Part shown: positions 1 through 33,292 of the stretch, piece by piece | How the letters are laid out: each line of letters begins with the position of its first letter | Position numbering within the stretch: the stretch's first letter is position 1 | IMG/VR virus record: IMGVR_UViG_3300021069_000007 | Coordinates: 1 to 33,292 of that record | Strand: one strand, 5' to 3' | Length of the DNA: 33,292 nucleotides | From: a virus | Notes under the pieces: model-generated | Database searches by the model: none | Seen by the model: only the letters and a program-made list of their open reading frames with translations | Told to the model about the DNA's origin: nothing | Position numbers and translations under genes: made by a program

Positions 1-56
1 GCGTCGTGCTGCCAATCCGCGCTCATTTCCGCGATTATCTGGCTGATGTGCTTCAT
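1..56 (-). CDS. Partial gene downstream of helicase (5' end only)
   Basis: An ATG at 56 overlaps the stop of the DnaB gene as ATGA and opens a frame that runs off the left edge after 18 codons (begins MKHISQIIAEMSADWQ). The overlap style is the same as between most neighbours, so this is probably the next gene of the replication operon. Too little is visible to name a function. Confidence 0.6.
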   Translation of the reverse strand, partial: MKHISQIIAEMSADWQHD

Positions 57-1375
57 ATCGACTCCGTGAAAATACCGCTCTTGCGGTCGAACGTCATGCG
101 CACGTCGCCAATCGGCCCCATGCGCTGCTTCGCCAGTATTAGCTTGACGAAAGGCTTCTCAATGCGGTGGAGGAACATCACCATGTCGGCGTCCTGCTCG
201 ATGCTTCCTGAATCCCGCAGGTCGTCCAGGCGCGGTTCCCTGTTTTGTTGGACTGAGGCGCGGGAGAGTTGAGACAACGCCACCACCGGAACTCCCAATT
301 CCATCGCCATCAACTTCAAGCCCCGCGTGATCTCCGATACGTCCTCCGTGCGATTGGATGACCGGCCAGCGGGTGTTAGGAGTTGCAGGTAGTCAATCAC
401 CACCATTCGCACTTCGTGGTCTGCCTGGTGGCGTAGAACCGTAGCATGGATGCCCGGTACCGTCGCCCTCGGCTGGTCGTCGAAGTATGCCTCCGCTGGC
501 TGAATCGAATGCGTTGCCGCGTTCACCGCCCGCCGCTCGTCCGCCGATAGCTCGCCGTTCGCCCATTCGTTAACGGACACCCCGGCCCGCGCCGCGACGA
601 TCTTGCGCACGATGTCGCGCTTTGGCATCTCTAGCGTCACGAAGACACAGCCCATTTCCATCTCGATTGAGTGGAGCATCATCTGCGCCGCCGCGCTCGT
701 CTTGCCGACCGATGGACGGGCCGCAATAATTATCAGATTGCCAGGCCTCAGACCGCCCGTGGCGCGATTTAGCCACGGCCAGGGTGTTGGTATCCCCTGC
801 GCTTCCTGCGTCGGGTCCAGGAACGTCCGCACCGCCGTTGTATCGCCCTCGATACCGCCATGGATCACTTCCGCGATGGACACCAGCCGCCGCTTCTTGA
901 CCTGCCCTTCGGCCACCTTGCGGATTACACGCTCTGCGGCCACGATATCCTCCGCGCCCGCTCCTGGTGCCGCCAGCCGGTCGATGATCGACTGGCAGGC
1001 GATAATACCCTCTCGAAGCGTTGACTTCTCCCGCACACGGGCGGCATAAGCACTGGCGTTTGGCAGGTCCGGTAGTCCGTCGTCCATGCCGACCAAGTAC
1101 GACAGCCCGCCCACCGCCTCAACCTCGCCACGCGCTGCCAATTCTTTGAACACCGTCACCCGGTCCACCGCTTCACCATCGGCCATGATTCGGCTGATGG
1201 AAGCCCATATAAGCCGGTGAGCCATGATGGAAAAGTCGGCTTCTGTCACCAAGTCGGCCACCTGGGGATGGTACAGCGAAAAGTTTTTGAGCACCGCGCC
1301 GATTACGAACGTCTCGCAATCCACGTCTGCAGGTAGCCCGCGCAACTCGATAGCGCTCAGTCTGGTGTGTTCCAT
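53..1375 (-). CDS. dnaB: Replicative DNA helicase, DnaB-like
   Basis: Hexameric 5'-3' helicase that unwinds the phage replication fork. The 440-aa product has the usual DnaB layout: an N-terminal helical domain (about 15-115, starting CETFVIGAVL), a linker, and a RecA-like C-terminal domain. Visible motifs are Walker A ARPSVGKT (219-226), Walker B VVIDYLQLL (325-333), H3 VPVVALSQLSR (362-372) and H4 RLDDLRDSGSIEQDAD (382-397). The frame stays open 28 codons further upstream, but I chose the ATG at 1375 because GGAGG lies six bases before it and the N-terminus then fits the family. It overlaps the replication-initiator-like gene by 19 nt. Length is close to bacterial DnaB (about 450-470 aa). 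Confidence 0.95.
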   Translation of the reverse strand: MEHTRLSAIELRGLPADVDCETFVIGAVLKNFSLYHPQVADLVTEADFSIMAHRLIWASISRIMADGEAVDRVTVFKELAARGEVEAVGGLSYLVGMDDGLPDLPNASAYAARVREKSTLREGIIACQSIIDRLAAPGAGAEDIVAAERVIRKVAEGQVKKRRLVSIAEVIHGGIEGDTTAVRTFLDPTQEAQGIPTPWPWLNRATGGLRPGNLIIIAARPSVGKTSAAAQMMLHSIEMEMGCVFVTLEMPKRDIVRKIVAARAGVSVNEWANGELSADERRAVNAATHSIQPAEAYFDDQPRATVPGIHATVLRHQADHEVRMVVIDYLQLLTPAGRSSNRTEDVSEITRGLKLMAMELGVPVVALSQLSRASVQQNREPRLDDLRDSGSIEQDADMVMFLHRIEKPFVKLILAKQRMGPIGDVRMTFDRKSGIFTESI

Positions 1376-2091
1376 GAGTCCTCCACGGCCTGTCTGAATA
1401 ATTGCGGCGTCGGCGTGCTGCGCTGGTTCGCCCGCCAAGTCTGCACGCATTGCTTCCAATTCGTTATCGGTGTCTGCTGCTTGCCGCGTTTCCAGCCGGA
1501 AGCCCCGTAATGGGCGATGAACTTTTCGGCGTCAATTTCAAAGTCTATGCTCTTGCCATAGGCTAGAACCTCTTCAGCCGTTGGATGAGTAAATCCATTT
1601 TTTGTAGGCTTCGGCGTAGCCGGAGCACATACTCCTTTACCATCTCCAACACCTTCTCCAATACCAACACCTAGCGGAAGTTTTCCGAAAATTTCCGAAA
1701 TTATCGGAAGTGCCTTTGTTTTCAACGAACATTGCTTTTTCCACTCTTCAAACGACTTTTCGTCTGGAGCTGGACTTTTACGATCTTTTGCGGTCTGGTA
1801 GCGTGGCAAAGATCCACCTTTGCAGTCCCACTGGCCCCAAACCCCACCGGACTCGTACAGGAACATTAAACCGTTTTCGTGGTATTCCCGCAGGATTCCG
1901 AAAAATGCCGAAGATTTCGGAGGATTTCGGAAATCCACGAAAAAATTACGAATGATGTACTCGTAGTCAATTTCAAGCCGACCGTATCCGTTGGAAGCGA
2001 GGAATAAGTACGGCCAAAGCAAGCGTGCCATATCGGAGCAGGCGCGAAGACGCTTGCCATTAAAAAGCCCTTCCGCCATGATGATTGCCAT
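1357..2091 (-). CDS. Replication initiator / helicase-loader-like protein (O/DnaT type)
   Basis: A 244-aa protein placed directly before DnaB, where phages usually encode the origin-binding initiator or helicase loader. The N-terminal half (about 1-110) is compatible with a winged-helix DNA-binding domain. A low-complexity Gly/Lys/Pro linker follows (about 135-165). The C-terminal segment (about 170-225: PTAEEVLAYGKS, FIAHYGASGWKRGKQ, ITNWKQCVQTW) matches the tail found on many phage replisome organisers and DnaT-like proteins. I chose the ATG at 2091, which has GGAGG seven bases upstream and starts just after the previous gene's stop; a longer frame to 2142 would overlap that gene. The coding region contains repeated TTCCGAAA-type motifs that may be an origin. 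The family assignment is from general pattern, not a specific hit. Confidence 0.65.
   Translation of the reverse strand: MAIIMAEGLFNGKRLRACSDMARLLWPYLFLASNGYGRLEIDYEYIIRNFFVDFRNPPKSSAFFGILREYHENGLMFLYESGGVWGQWDCKGGSLPRYQTAKDRKSPAPDEKSFEEWKKQCSLKTKALPIISEIFGKLPLGVGIGEGVGDGKGVCAPATPKPTKNGFTHPTAEEVLAYGKSIDFEIDAEKFIAHYGASGWKRGKQQTPITNWKQCVQTWRANQRSTPTPQLFRQAVEDSWNTPD
1678..1937. repeat. Iteron-like TTCCGAAA repeat clusters; candidate replication origin
   Basis: Two clusters lie inside the initiator-like gene. Cluster 1 (1681-1709) holds TTTTCCGAAAA, ATTTCCGAAAT and an inverted TCGGAA. Cluster 2 (1894-1935) holds TTCCGAAA, GCCGAA, TTTCGGA and the near-palindrome GGATTTCGGAAATCC. The surrounding 1.6-2.0 kb is visibly AT-richer than its neighbours. 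In lambdoid phages the origin iterons lie within the O initiator gene, so the position fits an origin. Replication function is inferred. Confidence 0.45.
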
Positions 2092-2092
2092 G

Positions 2093-2605
2093 TCAGGACC
2101 TCCCACTGTGGCCGTGTTCAAATCTGGCGGATTTAGCCGCACTCACGGCCTTGTCACTGACACCATGAAAACAGCAAATGCCGTCAGGAATTCTAGATAT
2201 CTCACTATGTATCTGATCACCAGTATCCCAGTGGGCCATAGTAGCCATGGTGTCAACATCAGGCATACCCCAAAACACGAATCCCAATTTCGCTCTGGTC
2301 TCGTCCAGCAATGCCGCCATCCTTAATTCCTCGTCCATATCAAAGAAATGATTGGCTGGCAAAACACCTTTAATCTCCACCCATGTTTCAGTCTTTGGGA
2401 GCCAAAAATCAGGAAGGTATAAACCAACTCCGGGCCGATCAATTGCCAGCCCGTAATCGGTTAAATCGTACCCCTCTGGCTCGTACTGCCATTTGATACG
2501 GCAGGCATCAAAAAACACCGCCCATCTCGACTCAAGTCGGCTGCGAAAATGATACCCGCGATAACGCGTAGGTATGGCGTTTGAAGCGCTGGGGCGCTGT
2601 TTCAT
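2093..2605 (-). CDS. PD-(D/E)XK nuclease-like phage protein
   Basis: A 170-aa protein. The opening segment (about 12-33: TRYRGYHFRSRLESRWAVFF) and the pair PDFWLP (65-70) and WVEIKG (75-80) give a PD ... ExK signature, the metal-binding core of the PD-(D/E)XK nuclease fold. E25 may be the accessory acidic residue. Proteins of this pattern are common in the accessory parts of phage replication regions. Whether it cuts DNA or has a structural or processing role is unknown. It begins at an ATG at 2605 with AAGGA about 13 bases upstream, which is farther than optimal. The next gene starts one base after its stop. Confidence 0.6.
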   Translation of the reverse strand: MKQRPSASNAIPTRYRGYHFRSRLESRWAVFFDACRIKWQYEPEGYDLTDYGLAIDRPGVGLYLPDFWLPKTETWVEIKGVLPANHFFDMDEELRMAALLDETRAKLGFVFWGMPDVDTMATMAHWDTGDQIHSEISRIPDGICCFHGVSDKAVSAAKSARFEHGHSGRS

Positions 2606-2747
2606 ATAGTTGAATTGTCCTTGTTAGATTTCAACCGTCGAACTTGTTTTGGATTGAGGCCCCGTTTCCGAGGCCCCTGACAAGGGTTTCAACGATTGGC
2701 GGCTCATGACTTCCGCATCTCAATTATCCCATGACTACTTTACGGTT
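2606..2747. other. 142-nt intergenic gap with a direct repeat
   Basis: This is one of the few real gaps in the operon. It contains GAGGCCCC twice (2656-2663 and 2670-2677) separated by GTTTCC. I see no convincing terminator, tRNA or promoter. A 27-codon minus-strand ORF (2624-2707) is possible but has no good ribosome-binding site. Confidence 0.4.
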
Positions 2748-2948
2748 TCAAGTGGTTTGTGTTGGGCCTCCTCGAAGGACGTACTTCTCGTACTGCCACC
2801 GGACAAACTCTTCCTGGCGGTGCGTCATGTACCCAGCATCCTCCATCTGCTCCTTCGCGCAATCGAAAGAGTTCAGTTCGTATGGGTTTAACCGATACCT
2901 AACCGCGTCCACCGCTTTAACAGCATCATCAAGCGCAACGTCTTCCAC
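2748..2948 (-). CDS. Small hypothetical protein (66 aa)
   Basis: I place the start at GTG 2948 because the perfect Shine-Dalgarno GGAGG lies six bases upstream. The frame's first ATG (2999) has no such site and lies inside the preceding gene. The product (starting with Val read as Met, then EDVALDDAVKAV) is charged and probably helical, ending in a segment like THRQEEFVRWQYEKYV. No family recognised. It overlaps the preceding 56-aa gene by 20 nt and is followed by the 142-nt gap, so it may be the last gene of a sub-operon. Confidence 0.6.
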   Translation of the reverse strand: MEDVALDDAVKAVDAVRYRLNPYELNSFDCAKEQMEDAGYMTHRQEEFVRWQYEKYVLRGGPTQTT

Positions 2949-3099
2949 GATTGGCCTCCAGTTCTTCGATGGCGCACGTTCCAGCGACAAACGCCGCACG
3001 GCTCAACAGCTCGTAGGCCTTCGCCGCCTCATTCCGGTGAATCGCCAAGTTCGCATCCCGAATCAGCGACCGAATCTCCTGCTTCTTGCTTTGCTCCAC
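2929..3099 (-). CDS. Small overlapped hypothetical protein (56 aa, GTG start)
   Basis: A GTG at 3099, with GAGGAG eight bases upstream, opens a 56-aa frame (starts EQSKKQEIRSLIRDANLAI after the initiator). It overlaps the 3' end of the PAPS-reductase-like gene by 71 nt and the next gene by 20 nt. The composition (alternating charged and Ala/Leu residues, with NEAAKAYELLSRAAF) is that of a real helical, TPR-like protein rather than a shadow frame, and the Shine-Dalgarno is good. Function unknown. Confidence 0.55.
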   Translation of the reverse strand: MEQSKKQEIRSLIRDANLAIHRNEAAKAYELLSRAAFVAGTCAIEELEANRGRRCA

Positions 3100-4306
3100 C
3101 TTTTTTTCTCCTCATCAATTCAACGTAGTCCTGATACGCTTTCGACTTTGGCTGGGTGAATCCCAGCCCCTTGCACCAGTGATCATTTCGCAGAATCACC
3201 TTGCACAGCCGGCGCCACGACGGGGCAAGCTTCTTGTTTTCCAGCAGCTTCGGCGCTTCTTCGGGTATTCCTTCGGTGTATCCGCGCTTATTCCACCAAT
3301 CCAGAAACGTCTTGAAGCGAACTTGGTAATGCTCCCGCGTCGGTTTCGGTAAAGACTCCAGCAGCAGGTTACAGAACGACTTCCACGTGTGTCCGGGAGG
3401 GCAAGCTACCGACTGGTAGCCGTTGATGTTTCCAGATTCCTGCACGTACAAAGCTCCAGAATTGGCCCCATTCACTCGTGCCACCACCTTGAACCACGAT
3501 TCAGGCTCGATCAGATGGTAAAGCCATAATCCGCGCCGCTGGTCATCCCCGTAGGGCTGACAGATACGCATTTGATGGATGGTCAGTCCGGCCAAATGCA
3601 TCATGTCATAGAGCCGGTTCCAGCCCTTTCCAGGGAACTTGGCGTGGTATGTCCAAACGTCCTGCGTCTTCCAATCGTAGATCGGGTAGGCGTTGTAAAG
3701 GCTCCCCTCCACCAAGGTCGTAAACCTCTGGCCCTTGTAGCACTCCTTGCTATTCGAGGCGACAGTGCGGAAGCGGTTCAAGCTCTCATCGCATCGAATC
3801 CCGATGAACGCTGCCGTATCCTCCCCCTGCGAATACCACAGGCCGAATAGGACCATGAACTCCTCAAACTCCATGCGAGGGGAAAAAAACGGGAACGCTG
3901 AGTAATCAGAAACTACAGACTTGTGACCCGGTATCGGTCGGACCCAGCCCTCTTTCGCCTCCTCCTCCCAGCAGCACCAGCGCGGCTGGAATTGGCTGAC
4001 GGCGTTACGTAGGAGCAGTGGGAGGCATACCCAGTATTGGTCGGAGTGATCGGCGTAGGCATCCAAGACAGATGAAACGTGGTCCATCGTAGCCTTGTAC
4101 TGCGCTTCCAGGTCAATCACCAGGATTCCGACCTTGCGACCGCGCCGGATGGCCTCATCCATGACCATGTGGATCATCACCGTGGAATCCTTGCCACCGG
4201 AAAAGCTCACGTAGATTCGCTCGAAATGATCGAAAACGTAGGCGATCCGCTCAGTTGCCGCCTCAAACACGTTTTTGGTTTCGGAATACCGCTTCAAGGT
4301 GCTCAT
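3029..4306 (-). CDS. PAPS reductase-like ATP-pyrophosphatase, DUF3440/IbrA type
   Basis: A 425-aa member of the adenine-nucleotide alpha-hydrolase (PP-loop) superfamily. The PP-loop FSGGKDSTVM is at residues 35-44. The extended C-terminal half, with WKTQDVWTYHAKF, MHLAGLTIHQMRICQPYGDDQRRG and a basic tail, matches the DUF3440 group rather than sulfate-assimilation CysH, so a housekeeping PAPS reductase role is unlikely. In Escherichia coli the related IbrA acts with ParB-like IbrB to raise expression of eib genes. Here a ParB-like gene lies two genes upstream in the same overlapping operon (TGATG junction at 4306), which supports a functional pair. The substrate is unknown; nucleotide activation for DNA or RNA modification is a possible but unproven role. 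Confidence 0.85.
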   Translation of the reverse strand: MSTLKRYSETKNVFEAATERIAYVFDHFERIYVSFSGGKDSTVMIHMVMDEAIRRGRKVGILVIDLEAQYKATMDHVSSVLDAYADHSDQYWVCLPLLLRNAVSQFQPRWCCWEEEAKEGWVRPIPGHKSVVSDYSAFPFFSPRMEFEEFMVLFGLWYSQGEDTAAFIGIRCDESLNRFRTVASNSKECYKGQRFTTLVEGSLYNAYPIYDWKTQDVWTYHAKFPGKGWNRLYDMMHLAGLTIHQMRICQPYGDDQRRGLWLYHLIEPESWFKVVARVNGANSGALYVQESGNINGYQSVACPPGHTWKSFCNLLLESLPKPTREHYQVRFKTFLDWWNKRGYTEGIPEEAPKLLENKKLAPSWRRLCKVILRNDHWCKGLGFTQPKSKAYQDYVELMRRKKGGAKQEAGDSVADSGCELGDSPE

Positions 4307-4728
4307 CAGTAGATGTTCGCTTTCTCGTTGACGCCTGCACCGGCCATGTCCACCTTCGGCTCACGCTGGCATACCAGCCATTCGTTCAAGGCCTGCAACG
4401 CCGTCTCATTGGCCTCCGCTTGCTCCTCAGGCGAGAGTTGATTGAATCCACCACGAAATGTGGACGGTATGCCGGTAGCCACACACATTGCCGCCTGTCC
4501 CAGCCACGCAATGCGGTTCATCTTCTCGTTTGACAGGTAGTGCTCGCAGGATCGCGTCCACGTCGTCAGGACCTGCCAGAGAGCCTTGGAGAACCGCTCA
4601 GTGTCCCGCAGGAAGTCGGCGTAACGCTGGTTGCACTCCGCAGCCGTCAGGCCATCTGGAGCAACGGAATTGTAAAACCCAGCCGGGTAGCATTCCCACT
4701 TGTCCCAGGTATGGTAGATGCGAGTCAT
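4306..4728 (-). CDS. Conserved hypothetical protein between ParB-like and IbrA-like genes
   Basis: A 140-aa protein with a Trp/Tyr-rich N-terminus (RIYHTWDKWECYPAGFY), followed by helical segments including CNQRYADFLRD and NRIAWLGQAAMC. I recall similar proteins next to DUF3440 genes in phages and genomic islands, which suggests it is part of the same module. It overlaps the ParB-like gene by ATGA and the IbrA-like gene by TGATG, so the three are likely translated together. No catalytic motif is evident. The terms Ibr-associated and small accessory subunit are inference. Confidence 0.65.
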   Translation of the reverse strand: MTRIYHTWDKWECYPAGFYNSVAPDGLTAAECNQRYADFLRDTERFSKALWQVLTTWTRSCEHYLSNEKMNRIAWLGQAAMCVATGIPSTFRGGFNQLSPEEQAEANETALQALNEWLVCQREPKVDMAGAGVNEKANIY

Positions 4729-5405
4729 TCGCCACCTTCCTCAATCACCAGTTCAGCAGGGGGAGAATCAATGTCCCATGACGCAGAAAACTCGGCGTCG
4801 GTGAACAGTTCCGCCAGCCCGGTAATCTGCGTCAGACGCAACACCTCGTCAGGGTCCATCCCGAGTTGGTCGCCGATCTTTTGATCGCTCCAATTCCGGC
4901 GCTTCAACTCAATAACGATGTCAGACATTGACTCAACTTTGTGCTTCCCACGCGCCCTATTATGACGAATCGTAGACGCCATACGGTCGCCAAGGTCTTC
5001 GCGTGTTCCGTTGATCACCGTCACCGGGAGGTACCCGTGAACACGCTTGCGCACCACTTTGGATTCCTTTCCTACTCGGTTTCGGTGGAATCCATCCACC
5101 ACTTCGTACACGCCGGCCCGTTGCCAAGAGACAATCGGCTGGGTGTATCCGTCCTCGCTGATAGAGCGTTCCAACAGCTTCATTTCAGGCGGTGCCACGC
5201 TATTGGGGTTGTAGTCGTTCGCCTCCACAGATTCACCTTTCACCCAAATAACGCAATCCACCGGCTCATCGGAAAACGGACTAACCCGGTGCAATTCCAC
5301 TTTGATCGCGTTGATCAGTTCAACGCGAGACTCAATCGGCAATCCCTCCACATCAGATAAAACGAGCTTCGCCTGTTCCAGCAAATGACCAGAAAATAAA
5401 TCCAT
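4725..5405 (-). CDS. ParB-like nuclease-domain protein (IbrB type)
   Basis: A 226-aa protein. After about 45 N-terminal residues comes a ParB/sulfiredoxin-like domain: NPNSVAPPEMKLLERSI (66-82), the conserved box VVDGFHRNRVGKE (102-114), and the Arg-rich box MASTIRHNRARGKHK (142-156). It ends with a helix-turn-helix-like segment (about 161-193: LKRRNWSDQKIGDQLGM). Chromosomal ParB binds CTP and DNA for segregation, but no ParA partner is present. Pairing with a DUF3440 protein points to the IbrAB class. GGAG lies seven bases before the ATG. Role in the phage unknown: regulator, DNA-modification component or anti-defence factor are all possible. Confidence 0.8.
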   Translation of the reverse strand: MDLFSGHLLEQAKLVLSDVEGLPIESRVELINAIKVELHRVSPFSDEPVDCVIWVKGESVEANDYNPNSVAPPEMKLLERSISEDGYTQPIVSWQRAGVYEVVDGFHRNRVGKESKVVRKRVHGYLPVTVINGTREDLGDRMASTIRHNRARGKHKVESMSDIVIELKRRNWSDQKIGDQLGMDPDEVLRLTQITGLAELFTDAEFSASWDIDSPPAELVIEEGGE

Positions 5406-5417
5406 GTGTTTCTCCGT

Positions 5418-5618
5418 TCAGTCTTGTTTTTTGTACAACTTGTCTGCTTCGCGCAGCCGCTCGGCTTCCGCCATGGCACCTTCGACCGTGGGGAAGTCGC
5501 ACAGCATCGCGCTGTCTCCCCGGTACGCACTCCACACGCCGGGCTGATCTTGTACGACCTGCCACGTATCGTCCAGCCGCCAGACGTTCGCGGTGATTCG
5601 CTTCCATCCGAAGATCAT
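5418..5618 (-). CDS. Small hypothetical protein (66 aa)
   Basis: A 66-aa protein starting MIFGWKRITANVWRLDDTW, with a beta-rich N-terminal half and a helical, charged C-terminus (EGAMAEAERLREADKLYKK). It overlaps the VRR-NUC gene by ATGA. The pattern of a Trp-containing sheet followed by a single helix recalls small phage proteins of unknown role. I cannot assign a function. Confidence 0.65.
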   Translation of the reverse strand: MIFGWKRITANVWRLDDTWQVVQDQPGVWSAYRGDSAMLCDFPTVEGAMAEAERLREADKLYKKQD

Positions 5619-5920
5619 CTCGCCACCGATCTACGCCAGATGCGCACCACTTCTGTCTCTGCCTCTTCCTTGTCCTTCACGGTCGCAACCTGCCCGCGCC
5701 ACTCAAGCTGCCAGTCAACCTCCGGCTGGGTCAGCTTGCGGGCGCTGGGAGGCTTAGACCCGTCCTTTATCTCCAGCAGCACGTTTAGCCCACGGTAGCC
5801 AACGATGATGTCTGGCACGCCCTTGCCGACAGTGTGCAGGAGGCACACCGACATGCCAAGGCTGCGCAGGTGCTCCACGATGGCCGGCTGGTTGTCGTCC
5901 ACCTTTGCGGCGCGTCTCAC
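5615..5920 (-). CDS. VRR-NUC domain nuclease
   Basis: A 101-aa stand-alone VRR-NUC domain of the PD-(D/E)XK superfamily. Visible core: GKGVPDIIVGYRG (32-44) with P36-D37, then VLLEIKDG (47-54) with E50 and K52, and LTQPEVDW (63-70), which matches the conserved glutamine motif. The family contains structure-specific nucleases that act on branched DNA, such as Holliday-junction or flap cleavage. The start is GTG at 5920, overlapping the RecT stop as GTGA. Position directly after RecT suggests it processes recombination or replication intermediates. No RecE or lambda-Exo type exonuclease is visible in the window, so this is the only nuclease directly coupled to RecT. Confidence 0.85.
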   Translation of the reverse strand: MRRAAKVDDNQPAIVEHLRSLGMSVCLLHTVGKGVPDIIVGYRGLNVLLEIKDGSKPPSARKLTQPEVDWQLEWRGQVATVKDKEEAETEVVRIWRRSVAR

Positions 5921-7026
5921 GCTGCGGCCTCGTCTAATGCTGCCATGACGCTATCGTAGTCGGACTGGCGGACCTCGGCCACGGTAGCCGCTGAATGAGC
6001 GTATAGAATCTTCGGGAGGTCAACCGTTGGCGCACGCTTCGACTTGGCCAGCACCGCGTCCACCTGTGTCTTCGTCAACGGCGGTCCAGACCTGCGCAGC
6101 GCCGCCTTCTGGAGTTCTGCCGCGCCCACCGCCGCAGCCGCTTCCTTCTGCTCCTCCCGCGTCTCGCCGCCGCCGTCCACCATCGGTCGGTTGTCGGCAG
6201 GGTCCACGATTACCACGATGCTATCCATGCCAGGAGCCAGCGGTGCCGCCGTCCCGGTGTCGTTCGCCACGTCAAGTTCTTGCGAGATGAGGAGTTGAGG
6301 CGACAGCGGCCAATCGTGCGCGGCCCGGTGCAGTACCGTCTTCCGCGCCATGCGGTCGTAGTCGGTCACCCACGGCAGGCGGTACGGGTCGTTGAAAGCC
6401 ATCGTAGCCACGTCCATGGACCGAATCTGAGCCAGCGTTACTCCCTTGACGGTGCGCCCGTAGTGCTGGAAGTCCACCGCAGCCCCCGACTTGGCCCGCC
6501 TGCGGATGCCTTCGATCTCGGCCAGCGTCATGCTGGTGTACTGGATGTCGCCGTTGATCTTAGCGCAAGCAAACATATGCGTGATCTCGCCGCGCTCGGT
6601 TCCCGGCGTCCATCGGAAGTCCAGCCCCATCGGCCCGTAGCCATGGTAAAAATCGTCGCCAACGCGCACGTCTTGTACGTGGATGCTGCCGACTCCCGCC
6701 CGCCGCGCAAGGTCCATCTTTCCGTGGTAGTCGATGACAAGCTGGCACTCCTTCCCGTATGGGATGAGGTACGCGCTGTTTTTGCGGATGGGGAGGCCCA
6801 GCGAAGCGCTCGTCAGCACCGCGTTGACGAACGAAACGGCGCTACACCCTGCCAGCTTCGGGTTCTTTGCGATCTCCACCTTGACCAGCCCGCCAAAATA
6901 CGACGCCGTGTACTGCTTCGGGATTACCGCTGCGAACTCCGCGCTGTAACGCTTGAGCACGTCCATGACGCTGGCTTCGGCCTGCTGCGTGATCGGGGTG
7001 TTGAGGTTTGCGAGTTCGTTGCTCAT
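5917..7026 (-). CDS. recT: RecT-family single-strand annealing protein
   Basis: A 369-aa recombinase that anneals complementary single strands. The segment from about 20 to 260 has the RecT pattern: an N-terminal region with FGGLVKVEIAKNPKL, then ASLGLPIRKNSAYLIPYGKECQLVIDYHG, a long central beta region, and WVTDYDRMARKTVLHRA near residue 220-235. The C-terminal third (about 260-369) is Ala/Glu-rich and probably flexible, longer than in Rac RecT (269 aa). It overlaps the upstream gene by ATGA and the VRR-NUC nuclease by GTGA, making a recombination pair. Confidence 0.9.
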   Translation of the reverse strand: MSNELANLNTPITQQAEASVMDVLKRYSAEFAAVIPKQYTASYFGGLVKVEIAKNPKLAGCSAVSFVNAVLTSASLGLPIRKNSAYLIPYGKECQLVIDYHGKMDLARRAGVGSIHVQDVRVGDDFYHGYGPMGLDFRWTPGTERGEITHMFACAKINGDIQYTSMTLAEIEGIRRRAKSGAAVDFQHYGRTVKGVTLAQIRSMDVATMAFNDPYRLPWVTDYDRMARKTVLHRAAHDWPLSPQLLISQELDVANDTGTAAPLAPGMDSIVVIVDPADNRPMVDGGGETREEQKEAAAAVGAAELQKAALRRSGPPLTKTQVDAVLAKSKRAPTVDLPKILYAHSAATVAEVRQSDYDSVMAALDEAAA

Positions 7027-7412
7027 GCGGTGCCGCCTTTGGCTTTACGGATTGCGGCTTCAACTCGCTGGATGGCGTAGGATTGAGTGTCACACTTTGC
7101 GCCTCGTTCAAGCGGGGTGCTGAAGTCGCCAACTCGAAGCCAGCACTTCAATTCTTCCAGCGCCTCCAGCAAGTCCGGCGCGGCTTCAATCAGCGCACGG
7201 TTCGCCAGTGCTTCCTCAATGTCGCGGATCGGCCCCCATGCGCCCATGTCGGTGCGCCAGCCTACCGTGCAGACAGACCGATCTGTGTTGTCGCCGAGGA
7301 TATCCCAAGATTGCGCCAACCAAGTTTCGCTGTTACACGTTGATTTTAACGGCACATTATGCTCAGTTAAATCATGCGGACGAACCTTCCACGGTCCAGG
7401 TGTGTGTGCCAT
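7023..7412 (-). CDS. Conserved phage hypothetical protein (HTPGPW family)
   Basis: A 129-aa protein with the N-terminal signature HTPGPWKV (3-10) and a segment ANRALIEAAPDLLEALEELK (about 89-108). This combination is widespread in phages and prophages, typically near recombination or replication genes. The function is not known. It is joined to recT by an ATGA overlap. The C-terminal part looks helical, so it may form small oligomers, but nothing catalytic is seen. Confidence 0.75.
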   Translation of the reverse strand: MAHTPGPWKVRPHDLTEHNVPLKSTCNSETWLAQSWDILGDNTDRSVCTVGWRTDMGAWGPIRDIEEALANRALIEAAPDLLEALEELKCWLRVGDFSTPLERGAKCDTQSYAIQRVEAAIRKAKGGTA

Positions 7413-7413
7413 A

Positions 7414-7746
7414 TTACCGCCGCCCTTCCGCCGTCAGCCGCCGCGCTTCCAGCATCAGCCCGCCAGCGTGCGCCACCGCGAACTCTTCGTTGTCGCTCGG
7501 CTCGTCGTCCGTGGTGTCCTGTTTGACCATCTCCAAATCAACCAGAGAGGCGTCGTAGGCTTGCATCAGTAGCTTGCAGGTCGAAGAGTCCTTCCCCATC
7601 AGTTCTGCGATCTGCGCCACCCATTGATCGAGACACGCTGGCACGTCGGCGGCTTCCGTGGGCCATACCTTCGCAAGCTCGCACTTGGCTTCGTTTCGTT
7701 CCCGCAGGAACTTCATTTCTCGGTCGTAATTCGTCAATGTAGACAT
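7414..7746 (-). CDS. Hypothetical protein (110 aa)
   Basis: An acidic, mostly helical 110-aa protein starting MSTLTNYDREMKFLRERNEAK. The middle contains two Cys residues (in DVPACLDQW and SSTCKLLMQ). A run of acidic residues (DTTDDEPSDNEEF, about 77-89) follows. AAGGG lies eight bases before the ATG. No family recognised. It sits between small membrane proteins and the HTPGPW gene with gaps of only one to four bases. Confidence 0.6.
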   Translation of the reverse strand: MSTLTNYDREMKFLRERNEAKCELAKVWPTEAADVPACLDQWVAQIAELMGKDSSTCKLLMQAYDASLVDLEMVKQDTTDDEPSDNEEFAVAHAGGLMLEARRLTAEGRR

Positions 7747-7750
7747 TTCT

Positions 7751-7852
7751 TTATCCCTTCCACTCGAAAAACATGATCACGCACCAGACCACAAAATTGA
7801 TCCGCGCCAGCGTCCATAGCGCTCCCACGATGCGGTCGTCAGTCCACTTCAT
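7751..7852 (-). CDS. Tiny membrane protein (33 aa)
   Basis: I start it at ATG 7852, which overlaps the upstream gene's stop as ATGA; the longer frame to 8029 would overlap that whole gene. The 33-aa product has one hydrophobic helix (ARINFVVWCVIMFF, about 16-29) after a charged N-terminus (MKWTDDRIVG). Probably a single-pass inner-membrane peptide. Function unknown. Confidence 0.5.
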   Translation of the reverse strand: MKWTDDRIVGALWTLARINFVVWCVIMFFEWKG

Positions 7853-8040
7853 AGCAGTCCCCCAAACTTTGCCATGCACGCCAGCGCGGCAGCAAACATC
7901 AATACCGCTGCAACGTCTTCGACCCCTATCGTCGGCTTCGATGCGCCTGATATCTCGTATCGGTCGAGGGCGACGGCTGCGGCCCACGTGGCGATGACTA
8001 AAAGGGCGACTGCAATCACTGCAAACCAAATTGGTTTCAT
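7849..8040 (-). CDS. Small two-helix membrane protein (63 aa)
   Basis: The 63-aa product has two hydrophobic segments: IWFAVIAVALLVIATWAAAVAL (about 4-25) and VAAVLMFAAALACMAKFGG (about 43-61), joined by a polar loop with DRYEISGASKP. I chose the ATG at 8040, just after the preceding stop at 8048, where GAGGA lies about four bases upstream. The frame extends upstream to 8280 but that part is antisense-like overlap of the preceding gene. Could be superinfection-related or a membrane accessory; nothing specific can be said. Confidence 0.55.
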   Translation of the reverse strand: MKPIWFAVIAVALLVIATWAAAVALDRYEISGASKPTIGVEDVAAVLMFAAALACMAKFGGLL

Positions 8041-8047
8041 TGTGTCC

Positions 8048-8608
8048 TCACACCCAATCGATCTTGACGACTTCAAACCGTCCGTAATAGCCGTTTGACC
8101 CTGGTCGGAAACGGCCCACGCCCTTGAACGTGCCAGATGCCTCGATGTGTTCCCGAAATGCCTCTTCCGTAATGGTTTCATCAAGTACGTGGAACAGCAC
8201 CGCTCCACCCCACTGTGGGAATACTGGAAAACACTTCCAAACTCTTGAACCTCCACCGCGTTTGCCGTCCGATGGTACAAACACCCATTCCCCCGTTACG
8301 TCGTCACCCTTCACTCCGAGTGACAACGGCGTATCAACGAACACGCCCGCCTCGAAGTGTTTTGTGTAAGTAGCGTTTCGCTTTCCGGGAATCTTCATGC
8401 TCAGGTACTTCGCCGCCTCAGTGAGCGAATTTTTGAACGCCATGGCCGGCATAAAGCAAATGCCATCCGGCCCGACGTGAGCCCGTTCTCGCCATGTCCG
8501 TTTTTCAAACTCGCCGTGTTGCTCCTTAGCGGTTTTTTCGCTCGTGAGCGCCTTGCTCATGGAAAGAGGAGTTACCCCCCTTATCGTTACTTTCGCTGTT
8601 CTTATCAT
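8048..8608 (-). CDS. Conserved phage protein of unknown function, possible RAMP-like fold
   Basis: A 186-aa protein with AAGGAG seven bases before the ATG. Key segments: VTIRGVTPLSMSK (7-19), EKRTWRERAHVGPDG (35-49), FMPAMAFKNSLTEAAKYL (52-69), a central beta region with FVPSDGKRGGGSRVWK, and GVGRFRPGSNGYYGRFEV (about 163-180). I recall this pattern as a widespread phage family of unknown role near recombination genes. The N-terminal strand opening and the glycine-rich C-terminal loop recall Cas RAMP proteins, but this is only a visual resemblance. It is preceded by a pentamer repeat array (8632-8711). Confidence 0.65.
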   Translation of the reverse strand: MIRTAKVTIRGVTPLSMSKALTSEKTAKEQHGEFEKRTWRERAHVGPDGICFMPAMAFKNSLTEAAKYLSMKIPGKRNATYTKHFEAGVFVDTPLSLGVKGDDVTGEWVFVPSDGKRGGGSRVWKCFPVFPQWGGAVLFHVLDETITEEAFREHIEASGTFKGVGRFRPGSNGYYGRFEVVKIDWV

Positions 8609-8631
8609 GTTTTCTCCTTAAAATGCCCTTA

Positions 8632-8711
8632 CCTTGACCTGCCCCGCCTCGCCTTGCCCTGCCACGCCTCGCCTCGCCATGCCGCGCCATGCCCCGCCTT
8701 GCCACGCCGTG
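8632..8711 (-). repeat. Degenerate pentamer array A (CNNGG, about 16 units)
   Basis: Sixteen consecutive 5-bp units fill the gap between the stop of the upstream gene (8715) and the leader of the next gene (start 8608). On the plus strand most units read CCNNG; on the coding strand, CNNGG. The end nearest the gene, GGCAGGTCAAGGTAAGG, is shared exactly with array B. Every unit carries a Shine-Dalgarno-like GG. Read as codons it spells Ala/Arg/Gly-rich peptide, so ORFs across it are spurious. Confidence 0.85.
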
Positions 8712-8714
8712 CAC

Positions 8715-9194
8715 TCAAACTATCACCGCGCTTACCACAGCGGCTAATTTCGGATGCTCAACTGCGCCAGCGATTCGGCGTGTCGCTTGCACCGCTTCCT
8801 TTGACGCCAGATACAACGTCCCGATTGCCGCCTGTGCGCTTAACGCTGCCGACTTTTCCGCGTCGTTCAACTGGTCGAATCGCGTATTAGTTGCGATGGC
8901 CAGCGCCCGGCCCGTCATGCGCCGCGCACGATTTACCCGTTGCGCCGCAGAGTTGACGTGCTCGCACGCTTTAATCACCCGGTACCCTTTTCCGCGCTCG
9001 TTCTCAAGCCATAGAGAGAGCTTGGTTAGGCACTCCCGTTGAAAGCGTATGAACTGCCCGCGCCCTTTTGGAGTGCGAACGTCTATCCCTGAAATCGCTG
9101 TCAGTTCGTCGTATGAAAATTCGGTCTTCCCACCAGCGATCAGTTCGCCAGCTTCGGCGTATAGCCGCTTCCACTCTGGGTGTTGATGTGTCAT
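8715..9194 (-). CDS. Conserved phage hypothetical protein (159 aa)
   Basis: The start is ATG 9194 (AAGGAAG ten bases upstream). The frame extends to 9284 but that N-terminal extension is just the translated pentamer array. The protein opens THQHPEWKRLYAEAGELI, contains SYDELTAISGIDVRTPKGRG (about 28-47) and FIRFQRECL, and is helical in the second half (AQRVNRARRMTGRALAI). The C-terminus is Ala/Val-rich. The central part could be a DNA-binding helical domain, but I do not recognise a named family. It precedes the 186-aa gene and both have pentamer arrays as leaders. Confidence 0.6.
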   Translation of the reverse strand: MTHQHPEWKRLYAEAGELIAGGKTEFSYDELTAISGIDVRTPKGRGQFIRFQRECLTKLSLWLENERGKGYRVIKACEHVNSAAQRVNRARRMTGRALAIATNTRFDQLNDAEKSAALSAQAAIGTLYLASKEAVQATRRIAGAVEHPKLAAVVSAVIV

Positions 9195-9210
9195 TATTCG
9201 TTCTTCCTTA

Positions 9211-9280
9211 CCTTGACCTGCCGTGCCGCGCCTCGCCTCGCCATGCCGGGCCCCGCCCAACCCTGCCACGCCGGGCCGGG
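9211..9280 (-). repeat. Degenerate pentamer array B (CNNGG, about 14 units)
   Basis: Fourteen 5-bp units between the stop of the small ribbon-helix-helix gene (9293) and the leader of the 159-aa gene (start 9194). It shares the gene-proximal GGCAGGTCAAGGTAAGG and an internal CATGGCGAGGCGAGGCG block with array A, while the remaining units differ in order. The two arrays are therefore related rather than chance composition. Confidence 0.85.
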
Positions 9281-9292
9281 ACAAACCCTAGA

Positions 9293-9463
9293 TTACTTGC
9301 AAAATTTGCGTTTCATGGCCAGCACCCAAGCCCACTCCACCAGTCGTCCTGGGTGCGTGCCTTGCTCTTTGGCCTTGTCGATGATCTGAGCGTGTATAGA
9401 CGGAAGCAGCGTGATTTGCACTGGCTTCCTACGCTCCGTCTGTGTTGTGTCTGTGTTGCTCAC
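9293..9463 (-). CDS. Small ribbon-helix-helix (CopG/Arc-like) DNA-binding protein
   Basis: A 56-aa protein with a GTG start at 9463. An in-frame TAA lies four codons upstream, so no longer form with that start region is possible. The layout fits a ribbon-helix-helix repressor: a basic tail, a beta strand RKPVQITLLP (12-21), helix A SIHAQIIDKAKEQG (22-35), and helix B HPGRLVEWAWVLAMKRK (37-53). Such proteins bind tandem DNA sites as dimers. It is the first gene after the switch region, so it probably regulates that region, where a tandem 12-mer and an inverted repeat lie. The ribosome-binding site is weak. Family assignment rests on pattern only. Confidence 0.65.
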   Translation of the reverse strand: MSNTDTTQTERRKPVQITLLPSIHAQIIDKAKEQGTHPGRLVEWAWVLAMKRKFCK

Positions 9464-9540
9464 GGATTTAGATTATCCGCTTCGCAGACAGTTTGCAATA
9501 GGCAAATCGACTATATTTCGCTTTGTACTTTGCGCTATAA
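9464..9540 (-). promoter_or_regulatory. Candidate early promoter/operator region
   Basis: Non-coding and AT-rich, between the late terminator and the ribbon-helix-helix gene. On the minus strand there is a TATAGT and, closer to the gene, TTGCAA and GATAAT separated by 15 bp. An inverted repeat TTTGC-AATAG-GCAAA (9492-9506) lies here and could be an operator. No element is perfect; a promoter is inferred mainly from the position after a terminator. Confidence 0.35.
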
Positions 9541-9547
9541 ACTGAGA

Positions 9548-9582
9548 AAGCCCCCTACTACCCGTGAGGGCAGAGGGGGCTT
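9548..9582 (-). terminator. Intrinsic terminator at end of late operon
   Basis: A 9-bp perfect stem (AAGCCCCCT at one side, AGGGGGCTT at the other) with an inner 3-bp CCC/GGG stem closed by a four-base loop. On the minus strand it is followed by TCTCAGTTT, a moderate U-tract. It lies after the last late ORFs and before the early genes, so it should separate late and early transcription. Confidence 0.65.
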
Positions 9583-9586
9583 GAAA

Positions 9587-9610
9587 GCGGATGATATAGC
9601 GGATGATATA
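9587..9610. repeat. Perfect tandem 12-bp repeat
   Basis: GCGGATGATATA occurs twice back to back, followed by GCG as the start of a third copy. It is adjacent to the terminator and close to the ribbon-helix-helix gene. Tandem direct sites at about one helical turn are typical for ribbon-helix-helix repressors, so an operator role is possible but not shown. Confidence 0.6.
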
Positions 9611-9618
9611 GCGAGTGT

Positions 9619-9672
9619 CTAGCGGGGGTCTGAGGGGGTCCAACCAATGAGTAAAGCGATGATGAGTTTCAT
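9619..9672 (-). CDS. Possible 17-aa peptide at end of late operon
   Basis: ATG at 9672 begins nine bases after the stop of the 767-aa fibre-like gene; AAAGGA precedes it at good spacing. The frame is MKLIIALLIGWTPSDPR then TAG. The hydrophobic first half resembles a short membrane peptide or truncated signal peptide. It could be a remnant or a real micro-gene; composition cannot decide at this length. Confidence 0.25.
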   Translation of the reverse strand: MKLIIALLIGWTPSDPR

Positions 9673-9681
9673 GGGGTTCCT

Positions 9682-11985
9682 TTAATATGCGTGGCAAACG
9701 TAGGTGATTACGTCTCCGGTCACTGTCGTGCCGGAAAAGGTAGCCGTTGTCGGAGATTTTGCGGATTGGCGAATCAGATTGGCGGTGGTGTTGTTGCTGA
9801 CAGAGCAAGCCCACCCGGTCGGTGCAGTTGTGCCGATAAACGTGAGCACCGGGGTATACGCGCCTGTGGTCGTGGAGGTAAAGAACCCGGCGATGTTCGT
9901 GCTGCCTGTGCCCATCGTGCCGCTGGAGATCGTCGGGATCGTGCCGCCGCCGATCAATGATCGTATTTTCAGATCCTGATACGTGCCAGCCGTGCCGTTG
10001 TTGATTTCCAGGACGCCAGCGGCGTTGCGATACAGCGCGGTGTCCATACTTGTCCCCAATCCACTGCCAGAAGAGAATCCGATATATGAAGTCGAACTCA
10101 TTCGCAGTAGCGTTCCGTTCACATACGCATCCGGCAGATACACGACAGCACCAATGCCGCCAACGTCGACTATGCCATCGCCTCGGATGTGGAATTTAAC
10201 GGCTGATGTATTGTCTTGGATCGCGAATACATCATTTGTGGATTGCCCAGCCCCCGCTCTGGCGACAAGGGTAGTTACCCCCGTCGTCGCCGTCTGATCG
10301 TAGACGCGGAGGGTTCCAGAGGAGCCGGACTTTTGCACGTCGAGGCGGTAGTTGCCGTCGGTGGTGCCGCCAATGAGGAAGTTGCCAGAGTAAGCAAACC
10401 GGCCAGCTTCCGTATAATTAGGGAAAAAGGCAATCTGCTGCCCTCCGCCAACTGTTCGCAAGTTAAGAGGCATTCCTGAGCTATCAATATAACTCGCGTT
10501 CCCATTGAACGTTGATAGACCTAAATAGGTAGAGTTCCAGGAGGTTCTGATCGCAAATGGGTAGGGCAAAAAAGTAGCAGTGGTGTTAATATCAACCACA
10601 TTAATCGGACTCGCCGTCCCCACCCCCAGCCGCTTGTTGGTCGAGTCCCAAAAGAACGTCGCCGCATCCTGATTCAACACCCCCGTCGCCGACACATACG
10701 GCACCGCGCCGACCGTCGTGAGGCCGGATAGCCCGGAGGCGGCGATGGTCTGCACCCCAGCCGCACCGGTCGTGATCCCGACACCAATCCCTGCAGCCAA
10801 CACGGTGCGCGACGTAATCGCCCGCTTGTCGGTGATGCCGGAGACGTCCCAAGCGGTTGAAGTGTATGTCGCCGTTGCCAAAGGCTGTGATCCCGTCGGG
10901 AACGCGCTGATGCTGGTGGCTGTGGTGCAGCCAGAGCACGTCACCGTAGCCGCGCCGTTGTGGCCCACCGTGAGCACGCCCGCCGCGTCGATGTAGACAT
11001 ACGCCGTAGAAGACGCCACGGCACCCGACAACGTAGCCGTGGCCGCGCTGTATGCTGTTACTACCTCACCGATGCGCCCTTTGCCAGCGGCGATGCCTAG
11101 GAGAGTCGAGCTTGTCCGCGTCACCTGGAGGTCAGTGAGGCCAGAGATGGATGTTGCGCCGCTGCCAGCCCCAGCCGTGATGACTTCCGCGAAATAATTC
11201 GTCCCGTCGCTGTACACCCGCCACCCGGTCGGAGCCGTCGCGCTGCCAGCGGTGCCGGTCAGGTTTGCCGCCGCGCCGTTGATGTTCTGGCCGGATCTTG
11301 CCAGCGTAACCACGCCGGTTCCGTAGTTCAAGACTGTGATGCACTGGCCGGTTGTCGGCTGCGTGCCAGAGGCTACCAGGGTGATCGTGAACGTGCCGCT
11401 GGCCACCGTGATTGTTTTACACGCGGCGAAATCGGCGGCGAGTACCTGATACGTCGTCGTCTGCGCATTGGCGGCGAACAAAGCCACGACGCCCGTTCCG
11501 CCGTTGGCAATGGGGAGGATGCCGGTGATCTGCCTCACGGAAAACATCGTGGTAGGTGTTGGGACTGTCGTGGAGCGCACCTGATACAGCTTCGTCGTGC
11601 TAGGAGTGACTACCCACGTCTCCACCCACGGCGATCCCTTGGCGGGCGAGTAGCGGGCGGAATAGCTGCTGCCCGCCGGCGTGATGGTGCTGTTGGCGTA
11701 GAGCGATATTGTCACGGTCCCAGCCGCCGTCGTAGTGGAACAGTCGGAGCCGGTGACGCCAATGCAGAGCGTGTACTGCCAGCCCGAAAGCGAAGTGGTG
11801 GAGTAGTAAAGCGGCTGCGCGGAGCTTGGCGAGTTGAGCGTCACGACGATGCGCCCGGTGTACGACGATCCGCCCACGCTGTTTGTGAGCGTGTCAGATA
11901 TGGCCGTGGATTGAGCGAACAGCCCAACGCAGGAGGCAAGGCAAAGCGCTATTCTGGCCAAATTGCGGATTGGTTTGTTGATCAC
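9682..11985 (-). CDS. Fibre-like protein with N-terminal signal peptide (767 aa)
   Basis: The start is GTG at 11985 (GTGA overlap with the holin). The N-terminus (INKPIRNLARIALCLASCVGLFAQS) looks like a Sec signal peptide with cleavage near FA-QS (about residue 24). A beta-rich domain with paired Cys follows (about 30-150), then LPIANGGTG (157-165), a motif typical of phage tail fibres, and long Gly/Thr/Ser/Ala-rich repeats including DSTNKRLGVGTASP, also common in fibre shafts. Position after the holin and the overall composition point to a receptor-binding or accessory fibre. The signal peptide is unusual for a virion protein, which is normally assembled in the cytoplasm. It could instead be an exported surface protein of the lysogen. 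No S74 chaperone domain is evident. Confidence 0.65.
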   Translation of the reverse strand: MINKPIRNLARIALCLASCVGLFAQSTAISDTLTNSVGGSSYTGRIVVTLNSPSSAQPLYYSTTSLSGWQYTLCIGVTGSDCSTTTAAGTVTISLYANSTITPAGSSYSARYSPAKGSPWVETWVVTPSTTKLYQVRSTTVPTPTTMFSVRQITGILPIANGGTGVVALFAANAQTTTYQVLAADFAACKTITVASGTFTITLVASGTQPTTGQCITVLNYGTGVVTLARSGQNINGAAANLTGTAGSATAPTGWRVYSDGTNYFAEVITAGAGSGATSISGLTDLQVTRTSSTLLGIAAGKGRIGEVVTAYSAATATLSGAVASSTAYVYIDAAGVLTVGHNGAATVTCSGCTTATSISAFPTGSQPLATATYTSTAWDVSGITDKRAITSRTVLAAGIGVGITTGAAGVQTIAASGLSGLTTVGAVPYVSATGVLNQDAATFFWDSTNKRLGVGTASPINVVDINTTATFLPYPFAIRTSWNSTYLGLSTFNGNASYIDSSGMPLNLRTVGGGQQIAFFPNYTEAGRFAYSGNFLIGGTTDGNYRLDVQKSGSSGTLRVYDQTATTGVTTLVARAGAGQSTNDVFAIQDNTSAVKFHIRGDGIVDVGGIGAVVYLPDAYVNGTLLRMSSTSYIGFSSGSGLGTSMDTALYRNAAGVLEINNGTAGTYQDLKIRSLIGGGTIPTISSGTMGTGSTNIAGFFTSTTTGAYTPVLTFIGTTAPTGWACSVSNNTTANLIRQSAKSPTTATFSGTTVTGDVITYVCHAY

Positions 11986-12446
11986 TGTTTTACCTCTGTT
12001 TCTACTTTTACGGTCTGCTGCATGGTCGTAGTGGTCGTGTCGCCTTCCTGAACGGTGATTTTCGTGAATATAGCCACGATCTTCTTGAGCGGCCCAGGCG
12101 CGTCTAGCCCGAGTTTCGATCCGTTTTCCATGATCGAGATAACCTCGATTACGCAGTAGTACCCGGCAATCATCGCGTCCACAGGGAAATCAATCGGGAA
12201 CGGAGATATGGTCTTGAGCAAGTGCCCGGTCAGCACGTAAAACCACATCATGACCTTTTTTTGCATCCCCGCCGCTGCGAATGCGCTAGACCATGAGCCC
12301 TTTGCGTGCATGAGCCCGCTGGCAATGTCGATAAGTTGAAGGTAAAAAAGTCCCCAAACCAATGGGTTAAGCCCCGCTATCAGCCCAGCCAAAAGACCGG
12401 GCAGTATGGCCAAGTAGGCCCTCAGGTTATGATACCGCTCGGGCAT
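11982..12446 (-). CDS. Phage holin (holin_4 / toxin-secretion type)
   Basis: Membrane protein that would permeabilise the inner membrane at lysis. The 154-aa product has hydrophobic helices (about 10-38 and 65-85), and the family-like string LQLIDIASGLMHAKGSW (about 36-52), GMQKKVMMWFYVLTGHLL (about 60-77), and YYCVIEVISIMENGSKLGL (about 96-114), which matches the IxELxSIxEN region of the phage_holin_4 family. The C-terminal tail is Thr-rich and charged. It starts with TAATG overlapping the 40-aa gene, whose end supplies GGAGAG as ribosome-binding site. Confidence 0.8.
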   Translation of the reverse strand: MPERYHNLRAYLAILPGLLAGLIAGLNPLVWGLFYLQLIDIASGLMHAKGSWSSAFAAAGMQKKVMMWFYVLTGHLLKTISPFPIDFPVDAMIAGYYCVIEVISIMENGSKLGLDAPGPLKKIVAIFTKITVQEGDTTTTTMQQTVKVETEVKQ

Positions 12447-12568
12447 TATTTCATCTCTCCTTGGCTAAACAGCAGTAGCCACAGACCGCCGCCGATCACC
12501 AGCGCGGCCAGTAGATCGCGGAGGATCACCCGGAAACGGTCCTTCTGGGTGTGCCTCCGCGTCGTCAT
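12446..12568 (-). CDS. 40-aa single-helix membrane protein, lysis-cassette candidate
   Basis: ATG at 12568 overlaps the upstream stop as ATGA and the stop overlaps the holin start as TAATG, so it fills the gap exactly. The product starts MTTRRHTQKDRFRVILRD (basic, cytoplasmic), followed by one hydrophobic helix LLAALVIGGGLWLLLF (19-34) and a short polar tail. This is the build of a small antiholin or membrane-anchored lysis peptide, but function is inferred from position. Confidence 0.6.
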   Translation of the reverse strand: MTTRRHTQKDRFRVILRDLLAALVIGGGLWLLLFSQGEMK

Positions 12569-12909
12569 GCGTCCTTCTTCGGCAGGATCTTAAAGGCGTT
12601 CATTGCCTTCACTAACCCGTTATTGATGTCTCTCAGCGCGTCTTGCAGCAGCGCCTCGTCGGCAAGCTGCTTGCCCGTCGCCGTCTCGATAGCCGCGATC
12701 ATGTCTGGCGCGTTGACCGCCACAACGTCCGCCGCCCACGCCGCCTTATCGGCCCCAGACTTTGCCGCCGTGAACCGTCCTTCTGCCGCCACGATGGCCC
12801 GCAGGCTCACGTTGATGAGCGGCGCAAACGCGGGGAAGAATAGCCCGACGAGCGGCGCGACGGTCTGCGCCACGCCGAATAACTTCCCGAAGAATGAGCC
12901 GATGCCCAT
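12565..12909 (-). CDS. Hypothetical protein with hydrophobic N-terminus (114 aa)
   Basis: Starts MGIGSFFGKLFGVAQTVAPL, with a hydrophobic and amphipathic stretch through about residue 40, then an Ala-rich helical region (FTAAKSGADKAAWAADVV, about 46-63) and a basic C-terminus ending KILPKKDA. It lies in the lysis region, one base after the previous stop, and overlaps the 40-aa membrane gene. A membrane-associated lysis role or a minor virion protein are both possible; no family recognised. Confidence 0.5.
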   Translation of the reverse strand: MGIGSFFGKLFGVAQTVAPLVGLFFPAFAPLINVSLRAIVAAEGRFTAAKSGADKAAWAADVVAVNAPDMIAAIETATGKQLADEALLQDALRDINNGLVKAMNAFKILPKKDA

Positions 12910-12910
12910 G

Positions 12911-13291
12911 TCAGGCCGTCGCCTTCTTGATGTACTTGTCGATGGCCGCGCTGACGCCGGGGATGTTCAGGATAGCAGCGTTGTAGTCCGCGCCAACGTA
13001 CAGGTCATTGTACACGCGCTTGAACCCTTCTATGCCGCCCGCGCCGAACGTCAACTTGAGAAGCGCGAGGTTATGCCACATCCCAGCGGCGAAGGCGACA
13101 AGACACATCAGCTCGAGCTTATCGCCCACCTCGTCCAAAGGGATGATGTTTGCGTTTGCAGGCCCGCCAGACGATTCGTTGACGTGGATGGGTCCGTAGT
13201 ATAGGCCGAGTGCGGCGAGCTTGCCAAGCAGCGCGGAGGCGTCGGCAATGGATATATTTTCGGCCCGGTTAAGGGCAGCGTAAATGCTCAT
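12911..13291 (-). CDS. Hypothetical protein (126 aa)
   Basis: Starts MSIYAALNRAENISIADASA; about half is hydrophobic, with CLVAFAAGMWHNLALLKLTFGAG around residues 63-85. It contains no Glu-Asp-Thr lysozyme triad, no amidase zinc ligands and no NlpC/P60 motif that I can see, so I do not call it the endolysin although it occupies a typical endolysin position. Leader AGAAAG is a weak ribosome-binding site. Unknown function. Confidence 0.5.
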   Translation of the reverse strand: MSIYAALNRAENISIADASALLGKLAALGLYYGPIHVNESSGGPANANIIPLDEVGDKLELMCLVAFAAGMWHNLALLKLTFGAGGIEGFKRVYNDLYVGADYNAAILNIPGVSAAIDKYIKKATA

Positions 13292-13321
13292 TTGTGTTTT
13301 CTTTCTGGTGCTGTTTTGCGG

Positions 13322-13699
13322 TTAGTCTACGGCTATGTAGACCTTGACATCAACTGAGGTATGCTCGGCCCCGTCGAACTGCACAAGCGCGGCTAACTGC
13401 CCGTAGGGGTCGCGGAACAGGTCGGCCCACTTCGTGACGCCATCCACCGTCACGCGCACGGCATCGCCAGTCTTGGCGTGGACCAACACCTGCGTCACCT
13501 TGCCGAGAGGCCATGGTACCTCGGGAGCCACGGCACGCAGCGCGTCGAAGTCGATGCAGCCGACGCGGATCATATCGGTTTGCGGTGTCTCAATACGGGC
13601 ACCGCAAATAGACTCCGCCCGCGCCACAGCACACGCCGCAATCAGGCAAATGATAAGGATGCCCCAATCGGCGCGGATGGCCCAGCGTGGCCGCGTCAC
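13322..13699 (-). CDS. Exported hypothetical protein (125 aa)
   Basis: GTG start at 13699, overlapping the upstream stop as GTGA. The N-terminus (TRPRWAIRADWG, then ILIICLIAACAVARAES) is a signal sequence; cleavage could be after ARA (signal peptidase I) or before the Cys of IAAC, which also satisfies a lipobox. The mature part is beta-like, with ICGARIETPQ, VLVHAKTGDAVRVTVDG and a possible disulfide (Cys in SICG and VGCID). Together with the next gene it could form a spanin-like pair, but no sequence evidence proves this. Confidence 0.5.
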   Translation of the reverse strand: MTRPRWAIRADWGILIICLIAACAVARAESICGARIETPQTDMIRVGCIDFDALRAVAPEVPWPLGKVTQVLVHAKTGDAVRVTVDGVTKWADLFRDPYGQLAALVQFDGAEHTSVDVKVYIAVD

Positions 13700-13968
13700 T
13701 TCTTCGCCTCCGGTTTCGGCGGCTCAATCTTCGACAGCGATCCGTCGTCGTTCAGCTTGCAGACGGGTATAGAAAACACCCGCGTGCAAGCGTCGGCGAT
13801 GATGGCCTCGTAGCTTTTCTTCAGTTCGTTTTGCTGGTCGGTGAGCAGTTTAGACTCGCCAACTACGGCGCGGATGGCGATTTTCTCCGCGTTATTCAGG
13901 GCCGGTTTAATCGGCGTTTCAGCCGCCGCAAGCCCGGCCAGGCCTGCAAGTAGTGCGATAGTACGCAT
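13696..13968 (-). CDS. Small exported protein, possible spanin-like (90 aa)
   Basis: The frame is open to 14073, but I choose ATG 13968, which places a clean signal peptide at the N-terminus (MRTIALLAGLAGLAAAETP, cleavage after AAA). The mature 75 residues begin with a helical, charged region (NAEKIAIRAVVGESKLLTDQ, QNELKKSYEAIIAD), contain two Cys and end in Pro/Lys-rich sequence. A small periplasmic helical protein encoded beside another exported protein in the lysis region fits an outer-membrane or unimolecular spanin only loosely. Overlaps the next gene by GTGA. Confidence 0.5.
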   Translation of the reverse strand: MRTIALLAGLAGLAAAETPIKPALNNAEKIAIRAVVGESKLLTDQQNELKKSYEAIIADACTRVFSIPVCKLNDDGSLSKIEPPKPEAKK

Positions 13969-13996
13969 GACCCCATTATCTAGCATGTGCCCACCG

Positions 13997-16429
13997 TTAC
14001 GGAGCTCCACAACTAGCCCCTGTGACAATACCGTTATCCACGGTAAGATTTTTGACCGCCTGCCCGGCTCCACAAGTAAGGGTTACGGACGTTCCTGATG
14101 CTCCGCCCTGTGCGACGATACCGCTGCCGATGTGCATGGTGAGCGTCGTGTAAACGTCCACGTAGTTAGCGTAAACTCCCAGCGTTTTAGTCCCGGATGA
14201 GCCGACGTTGTAGGTGCTGCCAGCCGACCATGCAATGTCGCCCGTGATGGAGCCGCCCAGCGTCAACGTGCTGGAGATATTCGCAGTTGAGGCATACAGC
14301 AGCCAGCGCTTCGAGGATGAGCCGAGGGCGTAAGTGCTCCCGGTGGTGGCAATGAGGTCGCTAGAAAACGTGGATGACGCAGTGATTGTGCTGCCGGAAA
14401 AATTGACCACCCCGCTGGCGTCGAGCGCCGTGGTCCATACTTTCGACGGGCGAAGGGAGGTGGAGCCGTAGGCGTAGGCGTTATTTGATTCCGGCAGCCA
14501 GTCGCCGTTCGAGTCAATGCGATGCCGAGCTGTCCGCGTCGTGCTGCCGTTGGAAGTGGTCAGGAATTGCAGGTACTCTCCCTCCGCAGCGCCGACGGTC
14601 CACGTCTGTCCGGAAAACGCCATGATGGCCGCTCGGTTGTACTGCGTGCCGCTGATTTCCGCGCCGAATACCATAAAGCCAAGGCGCTGGTCCGCCGCCG
14701 TCGGCGCGCTGCCCTGGTGAGCGCTGATGCCGCCGCCGCTGTTGGTAGCGACGGCCCCGGTGTATTTGAGTTGCAGGAGGTTGACGGAGGCGGAGTTTTC
14801 GATTTCCAACTTCGCGCTGATGTTGTTGGCCGTGTGGCCGACCCAGACCGATCCCGTGTTGTAATAGATGTCGCTTCCGGTCCTTGTCCACTGTGAGGAA
14901 CCAGATACTTGCCATGTCGCCACGCCAGCGGCGTCGGAAGTAAGGACCTTGCCAGCTCCAGGCGTCCCGAACTCCAATGTCATGGTGGAACCAGTCCGCA
15001 TAGTGAAGTCGGACCCGCTCTCCCAGAACGACGCTCCCGCGGTCGTCACGCCACCAGTGAAAACCCGAAGATAGCGGTTTGAATTGGCACCAATAGAATA
15101 GGTGTTTGCGGCAGTCGGAACAATTGGCCCGGTGGTGAAGTTGAGGCCGTAGACGTTATTCCAGTACAGCGACGAGTTTCCAAGCGATGCGCCAAGATTC
15201 GTAGCCGGATTAAGGCTGACACCCCAATAGGCATTAGCGTCGGCCACACCAGAAATTTTCCGGTAAATCGCCAATACGTTAGACCCGCCGTTGTCTTTCA
15301 GCACCCACGATGAATCGTTCGTCGTGGCTACCGCTTGCGCTTCCCAATAAATTGAGTAGCCGCTTACGCCGCCGACATCCAAGAAACGAAGCCCTCTCGT
15401 ATTCGTCCTGCCTACGTCGTCCACAAACCAATCAACCCGATTAGCTGTGTCCAGGTAGGCGTATGGCCACTCCCAACCATCAACGCCCAGCACCACCACG
15501 CCCATATTGTTTTGGCATCCAACCGCTCCGCTGCCGTTGCAATTTGGCGATGTGATCCACCCAGCAGACTTGCTTTCGATCATGACTCCGACGTTTTGGA
15601 TTGTTTGCGTAACTGGCGAAATCGCGCTGCCGATTCGCACCTCCTGCGCCCAGCAGTAGCCTGTTCCGTACTCGCAGGTAGTGTGCGTCTCTAACGCTCT
15701 CACGTCGGTCCTGTTTCCCCCTGCAATAGTACCTGCGCCGGAGATCCTGCGCATCTCGAATTTACCGGCGCCGCTATCGCTAGTGGGCGTGCCTTGCCAA
15801 ACATCGACTACCATTTCTTTGCCCAGTGCCACTTGCGCGTAGTCGGAGAAGTGTACCTTAGTGTACGGCTCTGATCCGCCGCCAACTTCTAGGTATCCGT
15901 TATCCATTTCGACAAACCCTGTACTGCCGTTGAGTCGCAAAAACTCCGTGACAGTGCCAGCTTTAGCCACCCTAAACGTCATGCCGCTGGTATGAGTTCC
16001 GCTTCCTAGGCTGATGGTATCGACGGAAATATCCCCTGTCGCGGTACCTGCCCCTGCGGTGGTCGTCTGTCGCCAATAAATAGCTGGCGCGTCACCAATG
16101 ACCCCGTTGGTGTTGCGTAGCGTAAACGATTCGTGAAAGCTGGCGGTGGATGTGAGTGATGTCAGCCCCTCGCGGAATGACAGTGCTCCAGCGGCGTCGG
16201 TTTGAAGCGCAAGGCCAGCCACGGTTCCATCGGCGGACGGAAGTGTGAGATTAAACGACGTGGCGATAGAGTCTGGACCTTTTAGACCAACGTAATCGGT
16301 TCCGTTGGTGCGCCTCTCTTGTAGCCTAATTGCGCCCGTAGCAGAGCCTGAGGACTGGTAGACGGTCAATGGCGTCTGCGCCTGCCCGAAGAGTGCGGCA
16401 GCAGCAAGAATATAGATGAGTGCTTTCAT
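13997..16429 (-). CDS. Fibre-like protein with signal peptide and internal repeats (810 aa)
   Basis: Starts at ATG 16429, overlapping the tail-hub stop as TAATG. The N-terminus MKALIYILAAAALFGQAQTP looks like a Sec signal peptide (cleavage near GQA-Q). A Gly/Ser/Thr-rich beta region follows. The C-terminal half has at least five copies of a motif like Y-x-x-G-s-x-s-x-R-w-x-x-v-y: NLGASLGNSSLYWNNVYG (411-428), NTYSIGANSNRYLRVFTG (442-459), NAYAYGSTSLRPSKVW (650-665), STYALGSSSKRWLLYAS (698-714) and STYNVGSSGTKTLGVYAN (738-755). Such repeats occur in tail fibre shafts. Position right after the hub supports a side or tip fibre. The signal peptide is unexpected for a virion component. Confidence 0.65.
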   Translation of the reverse strand: MKALIYILAAAALFGQAQTPLTVYQSSGSATGAIRLQERRTNGTDYVGLKGPDSIATSFNLTLPSADGTVAGLALQTDAAGALSFREGLTSLTSTASFHESFTLRNTNGVIGDAPAIYWRQTTTAGAGTATGDISVDTISLGSGTHTSGMTFRVAKAGTVTEFLRLNGSTGFVEMDNGYLEVGGGSEPYTKVHFSDYAQVALGKEMVVDVWQGTPTSDSGAGKFEMRRISGAGTIAGGNRTDVRALETHTTCEYGTGYCWAQEVRIGSAISPVTQTIQNVGVMIESKSAGWITSPNCNGSGAVGCQNNMGVVVLGVDGWEWPYAYLDTANRVDWFVDDVGRTNTRGLRFLDVGGVSGYSIYWEAQAVATTNDSSWVLKDNGGSNVLAIYRKISGVADANAYWGVSLNPATNLGASLGNSSLYWNNVYGLNFTTGPIVPTAANTYSIGANSNRYLRVFTGGVTTAGASFWESGSDFTMRTGSTMTLEFGTPGAGKVLTSDAAGVATWQVSGSSQWTRTGSDIYYNTGSVWVGHTANNISAKLEIENSASVNLLQLKYTGAVATNSGGGISAHQGSAPTAADQRLGFMVFGAEISGTQYNRAAIMAFSGQTWTVGAAEGEYLQFLTTSNGSTTRTARHRIDSNGDWLPESNNAYAYGSTSLRPSKVWTTALDASGVVNFSGSTITASSTFSSDLIATTGSTYALGSSSKRWLLYASTANISSTLTLGGSITGDIAWSAGSTYNVGSSGTKTLGVYANYVDVYTTLTMHIGSGIVAQGGASGTSVTLTCGAGQAVKNLTVDNGIVTGASCGAP

Positions 16430-18051
16430 TATTCAATCACCCGCGCAAATGACATTGGCCACCACAGGCCGTCAGCCCGGCCCACGAAAGGAAACGCGAT
16501 TTCCATGTTTTCCGTCGCTGGTATGTTGGTGTTGACGCTTTGCGAGAACTGCGTGGCGTCGAACGAGATCGTGTAGTGCGTCGTGCCTTGCTTGATAAAC
16601 ACCACCATCGTCGCTCCCTTGGTTGCCGGTACCGGAGCGGTGATCGTCGTGTTGGCCGTGAGCTTGGCTGGCTCGTAGACGTAGGTGCCAGCACCGCCCG
16701 TCGCCGAAGCGATAGACCCGCTTGCGTTACCGCCGCCCCCAGTCAAATTGCGGAACACGTCAACGTAGTTCCGCAGCACAGGCCCGCTGACGGCCTCCAC
16801 GCGCACCGTCCAGCGTGCTTGGTGCTGATCGTATAAGCGTGATTGCAGCGTAACGGCGCGGACTAAGTAAGTACCCGCGCACTGGTAGCCGGCGAGGGAC
16901 ACCGTGAGCGTCTGGCCTGGTTCAATACTGATCGAATCCGGCTCTAGTAACGTGTCCGTCTCGAACACCATGACCACGGACAGTTCCGAGTATCGGTCCA
17001 CGTACGCATCCGCGACGGCCTGAGCGTTTGCCCGCGTCAGCTTGGTGTCGAGCGCGAGGAGCTTGTGATAGATCCCGCTGTTTCCCTCAGCCGTGGCCCG
17101 GTCGCTGATGCTGGTGACGTTGGACGACGCAATGAGAATGCTTTCGGTGCCCACGTAAGTGACCATGATAGACACGCCCGCGCTGATGACCGTAGCGCCG
17201 CTGTCCTGGCGGATCTCCGTAGAGCCTTCCTGCCAGTACCAGTCTTTGCCCGTGTCTACGTCGATGATGCCGACCGTCTGCGCCACCGCCGGAGAGCCTA
17301 TGAAAATGTCTGGCTGCTGCGTGATCGGGAATGCCACGTTGAAGCTGGTGGCCACGCCGTCGCCAGTGAAGTTCTCGGTGTCGGGATCTTTCAGCGCGTT
17401 CGATACCTTGATCGTGACGCGGTTGCAAAAGTCCTCGCGCGTCTCGCGTGTCGTGATTTTAGCGACGTTTGATCCGTCCGTGATCGACACCGGGCAGGTA
17501 TTTGTGGATGTCAGGAAATAGGAAAATGTCCCCTCGGGCGTGATGTAGTATTCATAGCCGGTGAGAGCGCAAACGGAGTCCGCCGCCTCTTTACATGTCG
17601 GATAATCCCACACCATCGTATCGACTACCGGCCCAGCCGCGATACCTGACGGAGACGCAATGGTGATGTCACCGGATAGGCTGTTGGCCACCATCTGGCC
17701 GAGGATGTAACCCCCGGTCTTCCCGGTGTACTCGTAGGAGCCAGCAAGCCGCCGCTCCAGCCGATCAGCCTTGCCGACGCAGGAGCAGTTCGTCTCCAGG
17801 TGCGCAAGATTCTTGCGCCGCCGGATGCGCTCCACCTCGTTAATGGACCCGCCGAACAGCGTCACCGTTGGCCCGTTGAGGTCGTCTTGGATCTCCACCA
17901 GATTACCGACAGCGGGGAGGAATGCCCCGGTCTTATCAGTTGTTCGAATACTGGCAGTAGGGATGGTCCGAAGCGCCTTCGTGATGCTGACGCCATCTCG
18001 CCCCGTCAAGTCGTTGCGAAGGGTTGATTGTATGAGTACGGATATGCCCAT
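16429..18051 (-). CDS. Tail hub / baseplate protein
   Basis: A 540-aa protein directly after the tape measure, the usual place for the tail-tip hub. The N-terminal part is beta-rich with VGNLVEIQDDLNGPTVTLFGG (about 47-67). A middle region (GYEYYITPEGTFSYFL and NRVTIKVSNAL, about 165-240) recalls the gp27-like hub domain of siphophage tail proteins. Later segments include YVDRYSELSVVMVFETDTLLEPD and LTVSLAGYQCAGTYLV (about 345-395). A Gly-rich linker (FRNLTGGGGNASGSI, about 434-448) precedes a beta domain ending WWPMSFARVIE. The TAATG junctions on both sides couple it to the tape measure and the fibre-like gene. Confidence 0.7.
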   Translation of the reverse strand: MGISVLIQSTLRNDLTGRDGVSITKALRTIPTASIRTTDKTGAFLPAVGNLVEIQDDLNGPTVTLFGGSINEVERIRRRKNLAHLETNCSCVGKADRLERRLAGSYEYTGKTGGYILGQMVANSLSGDITIASPSGIAAGPVVDTMVWDYPTCKEAADSVCALTGYEYYITPEGTFSYFLTSTNTCPVSITDGSNVAKITTRETREDFCNRVTIKVSNALKDPDTENFTGDGVATSFNVAFPITQQPDIFIGSPAVAQTVGIIDVDTGKDWYWQEGSTEIRQDSGATVISAGVSIMVTYVGTESILIASSNVTSISDRATAEGNSGIYHKLLALDTKLTRANAQAVADAYVDRYSELSVVMVFETDTLLEPDSISIEPGQTLTVSLAGYQCAGTYLVRAVTLQSRLYDQHQARWTVRVEAVSGPVLRNYVDVFRNLTGGGGNASGSIASATGGAGTYVYEPAKLTANTTITAPVPATKGATMVVFIKQGTTHYTISFDATQFSQSVNTNIPATENMEIAFPFVGRADGLWWPMSFARVIE

Positions 18052-20870
18052 TAGAGGCCCTGTGTTTTCAACCGTCGCGAAAATCGTTCGATGAAATCAT
18101 CCAGCGCCGCATCGGTCAGCAGGTAGGCCCCGGCCATGTTAATGGTCGTGCCACCAGCCCCGCCGCCTGCCTGCATCATGCCCAGCATCTGCGAGTTGAG
18201 GAGTCCGATTTGATCCAGCGATTTCACGGCGTAGCCGAGGTACTCGGTGGACTTTTGCGCACACCACAGCAGGCTCTGCGATTGCTCGCCCGTCCAAATC
18301 TTGACGTAGCGAGTGGATTCCTCGATGCGTCCCAGCGCCGTGTTCATATGAGCGAATTGGAAATTAGCCACCACGGAAGAAACAGCGCTAACAACACCGG
18401 CCACGGCACCGACTACAGCAGTAATCCCACCAGATGCAATAGCCCCTCCGGCACTTCCGGCCGCCGATGCAATGCCTCCACCCGCCGAAGCCCCTGCCCC
18501 GCCCGCCGAACTTGCCGCTGAGAATATCGTAGACGTTCCGCCACTCGAACCGCCTCCAAATACGCCGCTTATCTGGCTGGAGATGCCGCCAAATACGCCC
18601 GTCGCGGTGGTGCCGACGCCCAGCAAGTTTTTCGCCAGCGACTTCAACGCGCCTTCGATGAGCACACGGGTGATCGACTTGGCGAGGTCTTCCACGATGG
18701 ATTTCCCTGCTTCGAGCGCCCTAAATGAGAATGAGGCTTTCTTCACCTCATCGGCCATGCGCTTATTGACATCGGCCAGCTTCGCGGAGTTTGCTGCCAG
18801 TTGCTTTGTTACGTCGTTTCCCTTGGATTGCGAGACGAGCAGCTTCTGTTGCTCGGCTTCCAGCGCGGAGATTTCATCCTTGTACTTTTGAACGTCCACC
18901 TGTGCGCCCTTGCTAAACAGCAGCCCTACGCCCGCGTTGGCGATGCCCCGCGATAAGTCGGTGGCGATAGTGGACACTTGCTTCCAGGCTTCGCCAGTTC
19001 GTTTTGCGTTTTTGACTCCAGCGTTGCCGGATTCCTCCATGGCCTTGCGCAGCTTTTCCTGCACCTGAATAACGTCGTCTCCGCTTGCCTTGTCTTGTTG
19101 GTTCAGTTCTTTAATCCGCGCCAGCTTGGCTTCTAGATCGGAGATTTCCTGTTGCGCCGCCTGCGAAGACTTGCCGCCCATGCTGCCCAAAATGTCGGTA
19201 GCCTCAACTACCGTTCCGCGCCGCTGGTTGACGGTGATGTCTTGCACCTTAGCGGCGGGCATATTTTCCAGTTCACGCCGCACGTCGCCAAGCCGCGCCG
19301 CGTATTCTCTAGCGGCTAGGCCAGAGGCGTCAAGCGTAACTACGTGAGTTTCGATTTGCTTTCCGTAAATTGATCCAGCCGTCAAATAGTCGTATATGGC
19401 ATCTTTGAGCTTGCTCACGCCAGCTTTCGTGCGCTCCAGCATTTCGATATACACCAGCGACGTTTTCGAGAGGTTGCCGCGTGCGTCTAGACCAGCTACG
19501 GAATCGACTACGATCTTATTGGTGGCATTCAACTGGTCGCCAAAATCCTTGATCGTGCGAGCGGCTTTTGGAGTCTGAATTGTCGTTGACTCCATGCCAG
19601 ACGCCAGCCGCAACAATTCCGTTGAAAACTCATCGGCAGAAAGAGATCCAGCTCGATATCGAAGTTCCAGCGCCCCTACTTCTGGATGCTGCTTCCGCAC
19701 GCTGGATAAAAGTTTTTCCACCGAAAAAGAGAGACTATTTGTCGATGTGTCGAGCTTCGTATTTGCCGCGTATAGCTCGTACATCGCACTGACCAGCGTG
19801 CCGACAGAATAAACGGCAACAGCGGCGGCGGCGATCCAAGCTCCAGCCATGACACCAATCGCGGCAGATGTCGCTATGCCGTATGTCCCAATGGTGGTAG
19901 CAAAGCCAGCAACGGCAGTCGTGATCGTTCCGGCAGCGGTGGAAATCACGCCGATATTGGTGATTACCGTCCCAAAAGCTACAGCAACTAGAGGAAGAGT
20001 TACGGCCAGCCCTCCCATCGCCAAGATAGTGTCCTGCAAAGGCTTTGGCATTTTCGCAAACCCATCAGCAAGGTCTACGGTCTTCTTGAGAGCTTCGCTC
20101 ATGACCGACATGAGATCCCTGATAGCGGGAGCAAGTTGGTCGCCGATCCGAGCGGCTGCTTTCGCCGCATCTTGCCCTAAATTCTCAAACTCTGTTTTCA
20201 GCCCAGCGGTCACCTTGGGTGCTTCCGCCAATCGGTTTATCAGCACCGTGACAAACTTTTCTGAGTTTACGCCAAGTTTTTCCAGCGCCTTTGCAGGGTC
20301 GGCCAGCGCTTCTGACCCAAATTCTTCGCGGATTATCTTTGCTGCCTGTGGCACACGCTCCAGGATGATCCGCAGATTATCCATCGTAACTTTTTGGCGT
20401 CCGAATGTTTGCCCTAATTGGCGCAGCGATTCGTTTGTGTCGTCCGACGAGCCACCGGACGCGCCCACTGCGTTGGAAAACCCTTTAAGAGCCTTTTCGG
20501 CCAACTCTGCCGACAGCCCGTAGTTTTGTAGCCGGATAGAGCCACGAACCGCTTCCTCTAATCCGATAGCAGGTAGTTTGGCGATTTCCTGGAGCCGCGC
20601 AAATTGTTTTTCCGCTTCAGCCGCGCTTCCTGTCGTAGTCACCAAAGCACGCTGGAGCGAGTCCATATCAGCCGATGCCTTTAGCGCTACCGTCCCCATT
20701 GCGAGAATCGGAGCCGTGAGGCTTACCGACATAGTAGCCCCGAGCGTGCTGATAGCCCCGCTCACCTTTTCGACTTTAACCGCCAGCGAGTCGAGTGAAC
20801 GGCCAGCGCTGTCAATGGTGCTTTTGAAGCCGCTGGCGTCTCCGGTTATTTTGACGATTAAACTAGCCAT
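18051..20870 (-). CDS. Tape measure protein
   Basis: 939 aa, the second longest gene of the tail module by role and the longest in the window. It sets tail length and is packed inside the tube. It starts with a conserved beta/helix opening (SLIVKITGDASGFKSTIDS), continues with the tape-measure domain (about 70-260: ADMDSLQRALVTTTGSAAEA, LRIILERVPQAAKIIREEFG), then a long hydrophobic stretch (281-360) that can insert in the host membrane during DNA entry, followed by coiled-coil regions and a Gly/Ala-rich segment near 790-830. By the rule of about 0.15 nm per residue the tail should be near 140 nm. Overlaps the gp10-like gene by 8 nt. Confidence 0.9.
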   Translation of the reverse strand: MASLIVKITGDASGFKSTIDSAGRSLDSLAVKVEKVSGAISTLGATMSVSLTAPILAMGTVALKASADMDSLQRALVTTTGSAAEAEKQFARLQEIAKLPAIGLEEAVRGSIRLQNYGLSAELAEKALKGFSNAVGASGGSSDDTNESLRQLGQTFGRQKVTMDNLRIILERVPQAAKIIREEFGSEALADPAKALEKLGVNSEKFVTVLINRLAEAPKVTAGLKTEFENLGQDAAKAAARIGDQLAPAIRDLMSVMSEALKKTVDLADGFAKMPKPLQDTILAMGGLAVTLPLVAVAFGTVITNIGVISTAAGTITTAVAGFATTIGTYGIATSAAIGVMAGAWIAAAAVAVYSVGTLVSAMYELYAANTKLDTSTNSLSFSVEKLLSSVRKQHPEVGALELRYRAGSLSADEFSTELLRLASGMESTTIQTPKAARTIKDFGDQLNATNKIVVDSVAGLDARGNLSKTSLVYIEMLERTKAGVSKLKDAIYDYLTAGSIYGKQIETHVVTLDASGLAAREYAARLGDVRRELENMPAAKVQDITVNQRRGTVVEATDILGSMGGKSSQAAQQEISDLEAKLARIKELNQQDKASGDDVIQVQEKLRKAMEESGNAGVKNAKRTGEAWKQVSTIATDLSRGIANAGVGLLFSKGAQVDVQKYKDEISALEAEQQKLLVSQSKGNDVTKQLAANSAKLADVNKRMADEVKKASFSFRALEAGKSIVEDLAKSITRVLIEGALKSLAKNLLGVGTTATGVFGGISSQISGVFGGGSSGGTSTIFSAASSAGGAGASAGGGIASAAGSAGGAIASGGITAVVGAVAGVVSAVSSVVANFQFAHMNTALGRIEESTRYVKIWTGEQSQSLLWCAQKSTEYLGYAVKSLDQIGLLNSQMLGMMQAGGGAGGTTINMAGAYLLTDAALDDFIERFSRRLKTQGL

Positions 20871-21417
20871 TGAAGAGTTTTATTGCGTCCTTGTAGGCGT
20901 TTACGAGCGTAGTAATTGCGCCAGATTTGGCACCACGGACAGCGGACGAGAAGAACTTGGTGCCACGCTGGAATCTGGTACCCGATTCAAAAATACGACC
21001 CAGCGAAATGCCGAGGCCGTGGGTTGCAGTTGAGCCATTCTTCCGCTTAGAGCCGACGCCCCAGGTACGGTATATGCTCTTGTCTAATCGCGGCGGAGCA
21101 CCCGTCCGCACGCCGACGAGAGAAGATCGTTTCTTCGCCCTCGTGCGCCCCGCGTCGAGGTCGTAAAATGCAAACGTCGCCGCGTTGACGCGCTGAGATT
21201 TACCACCCAGCGCAGTCCGCGCCGCATCCCGAAGTAGAGTTGAAGCCCGTGCAAACCCATCCTTTACGATGGCTAGGCCGCGCTGGTACTTATCCACGCG
21301 GCCCTCGGCCAGTAGTAGCGCTGTGAGTTCGCCAAAGCTAGACTGTACTTCTTTCAGCCCTGTGACCTCAGCGCGCCAACGGCCCGCGCGTGTGAGTACG
21401 TTCCTCGGTTGCGCCAT
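20863..21417 (-). CDS. HK97 gp10-like head-tail/tail completion protein
   Basis: A 184-aa basic protein. The N-terminal helix region (RAEVTGLKEVQSSFGELTAL, about 15-34) and the C-terminal string IFESGTRFQRGTKFFSSAV (about 141-159) resemble HK97 gp10-like proteins, which usually lie between the head-tail joining protein and the tail terminator. Here the gene sits instead between the tail chaperones and the tape measure. It may therefore be a minor tail protein of similar fold. The start ATG 21417 has GAAGG at good spacing, and the gene overlaps the frameshifted gpG-T extension by 50 nt. Confidence 0.5.
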   Translation of the reverse strand: MAQPRNVLTRAGRWRAEVTGLKEVQSSFGELTALLLAEGRVDKYQRGLAIVKDGFARASTLLRDAARTALGGKSQRVNAATFAFYDLDAGRTRAKKRSSLVGVRTGAPPRLDKSIYRTWGVGSKRKNGSTATHGLGISLGRIFESGTRFQRGTKFFSSAVRGAKSGAITTLVNAYKDAIKLFNG

Positions 21418-21903
21418 TTGCCTTCGCTTTCGTGATCGACAGGTCTATCAGTTGGCCCGGTGTCAGGCTCCAGAACTCGGATTCGGCGATTCTGAGATGG
21501 ATTCTTGCACCGGCCCAGAGTTCTGTCCACCAGGCGTCCCTTCCAAAGGGGATTTGTCTTTTGGTGCCTCTTCCGTGATGCCCCAAAGTGTCTGCAATTG
21601 CGGCTTGAGACGGTCGGTTGCCTTCTGGAGCTTGGCAAGAAAATACTCTCGCTGATCGCCCACCACCGCGCCCATGCAATCGGCCAGCGTGAGTCCTTTG
21701 ATGGAGTGCGATTGAAGCATGGCGAACAGGAGCACGCCGCGCTGGTATGCTTCCGGCTTTTGCCAGAGCATTACCTCGGCAGGGTATACGATGGCTACCC
21801 CTACCTCCCCCTCAACCAGCGCGAGTTGGCCAAGGGAAAGATCGCAGTAGTACAGTTGCCCCCGCCAACCGATTTCGATTGGCGGGTTGATGGGATTGGT
21901 CAT
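21368..21903 (-). CDS. Tail assembly chaperone gpG-T (made by -1 frameshift)
   Basis: Fusion of the first 120 residues of gpG with a 58-residue extension in the -1 frame, giving about 178 aa. The extension begins GRDAWWTELWAGARIHLRI and carries EFWSLTPGQL, a motif typical of tail assembly chaperone extensions, showing that this frame is real coding sequence and not a shadow. The slip site is CCCTTTG (21544-21550), read C-CCT-TTG in the zero frame. In lambda the gpG-T product binds the tape measure and recruits tail tube subunits; the low ratio to gpG comes from frameshift efficiency. The order (major tail protein, G, G-T, tape measure) matches that model apart from the inserted gp10-like gene. 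Confidence 0.8.
21463..21903 (-). CDS. Tail assembly chaperone gpG
   Basis: The unshifted 146-aa product. It starts MTNPINPPIEIGWRGQLYYC, and contains helical regions LGQLALVEGEVGVAIV and GVLLFAMLQSHSIKGLTLAD before a Pro/Ser-rich C-terminus. Location between the major tail protein (six bases upstream) and the tape measure region, with the overlapping -1 frame, identifies it as the abundant chaperone that coats the tape measure during tail assembly. It is absent from mature virions in phages where this was studied. Confidence 0.8.
   Translation of the reverse strand: MTNPINPPIEIGWRGQLYYCDLSLGQLALVEGEVGVAIVYPAEVMLWQKPEAYQRGVLLFAMLQSHSIKGLTLADCMGAVVGDQREYFLAKLQKATDRLKPQLQTLWGITEEAPKDKSPLEGTPGGQNSGPVQESISESPNPSSGA
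21544..21550 (-). promoter_or_regulatory. Slippery heptamer CCCTTTG (programmed -1 frameshift)
   Basis: On the minus strand the zero frame reads TCC CCT TTG GAA. The heptamer C-CCT-TTG follows the X-XXY-YYZ rule: after slipping back one base the tRNAs pair with CCC and TTT. It lies 78 bases before the gpG stop codon, as expected for a G/G-T pair. An alternative site (A-CCA-AAA upstream) allows only the A-site tRNA to re-pair, so I prefer CCCTTTG. Confidence 0.75.
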
Positions 21904-21909
21904 AATGGT

Positions 21910-22326
21910 TTACGGTACAGTGTTGACTGCGCCGTTGATCGTGACGACGACGGATACCATGCGAGCGGAGCCCTTCGCAGCGCCGCGATTCCACTGAGTA
22001 ACGTACCCGGTGAAGAACTCGTCGCAGGCCCCGGTGTTGTCGTGGCGATCACGGAAGTATAGGAGCGTCTGGTTGTTGTACGCCGCCAGAAGCGCGGTGT
22101 GCTGCGCGTCGTCCGGGTCAACGGCCATGTCCCAACTAATGCTTTGCTCGCCGGGGATGTCGGCAATGAACTCGTAGGCGCTGGCCGAGATCGGCGTAAC
22201 ATCGATTCGTGGCCGCTCGGAGCCCCCGTAGGTGTATCCCTGAACATAGGGAATGGTGGCGTATGTGACCGGGCTTGAGCTACCAAATTGGAGCAATGAC
22301 CCGGCGGCGCTGTATGCTTGTGCCAT
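21910..22326 (-). CDS. Major tail protein (tail tube)
   Basis: A 138-aa protein, short but within the range of tube proteins. It starts MAQAYSAAGSLLQFGSSSPV and shows alternating beta strands (PRIDVTPISASAYEFIADIP, about 40-59; GEQSISWDMAVDP, 60-72; YNNQTLLYFRD, 83-93; ARMVSVVVTINGAVN, 121-135), the pattern of lambda-gpV-like tube subunits. Position between the tail terminator and the chaperone pair fits. AAGGAAAA precedes the ATG, and a GC hairpin (22340-22354) lies just upstream of that site, consistent with high expression. Confidence 0.8.
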   Translation of the reverse strand: MAQAYSAAGSLLQFGSSSPVTYATIPYVQGYTYGGSERPRIDVTPISASAYEFIADIPGEQSISWDMAVDPDDAQHTALLAAYNNQTLLYFRDRHDNTGACDEFFTGYVTQWNRGAAKGSARMVSVVVTINGAVNTVP

Positions 22327-22339
22327 GCAGTTTTCCTTT

Positions 22340-22354
22340 CCGCCGTCTGGGCGG
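22340..22354 (-). other. Hairpin just upstream of major tail protein ribosome-binding site
   Basis: Perfect 5-bp stem CCGCC/GGCGG with a five-base loop, followed on the coding strand by AAAGGAAAACTGC and the ATG. It sits in the 57-nt gap before the major tail protein and is not followed by a U-tract, so it is more likely a 5' mRNA stabiliser or processing point than a terminator. Function is inferred. Confidence 0.35.
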
Positions 22355-22383
22355 TAGCTATTGAGGTTGAGTGTGTCGCGGGA

Positions 22384-22815
22384 TTAGCGCGTATGAACTG
22401 AAAAGGTGCGTGCTTCGCCAGCCACGCCCAGCTCCAACAGGTCGTCAGAGATGAGGTCTTCTTCGCCAGTTGGCTCGATCTTGGCGGTGAGGGAGCCGCT
22501 GGTGACCGGACTGGTGAGCGGCAGCGCTTGCCATACCGTGCCGTAGGTTGAGAGGTCGGCTGCAACAGCGTCTGCAAGGTCCGCCGCGCCCTCCTGCGTC
22601 TTTGCAAAGCATCCTATCTGAACTTCTGTGATGCTCGGCTCGGAGGCAAACGTCAATCCCTCGATTATCGACCGTTTGGCGGTCTTGGTGACGCGGACAA
22701 ATGGGAACGACGGATTCTTGGGCAGCAGGTTCCAGTAGATGCGAGTGGAGGCCAGCGCATACGTCGCGGCGCTTGTCTGTTGGAGTTGGCGAACAATAGC
22801 TTCTTGTACTCTCAC
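22384..22815 (-). CDS. Tail terminator (tail completion) protein, DUF3168-like
   Basis: A 143-aa protein starting at GTG 22815 (GTGA overlap). The layout fits the tail-terminator ring family: N-terminal helix VQEAIVRQLQQTSAA (3-17), then IYWNLLPKNPSFPFVRVTK (about 26-44) where the Pro-x-Phe-Pro-x-Val pattern is typical, a strand with ITEVQIGCFAKTQ, and a second helix GAADLADAVAADLS (about 75-88). It would cap the tail tube and join it to the head connector. It follows the head-tail joining gene, as usual in HK97-like operons. Confidence 0.75.
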   Translation of the reverse strand: MRVQEAIVRQLQQTSAATYALASTRIYWNLLPKNPSFPFVRVTKTAKRSIIEGLTFASEPSITEVQIGCFAKTQEGAADLADAVAADLSTYGTVWQALPLTSPVTSGSLTAKIEPTGEEDLISDDLLELGVAGEARTFSVHTR

Positions 22816-23183
22816 GTCTGCGCCCCTTCATCTTCGACTACGTACAAGTGCAATTCGCGGCCCCGCTTCTCCGGGTCGTCAATGCCGACGATGCGCTGGT
22901 AGCGGGTGGTTCCGCTGCGGTCAGTGTAACTAATACGGAAATCCTCGGCCAGCGACGGGATAAACGGGATTTCCCAGACGCCAGCCGCCCGCGAGTACCG
23001 CCCGCCTTCCATAGCCGTCTCGGTGTACGAGGTACGCCGCCACATCCCGCGCACGTCCGCCGTTGTCCCGCCCCATGCTGCCTGCCAGTCTCCTCCCGCG
23101 CCTCGCGCCCCGCTATCTGCGGTGATCGTGAGGAGTTGCGTGAATCGGCCCTGGTTGCCCTTGTGGCGCTGGCGGTTGATCAC
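22812..23183 (-). CDS. Head-tail joining protein (head closure, SPP1 gp16-like)
   Basis: A 123-aa beta-rich protein with a GTG start at 23183 (GTGA overlap with the gp6-like gene). It opens INRQRHKGNQGRFTQLLTIT and contains DWQAAWGGTTADVRGMWRR (about 32-50) and YQRIVGIDDPEKRGRELHLY (about 94-113). This matches the head-tail joining family, where the segment before the C-terminus reads close to I-x-x-I-x-D-P-x-x-R-x-R-E-L. It closes the portal vertex after DNA packaging and is the docking surface for the tail. Confidence 0.8.
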   Translation of the reverse strand: MINRQRHKGNQGRFTQLLTITADSGARGAGGDWQAAWGGTTADVRGMWRRTSYTETAMEGGRYSRAAGVWEIPFIPSLAEDFRISYTDRSGTTRYQRIVGIDDPEKRGRELHLYVVEDEGAQT

Positions 23184-23770
23184 ACGATCTCCCGACGCCC
23201 GATTTCAAGTAAGGACAGCATGAACGGGTAGTTCTGCACCGCCGACGCGCCCAACTCGGAGGGTACTTGGTTGGAATCCCACAGCGATATCAGCGCCAGT
23301 ATGCCGCGTTTGAGCCGTGCCGGAATCGCGGGCGGAGTGACCGTAAACTGAATCTCGATAGCCGAAGACGGCCAAAGATCAGCCGTGGGCCATATGCCGT
23401 TGCTGATCGGCGTAAGCACGGACAGCGCTGAATCAAACTGGTAATCCGTACCGGCCACCATTGTTGTATACGTCCCGGCGCTATTCCGGTAGCGAAAAGT
23501 TTCTATGCTTGTAACGTTGTCGCGCAAATTGATCGGATGCCAGTTGCATGGAAAATACGAAAAGTACATGTCCCACTGCTTCGCCACCAGATCGCGCTGC
23601 TGGCAGACTTCGGCAACTTCGCGGGCGGCGGGCGCGTAGGCGTCCAACAGCACGTCGCGGGAGTTGTCGATGTCGGGGATGCCCAGCGCCGCTTTGATCT
23701 CGGATAGCGTGACCGGCTCCGAAAACGCTTGGACGGGCGACGTGATGGTGAGTTTTAAGATTGTGCTCAT
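23180..23770 (-). CDS. Head-tail connector protein (gp6-like)
   Basis: A 196-aa protein with an N-terminal motif PVTLSEIKAALGIPD (about 19-33) and a helix DVLLDAYAPAAREVAEVC (39-56), the classic opening of HK97 gp6-like adaptors; the rest is beta-rich, ending in helix LKRGILALISLWDSN (about 153-167). It would form a ring under the portal. The ATGA overlap with the last glycosyltransferase shows that the decoration cassette is transcribed in the same operon. Slightly longer than HK97 gp6 (about 110 aa), like other members with a C-terminal beta extension. Confidence 0.85.
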   Translation of the reverse strand: MSTILKLTITSPVQAFSEPVTLSEIKAALGIPDIDNSRDVLLDAYAPAAREVAEVCQQRDLVAKQWDMYFSYFPCNWHPINLRDNVTSIETFRYRNSAGTYTTMVAGTDYQFDSALSVLTPISNGIWPTADLWPSSAIEIQFTVTPPAIPARLKRGILALISLWDSNQVPSELGASAVQNYPFMLSLLEIGRREIV

Positions 23771-24621
23771 AGTGCCACCCCAAATAGGTCAAGTGCTGCA
23801 AAGTTTGCCGCGCCGTACTCCGCTACTAAATCCCGTGTGGCCTGTTCCTGCCATGGCTCCGCGTCGATGTCGCAGTGGTGCATCAGATCCGCATACGGAG
23901 CCCACCATTCATCCGGCGTGGGCTTGCGCGTGATGCCCGATAGCGACGGTGCCATGTTGTAGAGGGAGTCGATATCGCGAATGGATTTCTGTGGATACTT
24001 GACGCGCTCGGATGCTTTGTAGAGCGCATGCTTGGCGATAAGGCGGCGCCGGCTGGCAAATTGGAGATGGAGTAGCCCCCCGCCCTGGATGTACGACGAC
24101 TGGCTTGCCCCATACGGGCTGCGCTGGTGATGGTCGTACCCGTTGCGGGCTTCCCAGCAAAGGTGCCCGTGATCGCCAAATGCCACGATGGTCCCGGCGT
24201 CAGTGCCCCAAGGACCTTGCTCGCCCCTGTACTGATTCAGCCCGTCGATGATGTTGCGGAACTTGATTGCGGCGAATCGCTTCGGCCCCAACAGCGCAAC
24301 GTGATCCCGCATAGCCACTACCGTGTCGCCCGCGATGATCTCGTCGGCGTCCACCACCGCGATATGCGTGGCGTCGAGGCAGCGGGCGTATTCCAGCAGG
24401 CGCTGCCGGTGGTGCATTTCACGCCAGATCGTTTCCGATTCGTGGATGACGTGTACCCGCCCCGGATGCTCGTCTGCCACTTGCTCTAGGATCGCTTCAG
24501 ACGCATCGGTACAGGCGTGGAGTAGGAATACGGCGTCATCGCACCAGCGAAGCAAGGCGCGGGCTGTGAGGCCCAAGCACCACGCTTCGTTTCGCACGGG
24601 TTGGATATTAACGAGCCGCAA
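23767..24621 (-). CDS. Glycosyltransferase, GT2-like (GT-A fold)
   Basis: 284 aa. Starts RLVNIQPVRNEAWCLGLTAR (2-21), a nucleotide-sugar-binding opening seen in GT2-type enzymes that begin with V-x-N-E. The metal-binding DxD is in IAVVDADEII (87-96). The C-terminal half carries Trp/His-rich segments (DHGHLCWEARNGYDHHQR) and LLHLQFASRRRLIAKHALY (about 183-201), typical of acceptor-binding regions in this group. It transfers a sugar to an unknown acceptor, probably cytoplasmic. It is the last gene of the six-gene cassette and overlaps the gp6-like connector by ATGA. Confidence 0.8.
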   Translation of the reverse strand: MRLVNIQPVRNEAWCLGLTARALLRWCDDAVFLLHACTDASEAILEQVADEHPGRVHVIHESETIWREMHHRQRLLEYARCLDATHIAVVDADEIIAGDTVVAMRDHVALLGPKRFAAIKFRNIIDGLNQYRGEQGPWGTDAGTIVAFGDHGHLCWEARNGYDHHQRSPYGASQSSYIQGGGLLHLQFASRRRLIAKHALYKASERVKYPQKSIRDIDSLYNMAPSLSGITRKPTPDEWWAPYADLMHHCDIDAEPWQEQATRDLVAEYGAANFAALDLFGVAL

Positions 24622-25198
24622 TTAGGTTCTCCGCTGTGAGATGGAAGTTGACGTACCCGCGCCCGCGTGCCGCCGCTTCAACCTGCGCGGCCATGCCGTC
24701 GTATTCGACGCAGAAGCATTGCGGGAGCATACATTCCGGCTGTTCGAGGAGTTGCATGGCGATCTCCACCGACTGCCCCTCCGCGTCGATGTCGATGAAC
24801 TGGAACCGCCCGGCCCAATCGAGAATGTCGGAAATGGTCATCGACGGGACTATGAGATTCCCAAGGTATTTTGTATTAGGATCCTCTTTCCACAGCGAAT
24901 ACACTGCATGGTCGGAAGTTGAGACAGGGTAGTCCGTTATCTGCATCGTAATCCGCCGCCCGCTTGCAGTCACCGCCGCTTGCAGTAGCGCGATTTGATC
25001 GTTTTGCCCGTACTCTTCCAGCAGCACGCGCATCGGCCCCGGCGACGGCTCCACCAGCACCGCGTCCCAGCCCTTTTCGATCAGTGCCCGCGAGTTGGAA
25101 AGATTCGTTGGCCACCATGCGCCAATGTCCAATAGCCGCCCGTGTTCCGGCGTCCATTGAACGATGTAGCGCTCTTCGTCATTCTGGCTAAACGACAT
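24608..25198 (-). CDS. FkbM-like SAM-dependent methyltransferase
   Basis: 196 aa. Shows SFSQNDEERYIVQW (2-15), motif I LLDIGAWWPTNLSNS (22-36), VLVEPSP (47-53), and the FkbM-like pair VPSMTISDIL (117-126) and FQFIDIDAEGQSVEIAM (132-148). The DxGAxxPxxxSNS and IDxEG elements are hallmarks of FkbM-type O-methyltransferases, which often methylate sugar hydroxyls in glycan clusters. Here it is flanked by glycosyltransferases with 11- and 14-nt overlaps. Its probable role is to O-methylate the sugar that the cassette adds. Confidence 0.85.
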   Translation of the reverse strand: MSFSQNDEERYIVQWTPEHGRLLDIGAWWPTNLSNSRALIEKGWDAVLVEPSPGPMRVLLEEYGQNDQIALLQAAVTASGRRITMQITDYPVSTSDHAVYSLWKEDPNTKYLGNLIVPSMTISDILDWAGRFQFIDIDAEGQSVEIAMQLLEQPECMLPQCFCVEYDGMAAQVEAAARGRGYVNFHLTAENLIAAR

Positions 25199-25988
25199 TG
25201 CGGAATATGCTCCCTGCCAGGCTTTTCGGCCTCATTGGATCTCGTTGGACGAAAAGTTGCGGGTACAGGTCCCAGTCCTGCTGGTGATCGTTGCCGAACG
25301 AGCACGCCTCGCGGTACAACTTCAGGCCGTACCGGTGGCAAAGATTGGTATAGATGGCTTGTTCGACGCGGTGCTCACGGAAGCCGGGATACTCTGGCCC
25401 CATGGTCGACGGCTCGAAGGTCTGGCAGACCGGATCGAGGCAATAATACTGCCACTCGGCTAAAAATGTATCTACGAGCGGAATGCCCTTTTGAAACAGC
25501 ATGAACCGGGCGACGGCGGTGGAGGCTTCGAGGTACTTCTCCTCGTCCTGCCCCATCTGAATCATGCAATCGCGTTTATTAAATTCGCGGTTGCGGAACG
25601 GTACCGGCCCGGCGGTCGCGGCGAAGGCCATAATTCCGCCGATGCGTGCGCACTCGTTGTACAACACGGCGAGGTCGGCAATCGGGTACGTGTCGGCGTC
25701 GATAAACAGAACGATGTCGCCGTCAGCACAGTAGGTGTCGAGCGCGTGACGCAGAATAAACGGCTTCCACGCGAACCAGCCGAAACCGCGGCGTCCGTAG
25801 GGGTTGCCCACGCCGCGGTGCGTGTACAGGTACTGAAACTCAGGCGTTGCGAAAAATGGTTGCTCGGTGAGCCACTTGTCATCATAGACGTGGATCTGAT
25901 CGACGCCAAGGACGGGCGCATCACGCATTACCCGTGCCGTCAATTCGTCGTAGGCCGCGCCCCCAAAGGTGATCAAGTGTTTGGTCAT
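25188..25988 (-). CDS. Glycosyltransferase-like protein (DxD, 266 aa)
   Basis: The start at ATG 25988 overlaps the upstream methyltransferase stop as ATGA; the frame is open to 26114 but that part lies within the upstream gene. 266 aa. Opening strand KHLITFGGAAYDE (3-15); conserved WFAWKPFILRHAL (71-83), found in a group of capsular or lipopolysaccharide glycosyltransferases; DxD in DIVLFIDADTYP (91-102); and a later region with EHRVEQAIYTNLC, typical for ending of the catalytic core. The WKP segment before DxD is like that in sugar transferases acting on surface polysaccharides. Donor and acceptor unknown. Confidence 0.75.
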   Translation of the reverse strand: MTKHLITFGGAAYDELTARVMRDAPVLGVDQIHVYDDKWLTEQPFFATPEFQYLYTHRGVGNPYGRRGFGWFAWKPFILRHALDTYCADGDIVLFIDADTYPIADLAVLYNECARIGGIMAFAATAGPVPFRNREFNKRDCMIQMGQDEEKYLEASTAVARFMLFQKGIPLVDTFLAEWQYYCLDPVCQTFEPSTMGPEYPGFREHRVEQAIYTNLCHRYGLKLYREACSFGNDHQQDWDLYPQLFVQRDPMRPKSLAGSIFRNVV

Positions 25989-26671
25989 TTCGCCCAATCC
26001 GGCAGGCCGTAGTTTTCGGCCCAGTTGCGTGTGCCCTCCTGAATATCGGGCGGCGGCGTGAAGTCTCCGCGCCATGCAATGAAAATCATGTGGACGCTGG
26101 GATAGACGCGCCATTGCAGGCCCTGATCGGCCAGATACTTTCCGGCGTCCCAGATATCAGGCCCGCGAAAGTCGTGAAGCAGGATCACGCCGCGCTCGTT
26201 CAACCTGGCGAAACACCCAATGGCGTCATTGAGTGGGTTTACATCGCAGTGGTCGCCGTCGATCACACAGCCGTCGAAGGTGCGCCCGCCCGCGCCGTCC
26301 CATACCTTCAGGTACTCGTCAGACCGGCCCGCCCATGGCATCACCCGCCGCGCGTGGTCGATGGTGTTGTCGTAGAAGCGCTGGTACCACTCGGGCAGCG
26401 AGAACATCGGTTCGATGGATATGACGAACTCAGCCCATTTTGAGATGAAGTAGGTACACCAGCCGGTATGCGCCCCGATTTCCAGCCACCGCCCGCCAAA
26501 CTGCTTGACGATGGACTCCAACAGCGCGATCTCGCCTTTTGTCCAGAATCCGCAGCCGTCGCGGTACAGGCCAAATACTGGATCGCCTTCTGGTTTATCC
26601 TGCCAGTCGGAGCCGATCTCTACGCCGATTGAGTACGGCATCGTGCGAAACAAAACGTGGTCGAAACTCAT
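25985..26671 (-). CDS. SAM-dependent methyltransferase (class I, methyltransf_24-like)
   Basis: 228 aa. SAM-binding motif I RWLEIGAHTGWCTYFIS (61-77), acidic end of strand 2 VISIEP (83-88), then FDGCVIDGDHCDVNPLNDAI (132-151) and ILLHDF (163-168). The IDGDH ... HD pattern is typical of the methyltransf_24 group, which includes sugar and macrolide O-methyltransferases. ATGA overlaps on both sides bind it to two glycosyltransferase-like genes. The likely substrate is a sugar or glycan made by the neighbours. Confidence 0.85.
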   Translation of the reverse strand: MSFDHVLFRTMPYSIGVEIGSDWQDKPEGDPVFGLYRDGCGFWTKGEIALLESIVKQFGGRWLEIGAHTGWCTYFISKWAEFVISIEPMFSLPEWYQRFYDNTIDHARRVMPWAGRSDEYLKVWDGAGGRTFDGCVIDGDHCDVNPLNDAIGCFARLNERGVILLHDFRGPDIWDAGKYLADQGLQWRVYPSVHMIFIAWRGDFTPPPDIQEGTRNWAENYGLPDWAK

Positions 26672-27369
26672 GCAGGATAGCTCTCCGCAAATCCGCTTGC
26701 ACGGTGACGGTTAAACAGCGCCTTGGATTCGTCCCAGTGCTTCATGGTATTAACCTTGAGCAAGTACTCCGGGCAGCGCTGCGTCTCGCGTGACCAGTGG
26801 CGATGCACATGCGTTAGATCTTTTCGCTGCCATAGGCACCCCTGCGCCCGCGCCGCCATTTGCAGGTGTTCATCGACGTGCATGTGGAAGTAGTCGGGGT
26901 GCATCGGCCCAGCACCTTTATTGGCCTTTTCGCACCAGTCGCGCCCCATCCAAGGGCTTCCGCAGATGCGCTCAATGCCGCCCCAGCCTTCGCCGATGGG
27001 CTGCATGATGCCGTAGGTCCCAAACAGGTTTTCCGCGTCTCCGTGGTCGAGGATGTCGCACTTTCCGAAGTAGCGAGAGCACTCTCGCGCGATCTGGTCC
27101 GGGTGCTTCGCGGTGTCGGGGAAAACGTCGTCGCCGCCCGTCACCACCCAGTCGCAGGTCAAATCTAAGGCCAGCACGGTTTGAGCGAGGCAGTTGACCG
27201 CTTGCGCGTAACCAGGGTACGGCCCGTAAGTGATGAAGTCTGCCTCTACCGGCTGCGCCTCGGTGTCACGCCAGGCGGCCACCTTATAGCCCTGATTGCG
27301 CCATGCGTTGATGCAGTCTTGCGCCTCACGCGCTGGCTTGGCGCTTGGGATTACGAACCAGACGGCCAT
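26668..27369 (-). CDS. Glycosyltransferase-like protein (233 aa)
   Basis: 233 aa. Starts VWFVIPSAKPAREAQDCIN (3-21), a first strand and loop like those of GT-A enzymes, then VVTGGDDVFPD (75-85), where GDD takes the place of DxD in strand 4. Later segments: GGIERICGSPWMGRDWC and YFHMHVDEHLQMAARAQG (about 161-178), similar in placement to acceptor or catalytic-base regions. The C-terminal part is Arg/His-rich. I rate the glycosyltransferase call as likely but less sure than for the others. It overlaps the first glycosyltransferase by 19 nt and the methyltransferase by ATGA. Confidence 0.65.
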   Translation of the reverse strand: MAVWFVIPSAKPAREAQDCINAWRNQGYKVAAWRDTEAQPVEADFITYGPYPGYAQAVNCLAQTVLALDLTCDWVVTGGDDVFPDTAKHPDQIARECSRYFGKCDILDHGDAENLFGTYGIMQPIGEGWGGIERICGSPWMGRDWCEKANKGAGPMHPDYFHMHVDEHLQMAARAQGCLWQRKDLTHVHRHWSRETQRCPEYLLKVNTMKHWDESKALFNRHRASGFAESYPA

Positions 27370-28127
27370 TGATACCCCTTCGGAAGTTCAGACATCGGGC
27401 ATTCAGTACGAAGTATCCGCTGCGCGGTGTGCTGATCATGAACAGATGCCACCATAAGACCGTATCCGTTGACGTGTACCTTGTTTTTGCACTGCTGGAG
27501 GAATATCGAATCTTCGCCCTCATGCACTCCTGGAGCAAAGCGCGAACGCATCCAATAATCACGGCGGTACAGTAGGCCGGAGCCTATTCCATACATCGGA
27601 TCGGCGTCGATCTTGTACGCCTTCGAGTCGCTGGCAAAGTGGCACCCAAGCGGAGCACACATTACGGCTTGCCCGATGGCTTGCAGTTGCTTTTCGATGC
27701 GTTCCGGCGAGTACCAGTCGTCATCGTCCCAGTGGGCGATAAACTCCCCGGTGGCAAGCTGGCACGCCAGATTCCGTAGCATTCCCAGCTTCATTCCATG
27801 CCCGGCGCGGGTGTAGATGATGCGCGGATCGGTCGGGATGAGGTCTTTGATTGATTCGCCGCCGTTGTCCAAAACGACAAGTTGCAGCGGTTGATAGGTT
27901 TGCGCGTTCCAGCACTCCAGCGCTCGCGGAATCCACTTGCGGCGGTCCCGCGTCGGCATGATGCAGGAGACTAGCCCGACGTTCGTTACCGGGGCCGTGA
28001 AGGTGGCCTCTTGCGCTTTGCCGTTGCGTAGTAGTTGCCGCGCTACGTGCGGATGGGCAGAGAAAATTTGGCCCTCCTCGTATTTTTCCCGGCCAAGTGC
28101 GAGTGTTGTGACGGCAATGAGTTCCAT
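27351..28127 (-). CDS. GT2 glycosyltransferase with N-terminal phage head-associated domain
   Basis: 258 aa from ATG 28127; the frame continues upstream but only through the terminator and the capsid gene's 3' end. Residues 1-42 (ELIAVTTLALGREKYEEGQ, then HVARQLLRNGKAQEA) match the pattern of small phage proteins often encoded beside head genes. From about residue 50 follows a classical GT2 fold: VSCIMPTRDRRKWIPRAL (53-70), LQLVVLDNGG (81-90) and the DxD-type WDDDDWYSPERI (133-144). A later acidic segment GVHEGEDSIFLQQC fits the catalytic E-D. No ribosome-binding site is seen; the start abuts the terminator hairpin, so expression may be kept low. It is the first gene of the cassette. Confidence 0.85.
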   Translation of the reverse strand: MELIAVTTLALGREKYEEGQIFSAHPHVARQLLRNGKAQEATFTAPVTNVGLVSCIMPTRDRRKWIPRALECWNAQTYQPLQLVVLDNGGESIKDLIPTDPRIIYTRAGHGMKLGMLRNLACQLATGEFIAHWDDDDWYSPERIEKQLQAIGQAVMCAPLGCHFASDSKAYKIDADPMYGIGSGLLYRRDYWMRSRFAPGVHEGEDSIFLQQCKNKVHVNGYGLMVASVHDQHTAQRILRTECPMSELPKGYQWPSGS

Positions 28128-28138
28128 GTCAAAAATAT

Positions 28139-28157
28139 GGGGCGGAGGAGCCGCCCC
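28139..28157 (-). terminator. Intrinsic terminator after major capsid gene
   Basis: On the minus strand GGGGCGG-CTCCT-CCGCCCC forms a perfect 7-bp GC stem with a five-base loop, followed at once by ATATTTTTG. It starts 22 bases after the capsid stop and ends 11 bases before the glycosyltransferase ATG. It should release most transcripts after capsid, letting only read-through reach the decoration, connector and tail genes. Confidence 0.8.
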
Positions 28158-28179
28158 GAGTCGGAGGGACAGGAGAAAA

Positions 28180-29385
28180 CTACGATTGAGCGGGCGAATT
28201 GAGGAACGTGCCGTAGATGAAGCTTCCGGGCCGGTAGACGGCCAGCAAACCGCGAGCTTCAAACCGGATCGTCACCATATTCTTGGTGAAGTTGTTGCCT
28301 TCCTCGGTCGAGATGGCGACTTCCAGTTCCATGCGGTTTCGGAACTCGATGGCCGGGGAAATACCCGAACCAACCACAAATTTCCCGGTGGCAATTTGCG
28401 TCGTCGGCACCGGAGTGAGGCCCCACACGTCGCGCGGACCAGCGCCCATCATAGGACCGCCCAACAAATACATCTTGTTGGAGTCTTTCAACCGCGTCAT
28501 CCGGTACCAGTCGGTCGGATGGCAGACGAAGAACGTAGCGGGGAACTCGTCGGCGGCGGCGACCTGCTGCGCGGCGGCGTTGACCTGATCGAACAGCGTG
28601 TATCCGGTGGTGGCCGACAAAAGCGCCGTGTCGTAGGCCGTCGCCTGCGTAATCAGCCCGTCCAAATCCTCGCCCGTGTTGGAGCCGTTGAGAATCTGGT
28701 TATCCATTTCCGCATTGACCTTGTAGCTGCCCAACGATTCCAGAATGCCCTGGAGTTCGTTGTAGTCTTCGAGCACCTGGCGGGAGCAGTCGAAGTACGT
28801 GGCGATGGTCTTGACCCGCTCGGTGATGATCGTCGGATCGAAGATGTTCAGCGGCTTCGAGCTACGTTCCGCGACCGGCGAGGCCTTCGTGCCGACGTTG
28901 GAGTATTTCGGGAAGCTGTACTGCCCTACGTTGATCGAGCGAGACGGGATCACGTCACGCATGCGAATCTGCTTCCGCGGCTCCGTGACGTATCCGCCGG
29001 TTTCAATGGGCATGACGCCAGCGGTGGGAAAACCGACCGTACTGGAGTCGATGTTTTTCTGGATCATCTGGAGGCCAGCGCGGCTTTCCAGAATATCGGA
29101 AACGGCCTTTCCTTCGAGCTTGAACTTGGTTGCGCCCTTGCCGTTCTTCATGATCCGCGCAACTTCTTCGTTTTCGCGCAACTGCTCGGCAAGGCCCTTG
29201 ACCTTCGTGGTGCTTCCGTAGGCTCCCTGTTTGGCGATGAAGCCGTCGAGTTCGTTGCGGAGTTGCAAGTTCGCGGCCTTGGTTTCGGCGAGCGTGGTTC
29301 CAAGATTCTTGACTTCTTCGGCCATTTTGGTCTGGCTTGCCATCACCGCGCCGGTGAGAGCTTCGATCTGTTGAGTGAGTTCCAT
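28180..29385 (-). CDS. Major capsid protein (HK97 fold)
   Basis: 401 aa. Residues 1-105 are a charged, coiled-coil scaffold-like delta domain (ELTQQIEALTGAVMASQTK, LAETKAANLQLRNELDG), normally removed by the prohead protease encoded next door. The mature part begins around 110-125 with the GFPTAGVMPIETGGYV region (about 118-133), followed by PRKQIRMRDVIPSRSINVG. The later FVCHPTDWYRMTRLKDSN and ITTEGNNF-like C-terminal region (STEEGNNFTKNMVTIRFEAR, about 363-382) fit HK97-family capsids. AAGGA lies six bases before the ATG. A terminator follows. Confidence 0.95.
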   Translation of the reverse strand: MELTQQIEALTGAVMASQTKMAEEVKNLGTTLAETKAANLQLRNELDGFIAKQGAYGSTTKVKGLAEQLRENEEVARIMKNGKGATKFKLEGKAVSDILESRAGLQMIQKNIDSSTVGFPTAGVMPIETGGYVTEPRKQIRMRDVIPSRSINVGQYSFPKYSNVGTKASPVAERSSKPLNIFDPTIITERVKTIATYFDCSRQVLEDYNELQGILESLGSYKVNAEMDNQILNGSNTGEDLDGLITQATAYDTALLSATTGYTLFDQVNAAAQQVAAADEFPATFFVCHPTDWYRMTRLKDSNKMYLLGGPMMGAGPRDVWGLTPVPTTQIATGKFVVGSGISPAIEFRNRMELEVAISTEEGNNFTKNMVTIRFEARGLLAVYRPGSFIYGTFLNSPAQS

Positions 29386-29418
29386 GATTGGTCCTTATGG
29401 TTGGGCCGGATTCGGCGG

Positions 29419-30030
29419 TTAGTTGAGTAGCATTCGCAAACGGGCGAATGCCAATTCCGCCGAGTGGTCCGTGACCGGCTCGGGTTTAGCGGGTGCGGCT
29501 GGAGCGGCCTTCTCGGCTTCCAGTGCGGAGATTTTGTCTTCCAGAGCCTTGAAGCGCTGCGCTGTTTCGTCGGACGATTTCACGCTCGTGATTTGCGCTT
29601 GCGACATCGCCGGAAACGTGACGATAGAAACTTCCATCAGCTTGATTTCCTGCAGGCGACGAATGAACTGGCCATTTTCTTCGCCGAAGGTCTTTTTGAC
29701 AGCCATGAATCCGATAGACAGGCCCTTTACCAGCCCGTTTTTGATCTTGCGATAGGCGTTCTGGGCCACCGGGTCTTCTAGGTCCAGCTTTCCGCTGATC
29801 TCGATTTTATTGCCCTTTTCGGACACCGTGCCCAGTCCAATGACTTCCTCCTCGTCGTGCTGCCAAAGTACCGGAATTTCTGGATTCTCTCGGATGGTTT
29901 TAGTGAACGCGCCCTTTTCGATGATGTCGCCTTCCATATCAGGCGTGCCGTACATCGACGCGATCCCGGTAAAGGTGCCATCCTCGCCCATGGCTTTTAT
30001 TTCCGTGTAAATATGGCCTTTATTGTCCAT
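29419..30030 (-). CDS. Prohead protease (HK97 family, U35/S78-like)
   Basis: 203 aa. Herpesvirus-assemblin-like serine protease that cleaves the capsid delta domain during maturation. Typical catalytic elements: WQHD (56-59) with His58, GLSIGFMA (103-110) with Ser105, and LMEVSIVTFPA (131-141) with Glu133. The start MDNKGHIYTEIKAMGEDGTFTG and ASMYGTPDMEGDIIEKGAF (24-42) are also conserved in the family. The C-terminus (about 150-203) is a helical, Ala/Pro/Glu-rich tail that may be scaffold-like. It overlaps the portal by 11 nt. Confidence 0.92.
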   Translation of the reverse strand: MDNKGHIYTEIKAMGEDGTFTGIASMYGTPDMEGDIIEKGAFTKTIRENPEIPVLWQHDEEEVIGLGTVSEKGNKIEISGKLDLEDPVAQNAYRKIKNGLVKGLSIGFMAVKKTFGEENGQFIRRLQEIKLMEVSIVTFPAMSQAQITSVKSSDETAQRFKALEDKISALEAEKAAPAAPAKPEPVTDHSAELAFARLRMLLN

Positions 30031-31315
30031 TGGTGGGTGCTCCTGCGTTCATTTTTGCGATTGATGCGGCTTCTGCCGCCGTGGGCTCGCCAGTGCCTGG
30101 CACGGTCTGCCGGTTGAGTTGGATGTAAAGCGCGTCGGCGTGGTCGATGGGGTCGAAGTCGATCATTTCGCGGCCCTCGTTGATGGTGATTAGTCCCTTT
30201 TCCAGCGCGGCGGCGATGGCTTCCAGCATGCTCTTGAAGTCGCCACGGAGGAATCCGCTGGCGTCATGCTTTACAGCCCAGCCTGCGGCCTTCTGCGCGT
30301 CCGTTAGGAGTATCCGGTAGCACTCCTGCTCAAACGCTGTCATCCACCGCGTCAACGCTGTATTGAGGTGCGCCCGCCACAAGTGCTCGATGTTGTTGTA
30401 GTGCGCGTCAGTGAGGTCCTGAGCAAGCGTCGGGGAGACTCCGTAGAATCGGCAGATATCCGATACCACGGCCCGCGATTGCTCTACCAGTTGCGCCTCA
30501 GACGGCTGCGAACCAATGCCCTCCCACTCCCATCCATCGCTACCTTTGGAGTTGGCGACGAGCAAGATGTTTCTATGGAATGAGTCTTTACCGTTGCGGT
30601 ACTTCTTCTGCCAGTCATCCTCAAACCGCTCCTGCGCCGATGCGTCCGCGAATGGCATGGTGCGCTTGAGAAGGCCAGCGCGAACACCGCCACGCCCGAA
30701 GAACGTCCCGCCGTATGATTCCATGGCCATCGCCCGACCGATGGATTCTTTGCCTAGATCGACAACGCCAAGGCCCATGATGCCGTCTTCCGAGTGGCCA
30801 ATAAGGTGAAATACGTCTCGGTTGCCCAGCTTTTCTTCTTTGCCGCTGATGCGGAACAGGTACTCCGGCGAACCCTTTACAATGTCTTTTTTTATCAGCG
30901 CTGACGGGTGAATCGGGATCATCGCCACCGGCTCGCCCATATTCGCTGCCCGCATCACTCTTGCGTACCCGTTGCCGTAGTTCAGCGCCCAGTGCAGCGT
31001 GGTTTCGCGCCACTTTTGCGGGGTTTGAAAGCTGTTTGGCTCCAGGTTGAGGATGCGATGGAGTCGGCTTTCAGGCTGTAAAACTGTCTTAAATCCGACC
31101 TTTTGCATAGCCGGAAGTGGCATCGACGCAATCGGCGAACAGATAGCGCGGGTACATGCGGCGACGGGACCGCAGCGCATGGCTGACTCCACGGTCACGG
31201 CAACGCCAGCGTCGGTCTGCTGGCCTGCGCCGTAGAGTCCGGCGAGGCGATAATACCCGTTGCGCTGGTACCAGTTGGCGGCTACCCAGTCGTATGCTTT
31301 GCGAATTAAGTTCAA
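30020..31315 (-). CDS. Portal protein (HK97 family)
   Basis: 431 aa. Dodecameric portal through which DNA enters and leaves the head. The N-terminal region (AMRCGPVAACTRAICSPIASMPL, split here as MRCGPVAACTRAICSPIASM, about 47-66), WALNYGNGYARVMRAANMGEP (about 108-128) and GVSPTLAQDLTDAHYNNIEH (about 280-299) are strongly portal-like. The C-terminal clip and crown follow, with KGLITINEGREMIDFDPIDHAD near residue 373-394. The start appears to be TTG at 31315 (TTGA overlap with the terminase); no better ATG lies before the conserved region. Confidence 0.93.
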   Translation of the reverse strand: MNLIRKAYDWVAANWYQRNGYYRLAGLYGAGQQTDAGVAVTVESAMRCGPVAACTRAICSPIASMPLPAMQKVGFKTVLQPESRLHRILNLEPNSFQTPQKWRETTLHWALNYGNGYARVMRAANMGEPVAMIPIHPSALIKKDIVKGSPEYLFRISGKEEKLGNRDVFHLIGHSEDGIMGLGVVDLGKESIGRAMAMESYGGTFFGRGGVRAGLLKRTMPFADASAQERFEDDWQKKYRNGKDSFHRNILLVANSKGSDGWEWEGIGSQPSEAQLVEQSRAVVSDICRFYGVSPTLAQDLTDAHYNNIEHLWRAHLNTALTRWMTAFEQECYRILLTDAQKAAGWAVKHDASGFLRGDFKSMLEAIAAALEKGLITINEGREMIDFDPIDHADALYIQLNRQTVPGTGEPTAAEAASIAKMNAGAPTNGQ

Positions 31316-32889
31316 TTCAAATTTGCTCGCCCGTCACTATACGGGTCACTGTATTCTTCGGCCTGGATCAGACCGCCGATGGCCATGATCATGCTCGCCG
31401 CTTTGTCAATGCGCTTCCGGTTGGTCAACCGCTGCACCTTGGCGATCTTGCGGTGTCCGTTGTCGTCTGTTTTGACCATAGAGTTGTCAACGCACCATCG
31501 CAGGCTAGGGTCAGCTTCGTGGGTGAGCCTGCCCATGTACAGCAACTCCTCCACCCGCTTCACTGCCGGGCTTTGGTCCCGGTAATCCTGCCCAAACTTG
31601 ATCACCTCAATCCTGCCCTCAGAAAGAGCAACCGCGGTGTCTCGCGCCCCCCATGGGTCATAGCAAACGGCTTGGATCTGGTACTGTTCGTTGAGCTTGC
31701 GGATGTGTTCGACGACGAAGCGCCAATCGGTCACATCGCCAGGCGTGAGCATGATGTGCCCTTCCATCGACCATTGCCCGTATGGCACCGCATCGCGCTT
31801 CTCCCGGCCCCGCACGTCGTCCTCTGGTAGATAGCCCCAGGACCGGATGAACACATCACCGTCTGGCAACTTCCAAGCCAGCGTAAAGGCTGTTAAATCC
31901 CGCGTGGCCCCAAGGTCAAGCCCGCCGAAACACGGGCACTTCCGAAGCACTTCCTCGGCCACGGTACCCACAAACTTATCCCATGTGTGCATGTCCAGCC
32001 AGACCGTCTCGGAGCCCATCGGCTGGTTCAGGTACAGGCGGCGAAAAGTGGCTTGCTCTGATGGCGATTGCTGCGCCTTCAGAAAATCCTCTTCGTAGTC
32101 CTCAATCTGGTGATGCCCCGTGGACAGCAACGGCAACGCCAGCGGCCAGAGATTGCGGTCTGTCCAGTCGGCCTCCATCGGTACTTCATGGATGAGTGCG
32201 AGGTAGGATGGGTCTTCGATGCGGCGGGATAAGATATCGTTTGCGTACCGATACTCCTGCCCCCATAACGATTCAAGGTCGTGGCCTGCCGTGGTGATGA
32301 GAAGCCGGAGCGGATCGCGGCGAGACTTTCCGCCGGTCGTCAGCGCTCGGTAAAGCTCCATGTGCGGCGCTCCCCATACATGCAACTCGTCAAGCACTAC
32401 GAGACTTGGGTTAAACCCGTGTTGCCCAGCGCCCTCAGCGGCTAACACCCGCATGATGTTCCCGTTTTGCCTATTTTCGATGCGCTTAAGCGATGGCGTG
32501 ATCTTGCAGATATCCGCTAAATCCGGCTCCGCCATAATCATGTCGTAAACGGCGTCGAAGCAGATTCCCGCCTGCGCCACGTTCGTCGCCGCGAAGTAAA
32601 TCTCAGCGCGGCTCGTATCGCCCATAAAAAACTCGTAGGTGCAAACCCCAGCGGCGAACTGCGTCTTTGCTTGTTTGCGACCGCAGGTTCCAAAGAACTT
32701 CCGGTACTGCCGGCGGCCATCCGGCCTGCGCCACCCGTACAACTGTGTAATCGCTTCCCGCCAATGAGGAAGGAGAATGAACGGTTCCGGCTCGTCTGAC
32801 TTCGTGGCCTTCGTCAGCGTCAGCGACTCAATAAAACTAATGACGTGATCGACCTTTTCCTGATCGAAATAGTTAGTCGTCGGTGCCAT
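31312..32889 (-). CDS. Terminase large subunit
   Basis: 525 aa. ATP-driven packaging motor and nuclease. ATPase domain: a degenerate Walker A GTCGRKQAKTQ (67-77), Walker B SLVVLDELHVW (162-172) and coupling motif TTAG (199-202). RNase-H-like nuclease domain: GGLDLGATRDLTA (322-334, Asp325), VCYDPWGARDTAVAL (408-422, Asp411) and RIDKAASMIMAIGG (493-506, Asp495), giving the three acidic residues. The pattern matches the Terminase_1 (HK97-type cos or pac packaging) group. It overlaps the small subunit by 17 nt and the portal by TTGA. Confidence 0.95.
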   Translation of the reverse strand: MAPTTNYFDQEKVDHVISFIESLTLTKATKSDEPEPFILLPHWREAITQLYGWRRPDGRRQYRKFFGTCGRKQAKTQFAAGVCTYEFFMGDTSRAEIYFAATNVAQAGICFDAVYDMIMAEPDLADICKITPSLKRIENRQNGNIMRVLAAEGAGQHGFNPSLVVLDELHVWGAPHMELYRALTTGGKSRRDPLRLLITTAGHDLESLWGQEYRYANDILSRRIEDPSYLALIHEVPMEADWTDRNLWPLALPLLSTGHHQIEDYEEDFLKAQQSPSEQATFRRLYLNQPMGSETVWLDMHTWDKFVGTVAEEVLRKCPCFGGLDLGATRDLTAFTLAWKLPDGDVFIRSWGYLPEDDVRGREKRDAVPYGQWSMEGHIMLTPGDVTDWRFVVEHIRKLNEQYQIQAVCYDPWGARDTAVALSEGRIEVIKFGQDYRDQSPAVKRVEELLYMGRLTHEADPSLRWCVDNSMVKTDDNGHRKIAKVQRLTNRKRIDKAASMIMAIGGLIQAEEYSDPYSDGRANLN

Positions 32890-33268
32890 TCTTGCGGGCG
32901 ATCATTTGGGCCAGCTTCCCCTTCTCCGCTGGCTTCTTTCCGCGAATCCCGACGCGCTGGCGGGCGTACTCGCCGATGCAGAGCATGCCGCATAGCTGGT
33001 CGATGCCGCGCCCGATGGCGAGCAACTCCCGCGAGTCCTTGGCTTTCCGCTGTTGAAACGACAACCGCACGTACCGGGCGTAATTCTCGGCATCAACGGC
33101 CCGCATACCGACTCCGGCGGATCGCTGCTGGCTCACCACCTCATCGAAGTACACGCGCTCGGCCTTGGTCAGCCACGACGGAGACTCCAGCGGCTCCTGG
33201 ATAAAATCAGGCGCGGTTCCGCTGCCCCTTTTTGCGTCGAATTGTGCGATTGGGCCAGGCATAAGCAT
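32873..33268 (-). CDS. Terminase small subunit (P27-like)
   Basis: At least 131 aa. Segments PDFIQEPLESPSWLTKAERVYFDEVV (about 20-45, first part PDFIQEPLESPSWLTKAERV) and ENYARYVRLSFQQRKAKDS (about 61-79) fit the P27 family: a Pro-Trp-Leu start of a helix followed by helices that form the DNA-binding ring. The frame stays open to the window edge, so the true start could lie beyond; ATG 33268 and 33262 have no clear ribosome-binding site. It recognises the packaging site and hands DNA to the large subunit. Confidence 0.8.
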   Translation of the reverse strand: MLMPGPIAQFDAKRGSGTAPDFIQEPLESPSWLTKAERVYFDEVVSQQRSAGVGMRAVDAENYARYVRLSFQQRKAKDSRELLAIGRGIDQLCGMLCIGEYARQRVGIRGKKPAEKGKLAQMIARKNGTDD

Positions 33269-33292
33269 GGAAAAAGCGAAAAAGTCGATCTT

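Follow-up and report, generated by a model that had tools for sequence, protein, structure and literature searches.

The window analysed here, the whole 33.3-kb virus record IMGVR_UViG_3300021069_000007, carries its genes on the minus strand and, in the order of transcription, encodes TerS, TerL, the portal, the prohead protease, an HK97-type capsid protein, the six products of a gene cassette, a gp6-like connector, and further head-tail and tail proteins. The glycosyltransferase and methyltransferase genes of the cassette form one contiguous run inside this structural operon. Its upstream neighbor is the gene for the major capsid protein with the HK97 fold (28180..29385, on the minus strand like all features below), which is matched by PF05065 (E 4e-29) and, above the cut-off, by TIGR01554, and its downstream neighbor is the gp6-like head-tail connector gene (23180..23770), matched by phrog_442 (E 2e-8) and, just below the cut-off, by PF05135 (E 7e-4). 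Between the two lie, in this order, the genes for a family 2 glycosyltransferase with a fused N-terminal domain (NT-GT4, 27351..28127), a probable GT-A glycosyltransferase (GT3, 26668..27369), a SAM methyltransferase of the Methyltransf_24 type (25985..26671), a second probable GT-A glycosyltransferase (GT2, 25188..25988), an FkbM family methyltransferase (24608..25198), and a family 2 type glycosyltransferase (GT1, 23767..24621). Successive cassette reading frames overlap by 19, 4, 4, 11, and 14 nt, and GT1 overlaps the connector gene by 4 nt. Thus, both the coordinates and the protein families agree with the first-pass annotation of this DNA, which had described six genes with overlaps of 4-19 nt between the major capsid and gp6-like connector genes.

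Four of these genes had been called glycosyltransferase-like, and for two of them the assignment is clear: NT-GT4 and GT1 score above the cut-offs of curated families (PF00535, E 5e-17, and PF13704, E 3e-6, respectively), and their acidic D-x-D type motifs are conserved. The best named matches of NT-GT4 are WcaA and TuaG. GT2 and GT3 are GT-A-like on weaker evidence. The GT2 sequence of the window yielded no family match of its own; nevertheless, two of its orthologues match PF13704 below the cut-off (E ~5e-4) and its D-x-D motif is invariant among homologues down to 37% identity, so that this protein is probably a GT-A glycosyltransferase. GT3 showed no sequence match to any family, and its prediction as a probable GT-A enzyme comes from the conserved GGDDV motif and from a low-confidence structural model whose Foldseek matches in the PDB are mostly GT-A enzymes (best E 6e-3). 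In the comparison of predicted structures with GT-A folds that had been proposed for this cassette, the matches for GT3 are thus weak, and the model of GT2 (pLDDT 44) is unusable and its Foldseek matches are meaningless. When PDB sequences were searched, GT2, FkbM, Methyltransf_24, and MptE-like queries returned nothing useful. Distant GT2 homologues in larger phages adjoin other sugar genes, among them, in locus L106, a gene for GDP-mannose 4,6-dehydratase, which is a hint, although no proof, that GT2 may use a GDP-sugar. Both of the predicted SAM-methyltransferase-like genes were upheld, with the FkbM protein scoring 41.3 bits against the TIGR01444 cut-off of 37.7 bits and the other protein matching Methyltransf_24 (PF13578, E 6e-8) above its cut-off.

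A DNA search of INPHARED with the window found no near relative, and two scans of genome contigs found no relative. At least five IMG/VR relatives (L002, L003, L004, L103, and L104, among the matches listed; L016 is the same phage as L004) carry NT-GT4, GT3, GT2, FkbM, and GT1, unchanged in order, between the capsid and connector genes. Across the six phages, namely the window and these five, the five shared proteins are 69-97% identical in pairwise comparisons (GT1, 88-94%). The mean dN/dS values per shared cassette gene (0.06-0.13) fall within the range of the TerL, portal, connector, and tail genes, and all five shared enzymes are under strong purifying selection. The Methyltransf_24 gene is present only in the window and absent from all the relatives found, and L003 contains an unrelated 145-aa reading frame between GT2 and FkbM. 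Hence the proposed search of related phages for the same block succeeded for five genes, including their order and place, but not for the sixth; judging from these gene orders, the core of the cassette is constant and one putative decorating methyltransferase is optional.

Glycan genes of other kinds often fill the slot in more distant capsid relatives (~28-35% identity), which were chosen by the capsid alone. These genes encode FkbM, GT8-like, GT9-like, and MptE-like proteins, other methyltransferases, and a hexapeptide acyltransferase, and the profile of the cassette FkbM protein matches the FkbM genes located there. Among the matches listed, 89 capsid-relative loci correspond to 59 capsid clusters at 90% identity, with the slot resolved in 53; twelve clusters have a homologue of these glycan families in the slot, and 40 of the 41 matches listed fall inside it, a count that is partly circular because the underlying models were built from slot genes. 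A less circular test, in which the curated families PF05050, PF00535, PF01075, PF13704, and TIGR01444 were run over 50 phage records, likewise placed the above-cut-off matches in the slot, the three clear outsiders scoring below the cut-off. Moreover, when the MptE-like (MptE/sialyltransferase-like) profile was used as bait, it recovered at least 80 loci, and 78 of the 80 listed adjoin a capsid and/or a connector gene: 56 lie between the two, in another 14 the capsid gene is found 279-1034 bp upstream on a contig that stops short of the connector, and 8 have the connector downstream and no recognized capsid gene (the remaining 2 are unresolved). The MptE-like family itself (phrog_4603) has no match among the six cassette genes, nor did a cross-comparison reveal a relative in the window.

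Two cultured phages share this arrangement. In Tetraselmis viridis virus S20, GT-D, MptE-like, Methyltransf_23, and family-2-type genes follow the capsid gene, and in Pseudomonas phage D3, orf7 (phrog_4603), a gene named alpha-2,3-sialyltransferase, stands between a small gene, which comes after the capsid gene, and the connector gene. Most other capsid relatives have less than 600 bp between capsid and connector. Several phages contain long slot inserts without glycan genes, namely HNH genes (L014 and L041) or genes for collagen-like and repeat-rich proteins (L042, L034, L039, and L067). Taken together, these gene neighborhoods indicate that the position of the cassette is not random and that the capsid-connector slot is a recurrent site of predicted glycan genes, with gene sets that differ between phages. 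The notion that the block might be a moron scattered over varying places is contradicted both by its fixed place in the relatives and by the presence of glycan genes across the slot as a whole; conversely, the cassette is not the one-off that it had appeared to be, given that distant phages repeatedly hold other sets in the same slot.

The gap between the capsid gene and the cassette contains a terminator-like hairpin followed by a U tract (28139..28157; z -2.5 compared with shuffled sequences), a possible attenuator. The element was detected by a pattern scan; each of the six phages has a GC-rich hairpin with a U tract between the capsid stop and the NT-GT4 start, and comparable hairpins lie 3' of the capsid gene in L006, L008, L010, L011, L013, L015, and D3. 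The element resembles an attenuator, which would allow abundant capsid protein but only small amounts of enzyme. Given the terminator-like hairpin conserved between capsid gene and cassette in six phages, expression of the cassette is probably attenuated rather than, as originally suggested, locked to the level of capsid production.

The N-terminal domain of NT-GT4 (~45 residues, 27993-28127) resembles a small stand-alone protein whose gene, in other phages, comes immediately 3' of the capsid gene (phrog_2616, E 0.002; hhalign against the stand-alone post-capsid small proteins, probability 76.7, E 2e-5). In L103, the capsid protein has been replaced, being 40-47% identical to those of the other phages (40% to that of the window), and the N-terminal domain of its NT-GT4 has been replaced as well (21-38% identity), whereas the transferase part of the same protein (79-88% identity) and the neighboring genes have been retained; despite the replaced capsid, the catalytic parts of the cassette are 77-90% identical between L103 and the window. 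Within the cassette, the N-terminal domain alone follows the divergence of the capsid (rho 0.73, p 0.049), and because no correlation remains without L103 (rho 0.11), the joint replacement of domain and capsid is counted as a single event. Given that the catalytic parts do not track capsid divergence, the capsid need not be the acceptor of the glycan, and the tail tube, for example, which is better conserved (83-96% identity), is an equally plausible candidate.

Among the known systems, the closest parallel is found in cluster O mycobacteriophages, in which an O-methyltransferase gene and three glycosyltransferase-type genes (Corndog gp35-gp38) lie between the portal and protease genes (PMC4351075); capsid and tail-tube proteins are the reported targets of this cassette (PMC4351075; PMC11600133, citing Freeman 2023). 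As in the window, a methyltransferase gene and several glycosyltransferase genes stand in a row inside the structural operon, but the window cassette occupies the capsid-connector position and includes the fused N-terminal domain and an FkbM protein. A tblastn search with all six cassette proteins found no mycobacteriophage match at E 1e-3 in a collection without the two Corndog accessions tried. Phages of the Che8 type (cluster F1) are likewise reported to carry capsid glycans (PMC11256854, citing Freeman 2023) and resemble the uncultured window phage in encoding glycosyltransferases; however, the transferase genes of the Che8-related F1 phage Maravista lie near the far end of the genome, outside the structural operon (PMC11256854). 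Such virion glycans of mycobacteriophages are reported to alter antibody recognition (PMC11256854; PMC11600133). Phage D3 shares with the window a sugar-transferase-like gene in the slot and a hairpin 3' of the capsid gene, but it has a single slot gene, of another family, with a methyltransferase gene (orf13) further downstream; glycans are absent from the main text of the 2025 paper on the structure of the D3 capsid. Finally, the flagellin glycosylation islands of Enterobacteriaceae (PMC4875605) likewise set variable transferases and FkbM methyltransferases at a constant position next to the gene for their acceptor, which is a structural protein that self-assembles; these islands, however, are cellular, act on flagellin, and often include sugar-biosynthesis genes, of which none were recognized among the window genes scanned. 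The cassette is akin to these systems and differs from them in place, enzyme families, and the fusion.

We consider it fairly likely that soluble enzymes encoded by the cassette decorate a virion protein with an O-methylated glycan, as is reported for the analogous cluster O cassette. The cassette would then be a virion-glycosylation module expressed together with the structural genes. Transcription downstream of the capsid gene would probably be thinned at the hairpin, with read-through yielding catalytic amounts of the enzymes. In the cytoplasm, the transferases, acting in turn, would build a short glycan on a virion protein from nucleotide sugars of the host, which we infer as the source because no genes for sugar-nucleotide biosynthesis were recognized among the window genes scanned, those of the cassette included. 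The first transferase, NT-GT4, may be docked on the head by its N-terminal domain. The FkbM protein would methylate the glycan in all the relatives, with Methyltransf_24 providing an extra step in the window phage. The acceptor may be the capsid or the tail tube. None of the six proteins contains a membrane-like segment (highest 19-residue hydropathy, 1.37), which fits a cytoplasmic protein acceptor. The original proposal of an O-methylated glycan on the capsid or tail is thus favored in part: the predicted enzymes would assemble and methylate a glycan, and their genes keep a constant position among the structural genes, but L103 leaves the capsid as no more than a candidate acceptor; such a glycan may serve in shielding or adsorption. 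We count against this explanation the lack of recognized sugar-nucleotide genes among the window genes scanned, the failure of the catalytic parts to track the capsid, the weak support for GT2 and GT3, and the long slot inserts that are free of glycan genes.

Late in infection, the same enzymes could instead act on the lipopolysaccharide, capsule, or S-layer of the host and so keep released phages from adsorbing again or prevent superinfection. Families related to these transferases and methyltransferases are employed on surface polysaccharides, the best named matches of NT-GT4 are the aforementioned WcaA and TuaG, and GT1 and GT2 have distant homologues in the cyanophages P-SSM2 and P-TIM68. 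However, the six genes lack not only membrane segments but also any recognizable lipid-carrier or flippase-type gene, as opposed to serotype-conversion (Gtr-type) clusters with their flippase and membrane-bound transferases; the position of the cassette is constant and within the structural operon, not in an accessory region, and one of its transferases bears a structural-type domain. We therefore regard a host-surface role as unlikely. Less probable still is that the slot is simply a tolerant insertion site of the operon and the cassette a cargo without any virion-related role: this would account for the HNH, collagen-like, and repeat-rich inserts and for the coming and going of Methyltransf_24 and the extra L003 reading frame, but it is difficult to reconcile with the strong purifying selection that the five shared enzymes all show, the near-confinement of the glycan families to the slot, the overlapping frames, and the domain fusion. 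Phage glycosyltransferases that act on modified bases are known, and one slot gene (L092) weakly matches a TET-associated glycosyltransferase model (E 0.02); yet no base-hypermodification gene was recognized among the window genes scanned, and the combination of FkbM with several transferases is unlike known DNA-glycosylation systems, so that glycosylation of phage DNA against restriction appears highly improbable.

Beyond glycosylation of a virion protein by the window cassette, we tentatively suggest, as a broader possibility about which we remain more doubtful than confident, that the HK97-type capsid-connector junction, that of D3 included, might in many phages be a locus dedicated to virion glycosylation, with sets of enzymes that can be exchanged, and that the small post-capsid domain could bring the first transferase to the head and move with the capsid gene in recombination. 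Phage particles are usually regarded as bare protein, and few phages have been shown to produce glycosylated virions. If the suggestion is true, a fixed slot with differing sets of sugar enzymes would let one predict by rule which phages have glycosylated particles, and D3 would be a bench system for testing it.

In one of the five IMG/VR relatives that hold five of the six cassette genes in the same order and place (L103), NT-GT4, the first cassette gene, has had its N-terminal domain replaced jointly with the capsid gene (L103:5309-7318), with an apparent breakpoint inside the NT-GT4 gene, where its two domains meet. The contig of another of these relatives (L104) starts with a partial reversed copy of the portal, TerL and TerS genes ahead of the forward portal gene (L104:1-2392), which is probably an assembly artefact.

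Downstream of the tail genes, the window encodes two long repetitive fibre-like proteins (9682-11985 and 13997-16429), either of which might be an alternative acceptor of the glycan. Elsewhere (3029-5405) lies an IbrA/IbrB-like pair, in which a DUF3440/PAPS-reductase (DndC-like) gene adjoins a ParB_N-like gene.

Among other phages, ORF010 of PAJU2 (L184:4854-5423), annotated as 'structural protein', is a relative of the MptE/sialyltransferase-like family and follows the head-tail adaptor; thus, this family is also present elsewhere in the head-tail module. The small genome of phage DSL-LC06 (L097; 29.8 kb) carries many annotated sugar genes, namely heptosyltransferase, FkbM, glycosyltransferases, KpsC-like and sialyltransferase, within a single 9-kb stretch.

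A terminator-like hairpin with a U tract lies immediately 3' of the capsid gene in the window (28139-28157) as well as in L006, L008, L010, L011, L013, L015 and Pseudomonas phage D3 (L183). Its carriers are numerous HK97-type phages that appear unrelated, as if post-capsid attenuation were common among phages of this type.
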